Source of the DNA: Bacteroidaceae bacterium
GTDB lineage: Bacteria; Bacteroidota; Bacteroidia; Bacteroidales; Bacteroidaceae
Assembly: GCA_017617335.1 (NCBI GenBank)
Contig: JAFZWK010000028.1
Location: 58,644-122,643 of the forward strand
Length of the DNA: 64,000 nucleotides
Direction: 5' to 3'
The notes under the pieces are model-generated. The model saw only the letters and a list, made by a program, of their open reading frames with translations, ran no database searches and was not told the origin of the DNA. The number at the start of each line of letters is the position of its first letter. Position 1 is the stretch's first letter. This document shows, piece by piece, positions 1 to 64,000 of this stretch. The position numbers were made by a program, and so were the translations under genes.

Positions 1-610
1 CATTGGGAGCAATTACCTTCTGCATCATGTGGACAACACCATTGATAGCAGGAATGTCACGATTATAGACGTCCATCGGACAGGCACCATTGACATATAA
101 GCTGTCGGGCTGATTCTCAGGACTATATATCGTAATCTTGTGATCGTTGAGAGTGGAAATAGGAAGCTCAGCATTGTTCTGAGCAGGGAAACTGGATGTG
201 TAATAAACCTGTTCTGACAAATCGCCACCATCGATAATACTGTTCATGACAATCACCTTACGGATAGAGTCCAACTTGGCACTATCAGGAAAGGCATCCC
301 AAGAAGGAGAGCTGATAAGTTCATTGTCAACCAATTCCTGGAGATATTCATGGATAGCCTCATTGGTTGGAGCGAAGACCGTAAAGTTGCCACGAGCTGT
401 CATCAACTGATAGACCGTGGAATTGCTCACGATACTTATGGGAACATGCTTCATCAACTCAACATACTCACTATAGACCTCATGGGTCTCCAGATAACCA
501 GCAATGGTACGCTCCTTGAAGACATAACGCGCTGAAGTATCGATGTTTTCTGTACATGAACTAAATGCCAGAACCAAAAGTGCTGATAGGGAGACAAGAA
601 CTTTTCTCAT
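1..610 (-). CDS. Fasciclin-domain lipoprotein (3' end outside window)
   Basis: The minus-strand frame opens with ATG at 608-610 and runs off the left edge, so about 203 codons are visible. The start encodes a short hydrophobic signal with a lipobox-like LAFSSC, so it is probably a lipoprotein. The fasciclin (FAS1) hallmarks are visible: a TVFAPTNEAI motif, then a stretch with LDSIRKVI and INGVVHMMQKVI. FAS1 domains usually mediate adhesion or matrix binding. The protein is clearly paralogous to the complete fasciclin protein at 15362-17503: both share DTSARYVF near the N-terminus and SPSWDAF in the middle. It lies 86 bp downstream of the 1630-residue lectin-like gene on the same strand. Its ligand is unknown. 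Confidence 0.85.
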   Translation of the reverse strand, partial: MRKVLVSLSALLVLAFSSCTENIDTSARYVFKERTIAGYLETHEVYSEYVELMKHVPISIVSNSTVYQLMTARGNFTVFAPTNEAIHEYLQELVDNELISSPSWDAFPDSAKLDSIRKVIVMNSIIDGGDLSEQVYYTSSFPAQNNAELPISTLNDHKITIYSPENQPDSLYVNGACPMDVYNRDIPAINGVVHMMQKVIAPN

Positions 611-646
611 AACGTTTATGAAGGTATAAGTTTTTTTAATTTATAT

Positions 647-678
647 CCCCTGCCGCCCTTAGAATGGAGCGGCAGGGG
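647..678 (-). terminator. Hairpin between lectin-like and fasciclin genes
   Basis: A perfect 10-bp inverted repeat, CCCCTGCCGC (647-656) and GCGGCAGGGG (669-678), with a 12-nt loop, lies just after the stop of the 697-5589 gene. The minus-strand sequence beyond it is A-rich rather than U-rich, so it is a stem that may terminate transcription or protect the 3' end, not a textbook intrinsic terminator. Confidence 0.45.
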
Positions 679-696
679 TGAATCAGATTAAAACAA

Positions 697-3600
697 TCAG
701 CGAACAAAGACCTTGCGGCCATTCATGATGTAAATACCCTTCTGAGTAGGCTTCTCAACACGTACACCCGTGAGAGTATAGATGCCCGAGTTCGAGCGGT
801 CAGCAGTGATGCTGTTAATAGCATTGATAGTATGACCACCCTGCTCTTCCATCTTGGCACGAGTGATAATCTGAATGTTGCGAACATCCATCTCGAAGAC
901 ACCTGTCTTGGCGAGCTCCCAACGGAACCAGTCGGTAGTTGAGGAACCCCAACCCCACTCGCTGATACCATCAGCGATATCTATGTAAACGCGAGTCCAA
1001 TCAGAAGCAGGCTCCAAACTACCATAGGTCATGTACTTGGTGGTAACCACACTGGGATTAGCAAAATACAGAGAACCATCCTCAATCTTAGAGTCCGTCT
1101 TGTACTCGAAGGTAACGATTGTCTCGTCTTCAGTCAAAGGAGCATAAGTAACCTTATTCAGACCAATGTTGGGACGATTACCGTTAGCGGTCAGATGATA
1201 AACGAATGCTGATTCCTCTGTGAATTCCAGGTTACCCTTAGTCTTCGCAGCATCGAACTCAAGATAGCTGGGATACTTCTCGAAGAGTTCCTTTTTGGCA
1301 GCATCAGCTTCAGAAGCACTATATACGCCTGAGCAACCATCCAGAACACTATAGATAGCATCCATTAATGCATTCTGCTCATCCATAGTCATTACATTCA
1401 TGTGCTCCTCCCACTTGGTCTGTACCAACAGAGAACTGGTAATAGCATCTACGTAAGCTATCTTGGCATCATAGATAGAATAGAAGAGATCGGTGTTATT
1501 CTCAATGATAGCATACTTGTCAGCTGCAGTAGCGGGAGCAGACTCCAGATTGCCCTTCAATGCAGCCAGATCATTCTGATTCACATAAGGCAGAGACTTA
1601 TATGCCTCACCTGTGTCACCCTCGTATGCCTCGAGAGAAGCAACAATCTTGGACTCTCCAGCCAAAGCACGATCCAAAGCGCCATCAGACAAATCACTAC
1701 CGAGTTCACCCAGATAGATAATACGTGCGTTACCCAAACCTGTCCAGTCTCCATCAACACCAGTACCCTCATTCTTAACACCAAAGGTTAGAGTACCATC
1801 AGTAACAGTAGCAACGATGCTGTTCTGATAACGACCAGCCTGGAATGCATAGCAACTACCCTGAACACCCCAGATGACATAACCCAGAGTTATCTCCTGG
1901 TCACCATCAAGAGTAGTGATTGCCTTATCAGCGATGTCACCTTCCAGATAGCAATTCACTCTGTCAACTGCCTCGCCGACAGGAATCATATCATCCAGAA
2001 CTGTCTGGAGATAAGTAGCATTGCCATTAGCGTAGAGAACTGCTGCATAGTTAGTGCTGTTAATGTCACCACAAGGACGGAAACCACCATTGATACGAAC
2101 CTCATAGAGACCATTCTTCAAGCCTGTCAGAGTCTGACTGATGTTGAAAACTGCCTTATCGTTACAGAACTCTGCTGCAGACATTGTCTTTTCAGGATTG
2201 GTACCATAGCCGAATACCTCACCGTCCCAACCTTCGTTACCCTTAGCAAAGCTGGGGTTGATAATCATAGAAGTAATTTCAGCACCTGCGGTGTAACCCT
2301 TAGCAACAGCAGCAGCCTGCAGAGAGGTCAGGAAATCAATCTCGTCGATAACCTGTTCGCCTGTCATGGTGTGCTCATCGATGATAACCTTGTAAGAGCC
2401 ATTGGGGAATTGCTCATCAGGCTCTACAGTATCATTAAGATATGACTTCAGGGTTACCATAGCCTCACTATCATCGAGAGGAGTATCAACGAGATACTGC
2501 TGTACGTTTTCTATTGCATTGATGTAAGCCTTGTAGCTGTTAGCACTCTCAGTAATCTGGTTACGAAGATTAATTATATTACTGTAACACTGATAGAGGT
2601 CTTCCATATTCTCTGCATCAAAAATAGAGGGCAGCATCTCGTCATATTGCTCGAGCAAAGCATCCTCTGCAAGAACATTAGTGTCGAAATCACCCAGCTC
2701 ATCCAGATAGTCATCCTTCATGGAATTGAATTCCTCTTGAGAACCAAACTCGAGTTCAGTCATCTGGATAGCATCGCCTTCGTAAGCACGGGTAACAACA
2801 ACCTTGTAGTATTTGTAAGGCTCGCTTACACCCTCAGAGAATCCGAAGGGAACTGTGTAGAAGTTCTCTGCAGGCAGACGATCCTGACCAATATCCTCAC
2901 GATTGTCAATCAGTACCCAACCTTCTGCATCAACTGTGGCTTCAGAGTCAGAATTGAAGTTCGCACCATAAATCTGCCAGTTCTTCCAGTTACGACCATA
3001 ATAATCATGTGTGTCGTTACCAGTTGTCAACTTATAGAACAAAGGTACAGTAGCCTCCATGCAGCGGAACATAATATAGCTTCCACCTGTCTGGAGTGGA
3101 CCACCCCACTTGCTCTCAAAGTTCTTGTCAATCAAGTTGCCTACAGCTCCATCACCCCAGGTACCACCTGAACCTCCTATCAAGATGAAACCACCTTCGA
3201 GAGCAGCCTTGGTAACCTCCTGAATATAGCTGATCTCAGCAGTGATAGCAGCATTATCGAGTGAATAATTAGAAATGATGTACACGTAAGAACCACGAGC
3301 GAAGAGTTCGCCTGGAGCAATATCTTCGTCGCAATACTTCTCCATCAGCGCCAAAGTCTCTTGATCCATGTAGCCCATAGCATCACGTAAGTCAGCCATA
3401 ACTGACTCGTATTCCTTATAGTTTTCTATTGATTCCTCGATAGAAGTCTGAAGTTTACTCAGGTTGGTATAGAGAGCACCCAACTCGATGATGCTTCCTG
3501 AATTAGACAATGCTTTCAGGTTCTCGTTGAATTGCTCAACGTAACCCTTATAACAAGCTACACCTGTGTAATCAACGCCAGAGAATTGATCGTAGTAATC

Positions 3601-5589
3601 TGCACGAATCTGAACAAAATTGGCTGCATTACCGAAAGTAAGCTCGCCCATCTGCATGATGTCTGTAGGATCAGACACCTCTACCTTGAAGTAAACATAC
3701 TTGGTGTCAGAAGGATTGGACATATAGAAGAATGCAGCTGTAAAATCAGCATCAGGCAACTGTGTGTTAGTGATACCAGACTTCTCATCCAAGAGAACCC
3801 ATGCAGGAGACTCACGAGTAGCGTCCTCGTCAGAATCGAAATTCGCTCCATAAATCTTCCATGCGTTCCAGTTTCGATCTGGATAACTGCCCGTATCATT
3901 ACCTGTGAACAGACGATAATAAGTAGGAGCAATGCCCTCGCCTGCAGCACCATTTCCATCATCCGTACGGAAAATAGTATAGAAGTCACCCTCACCTGAG
4001 CACCACTTGGTGTCATCCATACCGTCTACCAAACTGTAGAAACTCTCAGCATCACCAAAACCAGGAGTACCAGAAACACCCATATACTGAGTATCGATGG
4101 CACCTTCCGTCAGGTCAGAAGCATATTTCTCGAGCAACATGTTAACATATACTGCCTCCTTGTTGATGGCTTCTGTGGTCAGAGAACCATTCTCTAAGAT
4201 GTAAAGATAAGTACCATTAACATAGTCAGAACTGGGACCAGCATTGGTAGTCAGATAGTTGCCAACCACAGTACGGCCCTCACCTGTGATACAGGTATGG
4301 TTCTCATAGTGATTACGCAACTGGTTCACGATGGTAACATAATTCTCGTAAGCTGCATAAGAGTCTTGCAGGGGTGCCTGCATCTCGATAGCCTTCTTGT
4401 AAGCCTGATCTACTGCAAAGATGTCGCCAGCAGTCATGATAGAGTTCAAATAAGTCTGGAACTCAGCAAGAACACTCTTCTGGCAAGGCTTGTCATTCTG
4501 AATGACAGAAGCGGCCATATCATAATGCTTCTTCTTATCTGTAGGCAGAGAAGATTCATCGCCCATATAGAACTCACACATCTGCATGTAACCGCTACCT
4601 GACTGGATAGACCAGATCTCGATCTTGAAATACTGGTAAGCAGTCGTATTCCCCTGATTGGGAGTGAGAAATACCTCGTAGCTGTTGTAGTCGGGCAATT
4701 CCATCGATTCTATACGCTCGTCAATCAATGTCCAGCCAGCTGCATCACGAGTAGCCTCTCCATCCGTGGTAGCCTCAAGACCATAGATTCTCCAAGTCTT
4801 CCAGTTACGGCCAGTCCAACTAGCATTGTCGTTACCAGTTACCAAACAATAATAGGTGGGAGCAATCGGGCGATTGGCCTTGAAGATTGCGAACTGAGGT
4901 TCATTCTCTGTGAGAGTGTTACCCCACTTCGTATAATGATTGCCATCGAACAGCTTGGGAAGACCCTCGTTGTCACCATTATTGCGGTCACCGTCAATCA
5001 CCGTATAGAACAAGTCTGATGAGCCATAAAACTCAGCGCTGCTGCCAAAACCGAATTCTGCCATCTGCATCCAAGTGTCAGTCATAGTGGCACACTCGGT
5101 AACCTCAATCATGAAGTATTCGAAAGCAGTGGTGGGAATGTTGGAGCAGACAAAGTCTATAGGTTCGTTGTTGGCATCAGGGAGCAGCTCGTTGTTCTTT
5201 GCATCCACCAATACCCACCCTTCAGCAGCTCTCGTTGCCTCAGCATCAGACGAAAAGTTTGCTCCATAAATGTTCCAGGATGACCAGTTGCGACCCGTGT
5301 AAATACCAGAGTCATTACCAGTAACCAGAAAATAGTTTGTGGGGATCAATGCTTCAGAAGCCTTGAAGATAATCCAGCACTCAGAAGAGCCAGTCGTATA
5401 TGAGTGACCCATCTTTGTTTTGATGTTACCATCAACCAGCGAGGCATAACCCTCGGCACCAGTACCACCCGTACCGCTTAAGGCGGTATAGGTATACGCT
5501 GACGCGCTCTGACCAGACAACAGCATCACGGCAGATGCAGCCAATGTCATCAGAGAACGTCTCAGAGAAAAAGTAAATTTTCTTTTCAT
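697..5589 (-). CDS. Large secreted multi-domain lectin-like protein with T9SS-like tail
   Basis: This 1630-residue protein has a signal peptide of about 31 residues ending in QSASA. It holds four divergent F5/8C-like (discoidin) modules at roughly residues 32-190, 186-343, 503-655 and 805-955. Each carries a TGND...GRNW..W.IYG motif and ends in a Q-M-x-E-L/F-x-FG motif. Helical spacers follow modules 2, 3 and 4. A further beta-rich, carbohydrate-binding-like module (about 1100-1290) contains INPSF and GLKNGLYEV. A beta-sandwich (about 1488-1580) contains FEYKT and GWGSS. The last 40 residues (GIYTLTG...KGIYIMNGRKVFVR) resemble a type IX secretion sorting tail. It is probably a cell-surface glycan-binding protein; no catalytic motif was recognised. 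A 22-bp-phased repeat array lies 177-252 bp upstream of its start. Confidence 0.85.
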   Translation of the reverse strand: MKRKFTFSLRRSLMTLAASAVMLLSGQSASAYTYTALSGTGGTGAEGYASLVDGNIKTKMGHSYTTGSSECWIIFKASEALIPTNYFLVTGNDSGIYTGRNWSSWNIYGANFSSDAEATRAAEGWVLVDAKNNELLPDANNEPIDFVCSNIPTTAFEYFMIEVTECATMTDTWMQMAEFGFGSSAEFYGSSDLFYTVIDGDRNNGDNEGLPKLFDGNHYTKWGNTLTENEPQFAIFKANRPIAPTYYCLVTGNDNASWTGRNWKTWRIYGLEATTDGEATRDAAGWTLIDERIESMELPDYNSYEVFLTPNQGNTTAYQYFKIEIWSIQSGSGYMQMCEFYMGDESSLPTDKKKHYDMAASVIQNDKPCQKSVLAEFQTYLNSIMTAGDIFAVDQAYKKAIEMQAPLQDSYAAYENYVTIVNQLRNHYENHTCITGEGRTVVGNYLTTNAGPSSDYVNGTYLYILENGSLTTEAINKEAVYVNMLLEKYASDLTEGAIDTQYMGVSGTPGFGDAESFYSLVDGMDDTKWCSGEGDFYTIFRTDDGNGAAGEGIAPTYYRLFTGNDTGSYPDRNWNAWKIYGANFDSDEDATRESPAWVLLDEKSGITNTQLPDADFTAAFFYMSNPSDTKYVYFKVEVSDPTDIMQMGELTFGNAANFVQIRADYYDQFSGVDYTGVACYKGYVEQFNENLKALSNSGSIIELGALYTNLSKLQTSIEESIENYKEYESVMADLRDAMGYMDQETLALMEKYCDEDIAPGELFARGSYVYIISNYSLDNAAITAEISYIQEVTKAALEGGFILIGGSGGTWGDGAVGNLIDKNFESKWGGPLQTGGSYIMFRCMEATVPLFYKLTTGNDTHDYYGRNWKNWQIYGANFNSDSEATVDAEGWVLIDNREDIGQDRLPAENFYTVPFGFSEGVSEPYKYYKVVVTRAYEGDAIQMTELEFGSQEEFNSMKDDYLDELGDFDTNVLAEDALLEQYDEMLPSIFDAENMEDLYQCYSNIINLRNQITESANSYKAYINAIENVQQYLVDTPLDDSEAMVTLKSYLNDTVEPDEQFPNGSYKVIIDEHTMTGEQVIDEIDFLTSLQAAAVAKGYTAGAEITSMIINPSFAKGNEGWDGEVFGYGTNPEKTMSAAEFCNDKAVFNISQTLTGLKNGLYEVRINGGFRPCGDINSTNYAAVLYANGNATYLQTVLDDMIPVGEAVDRVNCYLEGDIADKAITTLDGDQEITLGYVIWGVQGSCYAFQAGRYQNSIVATVTDGTLTFGVKNEGTGVDGDWTGLGNARIIYLGELGSDLSDGALDRALAGESKIVASLEAYEGDTGEAYKSLPYVNQNDLAALKGNLESAPATAADKYAIIENNTDLFYSIYDAKIAYVDAITSSLLVQTKWEEHMNVMTMDEQNALMDAIYSVLDGCSGVYSASEADAAKKELFEKYPSYLEFDAAKTKGNLEFTEESAFVYHLTANGNRPNIGLNKVTYAPLTEDETIVTFEYKTDSKIEDGSLYFANPSVVTTKYMTYGSLEPASDWTRVYIDIADGISEWGWGSSTTDWFRWELAKTGVFEMDVRNIQIITRAKMEEQGGHTINAINSITADRSNSGIYTLTGVRVEKPTQKGIYIMNGRKVFVR

Positions 5590-5641
5590 TTGAATGTTTT
5601 GGAGTTAATAAAAAAGAGTTAATTATTAATTATATTTTTTG

Positions 5642-5649
5642 CAAAAATA
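5642..5649 (-). promoter_or_regulatory. Candidate -7 element of the lectin-like gene
   Basis: On the minus strand this reads TATTTTTG, matching the Bacteroidetes -7 consensus TAnnTTTG, about 55 bp upstream of the ATG at 5589. No clear TTTG -33 box sits at the expected distance, so this is tentative. Confidence 0.4.
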
Positions 5650-5765
5650 TTCAAATATTATAACTTTTGAACATTTCTAAAAGAAATAGTTGAGAAAATT
5701 AAAGCAAATTAACTAATCGTCCTACTCGTCTGAGAGAATTTTTTCATTTTTGCAAAGTGAAATCG

Positions 5766-5841
5766 CAACGTGTTGAGTCAGCAAAGTTAACGTGTTGAGT
5801 CGAGAGAGTCAACACGTTGTCTTGGTAAAGTCAACACGTTG
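5766..5841. repeat. 22-bp-phased CAACRYGTTG array 1 (4 units)
   Basis: Four 10-bp cores start at 5766 (CAACGTGTTG), 5788 (TAACGTGTTG), 5810 (CAACACGTTG) and 5832 (CAACACGTTG), exactly 22 bp apart. The central dinucleotide is GT in the first two and AC in the last two. The array lies between the esterase stop codon and the start of the large lectin-like gene, about 117 bp above its -7 candidate. The same element recurs at 14433, 24507 and 44503. Confidence 0.9.
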
Positions 5842-5853
5842 TCTTTGACTTGT

Positions 5854-6705
5854 TCACTTGTCGAAATTTCTGGATGCATAAGGCAGAGCCATTCTGAGAG
5901 CCTGATGCCAATATTCCCAATTGTGGACTCCATTACGAATACGAAGCTCATCCTTTATATGAGCACCACGCATCAGTTGATGAAGACGAACGGATAGGTC
6001 AAAAAGAAAATCGTCGTCGCCGCAATCAAAGAACCACTTGACAGTACGAAGCTTCTCTTTTGTCGCATCGTCTGCCTCTTCAATGAATTTCAGGGCTGAA
6101 TGATTCTTCACCGACTCACAAGTGTAATACAACCAATCCTTCTTCTCTCCTGCTCCCACGTTGTTGCTCTGATTATCGAGCCACGCACTCATTGCATAGC
6201 AGGACGAGAAAGAATCAGGATGACGCTGGCAATAGACAGTACTGCCACCTCCTCCCATCGAGAGGCCCATCACGGCACGATGACCTTTGTCCCCCACTCC
6301 ATGATACTTCTTCTCAACAGCAGGGATGAACTCCTGGAAGAAGAAATCCTCGTAGTTCCAATTGGGCATGTTGAAATAACCGCAAGGCGTGTTGTGGGTA
6401 TCATGATCGCCTGCATTAGGCATAACGATAAGCATCTCTCGAGCCTCGCCAGACTCTATCAGCTCATCAGCCACAGTTTGCATGTTGCCTCTGTCGCGCC
6501 AAGCGTTGTGGTTATCAGAAAGGCCATGCAACAAATAAACCACAGGATACATCTTGCTCGAAGTTTCATAATTGTTGGGCAGATAGATATTGTACTTGAT
6601 GTACTTGCCTAAGATAGTGCTCTGAACGCTATCTGTCACAATCTTGCCTGCTTGCACAGGAATCAAACAAAGAAGAGCAATTCCCAATAATAAAATCTTT
6701 TTCAT
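5854..6705 (-). CDS. Secreted alpha/beta-hydrolase esterase (CE1/esterase D-like)
   Basis: This 283-residue protein has an N-terminal signal peptide (about 20 residues, ending in IPVQAG). The fold is that of the putative esterase family PF00756, which includes feruloyl and acetyl esterases. The nucleophile elbow GLSMGG is near residue 150, preceded by the typical VVYLLHGLSDNHNAW segment. A likely catalytic Asp lies in the CGDDDFLF segment and a likely catalytic His in NGVHNWEYW near the C-terminus, completing the triad. It probably removes acyl groups from polysaccharides outside the cytoplasm; the substrate cannot be told. It is the third gene of a minus-strand run, CotH/GLUG protein, TrmH-like methyltransferase, esterase, starting 44 bp after the methyltransferase stop. 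Confidence 0.88.
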   Translation of the reverse strand: MKKILLLGIALLCLIPVQAGKIVTDSVQSTILGKYIKYNIYLPNNYETSSKMYPVVYLLHGLSDNHNAWRDRGNMQTVADELIESGEAREMLIVMPNAGDHDTHNTPCGYFNMPNWNYEDFFFQEFIPAVEKKYHGVGDKGHRAVMGLSMGGGGSTVYCQRHPDSFSSCYAMSAWLDNQSNNVGAGEKKDWLYYTCESVKNHSALKFIEEADDATKEKLRTVKWFFDCGDDDFLFDLSVRLHQLMRGAHIKDELRIRNGVHNWEYWHQALRMALPYASRNFDK

Positions 6706-6749
6706 ATCTAATTGTTTTATAAGTTATTATCGTTTATGATTTATCCTTC

Positions 6750-7553
6750 TTAATGAATAGTCCTTAATTCCCATAAAGCTACAGCAGTGGCAGCCGCCAC
6801 GTTGAGAGAATCCACGCTGTGCGACATAGGAATCCTCACCACGTAATCTGACTCATGAATCACTTCATCTGGTAAGCCATCTCCTTCGTTCCCCATAATC
6901 AAGGCCAACTTTCTTTCTGACTTCAGGACAGGACTGTCCAGCGGAATACTGTTGTCTGTAAGGGCCATCGCTGCCGTCTTGAATCCTAGGGTATGGAGAC
7001 TTGTCAAAGAATCTTCCACCCAGGTCCAGGGAATCAAAAAAACACTTCCCATCGAGACGCGCACAGCCCTGCGATTCAGCGGGTCACAAGAATTCAAAGT
7101 CATCAGTATCGCATCCACACCCAATGCTGCTGCTGATCGGAAGATGGCCCCTACATTCGTACTGTCCACCACCCCCTGGATAACCACAATCCGATGAGCA
7201 TTCTGGCATATTTCTTCAACAGGTCGAGGCTTTGGACGCTTCATGGCACACAGCACTCCACGTGTCAGGGTATAACCAGTCAGTTGAGCCAACAATTCCC
7301 TTTTGCCTGTATAGACAGGAATATCTCCACACCTTCCCAGAACAGATGCAGCATCTCCTGCGATATGTCGCTCCTCACAAAGAATGGCTATGGGTTGGTA
7401 TCCTGCATCCAGAGCCACATGTATCACCTTAGGGCTTTCCGCTATGAACAAACCTTTCTCAGGCTCCAACCGATTCCTCAGTTGGGCTTCTGTCAGAGTT
7501 GAGAACATCTCCAACCCAGGCTCATCCAGACTCTTAACCCTAATTATATTCAC
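6750..7553 (-). CDS. TrmH/SpoU-family RNA 2'-O-methyltransferase
   Basis: This 267-residue protein has the full SpoU set. An N-terminal substrate-binding region contains FIAESPKVI. Motif 1 is NVGAIFRSAAALGV, motif 2 is IMGNEGDGL, and motif 3 is IPMSHSVDSLNVAAATAVALWEL in part. Members transfer a methyl group from S-adenosylmethionine to ribose 2'-OH in rRNA or tRNA using a trefoil-knot fold. The length and the N-terminal extension fit the RlmB-like/TsnR group, but the exact nucleotide target cannot be assigned. It starts 15 bp after the stop of the large CotH/GLUG gene, so it is probably co-transcribed with a surface-protein gene, an odd partner for a housekeeping enzyme. Confidence 0.9.
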   Translation of the reverse strand: MNIIRVKSLDEPGLEMFSTLTEAQLRNRLEPEKGLFIAESPKVIHVALDAGYQPIAILCEERHIAGDAASVLGRCGDIPVYTGKRELLAQLTGYTLTRGVLCAMKRPKPRPVEEICQNAHRIVVIQGVVDSTNVGAIFRSAAALGVDAILMTLNSCDPLNRRAVRVSMGSVFLIPWTWVEDSLTSLHTLGFKTAAMALTDNSIPLDSPVLKSERKLALIMGNEGDGLPDEVIHESDYVVRIPMSHSVDSLNVAAATAVALWELRTIH

Positions 7554-7568
7554 AATGATATCAATGAT

Positions 7569-10500
7569 CTATTTCAAAATCTTCTTTCCATTGACAATGT
7601 AAACACCTTTGTTAAGCTGATTTACACGACGGCCCTGCAAGTCATAAACAGCTGCAGAACCAGACTGATTGTCGCCCACAATATCGCTGATTCCATCGTC
7701 AAGATAGGTGATGGGGAAATCGTAGGGCACATACGATGTGGCCCCCATTGTATGGTCATTCTCTCGTTTATCCAACAGTTTCCAACATTCATCATCTGGG
7801 TCAGTGCTGTATGTGTTTGAACCATAGAATTTCCAACTTGAAGGATTACGCCCAGGAATGGTATTTGTATCATTGGCCGTATACATACGGTATGCCGTGG
7901 GCTTCACGATGTCTCCTGCATCGAAATAGAAACAGGCTGTCGGTGAGAAAGCACCACAGTATTTTGTTCTTGTGGAATTGTCGCAAAGATTGGTCCATCC
8001 TTCATTATTGAAATACGGACAATTGGCATCATATATAGAAACACTTTCCACTTCATTCTGATTCTGATCAACCAAATCGAACTCAGCCATCTGCAGGATA
8101 CTCTCACCCTGTGTAGCACTGACAGCCATTAAGTAGTAACGATAACCTAATCTCTCCTTTGTGACTTTAATGTTGCATTGAGCTTTCAAACCAGGAGCCA
8201 TAGTGGAAGTCAACGTGATGCTGCAAGTACCTAATCCTATGGCAGTTATTATACCATCCTCATCAACCTTGGCTACCTCTTCGTTCGAGGATGACCACTG
8301 AAGGCCTGCACGCAGAGTCATTGAAGCAGGATATACCATAGCTCTTAGTGCTACTTTATCACCCACATTCATGACAACATTCGACTGACTCAGTTCCAGA
8401 TTATCAATGGAAGTGGGAATATAGAAATCATAGGGAGTATAATTGGTGGCCCCCAATTCGGAATTATTCACTTTCTCATCTATCAAGATCCATCCTTCGT
8501 CATCAGGGTCTTCAGTATATACATTGCTTCCATATAGAGCCCATGAGATAGGATTACGTCCAGAATTGCTCTGAGTGTCATTCGCCGTATAGATACGATA
8601 ACCATAGATACCAATCTCAGAACCAGCATCCAACAGGAACCAGGCACGTCCATTCAGGGCAGAGCAGTACTTGGTTCCAGTGTCATGATCGGCAGCGTTA
8701 GGCCAGTTCTCATGACTGACGGTACTCTCTGACCCAGCATAAACAGTCAAGTTCTCATATTCGTTGTATCCACTGTCCAAAAGGCCAAACTCGCTGAATT
8801 GTACCCAACCACCTCCTTGGACTTCTGTTATCTCAAACTTATAGTAACGTAAGCCACTCAAGTCAGGATTGATGTTGCTGTATCCTTCCTCAACCTGAAA
8901 TACAAGGGAATGAGTATTATGAGGCACAGGATAAGCATCCACAGGACGTCCATTATCCAGATTCTGACGCCAAAGTTGGGAACCTGATTGCTCATTAAGC
9001 CTCCAGCAGAGTTCTCCTGACATCACCTGCTCAACGCTGATACGGGTTACCTGATCAGATTGGGTATCGAAACAGTTTGTCAAAGTGACATTCTTGCTGT
9101 TCACGAATCCCATTTCTTCTGAAGAACCTGTCACAGTGCCAGCATTGTAACTGTTGCTCACATTAGCACGATAGGCATAACCTATCAGGGCACCTGCATT
9201 GGAAACAGCCTCCACGAGACCCACATTATAGCAATTGGTGATGTTTACTATTGCGCTGGATGCTCCACCTACAAGACCACCTGCATACGTGCTGGTTGAG
9301 GTGATAGAACCTTCATTCCCACAACCAACAAGATTGAGTGGTTGGCTCCCTCTGACAGCACCCACCATACTGCCTACATATCGACTTCCATTAAACTCAC
9401 AAGTGGCATCCATCGTCAGGTTGCTGATGGTGGCATTTCCTCCAGCTACACCAAAGAAACCTACATAGAAACTGCCATCCACGTGCAGATTCCTGATAGT
9501 ATGATGCTGACCATTGAAATTCCCACTATAAATGTTGTTAGCGTCTCCTATAGGTACAAATGATCCATTGTATTCGGTCATATCCAAGTCAGCCAACAAA
9601 ACCGCATTTGCATCTGTCTTGCCCTCTTTCACCATCTTGCTGAAAGTAACCAAGTCGCGAGGTGTGCTGATTTGATATACACCATCCTTGATGGCAAGCT
9701 GATCGTAACTGAGTTTCTTGTCAAACCAAGCTACACGTCCCCCCACATAATCGCGAACCACATCCACTTCAGCATCCCAGGTACCCCATACAGCCGGATT
9801 GCAATGCACTTTCTGCAAAAGATAGGGCCAACGGATATGATTGAGTCGAGCACTAGCAGCTACTTGGTTACGCAGAGAGTCAACCCAGTTCTCCATACTT
9901 TCCTTGTCAAAGGCATCATTGTCGCGCAACTCTGCCCAAATGGTTTGAAGTCTGCCCATCGCACTAGCATCAGAAAGGATTCTGCTAACGAAATTACCCC
10001 ATCGGCCAGCGCAACGAACAGTGTAGGTCCATTCATCACGTTGGTTCCCAGGATAAACGCTACCATCATTGTCGAGAGCTAAATCATTGTCCCACACAGG
10101 ACCTGTATAGATGTGGTCGTCACCACGCTCTTTCCACATGAAGACTTGCCAAATCATATCCGTATTACCTGCATACTCGCAAGCAAGGAAGTATTTCAGA
10201 AAGCTATCCAAATCCAACATCTTGCGATAACCTTCTTCTGGATCCGTATAGTTGCTGGAATAAACCAGATTCTCCATCTGATTGAAATGATTGCGGATAT
10301 AAGCGAACTGCTCCTTCGTTATCTTATCATCCTCAGGAGAATGAACAGTAATGGGATTCCCATGAGCAGAGGTAAAGTTTACTGGATCGCTGCCAGCATA
10401 GCCATTCATCTCGATGAAATATCCACCTGTCAGGTTCTCGCCCTCATTGTCAGTAGGTTCCATCTCAGTAATATCAATGCGGTTGGGATCAGTACCCAAC

Positions 10501-11459
10501 CAGTCTGTCAGCTGATACATGCCTCTATACTCACCATTCAACAGGACATCCACATTGCGGCAATAGGGAGTATAGGTTAAGCCGACACGTCGGCTTATCT
10601 CAAAGGCTATGTTGTTTCTAATCAAGGTTTTATCGCCAAAGTTGTTTACCAAAGTCCACTTCTTGGCTTTTGCTGGTGACTCATCCTTCGCAGAGCCTTT
10701 CAGCATATGATGGCTTTTCCCATCGTTGAACTTGATGCGATAAGGCTTGTTCTCGTGTGTAGCAGAAAAATTACCACGTACACGAGCCGTGATGGGATAT
10801 TCCTGTATCAGAGTTCCATCTTCGTAAGTGATAGTGATGTTGGCTTCTTCTTCACGCGTTTTCGAGGTGGGAACGACATTGTTCTTCACATGAATGCTTA
10901 CCGTTGGGATGTTGGTGATTTGATAGAAATGGCTGTCATCGCCCACTCCCTCTTCACCATAGAACTCTAACTCGGCCACCTGACATTGGCAATTGGCAGG
11001 ACCTACATATCGAACATAACGCACACCACGACTCACCTTCACAGTCACATAATTCATGTCATTGGCCAACGGGTCGTAAGCAATGAAGTAAAGAGGAATC
11101 GCATCCATGAAATCAGGCTGATTGGCACCCTCGAACACGCCAAGCAACATCTTGCCAGGGCCTGAGCTGCCACTGCGAGGCTGAAATCCGATCTGTGTAA
11201 TTATCTTGGGAGAGCCCAAATCCAAGCCCACCCAGGTCATGCTGGAACTTGAAGACGAATAATACGTAGAGGGATCTCCGTCAAACGCCTTGGCAACACC
11301 ATAGTTGGTTCCTGATGGCGAACCCATCATGGTTCCTGACAATTTCGCACCCTGCGCCCAACCTTTTTGACACATGCATATCAGGAGAGTGACAAAAACC
11401 AGTTTACACACTCTTCCTACATTTTTTCTCCCTTGGGCCATATTTGACGAACTACGCAT
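7569..11459 (-). CDS. Secreted CotH-kinase/F5-8C/GLUG/Big_2 surface protein
   Basis: This 1296-residue protein has a signal peptide ending in KGWAQ near residue 36; M7 is an alternative start. Domains in order: F5/8C-like (about 37-167), CotH kinase-like (about 185-580), GLUG repeat block (about 590-843), F5/8C-like (about 860-1006), bacterial Ig-like group 2 (about 1020-1103), F5/8C-like (about 1106-1250) and a T9SS-like tail ending KGVYIVNGKKILK. CotH motifs are present: NNFGDKTLIRN, LNGEYRGMYQ, LDLDSF and PVWDNDLALDND, the last matching the metal-binding acidic motif of the family. CotH proteins are atypical protein kinases; the target here is unknown. The paralogue at 52246-57726 shares SP, F5/8C, CotH and GLUG in the same order. 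Confidence 0.88.
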   Translation of the reverse strand: MRSSSNMAQGRKNVGRVCKLVFVTLLICMCQKGWAQGAKLSGTMMGSPSGTNYGVAKAFDGDPSTYYSSSSSSMTWVGLDLGSPKIITQIGFQPRSGSSGPGKMLLGVFEGANQPDFMDAIPLYFIAYDPLANDMNYVTVKVSRGVRYVRYVGPANCQCQVAELEFYGEEGVGDDSHFYQITNIPTVSIHVKNNVVPTSKTREEEANITITYEDGTLIQEYPITARVRGNFSATHENKPYRIKFNDGKSHHMLKGSAKDESPAKAKKWTLVNNFGDKTLIRNNIAFEISRRVGLTYTPYCRNVDVLLNGEYRGMYQLTDWLGTDPNRIDITEMEPTDNEGENLTGGYFIEMNGYAGSDPVNFTSAHGNPITVHSPEDDKITKEQFAYIRNHFNQMENLVYSSNYTDPEEGYRKMLDLDSFLKYFLACEYAGNTDMIWQVFMWKERGDDHIYTGPVWDNDLALDNDGSVYPGNQRDEWTYTVRCAGRWGNFVSRILSDASAMGRLQTIWAELRDNDAFDKESMENWVDSLRNQVAASARLNHIRWPYLLQKVHCNPAVWGTWDAEVDVVRDYVGGRVAWFDKKLSYDQLAIKDGVYQISTPRDLVTFSKMVKEGKTDANAVLLADLDMTEYNGSFVPIGDANNIYSGNFNGQHHTIRNLHVDGSFYVGFFGVAGGNATISNLTMDATCEFNGSRYVGSMVGAVRGSQPLNLVGCGNEGSITSTSTYAGGLVGGASSAIVNITNCYNVGLVEAVSNAGALIGYAYRANVSNSYNAGTVTGSSEEMGFVNSKNVTLTNCFDTQSDQVTRISVEQVMSGELCWRLNEQSGSQLWRQNLDNGRPVDAYPVPHNTHSLVFQVEEGYSNINPDLSGLRYYKFEITEVQGGGWVQFSEFGLLDSGYNEYENLTVYAGSESTVSHENWPNAADHDTGTKYCSALNGRAWFLLDAGSEIGIYGYRIYTANDTQSNSGRNPISWALYGSNVYTEDPDDEGWILIDEKVNNSELGATNYTPYDFYIPTSIDNLELSQSNVVMNVGDKVALRAMVYPASMTLRAGLQWSSSNEEVAKVDEDGIITAIGLGTCSITLTSTMAPGLKAQCNIKVTKERLGYRYYLMAVSATQGESILQMAEFDLVDQNQNEVESVSIYDANCPYFNNEGWTNLCDNSTRTKYCGAFSPTACFYFDAGDIVKPTAYRMYTANDTNTIPGRNPSSWKFYGSNTYSTDPDDECWKLLDKRENDHTMGATSYVPYDFPITYLDDGISDIVGDNQSGSAAVYDLQGRRVNQLNKGVYIVNGKKILK

Positions 11460-11499
11460 TTCTCTTTACCTTAAATAATATTTTTTGCAAAAAACGCTG

Positions 11500-11507
11500 C
11501 AAAGATA
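11500..11507 (-). promoter_or_regulatory. Candidate promoter of the first CotH/GLUG gene
   Basis: The minus-strand sequence TATCTTTG matches TAnnTTTG, 41 bp upstream of the start at 11459. A partial -33 element (ATTG, plus-strand 11527-11530) is 19 bp further upstream. Confidence 0.55.
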
Positions 11508-11614
11508 AACAAAAAACATGGAAATCCAATGATTCACATGTTTTTTTATAAAAAACAAAGGAAGAGAGTCTGCTTACTACAAAACTACAGGATAAAATGT
11601 CGAAATTAGGGAGT

Positions 11615-11624
11615 TAACGTGTTA
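11615..11624. repeat. Solitary degenerate CAACRYGTTG-like core
   Basis: TAACGTGTTA sits inside a near-palindrome GAGTTAACGTGTTAACTC (11611-11628). It is a single copy with no neighbour at 22 bp, 156 bp upstream of the CotH/GLUG start. It resembles the cores of the four arrays but may be chance. Confidence 0.4.
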
Positions 11625-11651
11625 ACTCGCCCTTCTTCTGCAGTTAATTCC

Positions 11652-13910
11652 CTAGAGTATTTGTTTTGCTGAAGGAGGCACATCATCTGCGCCACTACCC
11701 CATTCCTTGTTGGGATGATTCCCCATCACCAGTTCCAAGGTGGCCCCCTTCATTACATCCTCATGACTAATCCAAGGCTTATTCCACTCCTTGCCGTTCA
11801 ATTTGGCACTCTGGATGTACTTGTTCTCGTCCGAACAATTCTTTGCCACAATGTGGAAAGTCTTCCCATTAGGCAGTTTCACCTTCACGTCACTAAACAA
11901 AGGACTGCCGATGTTATAAACAGGGAATCCTGGTGTCACAGGATAGAATCCTATGCTCGAGAAGACAACAAAACTGGTCAGGCCACCACCATCTTCATCA
12001 CCAGGCACACCCATCAGGTCATTACGGAACCAAGTCCTTAAACATTGGCGGATACGCTTCTGCGTCTTCCAGGGAGCACCTGCATAGTTATAAATATAGG
12101 GAATGTGGAGGCTGGGCTCATTAGCCATCGTGAACTGACCTATATTGCCTGTCTGATCAGGCAACTGTTCATAGAATTCACGCTTGCCTCTTCCCATAGG
12201 CTCAGCGAATGTTCTGTCAAGATTTTTTTCCATCTCATCACGTCCACCCATCAGGTTAGCCAAGTCAGCAAAATTGTGCTGTACATCCCAGCGATAGGTC
12301 CATCCATTATTCTCGTCATATGCATCACGGGCACCTATTCCACCTCCAAACCTGTAGTCAAAGTCTGGCAGAAATTCCCCATCCTTATCTTTGGGGTGAA
12401 AGAACTTGGTCTCAGGGTTCCACACGTTGCGGTAGTTGTAACTGAGTTTCAAATATTTTTCCTGATTCTCCGTGTCCCCTTGGAATTCTGCAATTCTCGA
12501 GAGACACCATTCATCGTATGCAGTTCCTAACGTGACTGCAATGGGTTGACGCTTCTCGAAACCATGTACATTGGGGTCAGTCTCCTCCTCACCCTCTCTC
12601 AAGGCTGGGATGTATCCTTTTTCTTTGTAGAACTCATCTATCCATCCTGCTGGTGTTCCACTCCAAGGCGCCAATGTTTTCTCCTCAATAGCCCTACGGC
12701 AGTAATCAAAGCCTCGCTTGGCATCCACCTTCAACCCCTTCCACAAAGCATCTGCCACCATTGCCACACCATGATTGCTGTTCATGCGACGAGTGTCGGC
12801 AGTAATCTCAGGGAAAGTGGGCATCCAGTAACTTCCATTCTGCTCTGCCATTCGTAAATAAGACTCTACAATGGCCTCCTCTTTCTCTGGTTGTATCAGG
12901 GCACGCAGGGGATGAACGGCACGATAGGTGTCCCAGATCCAGTCATCGGCATAGAAGGGTGAACCTCCATCCTCGTGAACCTGTCCATCATATCCGCTGA
13001 AATAACGGCCATCCTCACTAAGGCATACAGGACGCTCAAAGGTGCGATAATACGAAGTGTACATTACCGTCTTCTCATCCTCTGTTCCACCCTCGACTTG
13101 GATGTTTGCCAGAGCCTCATTCCATTCCTTACGACCTGCCTTCTCCAAAGCCAAACGATCAAAAACTTCACCCTGTTCACGATGCAGATTCTTGCTTGCC
13201 TGATCCTCAGAAATAAAGGACACACCATATCTCAATTGCACCTTCCCCGTTCCAGCAGGGAACTTGTATGCCACACAACAGTTCCTTCCTTCAGTATAAT
13301 TAACTGTCGTGATTTTTCCGTCTCTCATGATACCCACCTCTTCAGGTTTCTGGTCCATCTCAAGGGCAATGTACACTTTGGTCCTCCTGTCCAGACTCTG
13401 AAAGCCTGAAGCCTTCATGTCTTCGACAGTCATTCTGCCATTCTGAGAATTCACCAGGACATAGGCAGGCTTAGAGGTATCATAAAACGTAATTTCATAG
13501 AGAGCACTCTGATGGCTCACGGCATATTGGGCACGGATGGTGTTGTCCATCAATTCAACATCAAACCCATAGGGAGTGATCGTCTCCTGATCCCAATTCA
13601 TGGGCACAACAGGTCTCAAATCACTATCCTGGGTAGGAGAGATACTGAAGGCCGAACGCTCGCGATGGTTGGTCACTATTACTGGCAATCCACCCATCAA
13701 TTCTGTCGTATAGTCTCCACGGGCAGGATATACCCTCAACATACTGTTTGGCAACTGGATGGTAGCAAACGTGGGCACCAGCATGTGGCTAATGTTACCT
13801 ATGTACGGATTCACGTAATCCACCAACTCCTTCTTGTCTGACTGGCAGCCGACACAAAGACCTGCAAGCGCCACCAGTATTCCCTTCAAATACCTCTTCA
13901 TCATTATCAA
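11652..13910 (-). CDS. GH92 family exo-alpha-mannosidase lipoprotein
   Basis: This 752-residue protein is the normal GH92 length. The N-terminus has a signal with lipobox-like GLCVGC. GH92 landmarks follow: VNPYIGN near residue 33, DDWIWDTYRAVHPL, NNGWTYRWDVQHNF, ANEPSLHIPYIYNYAGAPWKTQ in part, and GDEDGGGLTSFVVFSSIGFYPV in part. Family members are calcium-dependent inverting alpha-mannosidases trimming mannosyl glycans. The GDEDGGG segment differs from the usual GNDDCGQMSAW form, so linkage preference could differ from classical alpha-1,2 enzymes. It starts 58 bp after the small lipoprotein gene, with which it is probably co-transcribed. Confidence 0.9.
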   Translation of the reverse strand: MIMMKRYLKGILVALAGLCVGCQSDKKELVDYVNPYIGNISHMLVPTFATIQLPNSMLRVYPARGDYTTELMGGLPVIVTNHRERSAFSISPTQDSDLRPVVPMNWDQETITPYGFDVELMDNTIRAQYAVSHQSALYEITFYDTSKPAYVLVNSQNGRMTVEDMKASGFQSLDRRTKVYIALEMDQKPEEVGIMRDGKITTVNYTEGRNCCVAYKFPAGTGKVQLRYGVSFISEDQASKNLHREQGEVFDRLALEKAGRKEWNEALANIQVEGGTEDEKTVMYTSYYRTFERPVCLSEDGRYFSGYDGQVHEDGGSPFYADDWIWDTYRAVHPLRALIQPEKEEAIVESYLRMAEQNGSYWMPTFPEITADTRRMNSNHGVAMVADALWKGLKVDAKRGFDYCRRAIEEKTLAPWSGTPAGWIDEFYKEKGYIPALREGEEETDPNVHGFEKRQPIAVTLGTAYDEWCLSRIAEFQGDTENQEKYLKLSYNYRNVWNPETKFFHPKDKDGEFLPDFDYRFGGGIGARDAYDENNGWTYRWDVQHNFADLANLMGGRDEMEKNLDRTFAEPMGRGKREFYEQLPDQTGNIGQFTMANEPSLHIPYIYNYAGAPWKTQKRIRQCLRTWFRNDLMGVPGDEDGGGLTSFVVFSSIGFYPVTPGFPVYNIGSPLFSDVKVKLPNGKTFHIVAKNCSDENKYIQSAKLNGKEWNKPWISHEDVMKGATLELVMGNHPNKEWGSGADDVPPSAKQIL

Positions 13911-13968
13911 ATAATATAGTATTGGCTTATCTCCTATCTCCTTAACTTCCTAACTCCTGAAAGAAGAA

Positions 13969-14310
13969 TCATTTTCCAGAAAGTCCTTCCCACAAGCCTT
14001 TCAGCAGATTGGCTGCACCCTCTATCTTGTTCGACACAGCGTCCTTGAAAGAATTCACGCACTCCCCCTGCAAGCGTCCTATCTCAGCCATCTCCTCCTG
14101 ATCGTAAGAATGCTTCAACAGTTTCTTGTTGATCTTCACATACCTTTTTGCAGCCTTTTTCCAGTCGCCCAAATCATAGTAGTTAGCTTCCGTCTGCAGC
14201 TCCGTATTGAAGTTACGCAGATTGTTAAGGGCAGCCTGCCTTGTATTGCAGGAGCACAGCATCATAGCACCCATAGCGCATATCAACAACGAATAATTCA
14301 GATGTTTCAT
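13969..14310 (-). CDS. Small uncharacterised lipoprotein
   Basis: This 113-residue protein has a hydrophobic N-terminus and a lipobox-like MMLCSC at about residues 16-21, so it is probably a lipoprotein. The rest is mainly helical and lysine-rich (DLGDWKKAAKRYVKINKKLL), then EEMAEIGRLQGECVNSFKD and a C-terminal amphipathic stretch. It resembles the small DUF6565-type lipoproteins of Bacteroidales, but that is recalled rather than tested. It is the first gene of a unit with GH92 and has a clear promoter and a 22-bp-phased array upstream. No function can be assigned. Confidence 0.8.
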   Translation of the reverse strand: MKHLNYSLLICAMGAMMLCSCNTRQAALNNLRNFNTELQTEANYYDLGDWKKAAKRYVKINKKLLKHSYDQEEMAEIGRLQGECVNSFKDAVSNKIEGAANLLKGLWEGLSGK

Positions 14311-14372
14311 AGATAATAGTTTTATTTAATCATTCTTTTATAATAATGTCGTCTATTCGCTTTTCATTGGCA

Positions 14373-14404
14373 CAAAGTTACGGAAAGTTGAGCGAAAAGC
14401 CAAA
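14373..14404 (-). promoter_or_regulatory. Promoter of the lipoprotein-GH92 unit
   Basis: On the minus strand TTTG (plus 14401-14404) is followed after 20 bp by TAACTTTG (plus 14373-14380), an excellent match to the Bacteroidetes housekeeping promoter. It lies 63 bp upstream of the lipoprotein start and 53 bp below repeat array 2. Confidence 0.8.
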
Positions 14405-14432
14405 TTTATTTGAGATTTTTAAGGAAAAGAGT

Positions 14433-14486
14433 CAACGTGTCGACTTCCTCATCACAACACGTTGACTTTTCCTTCTCAACGTGTCG
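14433..14486. repeat. 22-bp-phased CAACRYGTTG array 2 (3 units)
   Basis: Cores start at 14433 (CAACGTGTCG), 14455 (CAACACGTTG) and 14477 (CAACGTGTCG), exactly 22 bp apart. Neighbouring units with opposite centres form inverted repeats. The array sits directly upstream of the -33 box of the lipoprotein/GH92 promoter. Confidence 0.88.
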
Positions 14487-14637
14487 AGAAAGTACAAACT
14501 TCTGGCAATGTGCTGAGAGAAATAATCAGATACGGCTGTACTCGAAAACCAAGTAGATCCGCAAGAAGGATGAAATTGATGAGGGATAGCTGCTAAAAAA
14601 AGGTGTACGTAAATGATAACCTGAGCGATAAAAAAGA

Positions 14638-14669
14638 AAGTCCCCTACTCGCTACTGAGACGGGGACTT
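14638..14669 (-). terminator. Intrinsic terminator of the DUF4332 gene
   Basis: An 8-bp stem, AAGTCCCC (14638-14645) and GGGGACTT (14662-14669), has a 16-nt loop. On the minus strand it is followed by TTTCTTTTTT, a convincing U-tract, about 90 bp after the DUF4332 stop. Confidence 0.75.
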
Positions 14670-14758
14670 CTTTTCAAATAGTCTTAAGAGACTTAAAAAC
14701 TTATAATCACATGTAACAGAACCTTATAACGTAATAAAGGAACCTTAAGTTTCCTTAC

Positions 14759-15166
14759 TTAGTAAGTAACGATGGGCTCGAGCTCTTTAGCCTGAGCTAT
14801 CATGCGCTCCAACTCAGAAACAGCAGGAACACGATTGACGAGGTTCTTCTGTTCGTTTATCTCCACCAATTTTGGCTGAAGGTTTGCAGCTACGCGATGG
14901 CGGAACTCCTTAACGGTATCAACACCAGCAGCCTCGAGCAACTCTGAAAACTGACCAGCAATACCATTGATGCGCATCAGGTCTGCATGATTAGTCCACT
15001 TCAGGATAAAACCATGAGCAATACCTGTCTGCTCCTCAACCTCAGCACGTCCCTTAGGAGTAGCGCACTTAGCCAAAAGATCATCGGTTGTCTTAATACC
15101 AGCGGCGGCAAGTTTCTCGGCATATACCTCACCTACGCCCTCAATCTGAATAACATTGTAAGTCAT
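14759..15166 (-). CDS. DUF4332 helix-hairpin-helix protein
   Basis: This 135-residue soluble protein matches the DUF4332 pattern. It has two helix-hairpin-helix-like units: IEGVGEVYAEKLAAAGIKTTDDLL at the N-terminus (seen as IEGVGEVYAEKLAAAGI) and a second around residues 60-90 with INGIAGQFSELLEAAGVDTV. The C-terminal third is helical (VSELERMIAQAKELE). Such HhH pairs resemble the DNA-binding folds of polymerase beta and topoisomerase VI, but DUF4332 has no settled role. It is monocistronic, with its own promoter and terminator. Confidence 0.85.
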   Translation of the reverse strand: MTYNVIQIEGVGEVYAEKLAAAGIKTTDDLLAKCATPKGRAEVEEQTGIAHGFILKWTNHADLMRINGIAGQFSELLEAAGVDTVKEFRHRVAANLQPKLVEINEQKNLVNRVPAVSELERMIAQAKELEPIVTY

Positions 15167-15217
15167 AATACATCTAGTTTTTCTGGTTAATATTTAATTT
15201 ATTAGAAAAATCCTGCC

Positions 15218-15248
15218 CAAAGATACAAAATATTTTGTTCTACACAAA
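15218..15248 (-). promoter_or_regulatory. Promoter of the DUF4332 gene
   Basis: On the minus strand TTTG (plus 15245-15248), 19 bp, then TATCTTTG (plus 15218-15225): a full consensus match about 52 bp upstream of the start. Confidence 0.8.
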
Positions 15249-15361
15249 GAAATTGACTGTTTTTTTATTGGCTGAACATTATTTGGATGATTTCCTGTTT
15301 TATATTAAGGTATAAAATTAGAATCTTTTGCAGGATTCATGTCCCAGGAGTTCTTTCATCT

Positions 15362-17503
15362 TTACCAAATATCCTCAGGCGTTTCAGGACTATCGTAGAC
15401 TTCCTTTGGGCAGAGCTCAATCGTGTCAAGATAAAGTTCTTTCCTGTCTGAATCGAGTACAGATTTGAACTTGATGTAGTATATCTTGTCAGGATCCATT
15501 GTCTGTCGTGTAACCAAGTGGCGGATGATATGTTTGTAGCCATCGGCGCGACATCCCGTCGAACCATTCCACACCCCCAGTTCACCTTTCATAAAGCCGT
15601 TGTTACGCATTCGCTTGTCAATCTCGGCATCATAATCATCGTCACCAGAATCAGGTTCCCATGCACATCTTCGTACGCCTGACTCTCCACATCGACTGGC
15701 ATCCCCACAAAGCACGAGATCCACAGGAATACCCACAACGGGTAAGTTGTTCAGGTTGTCGCCAAAGTAGAGCTGAGCCACTCCTCTGGCAGTTGTTGCC
15801 AAAACACGGTAACGCAGTTCGTAAACTCCTCTGCGAGGAACAGGCGGCAGCCTCAAGACCACTTCATAGCGTCCTACGCCTTTCAACTCATCACCTTGAT
15901 TACTGCCCCACCCCAAGGCATAGGCATTGAAATAAACAAAGACAGAATTTTCGTTGATACTCATGTTCTCCAAATATTTGTACTGAGTGTCATCATAAAA
16001 CCAGACGTACTGATACTTTGGTGAAGAAAGTGGCATGCGGCGTATGTCGTTGTTCATGGCCTCAGGGAAGAGGCTCATCACCTCGTAGCGCAAGCGCTGA
16101 CGGCCCAGATTGTTGCGTACACTATCGTTGTAGGAAAGCGGTGCATCGATGCTATATATGAAGCCGTTCTCCATGTTGTACTTGCTCACCAACGGGCCAT
16201 CCTTATCCACACGACAGCCCACACGCGAGGGCAGACAGTATGCTTCATGACCATCCTCCTTGCGCCCGTTGTTTAACTTAGGGAAACGGTTCAGGTATAC
16301 ACCCTCGCTCTCTCGACTTTCATAGAGGCGGAGCAGACGACGCTTACCCAGGGTGACAAGGTGCTCAGATACGGGAATCGTATAGCTTGAAGGATGGCTG
16401 GGTGCATAATAACCTTTCTCGTTGTAATGAATCACCAGACGATCGGCCGATAAGCGATAAGGCAGGATGTGATAGGAAATCCATTGATTGAGGACATTGT
16501 TCTCGTCGAGGTAGTTGTTGTCATTTACCGCATCAGGATAACATTGGTTGTCCACAACCCATTGCTTCACGTCAGCGGGAGTGATTTCCTTGGCTGGTTT
16601 GCCCAGCTGCTCTTCCCACCACTCATCAGGTTCTGCAAAGATGGTGAAACCGTACTTGCGATGCTCAGGAGCATAGGCATATCCTTCGCTCACAGAAGCC
16701 AGACCAGCGGAAGTGGCATTGATGCGTGAGGGCAGCACCCCAGTTTGACGGAGATGCTCATAGACCTCATCGCGAACGGCATCCAACGTGTCCATGTATC
16801 CACAACTCAAAATGCAACGGGCTGTGACGAGATACGGACCTTCCTGCTTGTCAATAACTTCGCGCAGCTTGCCTCCCAGCGAAATGATTGTGGGAGCAAC
16901 GACCTTCTCCATCTGATGGATTATTCCGTTAAGTACGTAAATATCGCGATTGTGTTTGTTGATAGGACAGTTGCCGTCTATGTAAATGCTGTCAGGCTCG
17001 TTATCGACGTAATGCACCGTCAGCTTGCGCCCGTTCATGTTGCTGATAGATATCTCGGAATTGTCTGCCACAGGGAAATTGGCTGTCTCATAAAAAACTT
17101 CATCGCCGCCGTCAATAATTGAATTGCAGATAATAATCCTGCGGATGGAGTCCAACTTGGTGCTGTCCGTGAAAGCATCCCAAGAAGGACTCGTAATCAG
17201 TTTCTCATCAACCAATTGCAACAAATAGTTGTGTATGGCTTCGTTCGTGGGGGCAAAGACGGTATAGTGGCCGCGAGCACTCATCAGCTGTGCCACGCTG
17301 GATTCGCTCATCTCGCTCACTTTCACCCTATTCATCAAGTCCACATATTCCGAATAATCTTCGTGCTTCTCCAAATAAGATAGAACTGTGTTTGTGTTAA
17401 ACACGTATCTCGCCGATGTGTCCACGGTCTCCTTGCAGGCCATGATTGCAAGCATTCCAAAGAATGTCATCACTATCTGGCATATTTCATCTCTATATCT
17501 CAT
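15362..17503 (-). CDS. Fasciclin-domain surface protein
   Basis: This 713-residue protein has an N-terminal hydrophobic segment with a lipobox-like LAIMAC near residue 23. FAS1 motifs recur: YTVFAPTNEAIHNYL with LDSIRRIIICNSIIDGG and LNGIIHQMEKVV (about residues 75-205). A second FAS1-like region follows, containing FTIFAEPDEWW (about 220-370). The C-terminal half is beta-rich (YEVVLRLPPVPRRGVYELRYRV) and looks like a carbohydrate-binding sandwich; no enzyme motif was seen. The first 200 residues are paralogous to the truncated protein at the left edge. It is probably an outer-membrane adhesin or matrix protein with its own promoter. Confidence 0.85.
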   Translation of the reverse strand: MRYRDEICQIVMTFFGMLAIMACKETVDTSARYVFNTNTVLSYLEKHEDYSEYVDLMNRVKVSEMSESSVAQLMSARGHYTVFAPTNEAIHNYLLQLVDEKLITSPSWDAFTDSTKLDSIRRIIICNSIIDGGDEVFYETANFPVADNSEISISNMNGRKLTVHYVDNEPDSIYIDGNCPINKHNRDIYVLNGIIHQMEKVVAPTIISLGGKLREVIDKQEGPYLVTARCILSCGYMDTLDAVRDEVYEHLRQTGVLPSRINATSAGLASVSEGYAYAPEHRKYGFTIFAEPDEWWEEQLGKPAKEITPADVKQWVVDNQCYPDAVNDNNYLDENNVLNQWISYHILPYRLSADRLVIHYNEKGYYAPSHPSSYTIPVSEHLVTLGKRRLLRLYESRESEGVYLNRFPKLNNGRKEDGHEAYCLPSRVGCRVDKDGPLVSKYNMENGFIYSIDAPLSYNDSVRNNLGRQRLRYEVMSLFPEAMNNDIRRMPLSSPKYQYVWFYDDTQYKYLENMSINENSVFVYFNAYALGWGSNQGDELKGVGRYEVVLRLPPVPRRGVYELRYRVLATTARGVAQLYFGDNLNNLPVVGIPVDLVLCGDASRCGESGVRRCAWEPDSGDDDYDAEIDKRMRNNGFMKGELGVWNGSTGCRADGYKHIIRHLVTRQTMDPDKIYYIKFKSVLDSDRKELYLDTIELCPKEVYDSPETPEDIW

Positions 17504-17703
17504 TGCTATATTTTTTTAATACATAAAAGTGATGCAAATATACATATTTATTACTATATATCGCACGTAAACCATAAAAAATGTTTCTTTATCTTTTTTC
17601 ATAGGAGCGGAGTCATGTAAGCATAATTTTGCGCTATTGAAAAGATTGCGAGAAACAGTATTTAACTAAAATCATATTTCTGTCCAAAAGCATGTTGGCA
17701 GAA

Positions 17704-17794
17704 TGATTTTGTCAAGTCAAGTCTGTTCATACAAGGTATCTTGGCAATTTTTTGTCAAGCCAACGTTAAATAATCATTCTGATTTTGTCAAGTC
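17704..17794 (+). promoter_or_regulatory. Candidate operator repeats of the HTH-gmd promoter
   Basis: TTTTGTCAAG occurs three times, at 17707, 17750 and 17783. The first and third are part of an exact 15-bp direct repeat TGATTTTGTCAAGTC (17704-17718 and 17780-17794). The middle copy is paired with CTTGGCAA (17740-17747) as a near-perfect inverted repeat with 4-bp spacing. The third copy covers the -33 box. They are plausible binding sites for the HTH encoded just downstream. Confidence 0.6.
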
Positions 17795-17814
17795 TCACAA
17801 AAGCTATACCTTTG
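17784..17814 (+). promoter_or_regulatory. Promoter of the HTH-gmd-fcl-manC operon
   Basis: TTTG (17784-17787), 19 bp, TACCTTTG (17807-17814): a full Bacteroidetes promoter match. The first ATG of the HTH reading frame is at 17823, so the leader would be only a few nucleotides long. Confidence 0.8.
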
Positions 17815-17822
17815 CACTTATT

Positions 17823-19154
17823 ATGATAGACATGCAATTGGTATTTGCCCTAAAGCGGATCATGAACCGCAAGGGTATCAATCAAAGAGAGTTGGCTGAC
17901 CTGATTGGGAAGGACGAAACTGTGATTTCTCGTTGGTTTGCTGGCAAAGTGGGCATCTCGCGCAGTTCTGTTGAACTGATAGAGAATGCCTTGGGTGAGA
18001 AACTTATCAAAGACAAACAGAATAACATGAAGAAAGCATTGATTACAGGTGTGACTGGTCAAGATGGCAGTTATCTGAGTGAATTCCTGTTGGAGAAAGG
18101 CTATGAAGTGCATGGTGTGATCCGAAGAAACAGCTCAGACCATCGCGAGAGAATTTCCCATCTGGAGGGGACTCCTCATTTTCATCTCCATTATGGCCAC
18201 ATGGAGGACTCGATGTCACTGGTTAAGGTAGTGACAATGGTCAAACCTGATGAGATTTATAACCTGGCAGCCCAGAGTCACGTTCAAGTCAGCTTTGATT
18301 CTCCTGAGTTTACGGCTGATGTAGATGCAACAGGTGTGTTGCGTGTATTAGAGGCTGTTCGTGCAGCAGGATTAGAAAATACTTGCCGCATCTACCAAGC
18401 CAGTACAAGTGAGCTCTATGGCAAGGTGGAAGAGGTTCCTCAGAACGAGAATACTCCTTTCCATCCATATAGTCCATACGCTGTGGCAAAACTCTATGGC
18501 TACTGGATTATCCGTGAGTATCGTGAGGCATACAATATGTTTTGCTGCTCTGGTATCCTTTTCAATCACGAAAGTGAGCGACGTGGTGAAACCTTTGTTA
18601 CCAGAAAGATAACACTAGCTGCTGCCCGTATTGCTCAGGGGTTGCAAGAATGCCTCTATTTGGGAAACTTGTCGTCCCTCAGAGATTGGGGATATGCAAA
18701 AGATTATGTGGAGTGCATGTGGCTCATCCTGCAGAATGACAAACCAGAGGATTTTGTTATTGCAACAGGTGTACAGCACTCTGTCCGCGAGTTTGCCTAT
18801 TATGCCTTCAAGCATGTGGGTATCGAATTGGAATTCAAAGGGGAAGGACTCGATGAGACAGGAATTTGTGTGAGTGACAACCGTCACTCTGTACACAAGA
18901 AAGACAGCAATTTAGTAGGCAAGGCTCTCATCAAGGTTTCTCCTGACTTCTATCGCCCAACTGATGTGGTGAACCTGTGGGGTGATCCAACGAAAGCAAA
19001 GGCCAAACTGGGATGGAATCCCAACAAGACAAGTTTTGAGGAGCTAGTAAAGATTATGGTAGACTTCGATATGGCTAAGGTGGCTGCTGAAGGTGCTGCT
19101 GCAAAAGTAAGAACCAACCTGGCAGAATACCTGGAGAAGGGAATTGTTAAGTAA
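17823..19154 (+). CDS. gmd: Cro/C1-type HTH fused to GDP-mannose 4,6-dehydratase
   Basis: Starting at 17823 the protein is 443 residues. Residues about 4-65 form an XRE-type helix-turn-helix ([20 protein letters not shown]). From M69 (18027) the sequence is a normal-length GMD of about 375 residues: Rossmann [10 protein letters not shown], active-site QASTSELYG, catalytic YAVAK, and the substrate region [19 protein letters not shown] converts GDP-mannose to GDP-4-keto-6-deoxymannose, first step to GDP-fucose. The frame is open without a stop between the two parts. The promoter lies above the HTH start, not above M69, so transcription includes the HTH. A frame open further upstream to 17703 overlaps the promoter and is rejected as the start. 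Either it is a true fusion or translation may also start at 18027. Confidence 0.88.
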
Positions 19155-19162
19155 CAGAGAAC

Positions 19163-20329
19163 ATGAATCCTAATTCAAAAATATACATCGCTGGGCACAG
19201 GGGACTGGTGGGGAGTGCCATTTGGAACAACTTGCTGAGTCGTGGCTATACGAATCTGGTGGGAAGGACTCATCAGGAATTGGATTTGACTGACCAGTAT
19301 GCCGTAAAGAAATTCTTCGATGAGGAAGAACCTGACGCAGTAGTGCTGGCTGCAGCCTTTGTGGGTGGCATCATGGCAAACTCTCTTTATCGGGCTGACT
19401 TCATCATGATGAACATGAAGATTCAATGCAACGTTATCAGCGAGGCTTATGCCCACCACGTAAAGAAACTGCTTTTCCTGGGTAGCACTTGCATCTATCC
19501 CAAGGATGCTCCCCAGCCGATGAAAGAGAACTGTCTGCTCACCTCTCCATTGGAATATACCAATGAGGAATATGCCATTGCGAAGATTGCAGGCTTGAAG
19601 ATGTGCGAGAGTTACAATTTGCAATATGGTACAAACTACATCGCTGTCATGCCTACCAATCTATATGGACCAAATGACAATTTCCATTTGGAAAATAGCC
19701 ACGTGATGCCTGCCATGATGCGTAAAGTGTATCTGGCTAAACTGATTGCTGACGACAACTGGAAGGCAATCCGTAAGGACATGGACAAGCGTCCTGTGCT
19801 GGGAGTCGACGGCAAGGCAGAGAAACAAACCCTTCTCGACATTCTGTCGAAGTATGGAATCGAGAATAACCGCGTCACTCTGTGGGGAACAGGGAAACCT
19901 CTGCGAGAGTTTCTTTGGAGCGAGGATATGGCAGACGCAAGCGTACATGTGCTGCTGAATGTAAACTTCAGCGACATCATCGGCATAGAGAAATATTCAA
20001 GTGTACACTACGGCGCCAGCACAGATGGGGCCGTTGACCGCAACCACAGCAAGGGACGAGGTGGTGCCATTCCCTCATTGGGTGAAATACGTAACTGCCA
20101 CATCAACGTAGGCACAGGCAAGGAACTCACCATCCGCGAGTTGGCTGAGTTGGTAGTGAAAACAGTGGGATTCAAGGGTGAGCTTCTCTTTGATGACACA
20201 AAGCCTGATGGCACTCCACGCAAGCTCATCGATGTAAGCAAGATTCACTCGCTGGGATGGACCCATAAGGTGGAGATAGAGGATGGAGTGAGAAAACTCT
20301 TCGAGTGGTATCAACAAAGTTTGCAATAA
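19163..20329 (+). CDS. fcl: GDP-L-fucose synthase
   Basis: This 388-residue short-chain dehydrogenase performs the 3,5-epimerisation and 4-reduction of GDP-4-keto-6-deoxymannose to GDP-L-fucose with NADPH. Visible hallmarks are the nucleotide-binding IAGHRGLVGSA, LAAAFVGGI, the serine in FLGSTCIYP, the catalytic YAIAK, and MPTNLYGPNDNF with ENSHVMPAM. It is longer than the roughly 320-residue E. coli enzyme because of an insertion around residues 195-240, a length I associate with Bacteroidetes homologues. It begins 8 bp after the gmd stop, so the two consecutive pathway steps are translationally close. Confidence 0.94.
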   Translation: MNPNSKIYIAGHRGLVGSAIWNNLLSRGYTNLVGRTHQELDLTDQYAVKKFFDEEEPDAVVLAAAFVGGIMANSLYRADFIMMNMKIQCNVISEAYAHHVKKLLFLGSTCIYPKDAPQPMKENCLLTSPLEYTNEEYAIAKIAGLKMCESYNLQYGTNYIAVMPTNLYGPNDNFHLENSHVMPAMMRKVYLAKLIADDNWKAIRKDMDKRPVLGVDGKAEKQTLLDILSKYGIENNRVTLWGTGKPLREFLWSEDMADASVHVLLNVNFSDIIGIEKYSSVHYGASTDGAVDRNHSKGRGGAIPSLGEIRNCHINVGTGKELTIRELAELVVKTVGFKGELLFDDTKPDGTPRKLIDVSKIHSLGWTHKVEIEDGVRKLFEWYQQSLQ

Positions 20330-20353
20330 GTCTTTAGCAAAACATTTTTTATT

Positions 20354-21754
20354 ATGCAAATCATCTTATTATCAGGAGGTTCTGGGAAACGGCTTTGGCC
20401 GTTGTCAAATGATATACGCTCCAAGCAATTCATCAAGATATTCAAAACGGGAGAAGATCAATACGAGAGTATGGCGCAACGTGTTTATCGTCAGATAAAG
20501 ACAGTTGATCCCCAAGCGAAAGTGACCATTGCTACAAGCAAAAGCCAAGTGAGCGCCATCAACAACCAGTTGGGAGACGGGACTGTAGGTATCAGCGTGG
20601 AACCATGCCGTCGCGACACGTTCCCTGCCATCGCGTTGGCTACTGCTTATCTTCACGACGTGATGGGAGTGCAGGAGGATGAGCCTGTCGTAGTGTGCCC
20701 AGTAGATCCATACGTCAACGATGATTATTACCAAGCCTTGAAACGACTGTCCAACTTGGCAGAAAAAGGAGTTGCAAACCTGACTCTGATGGGCATCGAA
20801 CCCACCTACCCTAGCGAGAAATACGGATACATCATTCCTGAGAAGCATGGAGACGAAGAGACAATTCATGAACTTGACGAGTTGGATAATCTGGAACCAA
20901 TGGAGGCTTTAGACAAATTAAGTTCTCCTGTACTGAAAGTCGCCTGCTTCAAAGAAAAACCCAGCAAAGACGTGGCTGAAGAGTATATTAGGCAAGGTGC
21001 CATGTGGAATGGAGGCGTGTTTGCCTACAAGCTGGGATACGTGCTGAATCGAGCGCATGAGTTGCTGGACTTTACAGGTTACCAGGATCTTTTCGACAAG
21101 TACAACACGCTGACTAAAATCAGCTTCGACTATGCTGTGGTTGAACACGAGAAGGATATCGCCGTGATGCGGTTCAGCGGACAATGGAAGGATCTGGGAA
21201 CCTGGAACACTCTGACGGAAGCCATGACTGATCCCACGATGGGTAAGGCCATCTTGAACGATCAATGCGAAAACGTGAATGTGATCAACGAACTCAACGT
21301 GCCCATCCTGTGCATGGGACTCAAAGACATCATCGTGGCGGCAAGTCCTGAAGGGATTCTGGTAAGCGATAAAGAGCAATCAAGTTACATCAAGTCTTAT
21401 GTGGATGGGATCGATCAGCAGATCATGTTCGCCGAGAAGTCGTGGGGCAGTTATCATGTGCTGGATGTACATCATGACAGCATGACCATCAAGGTGACCC
21501 TGAATGCAGGACATCAGATGAACTATCACAGCCACGAGCAGCGCGATGAGGTATGGACAGTTGTGTCTGGTCAGGGAACTACTGTTGTGAACGATAAATG
21601 CCAGACAGTGAAGCCTGGCGATGTAATCAACCTGCCTCGCGGCACGAAGCACACCATTCTAGCTGATACTCAACTGACGCTGATAGAAGTCCAGATAGGA
21701 CAGGAAATCAGCGTACACGATAAGGCGAAGGAGCCGACAAAGGTGAAGTGCTGA
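20354..21754 (+). CDS. manC: Mannose-1-phosphate guanylyltransferase
   Basis: This 466-residue protein is a type II-like GMP/cupin enzyme. The N-terminus carries the sugar-nucleotidyltransferase signature LLSGGSGKRLWPLS followed by SKQF. EPCRRDTFPAIALA and VVCPVDPYV follow, and FKEKPS marks the sugar-binding part. The C-terminal 110 residues are a cupin (NYHSHEQRDEVWTVVSG, GDVINLPRGTKHTI) as in ManC/AlgA, where it can carry phosphomannose isomerase activity; that second activity is inferred only. It makes GDP-mannose from mannose-1-phosphate and GTP, feeding gmd. It starts 24 bp after fcl and ends the operon, facing the epimerase gene. Confidence 0.92.
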   Translation: MQIILLSGGSGKRLWPLSNDIRSKQFIKIFKTGEDQYESMAQRVYRQIKTVDPQAKVTIATSKSQVSAINNQLGDGTVGISVEPCRRDTFPAIALATAYLHDVMGVQEDEPVVVCPVDPYVNDDYYQALKRLSNLAEKGVANLTLMGIEPTYPSEKYGYIIPEKHGDEETIHELDELDNLEPMEALDKLSSPVLKVACFKEKPSKDVAEEYIRQGAMWNGGVFAYKLGYVLNRAHELLDFTGYQDLFDKYNTLTKISFDYAVVEHEKDIAVMRFSGQWKDLGTWNTLTEAMTDPTMGKAILNDQCENVNVINELNVPILCMGLKDIIVAASPEGILVSDKEQSSYIKSYVDGIDQQIMFAEKSWGSYHVLDVHHDSMTIKVTLNAGHQMNYHSHEQRDEVWTVVSGQGTTVVNDKCQTVKPGDVINLPRGTKHTILADTQLTLIEVQIGQEISVHDKAKEPTKVKC

Positions 21755-21781
21755 AACGGAAAGTGATAACGCAATACTCTT

Positions 21782-22852
21782 CTACGATTCAGTTCCATAA
21801 TAACGGGCATACCACTGAGCAAAGGCTCGAAGACCTTCCCGCAAAGGAGTGCCAGGCTTGAAGCCGAAATCCTGCTCCAGAGGCGACGTGTCGGCATACG
21901 TGACAGGAACATCGCCTGGCTGCATGGGAACAAGTTCCTTGTGGGCTTCGAAATCATAGTCTGAAGGAAGCACTTTGGCTGCGATGAGTTCCTCTTGCAG
22001 AATCTCCACGAAATCCAACAGGTTCTCAGGGCTGTTGTTACCTATATTATATACTTTATAAGGAGGTATGGGCAGACCATCCTCACCATTCTGCTTCTCT
22101 GGCGCATGCTGTATCACACGAACCACCCCTTCCACGATATCATCCACATACGTGAAGTCGCGCTTACAGTTCCCATAATTGAAAATCTGAATGGTCTTGC
22201 CCTCCCTCAATTTGTTTGTAAATCCAAAGTAGGCCATATCAGGACGTCCGGCTGGACCATAAACGGTGAAGAAGCGCAGACCTGTGGATGGAATGTTGTA
22301 CAGCTTACTGTAAGCGTGGGCAAGCAACTCGTTGCTCTTCTTGGTGGCAGCATACAAAGAGACAGGATTATCCACTTTGTCTTCTGTGGAGTAAGGAACC
22401 TTCTTGTTGCTTCCGTAAACGGAGGATGAGGAAGCATAAACCAGATGCTCCACTTCATGATGACGGCATGCCTCCAGAATGTTGTAGAAACCTATCAGAT
22501 TGCTCTGAATGTACGCATCAGGATTCGTGATGGAGTAGCGGACGCCAGCTTGCGCAGCCAGATTCACCACCACAGCTGGCTTATAGTCTGCAAAGATATT
22601 TTCCACGAGTTCCCTATCTGCAATATCACCCTTCACGAACATCCAGTCGCGATGCAAAGCGTCTATTTCCTTGAGACGCTCATACTTGATGTTGACATCA
22701 TAATAATCCGTGATGGAGTCAACCCCTATCACCTGGATGTCCTCCACATCATGAAACAATCTCTTCACCAAATTACTGCCTATAAAACCAGCAGCCCCTG
22801 TTACCAGAACAGTCTTGCCTGTGAGGGAAACATTATATTCCAGCATATCCAA
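21782..22852 (-). CDS. UDP-glucuronate 4-epimerase
   Basis: This 356-residue NAD-dependent epimerase of the extended SDR family has GAAGFIGSNL, an NLAAQAGVRYSI motif typical of UDP-GlcA 4-epimerases (Cap1J/LpsL type), ASSSSVYG, and the catalytic YAATKK. FFTVYGPAGRPDMAYF is also characteristic. It interconverts UDP-glucuronate and UDP-galacturonate. It starts 5 bp after the ugd stop, so the two enzymes act in sequence on UDP-glucose. The start MDMLEYN was kept; M3 is possible. Confidence 0.92.
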   Translation of the reverse strand: MDMLEYNVSLTGKTVLVTGAAGFIGSNLVKRLFHDVEDIQVIGVDSITDYYDVNIKYERLKEIDALHRDWMFVKGDIADRELVENIFADYKPAVVVNLAAQAGVRYSITNPDAYIQSNLIGFYNILEACRHHEVEHLVYASSSSVYGSNKKVPYSTEDKVDNPVSLYAATKKSNELLAHAYSKLYNIPSTGLRFFTVYGPAGRPDMAYFGFTNKLREGKTIQIFNYGNCKRDFTYVDDIVEGVVRVIQHAPEKQNGEDGLPIPPYKVYNIGNNSPENLLDFVEILQEELIAAKVLPSDYDFEAHKELVPMQPGDVPVTYADTSPLEQDFGFKPGTPLREGLRAFAQWYARYYGTES

Positions 22853-22857
22853 TCCTA

Positions 22858-24273
22858 TTAGTCCCTGCGGAAAATATCACGAGTGTAAACCTTCTCCATC
22901 ACGTCATCCAGACAAGCGCTATAGCGGTTGGCAATGATGGCGTGCGATCTCTGCTTGAATTCCTCCAAATCGTTTACCACCAACGATCCAAAGAAGGTGG
23001 AGCCATCCTCCAGTGTCGGCTCGTAGACAATGATTTCCGCACCCTTTGCCTTGATGCGCTTCATGATGCCCTGAATGGCTGACTGACGGAAATTATCTGA
23101 GTTGGACTTCATGGTCAACCGATAGACTCCGATGACACACTTACGCTCCTTCGAGGCATCCCATGAGCTGTTGGCCTCGTAGTAGCCAGCCTTGTGCAGG
23201 ACAGCATCGGCAATGTAATCCTTGCGGGTACGGTTGCTCTGCACGATAGCAGTCATCATCTCCTGGGGAACATCCTGATAGTTGGCCAGCAACTGCTTCG
23301 TATCTTTAGGCAGGCAATAACCTCCGTATCCGAAACTTGGATTGTTGTAATGAGTGCCGATGCGCGGATCGAGACCCACCCCCTGAATGATGGCGCGTGT
23401 ATCCAAACCTTTCACCTCGGCATACGTATCCAGTTCGTTGAAGTAGCTGACACGCAGGGCCAGGAAAGTGTTAGCAAAGAGTTTCACGGCCTCGGCCTCC
23501 TTCATGCCCATATATAGGACTGGAATATCCGAGCCCAACGCGCCTTCTGTCAGCAGACGAGCAAACGTCCTTGCCTGCAGTTCGCCCTCAGGATTACCGA
23601 TGGCCGTGATGGCAGCATTCTCTTCCGTAAAAGTCCGCTCATCAATATCAATCAGTTTGGGGAAACCCACGATGATTCTGGAGGGATAGAGATTATCATA
23701 GAGAGCCTTGCTTTCGCGAAGGAACTCAGGAGAGAACAACAGGTTGAACTTCTTGCCTTTCAACTCAGGCTTGTAGAGGAATTGCAGAGCATACTTCACG
23801 AACAAGCTGCGGCAATACCCCACAGGAATGGTACTCTTGATGACCATCACAGCATCCGGATTAACCGATATCACCAGATTTATCACCTCCTCCACATGAG
23901 AAGTGTCGAAGTAGTTCTTTACAGGATCATAATTCGTAGGGGCAGCTATGACCACATAATCAGCGTCCCTGTATGCCTCTGCCCCATCCAGCGTGGCTCG
24001 CAAGTTCAGGCTGACAGGAGTCAGACCTTTCGTGTCGCCAGACTTAAAGTTTTGAATGTCCTCTTCATTGGCGCACCTGTATCCAGCCATATAGGCCTCT
24101 ATGTAATCGTCCTGAATGGGAGAGACTCCCTTGTTTATTTTCTCCACCTTCTCAGGAATCACGTCCACAGCAGTCACCTGATGATGCTGCGACAACAGGG
24201 TTGCCATAGAGAGACCCACGTACCCCGTTCCTGCCACAGCTATCTTAAGATCAGAAAAATTCTTCATCTTCAA
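22858..24273 (-). CDS. ugd: UDP-glucose 6-dehydrogenase
   Basis: This 471-residue protein oxidises UDP-glucose to UDP-glucuronate using two NAD+. It shows the N-terminal Rossmann motif [12 protein letters not shown], the KSTIPVGY segment, SPEFLRES, and the catalytic cysteine in [13 protein letters not shown]. The C-terminal UDP-binding domain begins near residue 340. The length is slightly above the 390-440 usual for the family. The start could also be M3. It is followed by the 4-epimerase with a 5-bp gap. A full consensus promoter lies upstream, and repeat array 3 stands in the region shared with the divergent DUF1846 gene. Confidence 0.93.
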
Positions 24274-24354
24274 TCAATTCATATTCAAATAATTAGCTCT
24301 GCTCTGAGCTGCTCTTGCATTACTGTCGTAACACTCAATCACTCTTTTAGAGTG

Positions 24355-24386
24355 CAAAGTTACGAATAAATGAGAAATAAAGCAAA
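24355..24386 (-). promoter_or_regulatory. Promoter of the ugd-epimerase operon
   Basis: On the minus strand TTTG (plus 24383-24386), 20 bp, TAACTTTG (plus 24355-24362), a full match to the Bacteroidetes consensus. The leader to the ATG is about 75 nt. Confidence 0.8.
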
Positions 24387-24506
24387 ATAAATCCTGTTTT
24401 CCTTTCTATTTACGAATGTCAGTAATTTCGTTGAAGCCAAGGTTACGAATAGATCTGCATGGGAAACTCTCTATCGCAGAAAAGAAATCTTTCCTAATGC
24501 GCAGGA

Positions 24507-24604
24507 CAACGTGTTGTGATGGGAAAGACAACGTGTTGTGATGGGAAAGACAACGTGTTGAAATTGCAAAGACAACACGTTGAAATCGAGGTTTCAACAC
24601 GTCG
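24507..24604. repeat. 22-bp-phased CAACRYGTTG array 3 (5 units)
   Basis: The longest array: cores start at 24507, 24529, 24551 (all CAACGTGTTG), 24573 (CAACACGTTG) and 24595 (CAACACGTCG), each exactly 22 bp after the last. The spacers of the first two units are identical (TGATGGGAAAGA); later ones drift. It is 121 bp above the ugd -33 box and about 140 bp above the DUF1846 -7 candidate. Confidence 0.92.
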
Positions 24605-24743
24605 TATTTACTCTCGCCTTTCATTGTCCGCAATAATTCAACAAGATGTATGGAAAAGGGAGAAAAAAAGAGAAAATACAAGAAATAAGTCTTGCAAGCT
24701 GAAGAAAGTGTTGTCGAGCCCAGAGATATTGAGGGATTTTTCA

Positions 24744-24751
24744 TATCTTTG
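24744..24751 (+). promoter_or_regulatory. Candidate -7 element for the DUF1846 gene
   Basis: TATCTTTG matches TAnnTTTG, 30 bp before the ATG at 24781. No convincing TTTG lies 19-21 bp upstream. Confidence 0.5.
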
Positions 24752-24780
24752 CACAATAAATTCAACGTAGAGGCACAAAG

Positions 24781-26250
24781 ATGAAAATAGGATTTGACAA
24801 CAAGAAATACATCAAGATCCAGTCGGAGCGTATCAAGGAAAGAATCACGCAATTCCAGGGAAAACTATATATGGAACTGGGAGGAAAGCTCTTCGACGAC
24901 TATCACGCCAGTAGAGTGCTGCCTGGTTTCCAGCCAGACAGCAAGCTGCACATGCTCCAGCAGTTGAGCGATACGGCAGAGATCATCCTCGTCATCAGCG
25001 CGATAGACATCGAGAAAAACAAGGTGCGCCAGGATTTGGGAATTACCTACGACGAAGACGTGCTGCGCCTGCGCACAGAATTCCAAAACAGGGGATTCCT
25101 GGTGAGTAGTGTGGTGATTACCCACTATAACGGGCAGAGTAGTGCGGACATGTATCGCCACCGTCTGGAGAGTCTTGGCATCCGAGCTTATTACCATTAT
25201 ACTATTGAGGGCTATCCCCATAATGTCACCCTGATAGACTCAGACGAAGGATTTGGGAAAGACGACTATGTGGAGACCACACGTCCTCTGGTGATCGTGA
25301 CGGCTCCAGGTCCAGGCAGCGGCAAAATGGCTGTATGCCTGTCGCAACTTTACAACGAGCACAAGCGCGGCATCGAGGCAGGATATGCAAAATTCGAGAC
25401 GTTCCCTGTGTGGAACCTTCCTCTGAACCATCCTGTAAACATTGCCTACGAGGCTGCCACAGCTGACCTGAATGACATCAACATGATTGATCCCTTCCAT
25501 CTGGATGCTTACCAGAAGATTGCTATCAATTATAATCGCGACATAGAAATCTTCCCTGTACTGAACACTCTGTTTGAAGGCATTTACGGCGAGTGTCCCT
25601 ACAAGTCTCCTACTGACATGGGAGTCAATATGGTGGGCTTTTGCATCAGCGATGACGCAGTTTGCCAAGAGACCTCGAAACAAGAGGTGATACGACGCTA
25701 CTATACTGCCCTGAACAAATTGGCGATGGGAGGTTGCAACGAATCAGAGGTTAACAAACTCTCCCTCCTGATGAAGCAAGCCAAAATCACAACGGATTAT
25801 CGCAAGACCACATTGGCTGCCAAGGCAAGAAAGGAAGAGGCAGGAGTGCCCTGTTCAGCCATCGAGTTGCCTGGCGGAAACATCATCACGGCCGCCAGCA
25901 GCCCCCTTCTGGGTACGGCATCTTCTCTGATACTCAACGCCATAAAGCATTTGGGAGGTATCGATCACGAGTTGAAACTCATACCTCAATATCTGATTGA
26001 GCCAATCCAGAAGACAAAAATCGTATACCTAGGCGGCAGTAATCCACGTCTGCACACAGATGAAGTACTGGTAGCCCTGTCTGTCCTGAGTCAAACGGAC
26101 AAGAACTGCAAGATTGCTTTGGAGCAGTTACCAAAGCTGCGCGGCTGTCAGGCTCACTTCACAATCATGTTGGGCGAGGTAGACCGCAAGATCTTCAAGA
26201 AGTTGGGTGTGGATATCACCTGTGACCCTGTAAGGAAGGAAAAGAAATAG
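24781..26250 (+). CDS. DUF1846 (UPF0371) family protein
   Basis: This 489-residue protein matches the DUF1846/PF08903 family along its length, of usual size. It opens with IGFDNKKYIKIQSERIKERI and continues with GGKLFDDYHASRVLPGF and TAPGPGSGKMAVCLSQLY. The latter looks like a P-loop (GPGSGK) but with Met where Ser or Thr is expected. Near the C-terminus SSPLLGTASSLILNAIK and YLGGSNPRLHTDEVL are typical. It is soluble and cytoplasmic. No biochemical function is established for the family, as far as I know. It is the first gene of a two-gene operon with the oxidoreductase that starts 10 bp after it. Confidence 0.9.
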   Translation: MKIGFDNKKYIKIQSERIKERITQFQGKLYMELGGKLFDDYHASRVLPGFQPDSKLHMLQQLSDTAEIILVISAIDIEKNKVRQDLGITYDEDVLRLRTEFQNRGFLVSSVVITHYNGQSSADMYRHRLESLGIRAYYHYTIEGYPHNVTLIDSDEGFGKDDYVETTRPLVIVTAPGPGSGKMAVCLSQLYNEHKRGIEAGYAKFETFPVWNLPLNHPVNIAYEAATADLNDINMIDPFHLDAYQKIAINYNRDIEIFPVLNTLFEGIYGECPYKSPTDMGVNMVGFCISDDAVCQETSKQEVIRRYYTALNKLAMGGCNESEVNKLSLLMKQAKITTDYRKTTLAAKARKEEAGVPCSAIELPGGNIITAASSPLLGTASSLILNAIKHLGGIDHELKLIPQYLIEPIQKTKIVYLGGSNPRLHTDEVLVALSVLSQTDKNCKIALEQLPKLRGCQAHFTIMLGEVDRKIFKKLGVDITCDPVRKEKK

Positions 26251-26260
26251 TAAAGGCCAC

Positions 26261-27253
26261 ATGGAAGAGAGAGACTACAAGACAGTAAGAGTAGGAATCC
26301 TGGGAGCAGGACACATAGCAGAAAAGATGTCCCATACCCTGAACATCTTAGAAGGATGGGAAGCATACGCCATTGCATCGCGCAGCCAGGAGAAGGCCGA
26401 TAAATTCGCTAAGGACTTCCATTTCCAAAAGGCTTATGGAAGCTATGAGAAACTTATCCAGGATGATAACGTCGACCTAATCTATGTAGCAACACCTCAT
26501 TCCCATCATTGGGCCCCTACCCGACTCGCACTCCAAAACGGGAAACCCTGCCTGGTGGAAAAGGCTTTCACAGCAAACGCCAGAGAAGCAAAGGAACTGC
26601 TCGACCTGTCGAAGGAAAAGGGCGTATTCGTGACGGAAGCCATCTGGACACGTTACCAACCTATGCGCCAGATTATTAGGGAGATGCTGGCAAGTGATGT
26701 CATTGGGAAAGTAAAACTGGTAACATGCTCCCTGGGATATCCCATCGAGCAGAAGGAACGTATCCAAAGACCTGAGCTATGCGGTGGTGCATTGCTCGAT
26801 TTGGGTGTATACGGCATCAATTTCGTTAGGATGTTCTTCCCTGGCCGATGGGAAAGTATTACTTCGCAATGCACCAAAAGCCAGACAGGTATGGACATGA
26901 CTGAGTGCATCTCCGTCAGATACGAGGATGGATTGATGGCCAACATGCAGTTTTCAGCAGTTTGCGTGAATGACCGATACGGATTGATAAGTGGGGAAAA
27001 GGGCTACATGGTAATAGAAAACATCAACAATCCCTGCAGAGCAACTGCCTACGATAAATTCGGGAACGTGTTGATGGAACATTTTAGCCCTCAACAGATA
27101 ACAGGTTTTGAGTATGAACTGGAAGCCTGTCGTGAAGCACTCCAGAAGGGATGGACAGAATCACCCTACATACCCCATGAGGAGATTCTGCAGATCATGG
27201 AAATTATGGACGAGTTGAGAAACGAATGGGGAGTTGTGTTTCCAATGGATTGA
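26261..27253 (+). CDS. Gfo/Idh/MocA family oxidoreductase
   Basis: This 330-residue protein has an N-terminal Rossmann domain with GILGAGHIAEKM for NAD(P), the family segment YVATPHSHHWAPTRLAL, and CLVEKAFTANAREAKEL in place of the usual EKP motif. The C-terminal alpha/beta dehydrogenase domain includes GGALLDLGVYGINFVRMF with the conserved D-x-G-x-Y pattern. Members oxidise or reduce sugars, inositols or nucleotide-sugar intermediates. The substrate is not inferable. It follows DUF1846 by 10 bp and its end meets the convergent NTP_transf_5 gene with a 6-bp gap. Confidence 0.9.
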   Translation: MEERDYKTVRVGILGAGHIAEKMSHTLNILEGWEAYAIASRSQEKADKFAKDFHFQKAYGSYEKLIQDDNVDLIYVATPHSHHWAPTRLALQNGKPCLVEKAFTANAREAKELLDLSKEKGVFVTEAIWTRYQPMRQIIREMLASDVIGKVKLVTCSLGYPIEQKERIQRPELCGGALLDLGVYGINFVRMFFPGRWESITSQCTKSQTGMDMTECISVRYEDGLMANMQFSAVCVNDRYGLISGEKGYMVIENINNPCRATAYDKFGNVLMEHFSPQQITGFEYELEACREALQKGWTESPYIPHEEILQIMEIMDELRNEWGVVFPMD

Positions 27254-27259
27254 TTCTTT

Positions 27260-28336
27260 TCAGACATAACCTTTCCATTGTCGCCAAATACGTTGAACGG
27301 CAACGAAGATGGGGAACCATAGAATTTCATCAGGATACTGACGAAGGAAACGAAGGTTTCTGCCTAAGCGGCGAACCATACGGCGAGGTTTGCTCTCTCC
27401 TTTCCGTTTCTGTGAACGAAGATCGAACTTTCCGAAATTGCCAGCAAGCATAATCTCTTGGAGAAGGAACTCGCCCCGTTTCTCCAAAGGTTCACACAGC
27501 ATCCATTCCTTAGGAATAAAAAAGACCTGCTGCAAAACGTACATAGTGGCACCCACAAACTTCTCCATACCCAGATGATGGAAGACGTCCATTATCTGAG
27601 TCTTGGAAACGGAATTCTCCTCATAGAAAAGTTTTAACACATAATAATAATCGAGCAACTGGCGAAGTCCTATTCCCTCATCAAACAAATGCCGATAGAT
27701 ATGGACGAGGATAAAGACAGCATTGAACTGGGAAGTAGGTATGCAAAAACCGAGATTCGTCTCATGAGAGAATTGCTGATCTGACTGCTCAAGGAACCAT
27801 CTTTGCAAGAATTTGTTCTTAAAGGGATTATTCATCCAAGTGGGTGTAAAATGGACTTCTACAGGCAGTTCCTTCATCGCAGGGAAATTCATGTGATGAT
27901 AAACCACTTCCTGCTTGGGGAACAAAGGACGAATGAATTCCAGCACCTTTTTTCTTCCACCTTCCACCCAAATGTCAATATCACCCGAAGTACGTCTTGC
28001 AGGATTGGGATAATAGGATGCTATACCCTGTCCTTTCAGGATACATGACCGAAAGCCATGATTCTGAAAAAATTTCACAATCTTGACACATCCCTCCAGT
28101 GTATTCTCATTCTTCTGCTCAACCTTGTCCGAGTTGGCTACCCATCTCATGATCATACGCCGCTGGGGACATTGATCCTTCCGCAGATTCTCTATACCCT
28201 GAAAGCAGATTCCCAGCAAACTCTGCTTCTTAGCCATCTGAAACAGCTCTTCCCATTCCTCATCCGTGGGAACAGAAGAAAGTTCCTTCCTCTGTGAGAC
28301 TGCGACTTGCAGAAGTTCGAAAAAGAGGTTATTCAT
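27260..28336 (-). CDS. NTP_transf_5 family nucleotidyltransferase-like protein
   Basis: This 358-residue protein resembles the PF14907 nucleotidyltransferase family often found in Bacteroidetes capsule and exopolysaccharide loci. Visible features are CILKGQGIASYYPNPARRTSGDIDIWV around residues 105-130, giving the G-x(n)-R-x-x-G-D-I-D-I-W pattern of the polymerase-beta-type active site, and VEVHFTPTW. A helical C-terminal part follows, ending in a basic stretch. It is the last gene of the minus-strand polysaccharide operon, 41 bp after the beta-helix gene. The acceptor of its nucleotidyl transfer is unknown. Confidence 0.82.
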   Translation of the reverse strand: MNNLFFELLQVAVSQRKELSSVPTDEEWEELFQMAKKQSLLGICFQGIENLRKDQCPQRRMIMRWVANSDKVEQKNENTLEGCVKIVKFFQNHGFRSCILKGQGIASYYPNPARRTSGDIDIWVEGGRKKVLEFIRPLFPKQEVVYHHMNFPAMKELPVEVHFTPTWMNNPFKNKFLQRWFLEQSDQQFSHETNLGFCIPTSQFNAVFILVHIYRHLFDEGIGLRQLLDYYYVLKLFYEENSVSKTQIMDVFHHLGMEKFVGATMYVLQQVFFIPKEWMLCEPLEKRGEFLLQEIMLAGNFGKFDLRSQKRKGESKPRRMVRRLGRNLRFLRQYPDEILWFPIFVAVQRIWRQWKGYV

Positions 28337-28377
28337 TGTGCTTCAATGTTTTTTTCTCGTAATTTCTAGGAAGATCT

Positions 28378-30477
28378 CTATTCCTTCCCAAATGAGACCC
28401 AGCGGCTCATTCCTTTCCAGACTGGGCATGACGTGAGCAGTTTTCTGTATCTCTTGCTGATATACAACCCTGCGCTACTGGAGTCCAACTGCTCCACCAT
28501 GTAATCCTTACCTTCTGAACTCAGGTTATGCGTTTCCTTCTCAGGTCGCTCTGCATCACGCAACATGGCAACAAAATTGGAGCTACATATATTATTCTCC
28601 AGAGAATCCCGTCTTCCCTCGAATTTATAACTTCCAGCCATCAGGTTGTACATCACCAGATTGCCTGTATTATAATCTTCTACCTGCCCAGCCACGCTCT
28701 CAACCAGACGTGAGTCCACGCAATACGAGTTATGGATACCAGAAATTACATTCCCATAGATCTTCAGATTCTTGGCTCCATCATCGCAGAAGATGCCACG
28801 ATTGTCCTTCATCCCCTTCACATCGTGAATACTATTGTAGCGAATCACAACATCATCCAATCGGGTACTGATGTAGATCGCACCTCCATCCATCAGCGTA
28901 TACTGCTGGTAATCTGCAATGAAGGTAGAGTCCTGAAACATCTCGTTCCCCTCCACGATTCCAGTCACTCGATCTTGCTGAGGTGCGCCCCAATTGTAAC
29001 CAATGCTGAGAGCAGCATAATGGAAATTGTGGAAGGTGTTGTTTGAAACATAGAAGTTTGGTGAATACATCGTCACGTCTACCGTGTTATTGAGTCCTCG
29101 ACTATTATCGTAGAAGATGTTGTTCTGGACAATCGTGCCTTCGCATCCAGGACCCGAAAAGATACACGAAGAGTAGCCCCTTTCTACCCTATTCCTCTGG
29201 AATGTGATATAAGGAGTGTGAGAGGCATAGAGAACTCGTGTATGCAAGTCCTGAAAAAGACAGTTCTGAATCAGGATTCCCTGTGTGGAGACTTTATGGA
29301 AATCCATCAGGTTGCTTTGACCGCCATTCCCAACGAATGTCACACCCTCTATCAGAATTTGATGGAGTCGACTGTTCTTCAAGTTCAGGACCCTTCCCTC
29401 CTTGCATGGATTCTCCTTATAAAAGAGTCGATATCGAGGATTCTTCTCTCCATACCCTTTATCCCAATTCACATTCCACTGCTTGAAGAAGCTGTTCATG
29501 TAGAAAAGTTCAGGAGCATGGAAATAACACCAGCCATCTTTTACCGATTCCACTTCGTAGAATCTGGTCAGATACCATTCTGTCAACTGCAGTTTCTTTG
29601 GAGTAAGGAGAGGAGATGAATTAAGGCGTATACGGCACAACTTATCCTTCTGATCCACAATCTCCACCGTATCTGGCGACATCTCTGTCTTGCTGCCCAT
29701 ATCGGCATCGCGCTGAAATCCAATCGCTGTAATAACAGCCTTGTTTCCCACCAACTTCAAGCTCGTTTCTGGGAAATTCAGGTTCTGCAAGTCAATCTGA
29801 TTCTCATGAAACGTATACATCCCTTCCGCAAATTGGATCTCCAGCAAAGCAGGAGCTTCTATCAGAGCCGTCCGGATTCTCTCTGCCAAACTATCAAACT
29901 CCTGTTGCGAAGTAATCTTTATCCGTATCTTCTTCCCACTTCGAGGTTTAAAAGAAACTATTTGTGGAGCTGTTTTTTGCTCCTGTTTTTCTATCAATCT
30001 GTTTTCCTTGGGGATCTGAAAAGTATGCATGAAATCCAAGGGACGAATATACTCATGAATCATTGGGTTCTCATCCAGACTGCCAACCTTATTCTTATCC
30101 AGCAAAGCAAATGGGCATACCTCCTTCCCTGCTGGCAACAGATCCCAGTTGATGCAGATATATCCTTTCAGTCCTTCTCGCTTGCCTTGCAGAGGAATAA
30201 CCCCCATGTTCTCCACATTTTTGTTAGAGTAATACGAAAGAACCACGCTCGACCCATCGGCTTTATCATCTTTCAGGGAACCCTCCTCACCAATATTAAT
30301 CAGCCACACAGGTGCTTGGTCCTTTTGCTTAAAATTGCGCCTGATCTGTCGCAAATAGTACACCTTATCTGGCTGCATTCCTTCCAGATACAATTCCTTG
30401 ACATACTCCAGCTGCGCCACAGCAAACAAAGGAACCAAGAAGAAAATGATAACTGATAAAATACCCCTCATCGTCAT
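28378..30477 (-). CDS. Secreted right-handed parallel beta-helix protein
   Basis: With the start at 30477 the protein is 699 residues. Its ATG overlaps the TGA of the WecG/TagA gene (ATGA coupling), and the signal peptide MTMRGILSVIIFFLVPLFAVAQ fits this start, whereas the frame opens six codons earlier. An initial beta-sandwich (about 20-160) is followed by a parallel beta-helix (about 230-600) with repeated short N-rich rungs such as FYVSNNTFHNF, IVQNNIFYDNS and VVIRYNSIHDV. The fold is that of pectate lyases and related polysaccharide-acting enzymes. Catalytic residues were not identified. In an exopolysaccharide operon it could be a lyase, epimerase or tailoring enzyme acting on the polymer. 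Confidence 0.82.
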   Translation of the reverse strand: MTMRGILSVIIFFLVPLFAVAQLEYVKELYLEGMQPDKVYYLRQIRRNFKQKDQAPVWLINIGEEGSLKDDKADGSSVVLSYYSNKNVENMGVIPLQGKREGLKGYICINWDLLPAGKEVCPFALLDKNKVGSLDENPMIHEYIRPLDFMHTFQIPKENRLIEKQEQKTAPQIVSFKPRSGKKIRIKITSQQEFDSLAERIRTALIEAPALLEIQFAEGMYTFHENQIDLQNLNFPETSLKLVGNKAVITAIGFQRDADMGSKTEMSPDTVEIVDQKDKLCRIRLNSSPLLTPKKLQLTEWYLTRFYEVESVKDGWCYFHAPELFYMNSFFKQWNVNWDKGYGEKNPRYRLFYKENPCKEGRVLNLKNSRLHQILIEGVTFVGNGGQSNLMDFHKVSTQGILIQNCLFQDLHTRVLYASHTPYITFQRNRVERGYSSCIFSGPGCEGTIVQNNIFYDNSRGLNNTVDVTMYSPNFYVSNNTFHNFHYAALSIGYNWGAPQQDRVTGIVEGNEMFQDSTFIADYQQYTLMDGGAIYISTRLDDVVIRYNSIHDVKGMKDNRGIFCDDGAKNLKIYGNVISGIHNSYCVDSRLVESVAGQVEDYNTGNLVMYNLMAGSYKFEGRRDSLENNICSSNFVAMLRDAERPEKETHNLSSEGKDYMVEQLDSSSAGLYISKRYRKLLTSCPVWKGMSRWVSFGKE

Positions 30478-31223
30478 TCGTGGAGAATATTCCATATAAA
30501 GAGCACGTTACCTATCACATAACGGCGCCATAATCTACGAGGATTCGAACATAGACGATGAAGCCACTCCAAGCCATGATTCTGCATCCATCGTGGAGCC
30601 CTCTTCACCGTACCTGCATAGAAATCGAACACAGCTCCGATGGTTCCCACATGACAATGGATATTCAACTCATCCCAATGCGCATAAGCCCATTTCTCTT
30701 GCTTGGGAGCCGTCATTCCTATCCACAACAAATCAGGATTCTCCTGATTGATAGCCTCTACGATAGCCTTGTTGTCCTCATTCGAGAATTCTGGTTTATA
30801 TGGAGGCGAATACGTCACAACCTCCAAATGTGGATAATCCAGAGCAGCACGTTTTCTTATCAACGAAAGCACCTTATCGCTCGAGCCCATGAACATCACC
30901 TTCAGACCGCCCCTCGTCTCGCTATTCTCCATCAAGTCGCGGCTTCTGTCTTCCAACCGTTGCATCTCGAAGTCAAACAGATCTCCACCCGCTATTCTCT
31001 CCGTAGGTCTGCTCTTCGCCTTCAACCATCTGCATGCCCATACCACGCTATACCCATCAGGTATCAGCACATCCCCTTGGCTCAAAGCTTCTGCAAGCAG
31101 ATCATCCTTCTGCGCCGTATTATATGAATGAGCATTGATGGTATTTATCAGCAACTTCCCATCCGGCAAGTTAGCCAAATCGTTCCTGCATGTTTGTATA
31201 TCAAGGTCTTTTAATCGTATCAT
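30474..31223 (-). CDS. WecG/TagA/CpsF family glycosyltransferase
   Basis: This 249-residue protein of the GT26 family has the family signature: TINAHSYNTAQKDDLL, VLIPDGYSVVWACRWL, then RIAGGDLF. Its central part has MFMGSSDKVLSLI, and LLWIGMTAPKQEKWAY with VGAVFDFYAGTVKRAP follows. The E. coli member adds ManNAcA to lipid II of enterobacterial common antigen and TagA adds ManNAc; the donor here is unknown. It has no membrane segments but acts at the inner face of the membrane on undecaprenyl-linked sugar. It is the twelfth gene of the operon, 16 bp after LicD1. Confidence 0.9.
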   Translation of the reverse strand: MIRLKDLDIQTCRNDLANLPDGKLLINTINAHSYNTAQKDDLLAEALSQGDVLIPDGYSVVWACRWLKAKSRPTERIAGGDLFDFEMQRLEDRSRDLMENSETRGGLKVMFMGSSDKVLSLIRKRAALDYPHLEVVTYSPPYKPEFSNEDNKAIVEAINQENPDLLWIGMTAPKQEKWAYAHWDELNIHCHVGTIGAVFDFYAGTVKRAPRWMQNHGLEWLHRLCSNPRRLWRRYVIGNVLFIWNILHE

Positions 31224-31239
31224 ATATGTTTATGATTCA

Positions 31240-31935
31240 TTATACCTGTATTCCATGTTTCTCACATCTTTTTTTGTATTTCTGTAAGTCTTTTCTGTGA
31301 TGGAACTTCAGCAATGAAAAATAAATACAATCTGGCAAATGGTTCTTAATAAAAAAAGGTATTTTAGAAATAAATTGCATAACTTTATTCTGCTCATAAT
31401 TTGCATACTGAACTGGAGTATGCCAATCACCATATTGGAGTGTTAGGCATTCGTCATAATCTTTTGGAACAAATAGATTTACTCCCTTAAAATCAACTGA
31501 AATTCTATCCGTAAGGTGTTTTTCAAACATATATCCCCCACCTTTTGTCTCGCGCAAATTGTTTGTCAGTTTTTGCAAAACATAAAAATCAATATATTCT
31601 CCATTACGCATTACAGAATAGAGACCACGACGTTCATATCTTATAAGGAAAAATCCATTATCTCTTAAATCCCAAAGAGTATCCCTAAAAAGTTGTTCTT
31701 CTTCCTCCAGTATATATAAATCTATATCCTCATCCCATGTTATAAAATCATTGTCTCGAATGATTCCTAACAATGAACCAAATGCTGGACCCCAATGAAG
31801 TTTCTTGTTATTTAATATTATGGCAAGTAACTTCAAATTTTCTAAGGCTTTTATCTTATCTATTTGCTTAATACCCAAATATATGATTAAACTTTTGTAC
31901 TTGAAATCCCCTTTTGATGTTTTTATTGATGCCAT
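31240..31935 (-). CDS. LicD-family phosphotransferase (first)
   Basis: This 231-residue protein has the LicD core: WGPAFGSLLGIIRDNDFITWDEDIDLYI, seen here as GSLLGIIRDNDFI and TWDEDIDLYI at about residues 52-76, and LFVPKDYDECLTLQYGDW near residue 160. LicD enzymes transfer phosphocholine or similar phospho-groups from a CDP-linked donor to glycans. The active-site acidic pair is conserved. It is somewhat short for the family, with its ends rich in lysine. The gene lies 16 bp upstream of WecG/TagA. Together with the second LicD and the two LicC-like enzymes it suggests phospho-substituent decoration of the polymer. Confidence 0.85.
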   Translation of the reverse strand: MASIKTSKGDFKYKSLIIYLGIKQIDKIKALENLKLLAIILNNKKLHWGPAFGSLLGIIRDNDFITWDEDIDLYILEEEEQLFRDTLWDLRDNGFFLIRYERRGLYSVMRNGEYIDFYVLQKLTNNLRETKGGGYMFEKHLTDRISVDFKGVNLFVPKDYDECLTLQYGDWHTPVQYANYEQNKVMQFISKIPFFIKNHLPDCIYFSLLKFHHRKDLQKYKKRCEKHGIQV

Positions 31936-31996
31936 TTTATCGTTGACTTTTATATACCAATATGTAAGCTGCCCTTAGTCTCAAAACGACAATATC

Positions 31997-33103
31997 TCAG
32001 TTTGTCGTTTTCCCTGCAAATAATTTACACTCTAAGTTTGATATCCTCTCTTCAAATGAAATATCCATAAGAGAGGGACGTTCATAAATGCCATCTTTAG
32101 GGCCAACTAATTTTAGTTGATTATCGAGTGCTTTAGTTACATGTTCCACATCATAAGGATCAACTATTTCTCCATTATTTGCTGTCACTAAGCAACAAGA
32201 ACCTGCCTTTTCTGAAATCACTACTCTGTTACCTGCCAGTAATGCTTCATTTGTAACTGCGCCATAAGCTTCCTGGGTGCTCAACAAAACAAACACATCT
32301 CCAACATTATACCATGCCCTTAACAAATCTCCTTCAACTCTTCCTGGGAAAAACACTGCTTTATCTATTTTGTCAGCTTCTTTCTTCAGTTGTTCCTTTT
32401 CTTCCCCATCACCTATAATTACCAAAACGCAATCCTCACGTGTTTTATTATAGGCTGAAATTATACGAGAAATGTTTTTAAGCTTAACTAATCTTCCAAC
32501 GAATAGAACAACTCTTTTATGGCTTAAATTATACTCCTCCGCCAATGCCCTACTTATTGGAAGGACTCGTTTATATGATTCCTTCTCTATCTCATCCTTG
32601 CGCAGAATGGGTAACCAGATGCCTTTTCCAAAATTATTTTGATACCAATCTTTAACTCGTGAATCCAAGACAATTATGTCATCCATTAAACGAGGAGCAA
32701 TTCCTCTCAACCATTTATGAATCAAGGAAAAACTATTATCATTGGCAATCATATCGTAGCTATCATCGCACATTGATACAATCTTGAATTTAGAGAGGGT
32801 TATCCATTTATACAAAAGAATCTGCCAAAAGGAGAATTGGAATTCTGGAACAATGACAATCTGGGGAGACTCCCTGTGAACCAGAAGCCATAAACCAAAA
32901 CATAAAGTTCTTGAAGTGCGACCAAATGAGATACCTTTCAAATAATGAGGCTTAAACTTACATTCTTCTAGAATTAAAGCCATATTTTTTATGTCAGGAT
33001 CTTTATCTTTATAGAAAAACAGCTTGAAACCTCTATCTGAAAGAGCATTGTAAGTATCTACTCTATATGGCGCTATTGTTGTGCGAATAAAAATATTTGA
33101 CAT
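31997..33103 (-). CDS. Glycosyltransferase family 4
   Basis: This 368-residue retaining GT-B enzyme has a C-terminal nucleotide-sugar domain clear in RVVLFVGRLVKLKNISRII, VLVIIGDGEEKEQLK, VFFPGRVEG and the E-x(7)-E motif EAYGAVTNEALL. It is expected to add one sugar to the lipid-linked repeat unit at the inner membrane. Neither donor nor linkage can be read from the sequence. It is AT-rich like its neighbours, between GT2 and LicD1. Confidence 0.88.
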   Translation of the reverse strand: MSNIFIRTTIAPYRVDTYNALSDRGFKLFFYKDKDPDIKNMALILEECKFKPHYLKGISFGRTSRTLCFGLWLLVHRESPQIVIVPEFQFSFWQILLYKWITLSKFKIVSMCDDSYDMIANDNSFSLIHKWLRGIAPRLMDDIIVLDSRVKDWYQNNFGKGIWLPILRKDEIEKESYKRVLPISRALAEEYNLSHKRVVLFVGRLVKLKNISRIISAYNKTREDCVLVIIGDGEEKEQLKKEADKIDKAVFFPGRVEGDLLRAWYNVGDVFVLLSTQEAYGAVTNEALLAGNRVVISEKAGSCCLVTANNGEIVDPYDVEHVTKALDNQLKLVGPKDGIYERPSLMDISFEERISNLECKLFAGKTTN

Positions 33104-33165
33104 CTTTTATATATATATCATCAGTAATATAAAGTGGTTGTTCTGACATTATAGACTGTTTGTTT

Positions 33166-33999
33166 TTACAAACTAAAAGAATTCCACAATTTAGGGAACA
33201 TACAATGTGTGATTGTGGTACATATATGAAATAATGCAACAAATAGTCCATAATGTTTTCTCTCATGATAAAATAATACTTTTAATGGCATCCCTGTTGG
33301 CTTATTTAAAGCTTTCCATCGTTGTTTAAAAGAATAATCAGGATTACACCAAATTGACAAAGATGAATGCCTTTCACAATAGCCCACATAATCACCAGAA
33401 AGTAATACTTCTATACCATTTTCATTAGCCCGTAAACCATAATCAGTATCACCACCAGCATGATGATAATAGTAATCTAGATTACCTAATATCTGAAACA
33501 CATATTTAGGTATTAAAACAAAATTTCCATTCAAGTTTGTGCCATTCTGTAACGTGCCATTTGGTATTAATAGAATATCCTTTTTGTCATGTAATCCATA
33601 TGTACACTCATCAGTCTTACTACTTTTTGTAGCACCTGAAATAATTGCTCGATCTTGTTTTGTGTGTGACTCCTCTAATATATTATGCACAGCAACGTCA
33701 AACAGGTATGTATCATCATTCAGCCAAAGATAAAAATCATAATCTTTAGCTTTTGAAGCTGCCTCCCATGCCTTATACATCCCTCGGTTCCAATAGAGAT
33801 TTCCATCCCCCTGAATGATATGAACCTGAGGAAAAATTGTTCTTATAGCCTCTGGTGTTCCATCTGTACAGCCATCATCGGTAAGCCAGACATCAAAGGC
33901 ACAGTCCTCTGGCATGATTTGTGCATATAACTGTTCCATACAATGCAAAGTGTTTGCTTTACGATTATAAACAGTCAGAAGAACGGCAATATGTTTCAC
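33166..33999 (-). CDS. Glycosyltransferase family 2
   Basis: This 277-residue GT-A enzyme opens with VLLTVYNRKANTLHCMEQL. It has the nucleotide-binding DDGCTDGTPEAI and the metal-binding LWLNDDTYLF, typical of GT2. A GGDTDYGLRAN motif near residue 185 fits the later acceptor part. The C-terminal 40 residues are hydrophobic and could lie along the membrane. It probably adds one sugar of the exopolysaccharide unit. The substrate is unknown. It lies in the AT-rich middle of the operon. Confidence 0.9.
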   Translation of the reverse strand: MKHIAVLLTVYNRKANTLHCMEQLYAQIMPEDCAFDVWLTDDGCTDGTPEAIRTIFPQVHIIQGDGNLYWNRGMYKAWEAASKAKDYDFYLWLNDDTYLFDVAVHNILEESHTKQDRAIISGATKSSKTDECTYGLHDKKDILLIPNGTLQNGTNLNGNFVLIPKYVFQILGNLDYYYHHAGGDTDYGLRANENGIEVLLSGDYVGYCERHSSLSIWCNPDYSFKQRWKALNKPTGMPLKVLFYHERKHYGLFVALFHICTTITHCMFPKLWNSFSL

Positions 34000-34092
34000 G
34001 AATCTTTTTTAAAAAACAACATTTTCTTAACTACGTCACATTATCAATGTAAATTCTTACCAATAATAGATACCAAAAAATGGAGAAGAATT

Positions 34093-35376
34093 CTACGCAT
34101 GAGAATTGATGAAAATAGTAGATTTATATGCACTTATCAAATCGTTAAGAATTTTTTTCTTATCATGACGAATAGTTGCCGCCTGGAATCCGTTTTTACT
34201 AAGACTGTTGCAAATATCTTCATTTTCACTCAATTGCTTTATCCATTCTGCTAATTCAAAGGGAGCATTAGCTGGTACAAGAATACCCGATTCCATATGC
34301 CTTATCAAACTCGGTATTCCTCCTACGTATGTTCCGATAACTGGTACGCCTAACATCTGGGCCTCGCACACACTATTTGAGCTATTATCAATATAGGATG
34401 GATGCACATATACATTTGAAGATAATAATATCTGACAAAGCGACCGCTCATCCTGTACACCAAGGTAATTCAAATGAACATCTGCACTTCTGATACCTGA
34501 TTTTTTTTCGAAGAAACGCACAAAATCTGAACTATCATTAATACCTACTACCTGCCACAAAAAATTTAGGTTTGTCTCATTCTTCAAAAGATGCGCTGTT
34601 TTTAGGATAACATCCAATCCTTTGTATATGGTTTCCGAAATAGTTGACGTTATAATAAAAGTACTTTTTTGTAATTTCTTCCATTTCCCCGCATTTTCAT
34701 AAAAAGTTGTTCTAAGAACCTCATCAACATGAAAATAAATAGAATTTGGTGCCATTAATCGAGAAACCTGTTTGTCCCACTCTGTCCGCCCCATGCAATA
34801 TTTCATGTTTGCAAATAGTTCCTTCTCTCTTTCTCCTCTGACATGAATGTCTTTTTGGGCAAATATATAACCGTTGCGAATCAACCATTCACGTTTGGTA
34901 ATGGGCCACAAGAATGAAGAATTGTTGAATCCCTGAGGGAAAAAAGCATTATCTATCGGTCCTAACAGACCTTGCATGTGAACAACAACAGGGACACACC
35001 CTCTTCCTAGAATGGTAGCCATGGGGTTTTCTAAGCCAAATAGATGTATAACATCTGGCTGAAATTTATTTATGACAGACAATAACTGAACATTCAGATC
35101 ATTAATAGCTTTCCTTTTATATCCACCATAATATTTCCTTAATTTCTGCAATGATGTCTTGGGTTTCTCATATATTGGGAAATAAAACGCCCCATCACGT
35201 ACACTTTCTTTTTCTTGGATAGAATGAGTAATATATGCGACACCCAAATCGACGACATTTGAGCTCTGAACTATCTGTAGTAATGATGACACCCATCCTT
35301 CACCATTATAATTACCTTTTACCACAGAATCTTTCTGCACATTATAATTGGCAATGAGCCAGAGAACTTTATTCAT
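34093..35376 (-). CDS. Glycosyltransferase family 4
   Basis: This 427-residue protein has an N-terminal domain with DVIHLFGLENPMATIL and VVVHMQGLLGPID, and a C-terminal GT4 domain showing YKGLDVILKTAHLLK, VHLNYLGVQDERSL, VYVHPSYIDNSSNSVCEAQMLGVPVI in parts and GIPSLI. The E-x(7)-E motif is replaced by a serine-rich NSSNSVCEAQ form that is common in this family. It should transfer a sugar to the growing lipid-linked unit. Donor and acceptor cannot be determined. Confidence 0.88.
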   Translation of the reverse strand: MNKVLWLIANYNVQKDSVVKGNYNGEGWVSSLLQIVQSSNVVDLGVAYITHSIQEKESVRDGAFYFPIYEKPKTSLQKLRKYYGGYKRKAINDLNVQLLSVINKFQPDVIHLFGLENPMATILGRGCVPVVVHMQGLLGPIDNAFFPQGFNNSSFLWPITKREWLIRNGYIFAQKDIHVRGEREKELFANMKYCMGRTEWDKQVSRLMAPNSIYFHVDEVLRTTFYENAGKWKKLQKSTFIITSTISETIYKGLDVILKTAHLLKNETNLNFLWQVVGINDSSDFVRFFEKKSGIRSADVHLNYLGVQDERSLCQILLSSNVYVHPSYIDNSSNSVCEAQMLGVPVIGTYVGGIPSLIRHMESGILVPANAPFELAEWIKQLSENEDICNSLSKNGFQAATIRHDKKKILNDLISAYKSTIFINSHA

Positions 35377-35430
35377 GATATTATAAAACTTTTTTTACCG
35401 ATATCATTGCGTCTATATTCAAAATACTAT

Positions 35431-36960
35431 TTATGAATGTCTTCTGATAAAATTACTAATTACATCAATAACATACACTTTTTCCTTACCACCTAATCCC
35501 CACAACCATATGCCTATGATACATGATGTCAAACTGAAAAAAGATACCAATAAAAATCTGCTGAAAGACTCTTCCATCAAATACAAGAAAGGAAAACAGA
35601 TTACACACACAAAAAAAGTAATAATTAACATTGGTTTAAGAACATTCTCCCAGAAATAGCAATAACTCATCCCGCAATTTCTCTTCATGAAATATACTTT
35701 TAAATTAGCTTTTCCTATTCCGAAAACACATATTGTAACAACATAAAATGTAACTGGGGAGAATCCTAATGAAAAAAGATAATAAATCAATACAATAGGT
35801 AACAAATCGAGAAAAATGACCATTCGATTATATGATGCAATATGTCCCTCTGCTTGAATAGAAGTGTGATAAACCGCTGTCGTTTGCTCTATTAAGATTC
35901 TAATCAATTGAAGTTGAGTGAAGATCACTGCCCACTGAGGAACCTTAACAAGCCATATACAAAATAAAAAATTGGTATTAAAAATAACCGGAAAAGCTAA
36001 CAAAGAAAAAAGAAAAAAAGAAAACTTATTCCCAATGGCAGAGACATAAAGCATCCTCTCCCTTTTGCCTTCACCTTCACTTTTCGCTATTTGGGGACTT
36101 AGTGCTTTAAGCATATTTTTCGAGAATGCCATTAACTGACCTTGAACTTGAGTTGCTATTCCTTGGGCTGCATTTAAAACAGTTCCATAGAAATAATTCA
36201 TCACTAATCCTATTCCATAGTTACCCACCAAAGAAGAAGCACTACCAAGGAAATTCCATCCTGTGAAAGACAACATTTCCCAGAAAATGCCTTTGTTCCA
36301 ATATTTCTTTATTGATATAATGCATTCTGAGTAATGATGATGACAATATATGCGCATAATGGACAACGAAATAAAGGGAATACATGCCATTAGAATACCA
36401 TATACTATCAATTTATCCATCATAGTATAAGAAACATAAAAAGCAATAGCCAATTTCAGCAAAGACTCAAATATACCAATAATAGCATAATATAGCATAT
36501 TCTCATGGGCATTGATAGCTGCATCATAAGGGACCGACATAACTGTAAACGTGGTACTCAGTACCATCCCTAAATATACCCATTTAGCAGCAAGCATTCT
36601 ATCCTCAGGTATATTCAGGACACCATTGAAAAGAAAGAAATATGCAATTGCCATGATGAAGCAAAAAAGTATTGCTACTGTAAAATGCATAACTATGCTT
36701 ACATTAAATATGGTCTTTTGCTTTTCTTTATTCCCTTCACCTTCAGAATAATTCATGAACCTCTGTGTAGCACTTGCCATAGTCGAATTTAGGAAAGCCA
36801 ACATTGAAATTGCGCCACCAATAACATTGAATATTCCATAATCTGAAGCGCCTAATGATGCCAGTATCAATCTCGTCGTATAGAGCGAGATAAATACAGT
36901 TATGGCCATCTTGCCATACAAGAATCCTGTGTTCTTAACTATCCTGTTAGCACTAGACAT
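35431..36960 (-). CDS. wzx: Polysaccharide flippase (Wzx-like, MATE/PST superfamily)
   Basis: This 509-residue integral membrane protein has about 12-14 predicted hydrophobic segments, starting with FLYGKMAITVFISLYTTRLIL and continuing past LVNLM-type loops. The N-terminal SLYTTRLILASLGASDYGIFNV is typical of Bacteroidetes repeat-unit flippases, which carry the undecaprenyl-linked unit across the inner membrane. It lies 7 bp before LicD2 in sequence order, so the genes are tightly packed. It is AT-rich like its neighbours. Confidence 0.9.
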   Translation of the reverse strand: MSSANRIVKNTGFLYGKMAITVFISLYTTRLILASLGASDYGIFNVIGGAISMLAFLNSTMASATQRFMNYSEGEGNKEKQKTIFNVSIVMHFTVAILFCFIMAIAYFFLFNGVLNIPEDRMLAAKWVYLGMVLSTTFTVMSVPYDAAINAHENMLYYAIIGIFESLLKLAIAFYVSYTMMDKLIVYGILMACIPFISLSIMRIYCHHHYSECIISIKKYWNKGIFWEMLSFTGWNFLGSASSLVGNYGIGLVMNYFYGTVLNAAQGIATQVQGQLMAFSKNMLKALSPQIAKSEGEGKRERMLYVSAIGNKFSFFLFSLLAFPVIFNTNFLFCIWLVKVPQWAVIFTQLQLIRILIEQTTAVYHTSIQAEGHIASYNRMVIFLDLLPIVLIYYLFSLGFSPVTFYVVTICVFGIGKANLKVYFMKRNCGMSYCYFWENVLKPMLIITFFVCVICFPFLYLMEESFSRFLLVSFFSLTSCIIGIWLWGLGGKEKVYVIDVISNFIRRHS

Positions 36961-36967
36961 TAGCTAC

Positions 36968-37765
36968 CTATCCTTTAATATATGCTTTTGAATTATGGGT
37001 ATGTCTTTTTTCCAGGGGTGGTAATTTCATGAAATCACCATATGCATTTTTTAAGAAATCCTTATACCTTGATATAACTGGAAAATAATGATTCTCAAAA
37101 GGTAATTTTATATATTCAGTAAACCATGAATATTCATAAGGATTCTGGACAATCAACCCCAACACAGATTCGTAAACTTTATTTGAGCCTATGTATTTTG
37201 GATTTTTAGCGTTATCATCTATTTGCTTACATATATCTCTAAAGTCATAAAGAATTCTCGATTTAAAGATAGAAAAATTAGATTTGATTTTCCAAAAAGG
37301 GCGATAGGGAACTATGTTATAATACAACATTTTATGTAATTTTTTCTTTAAATCATTGTCTCGAATAAATTGTTCCGCATTCTCACTCACAAAATCAATC
37401 GGGAATACATCTATATTTATTCCAATCTTTTTATTAATTCTCAATCCACTTCCTTCAATTAGTAATGTTCGACAATCACTAATTTTAATATATGGAATAG
37501 GATAAGCATCTATATCGAAAGAATGTATTTTATAGTATGGATGAGGAATTGATTGATACAGCTTCTTAAATTTCTCATATTCATCTCTTAATAAATAAAC
37601 ATCAACGTCATCATCCCATGGAATAAAGCCTTTATGCCTTACGGCACCCAATAATGTTCCGTCAGCTAATGAATATTTTATGCCATTCTTTTCACAAAAT
37701 TCATTGAAAAAACATAAAATTTCTAATAATATTTCTTTCTGACGACTTAAATCTATCTTATACAT
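36968..37765 (-). CDS. LicD-family phosphotransferase (second)
   Basis: This 265-residue protein is a classic LicD: KYSLADGTLLGAVRHKGFIPWDDDVDVYL at about residues 30-58 (seen as GTLLGAVRHKGFI and PWDDDVDVYL), with INIDVFPIDFV near residue 120. The DDDVD cluster binds metal. It is predicted to transfer a phospho-amine or other phosphate-linked group to a glycan. It is paralogous in family to, but clearly different from, the LicD at 31240-31935. Two LicDs in one operon suggest either two modification sites or one LicD used for main-chain phosphodiester formation. Confidence 0.9.
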   Translation of the reverse strand: MYKIDLSRQKEILLEILCFFNEFCEKNGIKYSLADGTLLGAVRHKGFIPWDDDVDVYLLRDEYEKFKKLYQSIPHPYYKIHSFDIDAYPIPYIKISDCRTLLIEGSGLRINKKIGINIDVFPIDFVSENAEQFIRDNDLKKKLHKMLYYNIVPYRPFWKIKSNFSIFKSRILYDFRDICKQIDDNAKNPKYIGSNKVYESVLGLIVQNPYEYSWFTEYIKLPFENHYFPVISRYKDFLKNAYGDFMKLPPLEKRHTHNSKAYIKG

Positions 37766-37910
37766 TTATAAATAATGAAATAATGTCACTTAATTTTCAT
37801 ATATACTTTAATCAAAGCCAATAACTATCTCGTGATAATACCATACTTCACCAAACTCAAAATATTCAAGAGCTAGCATTTGAATTTTTCTTTTCCTAAT
37901 GTATGTCTTA

Positions 37911-39218
37911 TCATACTTTTTCAATGACTTGACGTTTATTTATAAACAACATAGTAAACCATCTTGCAAATCTTTTATCGTCCATCATCCTGAATTTCTT
38001 AGAATAACCCATTCCTATCATCATCCACAACCAGATATTCTGAACGGTAAAAGAATTGAAATCCTCTATCCAACCATATGCCCAATGGAACGCAATCGTG
38101 CATCCAATCAATTTCATAAATGTGCTATTTGACTTATATACCGCATAGCATGAAGAATGCAAATATATCAAGGAATATAAAATTAGTCCTACAATTCCTA
38201 ACCATGTGAAAATATTAAGGTGTACCAATTCATTATTGTGGCGTTCACCTTTACCTGTAAGATCCTCATTTAATGCATAGTCACCTGCTACAAAAGCTTC
38301 ACTATAATTTCCGCGAGCAGGCGTGTTCCCAAATAATACATAATTATTATTAAGTGCAGAACTTATTACCTCTACATATATAAAAGTACGGGTATCACCT
38401 GATAAATCTTCTTGATCTTCGCCATGAGAAACTACATATTGTCCTTCATTTTTACTACTCATCTCTTCCAATACGTTAAATGACCCACTTATTGCCAATC
38501 CTAATAATAAAGGGGCAAGCAGATATAAAACCCAATGAACAAGTTTGTATGCAAAATATGGAATTGTTTTCCTAAACAAATAAGCAATACATGTTGCTAA
38601 CGTAACGGCTACCTTTATGAGATTTGAACGAGCTGAAAGGTCCAAACAAAAAGCAATGAGTATAATACCTATTATCAGTTTCCATTTTCCAGGTAAAATT
38701 GGAAGAAAGCTACCATACAGCAACACAAATGGAAGAAGGTAAAAATAATAGCCGGGACCACATACCCAAATAAAAAAGATAATGAATAGTATTGGCATTA
38801 CCTTATTCCACCTGTATAAAATATAATAATTTATCCTCGGCTCACGAAACAAGTATGCAAAATATGGCAATGATGTCATCAGTATCCCCGTGAATAATTG
38901 CTTATATTCCCAATAGTTACTAGCAGTAAAGAAACCACGGACAACTCCTATACATGCCCACAATAAATACAAAGAACAAAAAACATACTGTCTAGAAAAC
39001 AGAAGAAACCGATTCTTAAGAGCATACCATATCAACAATAATAAAAGGGGAAAGTCAATCAACCAAACTATCCACTGATTACCAAGAGGTACGCGAGACC
39101 ATTGATTAACTGAAATGCATGTATTGGCAATCACCAACCATGACAAAATGTCTAGGTATTTCGGAAAAGGTAAACTTTCCAAAAACTTTAGATAACCTCT
39201 ATGTGATATTTGTTGCAT
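37911..39218 (-). CDS. wzy: Wzy-like polysaccharide polymerase
   Basis: This 435-residue protein has about ten hydrophobic segments separated by short loops, for example FPLLLLLIWYALK, LIIGIILIAFCLDLSA and VHWVLYLLAPLLLGLAI. One longer polar loop contains DTRTFIYVEVISSALNNNYVLFGN, the long periplasmic loop expected in O-antigen polymerases and ligases. Homology is too weak to name the polymer. Its position next to Wzx and LicD2 supports the role of joining repeat units in the periplasm. Confidence 0.8.
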   Translation of the reverse strand: MQQISHRGYLKFLESLPFPKYLDILSWLVIANTCISVNQWSRVPLGNQWIVWLIDFPLLLLLIWYALKNRFLLFSRQYVFCSLYLLWACIGVVRGFFTASNYWEYKQLFTGILMTSLPYFAYLFREPRINYYILYRWNKVMPILFIIFFIWVCGPGYYFYLLPFVLLYGSFLPILPGKWKLIIGIILIAFCLDLSARSNLIKVAVTLATCIAYLFRKTIPYFAYKLVHWVLYLLAPLLLGLAISGSFNVLEEMSSKNEGQYVVSHGEDQEDLSGDTRTFIYVEVISSALNNNYVLFGNTPARGNYSEAFVAGDYALNEDLTGKGERHNNELVHLNIFTWLGIVGLILYSLIYLHSSCYAVYKSNSTFMKLIGCTIAFHWAYGWIEDFNSFTVQNIWLWMMIGMGYSKKFRMMDDKRFARWFTMLFINKRQVIEKV

Positions 39219-39258
39219 ACGTATTGATTAATAATTAATCATTACTCATACCCCTTTT

Positions 39259-40218
39259 TTATATCCAAAATTTTCGAGATTCTTTTACCCAATTTAGATT
39301 ATTATTGTATTCAAGAAGTAGTTCATATATTTTAGATGCATACAAAACATCATGCAATCCTAACCCATAGTTGTAGTCTATTATTCTTTGATTATCTGAC
39401 TTCCTGCCTGGATCACGACCTGCCAGAACCTCACCGATTTCATTGTAATCATGGAACTGATGGAAGAATCTAAAACCCTTGACATGATTTGTATCATCAC
39501 CAAAGACACGATCAAAGACAGTATCACAATTCTGAAATCCTTGAGTATGGACTGGAATAATCGTAATACCAGCAGGGAATGTATCTACGTCTTCAATCAA
39601 CAATCCGTTAGCACTTGTTATGCAACTAAAAAGGACGTCAACGGAACGAGTTAAAGACTCAATATCATCTTCTATTTCAAACTCTACATTGTTGTAACAA
39701 CAAAATCTATCAATAAACAGTTCAGTCTGATCTTTGTATTTCAACAGCTTTACCTTAAATTTTTTTTCTGGTTCAGCCTCCAATGCACATAGCAATACGG
39801 CTCTTGCCGTATTACCCAATCCTACATAACCATAAGTGCCTGCATCTTTTTTACGGAGGACTTTAGCAGAGACGGCAGCAACTGCACCAGTCCTCATTGT
39901 TGTTATCCAATCACTATCCATAAGTGCCAACAACTCTCCCGTTTCTGCATCATAGAGTAGAAGATCGCTCCCAAGACTTGGTACAGCATCTTTTATGCGA
40001 TGTACAATCTTTACTCCGAAGTATTGCCGGTCGGCCTTTTCACTAAATGGAAGAAGGCAAGGCATGGAGGTAAAGAAATCAGTAGGAGCGGGATGAACAC
40101 TGATTTTCGCTGGCAACTGAGCATCCTTCTTAAGAGAAAAACTCTCCATTATCCATTTGACACACTGTAAAGGTGATATATTTAGATTTCGAATTATCTC
40201 TTCTGAAATGATTTTCAT
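39259..40218 (-). CDS. Ornithine cyclodeaminase/mu-crystallin family enzyme
   Basis: This 319-residue protein of PF02423 has the N-terminal substrate part with MPCLLPF and KIVHRIKDAVPSL, then LLLYDAETGELLALMDSDWITTMRTGAVAAVSA, followed by the Rossmann segment YGYVGLGNTARAVLLCAL. Family members bind NAD(P) and act on amino acids or imines (ornithine cyclodeaminase, alanine dehydrogenase, SbnB). The R-T-G-A motif is conserved. The gene overlaps the upstream LicC-like gene by 4 bp (ATGA), so the two products probably act together. It may supply an amino acid or amine for the decorating group. Confidence 0.85.
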   Translation of the reverse strand: MKIISEEIIRNLNISPLQCVKWIMESFSLKKDAQLPAKISVHPAPTDFFTSMPCLLPFSEKADRQYFGVKIVHRIKDAVPSLGSDLLLYDAETGELLALMDSDWITTMRTGAVAAVSAKVLRKKDAGTYGYVGLGNTARAVLLCALEAEPEKKFKVKLLKYKDQTELFIDRFCCYNNVEFEIEDDIESLTRSVDVLFSCITSANGLLIEDVDTFPAGITIIPVHTQGFQNCDTVFDRVFGDDTNHVKGFRFFHQFHDYNEIGEVLAGRDPGRKSDNQRIIDYNYGLGLHDVLYASKIYELLLEYNNNLNWVKESRKFWI

Positions 40219-40961
40219 AATTTTCCTATATTTATATACCTATCTATTTTTCCAACCACATTTTCCTCAGCATATGCCAAATCATCCACATCGTCTATCT
40301 CGTACCACCACAAGCCTTCCACCCTTAGGACGTACACCTTGCGAATCTGCTGAGACATAGTCAGGAGTTCATACTCGTATCCCAACTTGGGCTTTTCCTC
40401 TGCCTTCTTTCCATAATCTTCACACATCAGACGGAAAAATTCGTTGGACAACTTGTGGATTCCCACCAGTTCACCCTTTGCATCCAGTTCAGTCTCTATC
40501 GTAGAACATCGAGTCAAACGATTTCCTTCACTATACTCCACATAATACTGATCCTGAAATTTCGTGACTGGCGTAATGAGCATAATGTCAGGCTCTGGAT
40601 TCTCAAGAAGAGCCATGATGGCTTTCTTCTCATAAACCAGATCGGATTCCAAAAGGAGGAAATCATCATCACCTATCGCTTCTCGACAGTTATAGAGGGT
40701 GTACATGCTGTTTGTCTCTGCATAGCGGGGCGAATATACGCATTCTATCTGGGGGTACTTCTGAGCCAATTCCTCGTATTTCTCTTTCAAGTGACCCGTA
40801 CCGATGATGATGCGCTCTATACCACAATCTATCAACGTGCGGATACTGCGCTCTACCATAGAGAGACCGCCACACTCGATGAATCCCTTAGGCATCAGCT
40901 CTGTCATCCATCCGAAGCGGATACCCAGACCTGCTGCCATTATCACTGCAGTTTTTATCAT
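40215..40961 (-). CDS. LicC-like cytidylyltransferase
   Basis: This 248-residue sugar-nucleotidyltransferase-fold protein has the N-terminal AVIMAAGLGIRFGWMTELMPKGFIEC segment (seen as AAGLGIRFGWMTE and PKGFIE), ETNSMYTLYNCRE and LLESDLVYEKKA. The last is the metal-binding acidic motif, ending with WYEIDDVDDL. The pattern fits phosphocholine or phosphonate cytidylyltransferases (LicC/PntC-like), which make CDP-activated small phospho-compounds for transfer by LicD. The exact substrate is unknown. No phosphoenolpyruvate mutase is present nearby, so a phosphonate is not indicated. Confidence 0.86.
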   Translation of the reverse strand: MIKTAVIMAAGLGIRFGWMTELMPKGFIECGGLSMVERSIRTLIDCGIERIIIGTGHLKEKYEELAQKYPQIECVYSPRYAETNSMYTLYNCREAIGDDDFLLLESDLVYEKKAIMALLENPEPDIMLITPVTKFQDQYYVEYSEGNRLTRCSTIETELDAKGELVGIHKLSNEFFRLMCEDYGKKAEEKPKLGYEYELLTMSQQIRKVYVLRVEGLWWYEIDDVDDLAYAEENVVGKIDRYINIGKL

Positions 40962-40990
40962 TTTCCTTCGATTGTTTATTATCTAACGTC

Positions 40991-42445
40991 TTACTCAACA
41001 AAATATTTTCTCTGACGGATGGAAAATGCAAATCCAATTGCTATCCATACTATCAGCATCCAATATGATTCCTTGCCAAAGTGTACACCTATCAAACCTG
41101 GAATGGGAACCAACTGAAGTGTCACAAAAGTAATGGAAAAAATCATCCCAAAAACAGTTATGATCCGTAAGAAAACGGTTCCATCGCCATCTTGCTTCAT
41201 TGTTTTATAAGTGGATGCAGCTGTGAAGAAGAACCCTATAGAGGCCCCAATGGAGGACATATCAACAAACCATCCAAGCGCCTCTCGACCCAAAATAGGA
41301 CCAGAGAGGGAAACCAAAATGCAGAACAGCAACGCATTTTTAGGTGTATGATACTTAGGGTCAATACGAGAGAACACAGTCGGCAAATAGCCGTCACGTC
41401 CCATGGAGTACATCAGTCGGCTGGAAGCCAGATAGAATCCCATAATGCCGGAAAGGACTGCACAAGATACTGCCACCCCAATAAGGACTTTACCAAAGGT
41501 TCCCAACAATTCCTCAGCAGCAATCAACAGTACCCATTCACCTGCCATCACTCGCTCTGGCCAATTTATTACAGCAGCCGCAGCAACCGTATTATTAGCT
41601 ATGTAGACGAAGGCTCCGAAAAGAATGGCAACAACCATGATGAATATTACTTTTTTGTAAGAAACCTTGAATTCCTCAGCAGCCTGAGGTATGGTCTCGA
41701 AGCCCACAAAGGCCCAAGGTGTAATGGCAAAGGTGGCCAAGATGGAAGACATGATACCCAACGACCCTACTTTTGCAAAAATGCTGACATCTGCTGCTGA
41801 CGCACCAGCAGCAATCATCCCAGCACGATCAAATCCCCATACAGGATCCATGTTCATCATACATGCCTTGCTGCTACATACTGAGGAAACTGTCAAGATG
41901 AACACTGAGATGGCAAGGAGCGAAGAAAGAAGTGCCTGAATGATACCAGCCTTCCTTACTCCCAATATATTCAACACACCAAAAAGGATGAGAATACTCA
42001 TAGCAAAAAGCATCTCACCAAACCAGACATCGAAACCAGAAACAACATAGTGGAAGCCGAAACGTAATATATCGAGATTACCATCCAATCCGTCCACAAT
42101 AAGTCCAATGGCTGTGGAGTTCATGGGAACATTTGACAGATAGGCAGCCAGAAGGAACCAACCACAGAAATAGGCTGAAACTTTGCCGAAACAACTCTTT
42201 GTGAAGTTAAATTCTCCTCCAGCCCTGGGGTGCTTAGGAACCATATAGGCATAGCTGAAAGCCAGGATAATCATCACCAACGCACCCAGCAGCATAGCAA
42301 TGGCTGTTCCATACACACCTGAATTGGGAAGGAACTTTTTGCCAGGATTTATGAAAGCTCCCCATCCGATAATGCATCCGAAAGCCAGAGCCCATACATG
42401 AAGGGAGGAGAGCTGTTGTCTTAGATGCGGATTTTTTTGTTCCAT
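40991..42445 (-). CDS. APC-family amino acid/amine permease
   Basis: This 484-residue protein has twelve or so transmembrane segments. It starts with LSSLHVWALAFGCIIGWGAFINPGK, where the unwound GxIIGxG substrate-binding motif of the APC fold is visible. It continues with FSYAYMVPKHPRAGGEFNFT and WAFVGFETIPQAAEEF. It is a cation- or exchange-coupled importer of amino acids, amines or ethanolamine-like compounds. In this operon it may import the group that the LicC-like enzymes activate. It lies 15 bp after the LicC/aminotransferase gene and 29 bp before the second LicC-like gene. Confidence 0.88.
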   Translation of the reverse strand: MEQKNPHLRQQLSSLHVWALAFGCIIGWGAFINPGKKFLPNSGVYGTAIAMLLGALVMIILAFSYAYMVPKHPRAGGEFNFTKSCFGKVSAYFCGWFLLAAYLSNVPMNSTAIGLIVDGLDGNLDILRFGFHYVVSGFDVWFGEMLFAMSILILFGVLNILGVRKAGIIQALLSSLLAISVFILTVSSVCSSKACMMNMDPVWGFDRAGMIAAGASAADVSIFAKVGSLGIMSSILATFAITPWAFVGFETIPQAAEEFKVSYKKVIFIMVVAILFGAFVYIANNTVAAAAVINWPERVMAGEWVLLIAAEELLGTFGKVLIGVAVSCAVLSGIMGFYLASSRLMYSMGRDGYLPTVFSRIDPKYHTPKNALLFCILVSLSGPILGREALGWFVDMSSIGASIGFFFTAASTYKTMKQDGDGTVFLRIITVFGMIFSITFVTLQLVPIPGLIGVHFGKESYWMLIVWIAIGFAFSIRQRKYFVE

Positions 42446-42460
42446 TTCTGTCAGTAAATA

Positions 42461-44281
42461 TTAATTTCTATGGTCAATCTGTCTGAAAGCCTCAATCAAT
42501 CGGGCATTGTCTTCATGATTCCGAACAGCAATGCGCATGTACTGCTTACCATCGAATCCAGACTTGTCAGAGCAATCACGTGTCAGAATGTTGTACTTCA
42601 TCAACATGATCAAAACTAACTCGTGAGCTTTTAAGGGGGGCAAAATCTCGCAAAGAAAATAGTTGGCCTGGGAAGGCATCACACGAAGGAAGCTTATCTG
42701 ACGCAGTTTCTTCTCGAAATCGTCGCGTTCAGCAATAAATTTCTCGCAGGCGCGTTTGTAGTCCTTCTCATACTTATTAAATATCTGCATGAAGAACTCT
42801 GCAAACGAATTGATGTTCCAAATGCTTACCATACTCTTCATTTGGCTGATGAGTTCCGTATCCGAGGAGCAGAGAATACCCAGGCGGATACCTGGCACAC
42901 CATAACTCTTGGAGATACTTTTCATCACAACCAAATGCGGATAGGACTCCAGGATGTTATCGTGCAGTAGTGTATTGCTCTCCCACCTTATACTGAAATC
43001 CACGAAACTCTCATCCACAATCAATCGTACTTCATGTTCCTCTGCCCATTGGGCCAGCACGATGACATCCTTGCAAGGTATGTAGTTTCCAGATGGATTG
43101 TCAGGATTGATGAGTATTATACTGTCAACTCGATGCACGGAATAGAAGTCCATCAAGTCCTGAGCGGAATAGCGGAAATCCTCGTTCTGGGGAAAGAATG
43201 CCACCAACCCGTCCTTATCGCGACGATTGGGATATTCCTCGAAGGTTGGTCGAATAATTCCCAAAGTTCCAGGAAGCAATTCCATCAATGCCTTAATCAA
43301 CTCAGCAGCACCATTACCAGGGATGATGTACTCCTCCTTCACTCCCCAGCATTTGCTTGCCAACAGGGAATTTACCTTCATTCCCGATGGATACTCGGCT
43401 ATCAGCGTGCGGAAATTGGCCTCCAGTTCATCTATGATGCGGGACTCATTGAAATAGGGATTCACCAGATAACAGTAATCCAGCATCTTGGGAAAACGCC
43501 AATATCCACCATACCTTCCATAATACTTTCTCTGCACATCCTTCTCTTCAGCAAACAAGGCCTCTGCGATATCCAGATCCTGCTTGTCATCTATCTCATA
43601 CCACTTCTCATGGGTAATGGGAAGGGCTTTAAGGTCGTGACTGTTGAGGAAGGAAATGATGCGCAACACATTTTCGTAGTACTCATTGTTACCCACAGAC
43701 TTGGTATAAGCCTCCAGGAAAGGAACATACTTGGTACGCGAGAACTCCTTAGAGAACTTGTAGATGTTTACAGTTTTGTAATACTGGTCAACATTCTTGT
43801 AATTGAAGGCAGCCTTGGTAATGAAGTTCACAATGTTGTTCTCCTTGTCGATGCACACCATCGTACCATCCATCCATGTCTCATACTTGGCCACAAGTGC
43901 CAGATTGGGGAAAGGACTCTGAAGCAAGAGATCAAGCATGCCATCATCGAAGATAAGATCACTCTCAATGAGCAGCGTATCGTCTTCCTGCATCTGCTCC
44001 TTAGCCAAAAAGAGAGAATAGATATTATTGGTCTTGTCGTACACGGGATTGACAACATACTCTATCTTCAATCCTTTATATTCTGTACCCAAATAATCCA
44101 TAAGAGCCTTGCCCTCGTGGCCAACAACGATTACCACACGATTGAGCTTGAGTTGGGAAAGCTGACTGAGAAGATGGTCTATCAATCTGGTTCCATTCAC
44201 CTCAACCATGCATTTTGCATTGTTCTTGGTGTATTCCTTGAGACGTCTGCCTAAACCTGCAGCTAAAATTATTGCTTGCAT
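42461..44281 (-). CDS. LicC-like cytidylyltransferase fused to class I aminotransferase
   Basis: This 606-residue two-domain protein has an N-terminal nucleotidyltransferase (about 1-240) with ILAAGLGRRLKEYT, VVNPVYDKTNNIYSLFLA and LLIESDLIFDDGML. Its C-terminal PLP domain (about 255-606) is of the HisC/CobD type, with LINPDNPSGNYIP, VRLIVDESFVDFSI, and the PLP-lysine motif SISKSYGVPGIRLG. HisC and CobD relatives transaminate or decarboxylate phospho-amino compounds, so the fusion may produce and CMP-activate a phospho-amino group. It is the first gene of the operon. Confidence 0.86.
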   Translation of the reverse strand: MQAIILAAGLGRRLKEYTKNNAKCMVEVNGTRLIDHLLSQLSQLKLNRVVIVVGHEGKALMDYLGTEYKGLKIEYVVNPVYDKTNNIYSLFLAKEQMQEDDTLLIESDLIFDDGMLDLLLQSPFPNLALVAKYETWMDGTMVCIDKENNIVNFITKAAFNYKNVDQYYKTVNIYKFSKEFSRTKYVPFLEAYTKSVGNNEYYENVLRIISFLNSHDLKALPITHEKWYEIDDKQDLDIAEALFAEEKDVQRKYYGRYGGYWRFPKMLDYCYLVNPYFNESRIIDELEANFRTLIAEYPSGMKVNSLLASKCWGVKEEYIIPGNGAAELIKALMELLPGTLGIIRPTFEEYPNRRDKDGLVAFFPQNEDFRYSAQDLMDFYSVHRVDSIILINPDNPSGNYIPCKDVIVLAQWAEEHEVRLIVDESFVDFSIRWESNTLLHDNILESYPHLVVMKSISKSYGVPGIRLGILCSSDTELISQMKSMVSIWNINSFAEFFMQIFNKYEKDYKRACEKFIAERDDFEKKLRQISFLRVMPSQANYFLCEILPPLKAHELVLIMLMKYNILTRDCSDKSGFDGKQYMRIAVRNHEDNARLIEAFRQIDHRN

Positions 44282-44329
44282 AAATATGAATGTTAGTACG
44301 AATCAGCACATACCTTTGGATCCTTGACG

Positions 44330-44438
44330 CAAATGTAAGACACTGAGCATCAAGTGATTAACCTGCAAATGGCGGGATTTACCCGAAAGGATGTGCACGT
44401 TAATGATTCTTTTATTCTACTTTCAACTGCCAAAGTTA
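44330..44438 (-). promoter_or_regulatory. Two candidate -7 elements for the polysaccharide operon
   Basis: On the minus strand TACATTTG (plus 44330-44337) lies about 50 bp above the start, and TAACTTTG (plus 44431-44438) about 150 bp above it. Neither has a TTTG box at 19-21 bp. The upstream element is 65 bp below repeat array 4. Confidence 0.45.
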
Positions 44439-44502
44439 CGGATTTTTTTTGGAATGAGGAAATGTTTTGTGGTTTTTCGAGTGCAAAAAGTGGTTTTGAA
44501 TG

Positions 44503-44578
44503 CAACACGTCGAAAGAAGGAAGACAACGTGTTGACTTTGCAATCTCAACGTGTTAACTTTGTCATTTCAACACGTTG
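44503..44578. repeat. 22-bp-phased CAACRYGTTG array 4 (4 units)
   Basis: Cores start at 44503 (CAACACGTCG), 44525 (CAACGTGTTG), 44547 (CAACGTGTTA) and 44569 (CAACACGTTG), exactly 22 bp apart. The array lies between the polysaccharide operon start (222-297 bp upstream of it) and the first dispersed iteron at 44787. Confidence 0.9.
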
Positions 44579-44786
44579 TCTTTTTTGAGTTCTCCAGAGA
44601 GAAATCCAAGAAGAAAAAATGAAAGATCATAAAGTTATCAGAAAGAGATGGATCAGAAACAATTCATCGCGTACATTATTATATATTATAGCTCCCTCAA
44701 GAAAAAAGGAATAAACCTGCTGATAAAAGTAAGAAAGAAGAGGATGAACAGACACATGAAAAAATTCATCAGGATGAAAGATAAAT
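44579..44786. other. Featureless 208-bp stretch
   Basis: Between array 4 and the first iteron there is AT-rich DNA without a recognised motif or convincing gene. A short minus-strand frame at 44627-44878 runs into the first iteron and shows no family resemblance. Confidence 0.6.
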
Positions 44787-45286
44787 GTTGGCGAGTTTAG
44801 CACCATATTATAACAAATAACGTTGATAGCTGATACTAATTGCAATGGTATAATACACAGTATAGCAAATACTTGCAATCATTTGCTATATTAAAGATTA
44901 AGCAAATAGTGTAAAAATCACCAAGTTTTAAAACAAAAGTTGGGATGTTTTGCACCTAAGCATTCATAACATAAAGAAAACCAGATGTTTACATCATAAT
45001 AAACACAATATAATCTAAAGTTGGCAACTTTTGCACCTTAAAAATCAAACAGTTACATTAGTTGGCAACTTTTGCACCTAAACGATACAAAGATTTGATT
45101 TTCAACGAATTATGTAACAAAAACGATGTTGGCAAGTTTAGCACAAAACAACTATCACTCCCCTACCCCAGCCTGAAAAAGAAACAAATAAACCCAAGAT
45201 AACACAAACAACAAAGGTGATAAAAACCCAACATATAAGGAAAAACCCAGGAAAAAAGCAGGAAAAGTGTTGGGATGTTTTGCACC
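44787..45286 (+). repeat. Six dispersed iterons (GTTGGSANSTTTWGCACC)
   Basis: Six copies of an 18-bp motif start at 44787, 44939, 45020, 45061, 45128 and 45269. The best pair, 45020 and 45061, is identical over 18 bp (GTTGGCAACTTTTGCACC). The end is usually CACCTAA. All are in the same orientation, at irregular distances (152, 81, 41, 67 and 141 bp). They are probably initiator-binding sites beside the origin and could act in copy-number control. Confidence 0.85.
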
Positions 45287-45349
45287 TAAAATGCTAACTG
45301 GTTGAAAAACAGCCCAATTGCAATTACAACATACACACGTAAATAGAAT

Positions 45350-45459
45350 CTTGGGAAATTATACACCTAATGTTGGCAAACAATGCACAAAGTCTTGGGA
45401 ACTTATGCACAAAATATTGGGAATTTTATCACCAAATCTTTGTATATTTTACACCGCTA
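45350..45459 (+). repeat. Five tandem 22-bp iterons, direct orientation
   Basis: Units begin at 45350, 45372, 45394, 45416 and 45438, exactly 22 bp apart, with a YTTGGGAA..TT.TRCACC pattern that decays in the last unit. The third unit contains TTATGCACA (45403-45411), one base from the E. coli DnaA box TTATCCACA. This is the left arm of the origin. Confidence 0.85.
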
Positions 45460-45757
45460 TATAAGTAACCTATTGAAAATCAATATGAAAATTATACCTA
45501 TATGTATACACTATAATATCTATATATAAAAGAAAAGACCGATAAATTATTTTATTAAATATTAATCAATTCTAAACAAATAAAATAATATAAATATGAT
45601 AAAATATAGAGAATATTAACTATTTGATAATCAAAAAGAAAAGAGTTGGTCGGTGAAAAAGATCCCAACTCTTAATGCATAACTTCCCAAGACTCAGTGC
45701 AAAAAACTCCAACAATCAGTTACAAAAACCAAAACATAAAGTGAATAGAAACCCAAC
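45456..45757. other. Replication origin core: AT-rich unwinding region plus inverted iterons
   Basis: Between the left array and the right array lie about 188 bp (45460-45647) of extremely AT-rich DNA, a likely DNA-unwinding element. On the right, five 22-bp units in inverted orientation span 45648-45669, 45670-45691, 45692-45713, 45714-45735 and 45736-45757. The second reads TGCATAACTTCCCAAG, which is the reverse complement of the left-arm pattern. The last unit ends 10 bp from the rep stop codon. Confidence 0.8.
45648..45757 (-). repeat. Five tandem 22-bp iterons, inverted orientation
   Basis: Each unit ends in a CCMAAC- or CCCAAG-like sequence, the reverse complement of the GTTGG/CTTGGG iteron start, and the first three carry TGMA in register. 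Unit 4 is the most degenerate. The period of 22 bp is exact over 110 bp, mirroring the left array. Confidence 0.75.
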
Positions 45758-45767
45758 ACCAGCCATT

Positions 45768-47258
45768 TTAACCACCTATTTTGTATTTCAACTTAGCATC
45801 CTCGCCAAAGGCAGCATAGAAACCATGAACGATAGACTTGATGAGATGGCTTTCGATATGCTCAGCCACGATGCGCGAGGGAGTCAGGATGGTAACTATG
45901 TTTCCTTCCACCTGATATAGCTTGAGGCATTCCAACCAGATCAGGTAGTCCTGGCTGCTTACGGCATCTTTGGCCAGCTCGAGGAACATCTCGAAGTGTG
46001 CCTGATCCTCCTCTGTGAAAAGTTTCTTTGGCTCTAACCTTACTTCTGGCTCACGCACCTCCTCCCCTATCACTTCAGCCTCCTGGGGTTTGAGTGACTC
46101 GATTAGGTTGTGGAGTGTCTGGATGACGTATGACTTCACGCTGCGTGGCTTGTATTTTTCCACTTTGGCCTTGAGAGCCATGATTTCCTTTTCAACAGCG
46201 GGTTGGATGTCCTCTGTGATGGAGTCATAGAGATTCTTCACATCAGAACGTGTCAGTCCGTACTCGTTCATCAGGATGGTTTGGTAGCGCGTGTTGGCTT
46301 GTTTCTTCTGCGTCTTCTTGCTGCGCTGCATGCCCATATCAGAGAGCTTGATCTGGAAGTAGAGCTGGTCAGGATTGCCACGCTTGCGGAATCCGTTGTA
46401 GCGAGGCTCATAGGTGAACGTGATGTCGATCTGATTGTCAGCCACGAGCTGGTCCATTTCCTGCTTGATAGGCTCCATGACTGCCCTGCAGAAGACAGCG
46501 TACTTGGGATACTTATCCTCTTTGACAACCTTTCGATCCTTGTCCCACTTCAGGATTCCAAGGTATTCCTTTAACTCGTTGTAATCCACCAGTTTATGAC
46601 CTACATCCTTGTACTTTGAGAGGTAGATGTAGAGTCGAGGTGTTCGCTGTTTGCGGCAGATGGATACGATGCGTCGCAGGTGCTCTACATAGCCGAGTCG
46701 CATGTTGAAGAGTTGATCCACATTATCAGCCAGCATGAAGACGCGGACCATACCTTTACGTCGCTGTCCGCTCTTGTACTTGTAGCCAGATTTATCGGCC
46801 TTTTCGCCAGATTTGGGAAGTTCTATCTTGGAGAAGATGTTGGCGTGTACGATGGATTGCTCGCCAGTCTCCTCGTCCGTCTTTTCGTATGTGGCAGCAA
46901 CGGAGATCATCTTCTCGCATGTACGATCGAATTCGTCGTAGGCATCAGGACGTATCTCCAGGTCTGTCAGGGGGATTTCAATCTTGATTTCTCCCTTGTT
47001 GAGCTCTTCTTCAGTAAAGAGGCTGTCATTCTGCTCCACACCCATTTGCTTGCGCTTGAGATAGCCGTTGATGCGATCCTGTAGTGCTCCTACCAGGTTG
47101 ACCATGAGGTTGCTCTCCATCAGAGTGAAATCTCCTCGAATCTGAGCGTATGCCACAGGGTTCTTCACCCAATCGTCTCGGCGAAGATCCTGTACAAGGA
47201 GGTTGTTGTCTGCTATCTGAACGTCCTTTTTCTTCTTGTTGTTTTTCTTTACTTCCAT
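45768..47258 (-). CDS. Rep_3-family replication initiator with DnaA domain I-like C-terminus
   Basis: This 496-residue protein has two winged-helix domains of the Rep_3 (PF01051) type, approximately residues 28-300, with ESNLMVNLVGALQDRI, IEIPLTDLEIRPDAYDEF and RTPRLYIYLSKYKDVG. Such proteins bind iterons and melt the origin. The C-terminal 80 residues (about 415-496) look like DnaA domain I: AKDAVSSQDYLIWL, VEGNIVTILTPSRIVAEHIE and GEDAKLKYKIGG match the order and spacing of the DnaA N-terminal domain. In DnaA this domain self-associates and contacts the DnaB helicase. The protein is encoded just beside its iterons and is third in the parA operon. Confidence 0.88.
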   Translation of the reverse strand: MEVKKNNKKKKDVQIADNNLLVQDLRRDDWVKNPVAYAQIRGDFTLMESNLMVNLVGALQDRINGYLKRKQMGVEQNDSLFTEEELNKGEIKIEIPLTDLEIRPDAYDEFDRTCEKMISVAATYEKTDEETGEQSIVHANIFSKIELPKSGEKADKSGYKYKSGQRRKGMVRVFMLADNVDQLFNMRLGYVEHLRRIVSICRKQRTPRLYIYLSKYKDVGHKLVDYNELKEYLGILKWDKDRKVVKEDKYPKYAVFCRAVMEPIKQEMDQLVADNQIDITFTYEPRYNGFRKRGNPDQLYFQIKLSDMGMQRSKKTQKKQANTRYQTILMNEYGLTRSDVKNLYDSITEDIQPAVEKEIMALKAKVEKYKPRSVKSYVIQTLHNLIESLKPQEAEVIGEEVREPEVRLEPKKLFTEEDQAHFEMFLELAKDAVSSQDYLIWLECLKLYQVEGNIVTILTPSRIVAEHIESHLIKSIVHGFYAAFGEDAKLKYKIGG

Positions 47259-47289
47259 ACTGAACGCAGGTCCCCTACCCTATTGATTT

Positions 47290-47676
47290 CTAAACGATTA
47301 AACCCATAGAAAGTGCTGTCTCATAGTTGGCAGCTGTCTCTGGGTAGTTCTTGTCGAGCCATTCCACGCATGCGCGGTAGATCAAGCTGTCGATGGACAC
47401 GAAGGGATCGCCTTCTTGACGTTGTCTGTTGAGTCTCTTCTTGATGTGCTCCAGTCTCCATAGTGTCTTGTCGTCGAGGCCTACGTTGCGCAGACTGTTT
47501 CGCTCGATGGTCACAGGGATGGGTTTACGTCCTTTCTTGCCTTTCTGCGCAGGTTCCTCTGCGATGGTAGCCTGAGTGGCTTCTGGGGTCTCTACAGGGG
47601 CATTCTTGGCCTCCTGGATCACGTCTTGTGCTGTTTGCATGGTGTCTTGCAGTCCACCAAATCTACTCTTTGCCAT
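47290..47676 (-). CDS. Small ParA-partner protein (probable ribbon-helix-helix centromere binder)
   Basis: This 128-residue protein has an acidic, disordered N-terminal half (residues about 1-50) and a basic centre GKKGRKPIPVTIERNSLRNV. A compact C-terminal part follows, with LDDKTLWRLEHIKKRLN and VSIDSLIYRACVEWLDKNY, which has the strand-helix-helix outline of ribbon-helix-helix DNA-binding proteins. It starts 1 bp after the parA stop codon, exactly where the ParG/ParB-like partner of type Ib partition systems lies. Its job as centromere-binding protein is an inference from position and shape. Confidence 0.75.
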   Translation of the reverse strand: MAKSRFGGLQDTMQTAQDVIQEAKNAPVETPEATQATIAEEPAQKGKKGRKPIPVTIERNSLRNVGLDDKTLWRLEHIKKRLNRQRQEGDPFVSIDSLIYRACVEWLDKNYPETAANYETALSMGLIV

Positions 47677-47677
47677 A

Positions 47678-48454
47678 TTACTTTTCTATTTTTTTGATGA
47701 GTTCTTTTGCTAGTTTCTTGTAATCCTCTGCTCCGTTGGATTCTGGAGCATAGTCGAAAATGTTCATTCGGCGAGCGGGTGATTCGGCCAGTTGAATGTT
47801 TGTGCGTATGCGCGTTTGGAATACTTTGTCAGGGAAGGTCTTCTCCATCTGTCGTAGAGCCTCTTTGTGGAGAGAAAGTCGACGGTCGTAACGGCTCAAC
47901 ACGTAGCCCAAAATCTCAAGGCGCGGATTAAGTAACTTCTTGACTTCCTCGTACTTAGCTGTGATGACTCCCATTCCATCCAGCGCAAACACCTCGCAGT
48001 TGATGGGGATGATCAGATAGTCGCTGGCATACATCGTATTGACGGTGACCAGGCCGTTGTTGGGAGGACAGTCGATAAGAATGTAGTCATAAAAAGAGTT
48101 CACCTCGTCGAGAGCACGCTTGAGCAACATTTCACGGCCTGTTCGGCTCACGAGTTCCTGTTCGCTGTTGTAGAGCGATGTAGTAGCGGGCACGTAGTCG
48201 AAACTGTCATCGAGATCGTTCTCCATCAGAATGGTCTCCTTGATGTCAGCTGTGCCAGCCAGGACATCGTAGAGCGTGTTCACCTTGTCCTTTTCCATGC
48301 GGAATCCCATCATTCGGCTCGAATTGCCCTGAGCATCAGCATCCACAACGAGGACTTTACGCTTCATCATGTGTAATGCTTTGGCTAAGTTGACAGTTGA
48401 TGTGGTCTTCCCTACCCCACCCTTAAAGTTCAGAAATGAGATTGTAATTGCCAT
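47678..48454 (-). CDS. parA: ParA-family partition ATPase
   Basis: This 258-residue ParA/Soj-type ATPase has the deviant Walker A motif KGGVGKTT at residues about 11-18, the Walker A' region VVDADAQGNSS, and Walker B DYILIDCPPNNG. There is no N-terminal HTH, so it belongs to the short, type Ib-like group, whose centromere is normally upstream of the operon. The partner gene lies 1 bp downstream and rep follows. It should segregate the replicon by ATP-dependent DNA binding. A full promoter match stands just upstream. Confidence 0.95.
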   Translation of the reverse strand: MAITISFLNFKGGVGKTTSTVNLAKALHMMKRKVLVVDADAQGNSSRMMGFRMEKDKVNTLYDVLAGTADIKETILMENDLDDSFDYVPATTSLYNSEQELVSRTGREMLLKRALDEVNSFYDYILIDCPPNNGLVTVNTMYASDYLIIPINCEVFALDGMGVITAKYEEVKKLLNPRLEILGYVLSRYDRRLSLHKEALRQMEKTFPDKVFQTRIRTNIQLAESPARRMNIFDYAPESNGAEDYKKLAKELIKKIEK

Positions 48455-48978
48455 AAAATCTGTTTGTTTCGTTGATTTCTGCGCAAATTTACCATTTTTA
48501 TGTGATTACACAAATATGTTTTATATTAAAAAATGTTTATATTTTATATTTTTATGTTTCCATGCTTTCATTAAGTCGTATTTTCATACTTTTCATGTTT
48601 ATGTTTTATTTGTTTGTATTGTTATGTAATTATTTCATAACGTGAAAATATAATAATATAAATATGTTGTAATATTATTGTCTTAATATATGAACAAATG
48701 AAAATATTGATACGTAATTATTTGATTATATAAAAATATGAAAATATAATCTTGATTTCAACCATTACATTAACAATCCCATGTCGTTATAGTCTGGGTT
48801 CTTTCGTGTGTTCTTATTCGAGAGAAAACATGAACACTCGTCAACATGAAAGTATATTTACACGAAAATATTAGCATGTAAAAATGTGATTATTAATACA
48901 TGCTAAAGAATGAAAATATAAAAATATATTTGTATGAAAATATAACTATGCTTTAATGTGATGGTTTAACACATGAAA
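48455..48978. other. 524-bp very AT-rich intergenic region with TGAAAATAT repeats (candidate parS)
   Basis: TGAAAATAT occurs at 48643, 48699, 48739, 48911 and 48935, with near copies at 48847 (TGAAAGTAT) and 48863 (CGAAAATAT) and an inverted relative at 48578. A 10-bp inverted repeat TTAGCATGTA/TACATGCTAA lies at 48871-48906. The stretch sits upstream of parA, where type Ib partition systems carry their centromere. It contains no convincing gene. Confidence 0.55.
48484..48514 (-). promoter_or_regulatory. Promoter of the parA-partner-rep operon
   Basis: On the minus strand TTTG (plus 48511-48514), 19 bp, TAAATTTG (plus 48484-48491), a full match to the Bacteroidetes consensus, about 30 bp upstream of the parA start. 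Confidence 0.8.
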
Positions 48979-50847
48979 CTATTTTCGTGGCAACCAAGTG
49001 CAGATGTGCAAACCGCCCCAGCAATTAACAGATGCATAGTCCACCATGTGGATTTTTCCCTCAGAGGTAGGAACCAGGAATTCCATACGAGTAGAGGTTA
49101 GGGTAGGGGAGATGGGTTTTATGTTGACGACACCCTCCTCATTTGCTTTTATTCGAATGGGATCAGCGTAATGTCGGTCGATATTCTCATCTCGAGCCAA
49201 CACGACAGGACCATACTTCAATGCCTGGAAGTTGTCTCCTGCCCGATTGCTGCCATGTGGAGCCTCTATCATTTGGCACCACATTGGAAAGTTGATTTCC
49301 AGTTTTTCTGTGCCCATCCATGTCCGTTGAATATCAAGATATGTACCAGGAACAGCTCCATCTATCTTTTTTCCGTTCACCTTCACTGTGGGATTCTTAG
49401 TCCAATAGGGAATGCGTAATTTCAGACTAAACGACTCGTTGCGAGACAGGTTTACCTCCATTTCAATCTTTCCAGTTTTAGGATAATCAGTGTTGATTTT
49501 CAGTATAACGTCCTGTCCCTGAGGAGATTTCGCTGTTGCGCGAGCTGAATTGTAGAGGTTCACGACAGGACCTTCCTTGGAATTCATGACTGCGACGAAA
49601 GGAATGTAAGCCAGCCCCATGGGGCCATTGAGGTTGCAACAGGTAACCATGAATCCACCGAATTCCCATCCCCATCCGACATTGGTCACTTTACGCCCAT
49701 TCAGCAGATTGACATAGCTGAATCCCTCGCCTGAAGGCATCATGGCGCCAAGCAGGCCATTGTAGATGTATTTTTCTATCTCATCCACTGTGCTGGGATC
49801 TCCTGTCAAACGCAGAATCTGGCTACAAAGTTTCATCCAAGTCACTCCCACACATGTCTCCATCATACGCTGGATGTCAGGATTTGTTTGCTCTAGGGCT
49901 GTATCGTCCCAGCCTTCGCCATAAACGCTGGGATGGTAGGGTTGGTCTCCACCTGCATTACCGATGATAGTGATTTCGTAACGACGGATATTTTGATAGA
50001 GATTCAGGATGGCTTGCTTGGCAAATTCACTACCTGTAACTCGGTGATATTCAACAAGTCCCTCGAATACAGACATCATCTCGTATGCTTTGGGGTAGGG
50101 GCCTCCCATCTCGCGTGGCCGAACATTGTCGTAGGCTTGTTGCAGAACGTTGTATCCTTGGGATGCTCCGCTTTCCACAATGTATGTTGCGAAGTCCAAA
50201 TAGCGTTGATCGCCTGTCCAATTATAGAGCCTCATGAAAGGTTCCAGCAGCGTGCTCGATTCAATGTGGTTGGGGCTCCATCCAAGGGAAGTGATTTCCA
50301 CCAGAGGAGCATGGCCTATCTGAGTGATGATGCAGTCAGCTTGCCGTTTCATTGCCTCCATCACCCGAGGGTCTTGATCCACTTGCCGATAATACTCATC
50401 CAGCCCTAGAAGAACATATTTTCTTTCCCAGAGGTCTCCTCCAGGTCCATCTGGTTGATTCTCAACAGTCGCCGTGCTTATGCTTCCGTTACTTTTTGTG
50501 GTTGTAAGCAGGTCGTTTACAGTGGCTTTCATTTTTTCTTTTAGGCGAGGATCATGCGTATATCGATAGAACATACAGCCTGAGCGAACCGCTTTGCCCC
50601 ACATTTCGCCAAGTGCGAACTGAGGATGTCCCCAACGATAGGAATCCACGAAGCTGGAGTAGGGTAGGGCACCCAGATTCCAGTGCTCAATGGAGTTGTG
50701 TATGTCATCGTCTAATCCGCCTATCAATTGTATTTGACCTGGGGGTAGGGGAGTGAAAGTATCTTGAACTTGCATGGTTTGGGCAAATGTCATGCAAACG
50801 GGGACTAGACATAGTCCTATCGTGGCTAATGATTTCTTGATTCTCAT
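48979..50847 (-). CDS. GH127-family beta-L-arabinofuranosidase-like hydrolase
   Basis: This 622-residue protein has a signal peptide (about 22 residues, ending CMTFAQ) and a DUF1680/GH127 alpha-toroid. The catalytic cysteine cluster of characterised GH127 enzymes is preserved: E-T-C in METCVGVTW and C-C in VTCCNLNG, the residues that bind zinc and supply the nucleophile in HypBA1. Conserved PYSSFVDSYRWGHPQF and a C-terminal beta-sandwich are also present. It probably removes beta-L-arabinofuranosyl or a related sugar from glycans in the periplasm. It diverges from the GH99-like gene over a 91-bp shared promoter region. Confidence 0.88.
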   Translation of the reverse strand: MRIKKSLATIGLCLVPVCMTFAQTMQVQDTFTPLPPGQIQLIGGLDDDIHNSIEHWNLGALPYSSFVDSYRWGHPQFALGEMWGKAVRSGCMFYRYTHDPRLKEKMKATVNDLLTTTKSNGSISTATVENQPDGPGGDLWERKYVLLGLDEYYRQVDQDPRVMEAMKRQADCIITQIGHAPLVEITSLGWSPNHIESSTLLEPFMRLYNWTGDQRYLDFATYIVESGASQGYNVLQQAYDNVRPREMGGPYPKAYEMMSVFEGLVEYHRVTGSEFAKQAILNLYQNIRRYEITIIGNAGGDQPYHPSVYGEGWDDTALEQTNPDIQRMMETCVGVTWMKLCSQILRLTGDPSTVDEIEKYIYNGLLGAMMPSGEGFSYVNLLNGRKVTNVGWGWEFGGFMVTCCNLNGPMGLAYIPFVAVMNSKEGPVVNLYNSARATAKSPQGQDVILKINTDYPKTGKIEMEVNLSRNESFSLKLRIPYWTKNPTVKVNGKKIDGAVPGTYLDIQRTWMGTEKLEINFPMWCQMIEAPHGSNRAGDNFQALKYGPVVLARDENIDRHYADPIRIKANEEGVVNIKPISPTLTSTRMEFLVPTSEGKIHMVDYASVNCWGGLHICTWLPRK

Positions 50848-50870
50848 GGTGAGGCTTCATTTGATTGATG

Positions 50871-50930
50871 CAAATATAGGAAATTTTATTTAAACAACAG
50901 TTTCGTTTTAAGAAAAAAAATGTAACTTTG
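50871..50930. promoter_or_regulatory. Divergent promoters of GH127 and the GH99-like gene
   Basis: On the minus strand TATATTTG (plus 50871-50878) stands 24 bp above the GH127 start. On the plus strand TAACTTTG (50923-50930) stands 8 bp above the GH99-like ATG, with a TTTCG -33-like box at 50901. Both match TAnnTTTG. The plus-strand transcript would be almost leaderless. Confidence 0.6.
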
Positions 50931-50938
50931 CGATTGTT

Positions 50939-52114
50939 ATGCGTAAAATATACATTCTATCTCTCCTGCTGTGTGCAGTGATGGCTGTTGGTGCCAAGAA
51001 AAAACAGAGTTACGACGTGGCTGCTTATGTTTGGCCCGCCTATCACAATGATTCCCGCTGGGCAGAATTGGGCCTTTTTCCTGATGGGAAAGGTGAGTGG
51101 GAAGACATCTATAATGCTGTTCCCAAATACGAAGGACATCGTCAGCCGCGAGTCCCTCTTTGGGGCTATCTGGACGAGTCCAGTCCTAAGACTCAGGAGA
51201 AGGTGATCAAGACAGCTTTGAAATATGGAGTGAATACCTTGATTTTCGATTGGTATTGGTACGAGAACCGTCCTTTCCTGGAAGACGTACTCAATAAGGG
51301 CTTCTTGAAGGCACGTAATTGCCAGAAAATGAAGTTTTATCTGATGTGGGCCAATCATACTGCAACGAGTTACTGGGATTACCATACAGCAGATAAAGGG
51401 AAGAATTATTGGTCGGGTAGGGTGACTCGAGAAGTGTTTGAGGGTTTCAGTCAACACTTGATAGACGATTACTTTCTTTGTCCCAACTATTACCGCATTG
51501 ATGGGAAACCAGTGTTTGCCATTTATGAAATCGGCACTTTCATTGATGGAATGGGAGGTGTGGAACAGGCTCGTGAGGCCCTGGATGGACTTAGGGCAAA
51601 GTGCGTGAAGGCTGGACTACCTGGACTGCATATTCAAGCCATCTGCTGGAGTGCTCTGCCCAGTACATTGTCAGGGGTTCCTGGAGATCAGAATGCTACC
51701 CAGGACAACACTTTGAAAGCACTTGGTTTCAACAGTATGACCAATTATCAGTTTTGCCATCTTGTTCCTGCCAATCGACCTTATAAGCAGTGGGGTGAGG
51801 AAGCGCAAGCAATGTACGAGAAGTTTGATAAGGATTTTACTGTTCCATATTTTCCTCATGTATCTGTTGACTGGGACCCCAATCCACGCTATCCGGCAGA
51901 TTCGCGTCAGCCAGCAGTGAGTGATGTGACTCCATCTCAATTCAAGGTCTTTTTGGAGAAGGCAAAGTCTTATATTGATGCCCATCCTGATCAAACTCCC
52001 CTTGTCACTATCAATGCGTGGAATGAATGGGCCGAAGGATCAACTTTGGAGCCTGATACACACTTTGGTTACCAATTCTTAGAAGCCATTAAAAAAACAT
52101 TTTTGGAACCTTAA
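50939..52114 (+). CDS. GH99-like/WbsX-type glycoside hydrolase
   Basis: This 391-residue secreted protein has a signal peptide ending near AVMAVGAK and belongs to the WbsX/GH99-like (PF14307) family. It begins YDVAAYVWPAYHNDSRW, then GVNTLIFDWYWYENRPFLEDVL, and near the C-terminus LVTINAWNEWAEGSTLEPD, the family hallmark with its acidic residues. GH99 members are endo-acting mannosidases; WbsX-type proteins also occur in polysaccharide loci, so the exact activity is open. It diverges from GH127, suggesting joint regulation for breakdown of an arabinose- or mannose-containing glycan. No SusC/SusD pair was found in the window. Confidence 0.85.
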   Translation: MRKIYILSLLLCAVMAVGAKKKQSYDVAAYVWPAYHNDSRWAELGLFPDGKGEWEDIYNAVPKYEGHRQPRVPLWGYLDESSPKTQEKVIKTALKYGVNTLIFDWYWYENRPFLEDVLNKGFLKARNCQKMKFYLMWANHTATSYWDYHTADKGKNYWSGRVTREVFEGFSQHLIDDYFLCPNYYRIDGKPVFAIYEIGTFIDGMGGVEQAREALDGLRAKCVKAGLPGLHIQAICWSALPSTLSGVPGDQNATQDNTLKALGFNSMTNYQFCHLVPANRPYKQWGEEAQAMYEKFDKDFTVPYFPHVSVDWDPNPRYPADSRQPAVSDVTPSQFKVFLEKAKSYIDAHPDQTPLVTINAWNEWAEGSTLEPDTHFGYQFLEAIKKTFLEP

Positions 52115-52167
52115 TGCCATATAGAGGATAGCATTTGATATGTTAGTGTGAAAAAAGTTCAGATTTT

Positions 52168-52200
52168 TTTGCACTTATTCATTAAAAATCGTTATATTTG
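52168..52200 (+). promoter_or_regulatory. Promoter of the second CotH/GLUG gene
   Basis: TTTG (52168-52171), 21 bp, TATATTTG (52193-52200), a full consensus match 45 bp before the ATG. A small inverted repeat GCGCA/TGCGC sits in the leader. Confidence 0.8.
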
Positions 52201-52245
52201 CAGTCGGTTTGGGCGCATTATGTGCCTGCGCGAAGAATTTAGGAC

Positions 52246-55200
52246 ATGTTAAGAACAACATATTTCAAGATTTTAATCACTGCATGCATGATTCTTGCAT
52301 TTGGTATTTCTGCATTCGGTCAGACCAGCAAGAAACTAAAGGGGACTGTGATTGGAACGGAAGCATGTTACGACTATTCAACAGGTAATATCACCACAAC
52401 CATCAACACTCCAGCCAATGCTTTCGATGGAGATTTAGCAACTTTTGTGGCTACTTATTCCAATTCGCATACTTGGGTAGGTTTGGATTTGGGAACACCT
52501 CATGTTATAACTCGTGTCGGTTGGTCTCCCAGGAATGCAAGCAATGGTCCCAGCCGTGTGGTACTTGGTTTGTTCGAAGGTGCCAATGATCCAAATTTCA
52601 TGGATGCCATACCTCTCTATCTCATAAGCGAGGCTGGTACAATTGGAGTAATCAGTTATGCTGACGTGAATGTGTCACGCGGTTTCCGCTATGTCCGCTA
52701 TTTGGGTCCCAACTCTTCTCGAACCAATATCGCAGAGATTGAATTCTATGGTTATGAGGGTGAAGGTGATGATAGCCATTTCTATCAAGTAACCAATTTG
52801 CCTACTTTATCGTATCGCACCTATAGTGGCAATGAACCCTACGACAAGGTGAATGAGTTGGAGGCAAACATGTGCCTGATTTATGATGATGGAACTCTCA
52901 TTCAGGAATATCCCATTACGGCTCGCTTGCGTGGAAATGCTTCCACAGGATTCCCCAAAAAACCTTATCGCATCAGGTTCAATGATGGCAAGACTCATCA
53001 CATGCTGAAGGGAAGCAAGATGGAAAGTCCTGCCAAGGCGAGGAAATGGACCTTGATCAATAACTACGGTGACAAAACGCTGATGCGAAACATTGTCTCT
53101 TTTGAGACGAGCCGTCGCATCGGTATGGAATACTCAGTATGGTGCCAGCCTGTAGATGTAATCGTGAATGGTGAATATAAAGGATGTTATCAACTTTGTG
53201 ACCAGATTACGGCTGATGAACATCGCGTGCCTGTCATGGAGATGGAGCCGACTGACGTTGAAGAACCTTTCGTCAGTGGAGGTTATGTGATCGAGATAGA
53301 TGCTTATGCGAGCAGTGAGAAATCGAAGTTCACCAGTAAGCGTGGCATTCCTGTTACCATCAAGGAACCTGGTGAAGATGAAATCGTGCCGGCACAATCC
53401 ACATATATCAAGGATTATTTTAACTTGATGGAAAGCCTCGTTTGGAGTAGCAACTATACTGATCCTGAGACAGGCTATCGCAGTAAGTTGGATCTTGATT
53501 CCTTCCTGAAGTATCTTCTTTTGGGTGAGTTCACGGGTAACACCGATACCTATTGGAGTACTTATATGTATAAGGACCGCTCTGAAGAGTCGTTCTTTGT
53601 GGGACCCGGATGGGATTATGACCTGGCTTTCGACAATGATAACCGAATTTATCCTGTCAACAATCACTCTGATTGGATTTTCCGGACAGGTGGTTCGAAT
53701 GCTGGCGGTATGTCCAGTTTCGTGAATCGTATTCTTTCTGATGATTTTGCAGATAATCGTCTGAAAGAAATATGGGCAGAGATTCGTGATGAGAGACGCA
53801 TCACTGCTGACAATATGGTTCACTATGTGGATAGTATGGAGGAGGCTATGGCCGCTTCGGCTAGGCTTAATTTCATCCGTTGGCCCATTTTGAATACGAG
53901 AGTTCACCAAAATGCTTATGCATTGGGTTCCTTTGATGCTGAGGTGGAAATGATCAGGAATTGTATTCGGGGTAGGGTAGAATGGTTTGACAAAAAGTTG
54001 AACTACGGAGGTCCTCCCCCTGATGATCCTACTTCTTCTGAATACGAGATTGCAACTGCTGATGATATGCTTGTCTTCATGAGAGCTGTTAACAATAGAG
54101 GTCAGGTGGAGGCAAAAGCTCGTTTGACAGCCGATATTGATATGTCTTCAGTCAGCAAATCGTTCACCCCAATCGGCACGTCTTCCAGAATGTTCATTGG
54201 AACTTTTGATGGACAAGGTCATAGGATTAAGAATCTGAGGATTACAGGCAATAATGACTTTACTGGTCTCTTTGGATATGTGGGAGGCGGAGCAGTCATC
54301 AAGAACCTGATTTTGGATAGCAGCTGCAGCATCAGTGGTGGCAGTTATGTCGGATTGATTGGCGGTTCGAACGCAGCAGGTACCGTTACGATGGAGAATT
54401 TGGGTAACGAAGGAACCGTAATAGCATCGAGTCGCAATGCTGGTGGCATTATTGGATGCAATATGAGCAGCAGTGCTACCTTTGTCATTAATAACTGTTA
54501 TGTTACAGGAAATGTAAGCGGCGGAAACGAGTCAGGGACTCTCTCTGGATGGTTGGGTAACGATGCTATGGTTACCAATTGTTATAGCATCGCCACGATT
54601 TCAGGAAATGATAGTGGACGCTATTTTGCAAGGTACGGATCAGAGCCTACTTATGTGAATTGTTATGACACTTACGGAACCTCCGGCTTGACTCAATGCA
54701 CTTCATCGCAAGTTGTGAGTGGTGAACTATGTTATTTGTTGAATGGAAGTCAGAGTGAGAACGTTGCTTGGTATCAGACGCTAAGTGTGGATATGTTCCC
54801 TGTCCCACTGGATACACATGCCATTGTTTACAAGGCTGAAGACGGAAGCTATACGAATGGGTCATATACTTTCAACATTTCTACTCCTGCTGAGTTGGCA
54901 ACTTTTGCCCGTGTTGTGAACGGTGGTCGCATCACAGTATGTGCTGAACTCACGGCAGATTTGGATATGAAGGATATCCATATCTCCCCAATAGGTACAG
55001 AAACTTATCCTTTTGTTGGCAACTTCAATGGAAATGGTCACACCATATATAATCTGGAGATTTCGTCCAACGATAATGCAGTCGGTCTTTTTGGTTACGT
55101 GAGCGGTGGAGCTGAGATTCATCACTTCACTCTCGATGAGTCTTGTTCTATCTCAGGTGGATCTTATGTGGGTCTAATAGGTGCCAGTACAGGTGAAGGA

Positions 55201-57726
55201 ACAGTGACTCTTTATAACTTGGGTAATCAGGGAAGCGTGACAGCATCTGGAAACCAGGCTGCTGGTATCATTGGCAGCAACCGAGGTACTTCGAATACAT
55301 TCTTGATTTCAAACTGCTACACCAGCGGTACCATCACAGGTAAAAGCGAAACGGCTGCCATTTGTGCCTGGTTGGGTGCAACAGCCCAAGTTACCAATTG
55401 TTATAATTCTGCTACCATCACGGGTTATCAGTCAGGAAGACCTTTTGGTCGCTATAGTGCTTCGAATCCTGCGACATTCACCAATTGCTATGATTCCAGA
55501 TATCTGCAGACCAACATTTCCAGAGCAGGTTCCAGCAAATTATCCAGTGGCGAATTATGTTATCTTTTGAATGGAAGTCAGAGTGAGGACGTGAATTTCT
55601 ATCAGACATTGGGTATTGATCGCTTCCCCGTTTTGTCGAGACATGCTATAGTTTTGTATGATGAGCCTGACTATGTCAACAAGTTGGACTACGAGATTAA
55701 TGATGAGCAAGACCTGATAGGTTTTGCCACGATGGTAAACAGCGGGTTCCTTTCGGCAAATGCTGTAGTGACACGAGACTTGGATATGACGGGTCTTTCG
55801 ATGATTCCTATTGGTAACAGTTCGTATATGTATTCTGGCACTTTCGATGGCCAAGGTCATGTCCTTTCCAACGCGATCATTACGGGTGGAAATTATACGG
55901 GTCTGTTTGGCTATGTGACTGGTGGATGTACTGTCCAAAACATGACAATGGATTCTTCTTGTTCTATCACGGGCGGTGCTTACATAGCAGGTTTCATAGG
56001 TGGATCCAATGGCAGTGGTGAGATTGTCATGAACAACCTTGGATTTGAAGGTCGTGTGACAGGTTCTGCTCAGAATGCTGGTGGCATTATTGGTTGCAAC
56101 ATGAGCAGTACTGCCACCTTTACCCTCCGCAATTGCTATTCTACTGGTACCATCACGGGTGAATATGAATCTGCAGCATTGAGTGGATGGGTAGGTAACG
56201 ATGCAACCATAGAGAACTGCTATACCACTGCTACGGTTTCAGGTTTTGAAGGCAACAATTATCTGTATCGAGGTAATGCAAATGTAGTGAATTCTTATGC
56301 CATAAGTGGTGGTCAAGGAAATATGTTTAGTACGACTGACTTGACAAGCGGAAAACTCTGTTACCAATTGAACCAAGGTAATGTTTTAAATCCTGCTTAT
56401 CGCCAGAACCTGTCAGAAGAGAATGGTGATGATCACCCAGTTCTTCTGGTCGATCACAAGATAGTATATCAAGATAGCGATAAATCATATATCAATTTGG
56501 ATGAAGCTCCTGATGTGCCAGTTGAATCAATCGAATTTAGTGATGTTGAGGTTAGCATACGCGAGGGTTCTACATATTCTCTCACTGTGACTGTTTCTCC
56601 AGCAAGCGCAACCAATAAGGCTCTTGAATGGATTTCATCGGATGAATCAGTGGTAACGGTAAAAAATGGCGTTTTGGTCAGCATTGCTGCAGGAACGGCA
56701 ACCATTACTGCAAAGGCGACGGATGAGAGTGGGGTAGAGGCTACCTGTAAAGTGACAGTCCTTCCTTCTACTTACGAGATTGAGAATGCAGAACAGTTGA
56801 TGGCATTTGCCAGTGCTGTCAACAATGGAGCGTCAGATTTGAACGCCAAATTGATTGCAGACATCGACATGACTGGTGTTGAATTTGTTCCCATCGGCAC
56901 GGAGACTCAAGCCTTCACTGGTGTCTTTGATGGTCAGGGGCATACTATCGACAACCTGATTATCTCCTCTTATGAGAAGTACGTGGGACTGATTGGCGGT
57001 ATCGGAGGAGGAGCTGTCGTGAAGAACCTCATTTTGGGACCAGGCTCAGCCATTCGTGGATTCGCATACGTTGGTTTGATTGGTTGTTCCTTCGGCTCAG
57101 GTATTATCACGATGGAGAATCTGGGTAATGAGGGAACTGTTACAGCGGAAGGTGGTGTCAATGCTGGTGGTATTATTGGATGCTGTATGGGCAGTGCTGC
57201 TTCGTTCGTTATCAAGAACTGCTATGTGACTGGAGATGTGACTGGAGATTCAGAATCTGCTGAACTGAGTGGATGGGTTGGTTCTGATGCAAGAATCAGT
57301 AACTGTTGGGCTTCAGGGCAGATTGAAGGCGTGGAAGAAAATCGTTCCTTCTATCGCGGTACTGCACATTCAATTGAGAACTGCTATCAGGTCATTGGTA
57401 ATCAAGTGACTCAGATTCCTTTCGATCAGGTTTCCGATGGTACACTTTGTTATCGGTTGAATGGAGAATCTTCTTTAGAGCCAGTATGGTATCAGAAGTT
57501 GGGCGAGGATATGCATCCCGTCTTTGATTCCACTCGTGGAATTGTCTATCTTGTGACAAATGGGAAATATGATAATGATCCCAATGGAATGGGTATCAAC
57601 TCTATTAATATAAATAATGTAGAAACGATTTACAGTCTGGAAGGCATAAAGCACACGAAACTTCAACGAGGTATCAATGTGGTTCGCCAGAAAGACGGGA
57701 CTTTAAAGAAAATCAGCGTGAAATAA
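52246..57726 (+). CDS. Secreted CotH-kinase/F5-8C/multi-GLUG surface protein
   Basis: This 1826-residue protein has a signal peptide ending AFGQ (about 26 residues). Domains in order: F5/8C-like (about 27-175), CotH kinase-like (about 185-585), GLUG blocks 1-3 (about 600-865, 875-1135, 1150-1415), Big_2 (about 1425-1505), GLUG block 4 (about 1508-1768) and a tail ending KLQRGINVV...KISVK resembling a T9SS sorting signal. CotH motifs INNYGDKTLMRN, GEYKGCYQL, LDLDSFLKYLL and GPGWDYDLAFDND are present. It is a paralogue of 7569-11459, but with four GLUG blocks instead of one. It is probably a cell-surface adhesin or kinase-like scaffold. It is followed by the giant GLUG protein with a 55-bp gap. 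Confidence 0.88.
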   Translation: MLRTTYFKILITACMILAFGISAFGQTSKKLKGTVIGTEACYDYSTGNITTTINTPANAFDGDLATFVATYSNSHTWVGLDLGTPHVITRVGWSPRNASNGPSRVVLGLFEGANDPNFMDAIPLYLISEAGTIGVISYADVNVSRGFRYVRYLGPNSSRTNIAEIEFYGYEGEGDDSHFYQVTNLPTLSYRTYSGNEPYDKVNELEANMCLIYDDGTLIQEYPITARLRGNASTGFPKKPYRIRFNDGKTHHMLKGSKMESPAKARKWTLINNYGDKTLMRNIVSFETSRRIGMEYSVWCQPVDVIVNGEYKGCYQLCDQITADEHRVPVMEMEPTDVEEPFVSGGYVIEIDAYASSEKSKFTSKRGIPVTIKEPGEDEIVPAQSTYIKDYFNLMESLVWSSNYTDPETGYRSKLDLDSFLKYLLLGEFTGNTDTYWSTYMYKDRSEESFFVGPGWDYDLAFDNDNRIYPVNNHSDWIFRTGGSNAGGMSSFVNRILSDDFADNRLKEIWAEIRDERRITADNMVHYVDSMEEAMAASARLNFIRWPILNTRVHQNAYALGSFDAEVEMIRNCIRGRVEWFDKKLNYGGPPPDDPTSSEYEIATADDMLVFMRAVNNRGQVEAKARLTADIDMSSVSKSFTPIGTSSRMFIGTFDGQGHRIKNLRITGNNDFTGLFGYVGGGAVIKNLILDSSCSISGGSYVGLIGGSNAAGTVTMENLGNEGTVIASSRNAGGIIGCNMSSSATFVINNCYVTGNVSGGNESGTLSGWLGNDAMVTNCYSIATISGNDSGRYFARYGSEPTYVNCYDTYGTSGLTQCTSSQVVSGELCYLLNGSQSENVAWYQTLSVDMFPVPLDTHAIVYKAEDGSYTNGSYTFNISTPAELATFARVVNGGRITVCAELTADLDMKDIHISPIGTETYPFVGNFNGNGHTIYNLEISSNDNAVGLFGYVSGGAEIHHFTLDESCSISGGSYVGLIGASTGEGTVTLYNLGNQGSVTASGNQAAGIIGSNRGTSNTFLISNCYTSGTITGKSETAAICAWLGATAQVTNCYNSATITGYQSGRPFGRYSASNPATFTNCYDSRYLQTNISRAGSSKLSSGELCYLLNGSQSEDVNFYQTLGIDRFPVLSRHAIVLYDEPDYVNKLDYEINDEQDLIGFATMVNSGFLSANAVVTRDLDMTGLSMIPIGNSSYMYSGTFDGQGHVLSNAIITGGNYTGLFGYVTGGCTVQNMTMDSSCSITGGAYIAGFIGGSNGSGEIVMNNLGFEGRVTGSAQNAGGIIGCNMSSTATFTLRNCYSTGTITGEYESAALSGWVGNDATIENCYTTATVSGFEGNNYLYRGNANVVNSYAISGGQGNMFSTTDLTSGKLCYQLNQGNVLNPAYRQNLSEENGDDHPVLLVDHKIVYQDSDKSYINLDEAPDVPVESIEFSDVEVSIREGSTYSLTVTVSPASATNKALEWISSDESVVTVKNGVLVSIAAGTATITAKATDESGVEATCKVTVLPSTYEIENAEQLMAFASAVNNGASDLNAKLIADIDMTGVEFVPIGTETQAFTGVFDGQGHTIDNLIISSYEKYVGLIGGIGGGAVVKNLILGPGSAIRGFAYVGLIGCSFGSGIITMENLGNEGTVTAEGGVNAGGIIGCCMGSAASFVIKNCYVTGDVTGDSESAELSGWVGSDARISNCWASGQIEGVEENRSFYRGTAHSIENCYQVIGNQVTQIPFDQVSDGTLCYRLNGESSLEPVWYQKLGEDMHPVFDSTRGIVYLVTNGKYDNDPNGMGINSININNVETIYSLEGIKHTKLQRGINVVRQKDGTLKKISVK

Positions 57727-57781
57727 AAAAAATGAGAATATCAACAACTTTTATTATTAACATTTACATACAACAATTCAC

Positions 57782-60700
57782 ATGAAACACAAATTCTTGT
57801 TTCTGATGACTGCATTGTTTGCATCTTCTGTTTGGGCCCAAGTTCCCAAAGCAGATTTGCTGGATGTGGTCTTCAATGAGGATGGAACAGCCACAGACGT
57901 TTCAGACTCTAAGATGACGGTGGAAACTTTCGGTAGTCCTTTTATCGTAAAGAGCGCCAAGTATGGAATTAACGTATTGTGCATGAGGAATGAGACTTGG
58001 TCAAAGACCCCAACCTCATACTTCCGTGTAGATTACGAGGAGAATGCTGATTATCTAGCAGCATTGGCAGACGGCCACACTTTGGAGTGCTTGGTACGTC
58101 CTTATTGGGATGGTGACTTGGCTGATGTAGAGTGCAAGCCATTCAGTTCTCACCAAGGTGGTGGTACTGGTTTTTTGATTTGCAAGAAGAGTGGCGCGCG
58201 CGACAACGAGTTCACATTCTTGCCCAACGTTTCTGAGACTGGTAAAAGCACATGGCGCTGGGCCAACAGTGGTGTTGTTCCTCAGAAGGGCGTCTACTAT
58301 CATATAGTGGGCGTGTATGATAAGGCTAATGCTGTCGCTAAGATTTACGTGAATGGTGAATTAAAGAACACTATTCCTGCTCCTGGCAATTACCTGCTTG
58401 CTTCATCTGGCAACAATAAGTTCATCATCGGTGGTGATCCAGGTCCAATTAATAGTGTTCAAGGTTTGGGTACAACCAGTTGGCAAGGTGATGTTGCCAT
58501 GGCACGTGTCTACAGTGAACCTCTGACCGATGAGCAGGTTGCTGCCGTGTATGAGTCAGTAAAGGCTATGGATACGGGTGCTATTGATCATCGTGACTTT
58601 GATGGTGCTGATGGTAAATGGACATTCGAGAAAGCTGATAACCTGCTGAAGCCCGCAGAGGGTATCCTTCAACTCCAGCCAATATCTGTTGGCAAGTATA
58701 GCGTAAATGTATGTGAGACATTAGACGAGGTAGGCATTGTGCCCGCCGAAGGTCCCACGGCTGAGGACAAGGCTGTCTTTGTGCCGAGGTTTGCAGGATT
58801 CTTGTTGAAGCGTCCAGACGATTCTCCAGCCACTAAGTCTTACACCATCATGATGGACATTAAGATGGAGGATGCGGTTTCCTACAACGGTCTGATCCAG
58901 ACAAATCGGGCGAACAAGGAAAAGAATGATGGTGATTTGTTTATCTCTGAGAACAAGATTGGAATGAGAGCCTTGGGTGGTTACTTTGGTGAGATACTGG
59001 ACAACACGTGGTATCGTATCGCACTGACTAACAGCGATGGTGCAGTCAAGGTTTACGTGAACGGCGAGAAAGTCATCAATAAAGAAACTGACGATGGCCG
59101 TTGGGAGATTGATCCTTGGGGCTTCTATCTGTTCTGCGATGAGGACGAAGAGATGGTAGATACATACGTTTCTGAGATAACATTCTGGGAAACTCCTCTT
59201 ACCGATGAGGAAATCAGCGCATTGGGCGGTTTCAAGGAGGAAGAAGAGCTACAGAAGAACGAAGAAGGTATCTACGAGATTGGTACAGCTAATCAGCTCG
59301 CCCAGTTTGCCAGCATCGTTAATGCTGGAGAAGTGGATGCCAATGCAGTTCTGATGAAGGACATCGACATGGGTGGCAAGCTGGTTGACGGCGCTCCCGC
59401 TGAGGATAGTCCTCTCTTCACTCCCATTGGTACTACTGAAGTTCCCTTCGCAGGTGAGTTCGACGGACAGGGTCATGTGATCAAGAATCTCGTAATCAAT
59501 ACGGGCGTAGACTATACTGGTCTGTTTGGTCGTGTAACTGGCACTGCTGTCATCAAGAACTTTATTGTGGACAGCAATTCTTATATCGGTGGTAATGCCT
59601 TTGTGGGTGTTGTCGGTGGTACTATCAATGGTGCCAGCACAGTCCTCATCGATCGTATCGGTATGGAAGGTAAGGTTGTGGCTGCTGCCCAGAATGCTGG
59701 CGGTATCTTCGGTTGTAACATGAATAATCCTGCAACCGTTGTTAGCAATTGCTACGTGACGGGTCCTGTTATAGGTGCTCGCGAGAGTGGTCAGATCAAC
59801 GGCTGGCTTGGTGGCGGTAAGATTGAGAACTGCTGGGCTATTGGTACTATCGAAGGTGTTTACGATAAGACCGAAGGTGCCGGTGACGGCTTCTATCGTG
59901 GTACTCCTACCGTAGCTGGTGTTCTCTATTCCAATGCTCTCTATAGAAATGCTACCACGAATCCCTTCGATGAGGAGGATGCTAAGAGCGGTAAGATGAC
60001 CTTTGCTCTGAATGGCAATAACGCCGACGGTGCTTGGCATCAGACTCTTGGTGTAGATACTTATCCTACTTTGAATCCCACAAGCAAGAAAGTATATGCT
60101 GTGCCTACGGAGGGCTTCCGTTGTGACGGTGTGCCTCAGGGCGAGATCGTTTACACCAATGAGGAGCAGACTCCTGAGATTCCTGCTCATGAATACGAAG
60201 GCTATATCTGCAAGAATTGCGGTCAGATCAATCCTGACTTTGTAAAGCCTGAGGATGGCGTTTATTCTTTGAGTGAGCCTATCCAGTTGGCTTGGTTTGC
60301 TGATATGGTCAACAGCGGTAAGACGACTCTCAACGCCAAGTTGGTTAACGATATTGACATGACTGGTGTTACCATGAGTCCTATTGGTTCTGAAAGCAAT
60401 AATTATCGTGGTACGTTTGACGGTCAGTTCTACACCATAAGTAACTTCTCTATTCAGAAGGAAGAGAACTATATTGGTCTCTTTGGTGTAGTATCAGGAG
60501 GTGCTACCATTAAGAACTTCACCGTGACAAATGCTAAGATCGCAGGTACTTCTTACATCGGTATCATCGGTGGTACTAACGGCAGCGGTACGGTTGTTGT
60601 TGACGGTCTGGGCTTCGAAGGTGAGTCTCTCGGAACTGGCAGGAACGTTTCTGGTATCATTGGTGTGAACATGGGCAGTGCTGCTACCCTCAGCATCACC

Positions 60701-63700
60701 AACTGTTACGTGATTGGTAAGGTAATTGGTAACGTTGAAAGTGCAGCAATCACTGGTTGGACTGGTGGTGGTGTTGTTGCCAACTGCTGGACCACAGCTA
60801 CCGTGGCTGGTTATGATGCAGATCCTCATGACTTCTATCGTAACAACAACACTCAAATTTCTAACAGCTACAACGATAACGGCCTCCAGGCAGGTGTGAC
60901 ATTGATTCCTGAGGGTGCTTTGGAAAGTGGTGAGCTGACTTATCTCTTGAACGAAGGCAACCCGAATGGCCCATGGCATCAGACCATTGGTGAGGATGCA
61001 TATCCTACTCTCCTTCCTTCTCATGGTGTAGTTTACAAGGATGGTGATACTTATATCAATTCTGTAGCACCTGTTGGTTACTTTACTTTGCTGACTGAAA
61101 ATTCTAATCAGATGAATGTGACTCAGGTAGATGAATACGAGTACAACATCTTATCAACAGGCGGTGATCCTTATGTTTCTGTTTCAGACCTGCCTCGTGA
61201 CCTGACACCAGAGGAGGTTTATGTCATGTTCGAGTACAAGAGCTCAACAGGCATCCCTGGTGCAGAGTTCTTCTTTGCGAATACCCACAATGGATTCGCA
61301 GGTGGTGTAGAGCAGAACTTTGATATACCTGCTTCAGATGATTGGAAGGTTCTCTTCGTTAATATCGCTGATAGCCGTGCCAACTTCGGTTGGGGTTCAG
61401 CAGGCGGTAATCTCCGTCTGGATACAGGTACCATTCCTGGTTTGGATCTGAGTATCCGTAACATTACGATTGTAACTGCTGCACAGAAGGAAGCATACGA
61501 GAGCTCTCATAAGTATTATGAAATTGCTACTGCTGCTGACTTGGTAGAGTTCGCCAATGCAGTAAATGCTGGTGATACCGGTGCAGGTGCTGAGTTGACC
61601 GCTGATATTGATATGGCTGGCGTGGAATATACTCCTGCTGGTATTGTAGGTGCTCCCTATACAGGTATCTTCAATGGTAAGGGTCACAAGATTTCTAATC
61701 TGGTTATCAACAAGAGCGATGATTACGCTGGTCTGTTCGGTGTTGTAGGTGGTGGCGTTGTCATCAAGAACCTTACTCTCGACAGTACATGTTCTATCAC
61801 GGGTACAAGATTCGTAGGTGTAATTGGTGGTTCTAATGGAGGTGGTACTATCACTATTGACCGCGTAGCTAACGAGGGTTCTGTTTCTGGTACTGCCGAG
61901 AATGTTTCTGGTATTATCGGCGTGAACATGAGTTCAGCTGCGACCTTCAAGATCACCAATGTATATTCAACAGGTACCATTACAGGTAAGAACGAGAGTG
62001 CAGCAATCTCTGGTTGGACTGGTGGTGGTGACATCCAGAATGCTTATTCTATCTCTTCTGTAACAGGTCTTGATGGTGACAATACCTTGTTCCGTGGTAG
62101 TCCTTCGTTTGCAAATGTATTTGATATCAATGGAAAGCAGGGTACAGCTATCACTGCCGAGCAGGTTGCTTCTGGTGAGTTGGCTTACAAGTTCAACGAG
62201 GCTGCAGGCAAGACTGTTCTGTATCAGAAGATTGGAGAGGATGCATATCCCACCTTCGATGCTTCTCGTGGTGAGGTTTACACGGATGGTAAGGGCAATT
62301 ATTTCAATGCTTCTCTTGAGTTGAACGAGAAGAATCAGTATGAGATTTCGAACTCAATCCAGTTGGTTCTCTTCTCCGAGTTGGTTAACAGTGGTGCTAC
62401 ATCTGCCAGCGCTGTTCTGACCGCTGATATTGATATGTCCAATGTTCCCAACTTTACTCCTATCGGTCTTTATTCTGACACTGCTGGCTATCCCAACTTC
62501 ACATACCATGGTGTATTTGATGGCCAGGGTCATATCATCAGGAACTTGACCATTACCAGAGAGGATAAGTATGAGACAGGTCTCTTCAGCCGTACTCAGA
62601 GTGCAACTGTCATGAACCTTGGTGTGGAGAATGCAACCATTACCAACACTCAGGCTATCCGCTGTGGTGTATTTGGTGGTGAAATGTATATAAGTACCAT
62701 CAAGAACCTCTTCTCTGTGGGTGAGATTGTTATCAACACAACACATGACCAGAAGGGTGGTATCGCAGGTGAGGCATTCAGTACTACACTGCAGAACTGT
62801 TATACAGTTTACGGTGTAGCTGCCAACAACACGAATGTTTACTCTAACACCTTCCAGGGTGACGAGGTTGCTCAAGGTATTGCTACTGGTGAGCTTTGCT
62901 TCAAGTTGAACGGAGGATCTTCCGACAATCCTATTTACTTCCAGACTTTGGGTGAGGATGCTTATCCTGTACTGACCAATACAAGCAAGGTTGTCTTCCA
63001 GGATGGCGAGACTTATACCAACGAATATCCTGCATGGTATCTGTTGAAGGAATTGATCGCTGCTTCCAAGACTCTCGCTGCTTCTACCAAGATTATCAAC
63101 GAGACAGCTTTGATTACCAACACCAGCCAGTTCTCTTCTAACTGTGCTTGGGATAATCAGGGTTCTTTGAATGATCTGCTTGATGGTAGCACCCTGACAT
63201 TCTTCCATTCAACAACTGCCATGAATGTTGCTGATGGTAACGAATATATGGATGTTGCCCTGAACAAGGCAGTTTCTTCATTTGTACTTGAATTCTCAGG
63301 TCGTGGCGACGGTGCTGCTGTGGGTGCTGCATGGCATGATACTCCCGACAAGATCCGCATCTATGCTTCCAAGGATGGCGAGAATTGGGTTGAGATTACA
63401 ACTCAGCAGTATGAAATTGCAAATGTGGACAATGCATACTACAAGTCTTCTGAACCCGTTGAATTGGGTGATGAGTACAGCTATGTTCGCTTCAACATCT
63501 TGCATACTACTTCCAATAATGCTTACTGGAATGTCAGTGAGTTCCAGATGTATGAAACCGCTTTAGATGAGAACAGTCCTATCGTCACAATTCCTCGTTT
63601 AAGCACCGCTGTTGCTGATTTGGAGGGTCTTGCTGCCGCTAAGACTGCTTTGGTAAGTGATCATACTGGCACTCAGAGTGACATCAACGAGTTGCAGCGT

Positions 63701-64000
63701 GCATACGACAAGGTTCAGTCTTTGTTGGATGGTACTTATACCTATGATCCTACAGACATTCCTGAGATGAGTACAGCTGACAACATTGTTCTCTACACGA
63801 TCAAGAACTGTCGTTCAGGCAAGTATGTAAGCTATGCCGGTGATGACACCAACATGCTCCAGACACCTGAGATGACGGAGAACTCCTACTTCTATTTTGT
63901 AGCTGATGGCGAGACTGTAGGCAAATTCACTCCTGTTAAGATATACAATGTATCTGCTGGTAAGGCTATGGATGATTTTGCATCTTGGGGTCTTGGTAAA
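57782..64000 (+). CDS. Giant secreted LamG/GLUG/F5-8C protein (3' end outside window)
   Basis: The frame opens with ATG at 57782 and stays open to the window edge (2073 codons visible). After a signal peptide (about 19 residues, ending VWAQ) come a LamG domain (about 20-265) and a second LamG-like domain (about 280-480). GLUG blocks lie at about 493-760, 825-1090, 1245-1500 and 1518-1750. Between the first two is a linker with YEGYICKNCGQINP. Between blocks 2 and 3 is a beta-sandwich (about 1098-1240) that matches the one in the 697-5589 protein. An F5/8C-like module (about 1775-1928) and the start of a ricin-like module follow. It is presumed to be an adhesin or glycan-binding surface protein. 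Confidence 0.88.
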   Translation, partial: MKHKFLFLMTALFASSVWAQVPKADLLDVVFNEDGTATDVSDSKMTVETFGSPFIVKSAKYGINVLCMRNETWSKTPTSYFRVDYEENADYLAALADGHTLECLVRPYWDGDLADVECKPFSSHQGGGTGFLICKKSGARDNEFTFLPNVSETGKSTWRWANSGVVPQKGVYYHIVGVYDKANAVAKIYVNGELKNTIPAPGNYLLASSGNNKFIIGGDPGPINSVQGLGTTSWQGDVAMARVYSEPLTDEQVAAVYESVKAMDTGAIDHRDFDGADGKWTFEKADNLLKPAEGILQLQPISVGKYSVNVCETLDEVGIVPAEGPTAEDKAVFVPRFAGFLLKRPDDSPATKSYTIMMDIKMEDAVSYNGLIQTNRANKEKNDGDLFISENKIGMRALGGYFGEILDNTWYRIALTNSDGAVKVYVNGEKVINKETDDGRWEIDPWGFYLFCDEDEEMVDTYVSEITFWETPLTDEEISALGGFKEEEELQKNEEGIYEIGTANQLAQFASIVNAGEVDANAVLMKDIDMGGKLVDGAPAEDSPLFTPIGTTEVPFAGEFDGQGHVIKNLVINTGVDYTGLFGRVTGTAVIKNFIVDSNSYIGGNAFVGVVGGTINGASTVLIDRIGMEGKVVAAAQNAGGIFGCNMNNPATVVSNCYVTGPVIGARESGQINGWLGGGKIENCWAIGTIEGVYDKTEGAGDGFYRGTPTVAGVLYSNALYRNATTNPFDEEDAKSGKMTFALNGNNADGAWHQTLGVDTYPTLNPTSKKVYAVPTEGFRCDGVPQGEIVYTNEEQTPEIPAHEYEGYICKNCGQINPDFVKPEDGVYSLSEPIQLAWFADMVNSGKTTLNAKLVNDIDMTGVTMSPIGSESNNYRGTFDGQFYTISNFSIQKEENYIGLFGVVSGGATIKNFTVTNAKIAGTSYIGIIGGTNGSGTVVVDGLGFEGESLGTGRNVSGIIGVNMGSAATLSITNCYVIGKVIGNVESAAITGWTGGGVVANCWTTATVAGYDADPHDFYRNNNTQISNSYNDNGLQAGVTLIPEGALESGELTYLLNEGNPNGPWHQTIGEDAYPTLLPSHGVVYKDGDTYINSVAPVGYFTLLTENSNQMNVTQVDEYEYNILSTGGDPYVSVSDLPRDLTPEEVYVMFEYKSSTGIPGAEFFFANTHNGFAGGVEQNFDIPASDDWKVLFVNIADSRANFGWGSAGGNLRLDTGTIPGLDLSIRNITIVTAAQKEAYESSHKYYEIATAADLVEFANAVNAGDTGAGAELTADIDMAGVEYTPAGIVGAPYTGIFNGKGHKISNLVINKSDDYAGLFGVVGGGVVIKNLTLDSTCSITGTRFVGVIGGSNGGGTITIDRVANEGSVSGTAENVSGIIGVNMSSAATFKITNVYSTGTITGKNESAAISGWTGGGDIQNAYSISSVTGLDGDNTLFRGSPSFANVFDINGKQGTAITAEQVASGELAYKFNEAAGKTVLYQKIGEDAYPTFDASRGEVYTDGKGNYFNASLELNEKNQYEISNSIQLVLFSELVNSGATSASAVLTADIDMSNVPNFTPIGLYSDTAGYPNFTYHGVFDGQGHIIRNLTITREDKYETGLFSRTQSATVMNLGVENATITNTQAIRCGVFGGEMYISTIKNLFSVGEIVINTTHDQKGGIAGEAFSTTLQNCYTVYGVAANNTNVYSNTFQGDEVAQGIATGELCFKLNGGSSDNPIYFQTLGEDAYPVLTNTSKVVFQDGETYTNEYPAWYLLKELIAASKTLAASTKIINETALITNTSQFSSNCAWDNQGSLNDLLDGSTLTFFHSTTAMNVADGNEYMDVALNKAVSSFVLEFSGRGDGAAVGAAWHDTPDKIRIYASKDGENWVEITTQQYEIANVDNAYYKSSEPVELGDEYSYVRFNILHTTSNNAYWNVSEFQMYETALDENSPIVTIPRLSTAVADLEGLAAAKTALVSDHTGTQSDINELQRAYDKVQSLLDGTYTYDPTDIPEMSTADNIVLYTIKNCRSGKYVSYAGDDTNMLQTPEMTENSYFYFVADGETVGKFTPVKIYNVSAGKAMDDFASWGLGK

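Follow-up and report, generated by a model that had tools for sequence, protein, structure and literature searches.

The intergenic regions of a Bacteroidaceae genome carry arrays of a short palindrome, CAACRYGTTG, repeated at steps of exactly 22 bp. These arrays are mostly kept in place between sister genomes, and the same 22-bp register, with various cores, is associated with the promoters of genes encoding HU-HIG proteins (HU fold, PF18291), which reportedly were defined by Burroughs and others and which, to our knowledge, are only a computationally described family. On the strength of these sequence patterns, we consider it probable that the arrays are HU-HIG sites, on which the protein would assemble cooperatively, repressing its own gene and, at the dispersed arrays, fulfilling a nucleoid or boundary role.

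The window (the whole 64-kb stretch of DNA that was analysed) contains four arrays with 16 units, none with an assigned strand: 5766..5841 (four cores, CAACGTGTTG, TAACGTGTTG, CAACACGTTG and CAACACGTTG), 14433..14486 (three cores, CAACGTGTCG, CAACACGTTG and CAACGTGTCG), 24507..24604 (five cores), and 44503..44578 (four cores, CAACACGTCG, CAACGTGTTG, CAACGTGTTA and CAACACGTTG, with a T run after the right end). All coordinates given by a first-pass annotation of this DNA were reproduced, with each step exactly 22 bp, as was its tally of 10 perfect cores, the other 6 having one mismatch each. Allowing up to one mismatch, the window holds 34 cores, compared with 6.86 ± 2.40 (maximum 13) in 100 dinucleotide shuffles. 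All four arrays are intergenic relative to accepted genes; the 24507 array is flanked by divergent genes for a UDP-sugar dehydrogenase (22858-24273) and a DUF1846 protein (24781-26250), and two mechanically called ORFs overlapping it (148 and 84 aa) were taken as spurious. Searches of the window matched no Rfam family and found no tRNA.

The window also holds a second repeat family, TTGGGAAnTTnTGCACC and its variants, with about 10 copies by eye between 44950 and 45750 and partly at a 22-bp step (45347-45423). The genes beside these repeats (45768-47258, 47290-47676 and 47678-48454, all on the minus strand) are one for an ATPase of the ParA/MinD type, a small ORF that matches no family, and one for a protein that weakly matches the DnaA N-terminus, so that repeats and genes together look like a putative partition or replication module with iterons.

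Applied to the whole genome of the window (G000, a 2.37-Mb draft, 62% complete), the scan suggested by the first-pass annotation returned 157 CAACRYGTTG-N12-CAACRYGTTG pairs, far above chance, and 0 matches to a reversed control pattern. Permitting any gap of 0 to 30 bp between perfect cores still gave 157 pairs, all N12, and the step between perfect cores is thus invariant. The 22-bp unit consists of two mirrored 11-bp halves, each made up of one half-core and one half-spacer. Spacers are not free, being assembled from a small repertoire of 6-bp halves (e.g., AAACCG, TCTTTG, TGTTTG) that differs between genomes; in addition, spacers 1 and 2 of the 24507 array are identical, which shows that unit duplication does happen. 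The AC or GT at the centre of the core marks orientation, which flips along arrays, and the next unit past an array end is degenerate, yet above random at most core positions.

Placement relative to genes was assessed in 325 kb of G000 sequence, made up of the window and 20 stretches picked for holding arrays. Although 92% of the scanned DNA is coding, only 4 of 31 arrays fall inside called ORFs, in keeping with the intergenic character first proposed; the remainder are tandem (14), convergent (9), divergent (3), or at an edge (1). The excess of convergent arrays over that expected from intergenic regions of at least 90 bp is borderline (p = 0.052 in G000 and 0.069 at loci of the sister genome G015), and tandem arrays lie closer to the preceding stop than to the next start in 10/14 cases in G000 and 12/15 in G015.

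The CAACRYGTTG core has a narrow distribution. The two-unit pattern was matched in 5 of 139 genus genomes and occurs in bulk in 3: G000 (157 pairs), G015 (255 pairs; 97% complete), and G122 (132 pairs; 67% complete), with one pair each in the other two. These three genomes are sisters, with DUF1846 proteins 96-98% identical to that of G000, compared with at most 85% for all other genomes. In a family sample of 249 genomes, 10 match the two-unit pattern, including 6 of 9 from another genus, g25, and a three-unit scan of named genomes yielded at least 92 stretches, many of the 80 listed being from ruminant forestomach Bacteroidales.

The architecture reaches further than the core. A generic detector requiring three tandem 8-mers, run on 1.15 Mb of sequence (60 stretches) from 50 genus genomes that lack CAACRYGTTG in bulk, gave 54 period-22 matches in 26 genomes (a count that includes two N runs and some low-complexity or coding repeats), compared with 2 at period 20 and 4 at period 23; the codon-multiple periods 21, 18, and 24 gave 23, 19, and 11, and the next highest, period 16, gave 6. 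Many of the cores in these other genomes are palindromes around C-RY-G; examples of genus cores are CCGCRYGCGG (G091), TTAACRYGTTAA (G039), TCGACACGTCGA (G027), and GGAACRYGYTCC (G099), and that of G084, CCCTATAGGG, has another centre. Only 9 of 50 placed genus arrays lie inside called genes, vs. 91% coding. The CAACRYGTTG core is lineage-specific while the 22-bp architecture is genus-wide, which goes beyond what was seen in the window at first.

At the level of individual sites, a contig of G015 (C40) that covers most of the window has arrays orthologous to those at 5766 (contig position 16882, with other spacers), 24507, and 44503 (contig position 63896), and all three of its arrays correspond to window arrays; at the gap corresponding to the 14433 array, none was found. 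The 24507 site has 4-unit arrays upstream of the same gene in both G015 and G122, and no array was apparent by eye at this site in 27 other relatives, several of which have other neighbours there. Nine syntenic comparisons, which start from loci chosen for an array and two of which are window arrays again, agree with positional conservation; one G000 array is absent in G015. Orthologous arrays differ in spacers, orientation, or unit number, and an array that stays in place while its spacers and unit number are rewritten is expected if core and period are selected. The earlier claim that core and period are kept while spacers diverge thus holds at 3 of 4 orthologous sister sites, but has to be qualified in that spacers come from a limited set and some units have been duplicated.

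A candidate reader of the arrays emerged from the genes next to them. All-against-all blastp of array-adjoining genes gave 11 clusters that span two genome groups and none that span three. At two loci from different genomes (L016 and L045), the common gene, starting 36-37 bp past the array, encodes an HU-HIG protein (PF18291 scores of 76.8 and 68.2 bits, respectively, vs. a cut-off of 26.2). PF18291 matches above cut-off are present in 12 of 12 genus genomes searched, with the limitation that the profile also responds to ordinary HU. The related model TIGR01201 (HU_rel) scored 55.7, 46.6, and 62.2 bits in three proteins, below its cut-off of 68.6; the candidate thus matches PF18291, a family for which the open-access literature found describes no array, autoregulation, or core specificity. 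PDB sequence searches gave no relative for the G000 HU-HIG protein and one weak CRP-type match, to the C-terminus, for that of L045.

A three-unit step-22 array is present within 350 bp upstream at 41 of 80 HU-HIG loci vs. 32 of 893 control genes; the 80 loci are best matches or hand-picked and not independent of one another, and two of them are ordinary HU genes and four have <200 bp of upstream sequence. Any other period is matched at 5/80 loci at most, and none of 21 ordinary HU genes has a three-unit step-22 array upstream. The 39 HU-HIG loci of the 80 that have no three-unit array upstream count against the HU-HIG reading. In g25, where a search with the L045 protein gives 1 to 18 matches per genome, 21 of the 29 loci fetched have a three-unit array upstream, and the cores differ among paralogues of a single genome, a variety that would be hard for one shared regulator to recognise. 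At further loci of the order, from other families and from genus g3 of the own family (L295-L301 and L324-L343, of which L298 and L336 are near-copies), 10/27 HU-HIG loci are positive, to be compared with the 0/21 of ordinary HU genes; step 21 also matches at 3/20 HU-HIG loci elsewhere in the order, which counts against the HU-HIG reading. A promoter box, TAnnTTTG, precedes the array by no more than 60 bp in 25 of the 41 cases and follows it within 63 bp in 2, the chance rate being 2.3% per slot. That the 22-bp pattern recurs at the start of HU-HIG genes points to a protein that reads the arrays and regulates itself by way of them.

Within the window clade, G000 and G015 together provide eight HU-HIG copies with upstream DNA, drawn from 22 PF18291 matches, some partial or ordinary HU. 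Seven of the eight have one perfect CAACACGTTG upstream, with neighbours carrying 1-2 mismatches at 22-bp steps; upstream of the remaining copy (L276), the CAACRYGTTG core was not found. In six copies, TACCTTTG is followed directly by units at -145/-123/-101, or two bases further. The core-blind three-unit detector passes only L251 and L252 of the eight. The HU-HIG proteins of this clade (~155 aa; the G015 type, as in L251, has 157 aa) are without the winged helix of g25 members, which makes their reading of a specific core harder to account for, and in the core-bearing G122 no HU-HIG was detected, both PF18291 matches being ordinary HU (92 and 87 aa). Several PF18291 matches in G000 and G015 begin within 20 bases of contig ends, as would be expected if near-identical copies broke the assembly, and copy number may thus be underestimated. 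We note in addition a smalltalk ORF (NF033879, a hypothetical-protein model) 3′ of the HU-HIG gene in L275 and L271. Separately, a gene of ~400 aa without a Pfam match, whose product by eye begins like a signal peptide, is preceded by an array in two different genomes, 58 bp before its start at L047:4290-5495 and 51 bp at L050:1414-2610, and may be a conserved target besides HU-HIG.

Array cores were compared with HU-HIG upstream regions across ten genomes, leaving out any core that scored below 8 of 12 as a palindrome. The best match was to the upstream regions of the same genome in 6 cases and the second-best match in 2 (permutation p = 4e-5, with row and column effects removed). Against random upstream sets from the same genomes, the observed sum of 87.67 just exceeds the maximum of 87.5 in 200 draws. 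Taken singly, only G027, G099, and G128 pass at 5% (0, 1, and 7 of 200 draws reach the observed value), compared with 26 draws for G000 (whose control upstream sets come from stretches chosen for arrays), 23 for G130, 44 for G039, 115 for G033, 134 for G091, 196 for G136, and 199 for G084. HU-HIG array cores are palindromic at ≥10/12 positions in 44% of cases vs. 10% of random 22-mers. Between loci, core similarity is near background and flat below 90% protein identity (some cores being poorly centred by the script), and HU-HIG proteins that are 50-80% identical already have unrelated cores. This counts against the HU-HIG reading, and implies that specificity must change fast, or that another factor reads the core.

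The latter alternative, in which the arrays are operators of another regulator that controls HU-HIG genes along with many others, we regard as unlikely. The links between arrays and HU-HIG are all in cis, and a third protein would give the same single-genome pattern; the arrays of G122, where no HU-HIG was detected, point the same way. However, the different cores of paralogues within one genome would each require a regulator of their own, and by eye the 11 array-adjoining protein clusters contain no DNA-binding family besides HU-HIG. Slightly more doubtful is that the arrays act as bidirectional intrinsic terminators, their palindromic cores forming RNA hairpins and an outward T run freeing polymerase at gene ends. 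The position of window-clade tandem arrays near stop codons fits such a role, as does the presence of outward TTTT at 73 of 156 array ends (AAAA at 8; background 15%). Yet these T runs occur irrespective of a gene reading in (38/80 vs. 35/76), the enrichment of convergent arrays is borderline, and the exact 22-bp step is unnecessary for a terminator. T runs are present at 0/36 and 0/22 ends in loci assigned to g25 by array sequence, and of the 13 arrays placed in the JAGAAS genome 4 are divergent, while 4 of the 7 in tandem position are nearer the start. The window clade shows weak folding outside the cores (mean z = -0.73) and g25 strong folding (z = -4.17 and -3.95), so that an RNA role is possible in g25; with strong folding gain confined to loci assigned to g25, we set aside RNA structure as a general basis.

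That the arrays are a mobile or REP-like repeat (REP/BIME, MITE, or a BrickBuilt-like minisatellite) spread by a transposase and having no binding role seems very improbable. High copy number, intergenic location, and the patchy taxonomic spread of one core would all be accounted for by such a repeat, as would the unit duplication in some arrays and the G000 arrays lacking at the G015 site (14433 and one syntenic comparison). Many JAGAAS arrays have conserved outer flanks, which likewise fit; at JAGAAS loci such as L009, L047, and L065 these flanks are asymmetric, CTTTGACTTCGGGGG on one side and TTTTTCAAGGGGG on the other, and together with first and last half-spacers that often match they make each array look like a whole element with ends. 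In the window clade, by contrast, no conserved leader, tail, or ends are apparent by eye, and at orthologous sites spacers are rewritten while core and step are kept. Nor would mobility account for the association of HU-HIG promoters with 22-bp arrays of various cores. The first-pass annotation had named identity to a known mobile family as evidence against its reading, and two tests gave no sign of one: no three-unit array occurs in a viral contig collection, and the Y1 transposase (PF01797) has 0 matches in G000, G015, and G122 (62%, 97%, and 67% complete). Together with the genome-wide count and the intergenic placement, the outcomes that it had listed as refuting mostly went in favour of its reading. 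On balance, HU-HIG sites account for the observations better than REP/RAYT, a MITE, or a pure terminator would.

The nearest repeat in the open-access literature found is BrickBuilt, a MITE of P. gingivalis (also Bacteroidales) which is described as intergenic, at 19 dispersed loci, and containing short tandem repeats (PMC4596501). Its repeats are 23 nt long and without spacers, between a leader and a tail with IS5-like terminal repeats (PMC4596501); one copy adjoins a PF00216 HU-type gene (Table 1 of PMC4596501), and 22-nt repeats are cited there for strain W83 without locations (PMC4596501). The arrays here differ from BrickBuilt in step (22 in 157/157 pairs), in having a 12-bp variable spacer, and in ends, with no common flanks by eye in the window clade, although JAGAAS arrays have them.

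REP/BIME elements with RAYT are extragenic palindromes that are clustered and biased to gene ends; the arrays share these features, but are accompanied by no Y1_Tnp match in three bearer genomes and are phased at exactly 22 bp. IHF/HU sites, ParB-parS, and iterons resemble the arrays in featuring an HU-fold protein or in having palindromic or phased sites with a dedicated reader, whereas here there are 157 pairs in one genome and species- or paralogue-specific palindromes elsewhere. Searches of open-access literature turned up no account of arrays phased at 22 bp in connection with HU-type proteins.

In the reading that we favour, HU-HIG dimers would be lined up along a single DNA face at two-turn intervals, with neighbours touching: because the unit is two turns long and built of two mirrored 11-bp halves, every dimer would face the same helix side and neighbours could touch. 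Arrays of 3-5 units would then be covered cooperatively. The first-pass proposal of a cooperatively bound protein thereby gains indirect support through the cis association with the candidate HU-HIG, whereas binding and cooperativity themselves are what we infer from it. At its own promoter, HU-HIG would cover the start site; as the array often abuts or closely follows TAnnTTTG, binding there would block transcription of the HU-HIG gene, amounting to autorepression. The same protein would occupy the dispersed arrays, in the window clade mostly just 3′ of stop codons, where they may act as nucleoid anchor points and/or as bidirectional transcription boundaries, roadblocks at gene ends, with RNA hairpins perhaps adding to termination in the window clade.

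The occurrence of separate cores in each paralogue and species points to rapid evolution of core and reader within an unchanging 22-bp register. More tentatively, and with the odds somewhat against it, Bacteroidales may possess a large and expanding HU-fold family whose members use private palindromic codes in 22-bp-phased arrays, core and reader changing together inside a genus and the two-turn register staying constant. If so, each such protein would have a private code at its own promoter and, on takeover, at 100 or more sites throughout the genome, and genomes would keep replacing a nucleoid architecture protein together with all its sites, in a manner comparable to fast-evolving satellite-binding proteins. 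On the favoured reading itself, HU-HIG would gain a DNA target and a mechanism, with the specificity of each paralogue readable from its own promoter. HU-fold proteins would then be capable of sharp, evolvable sequence specificity, unlike the usual view of HU, and a genome-wide binding code would have been replaced between related species.
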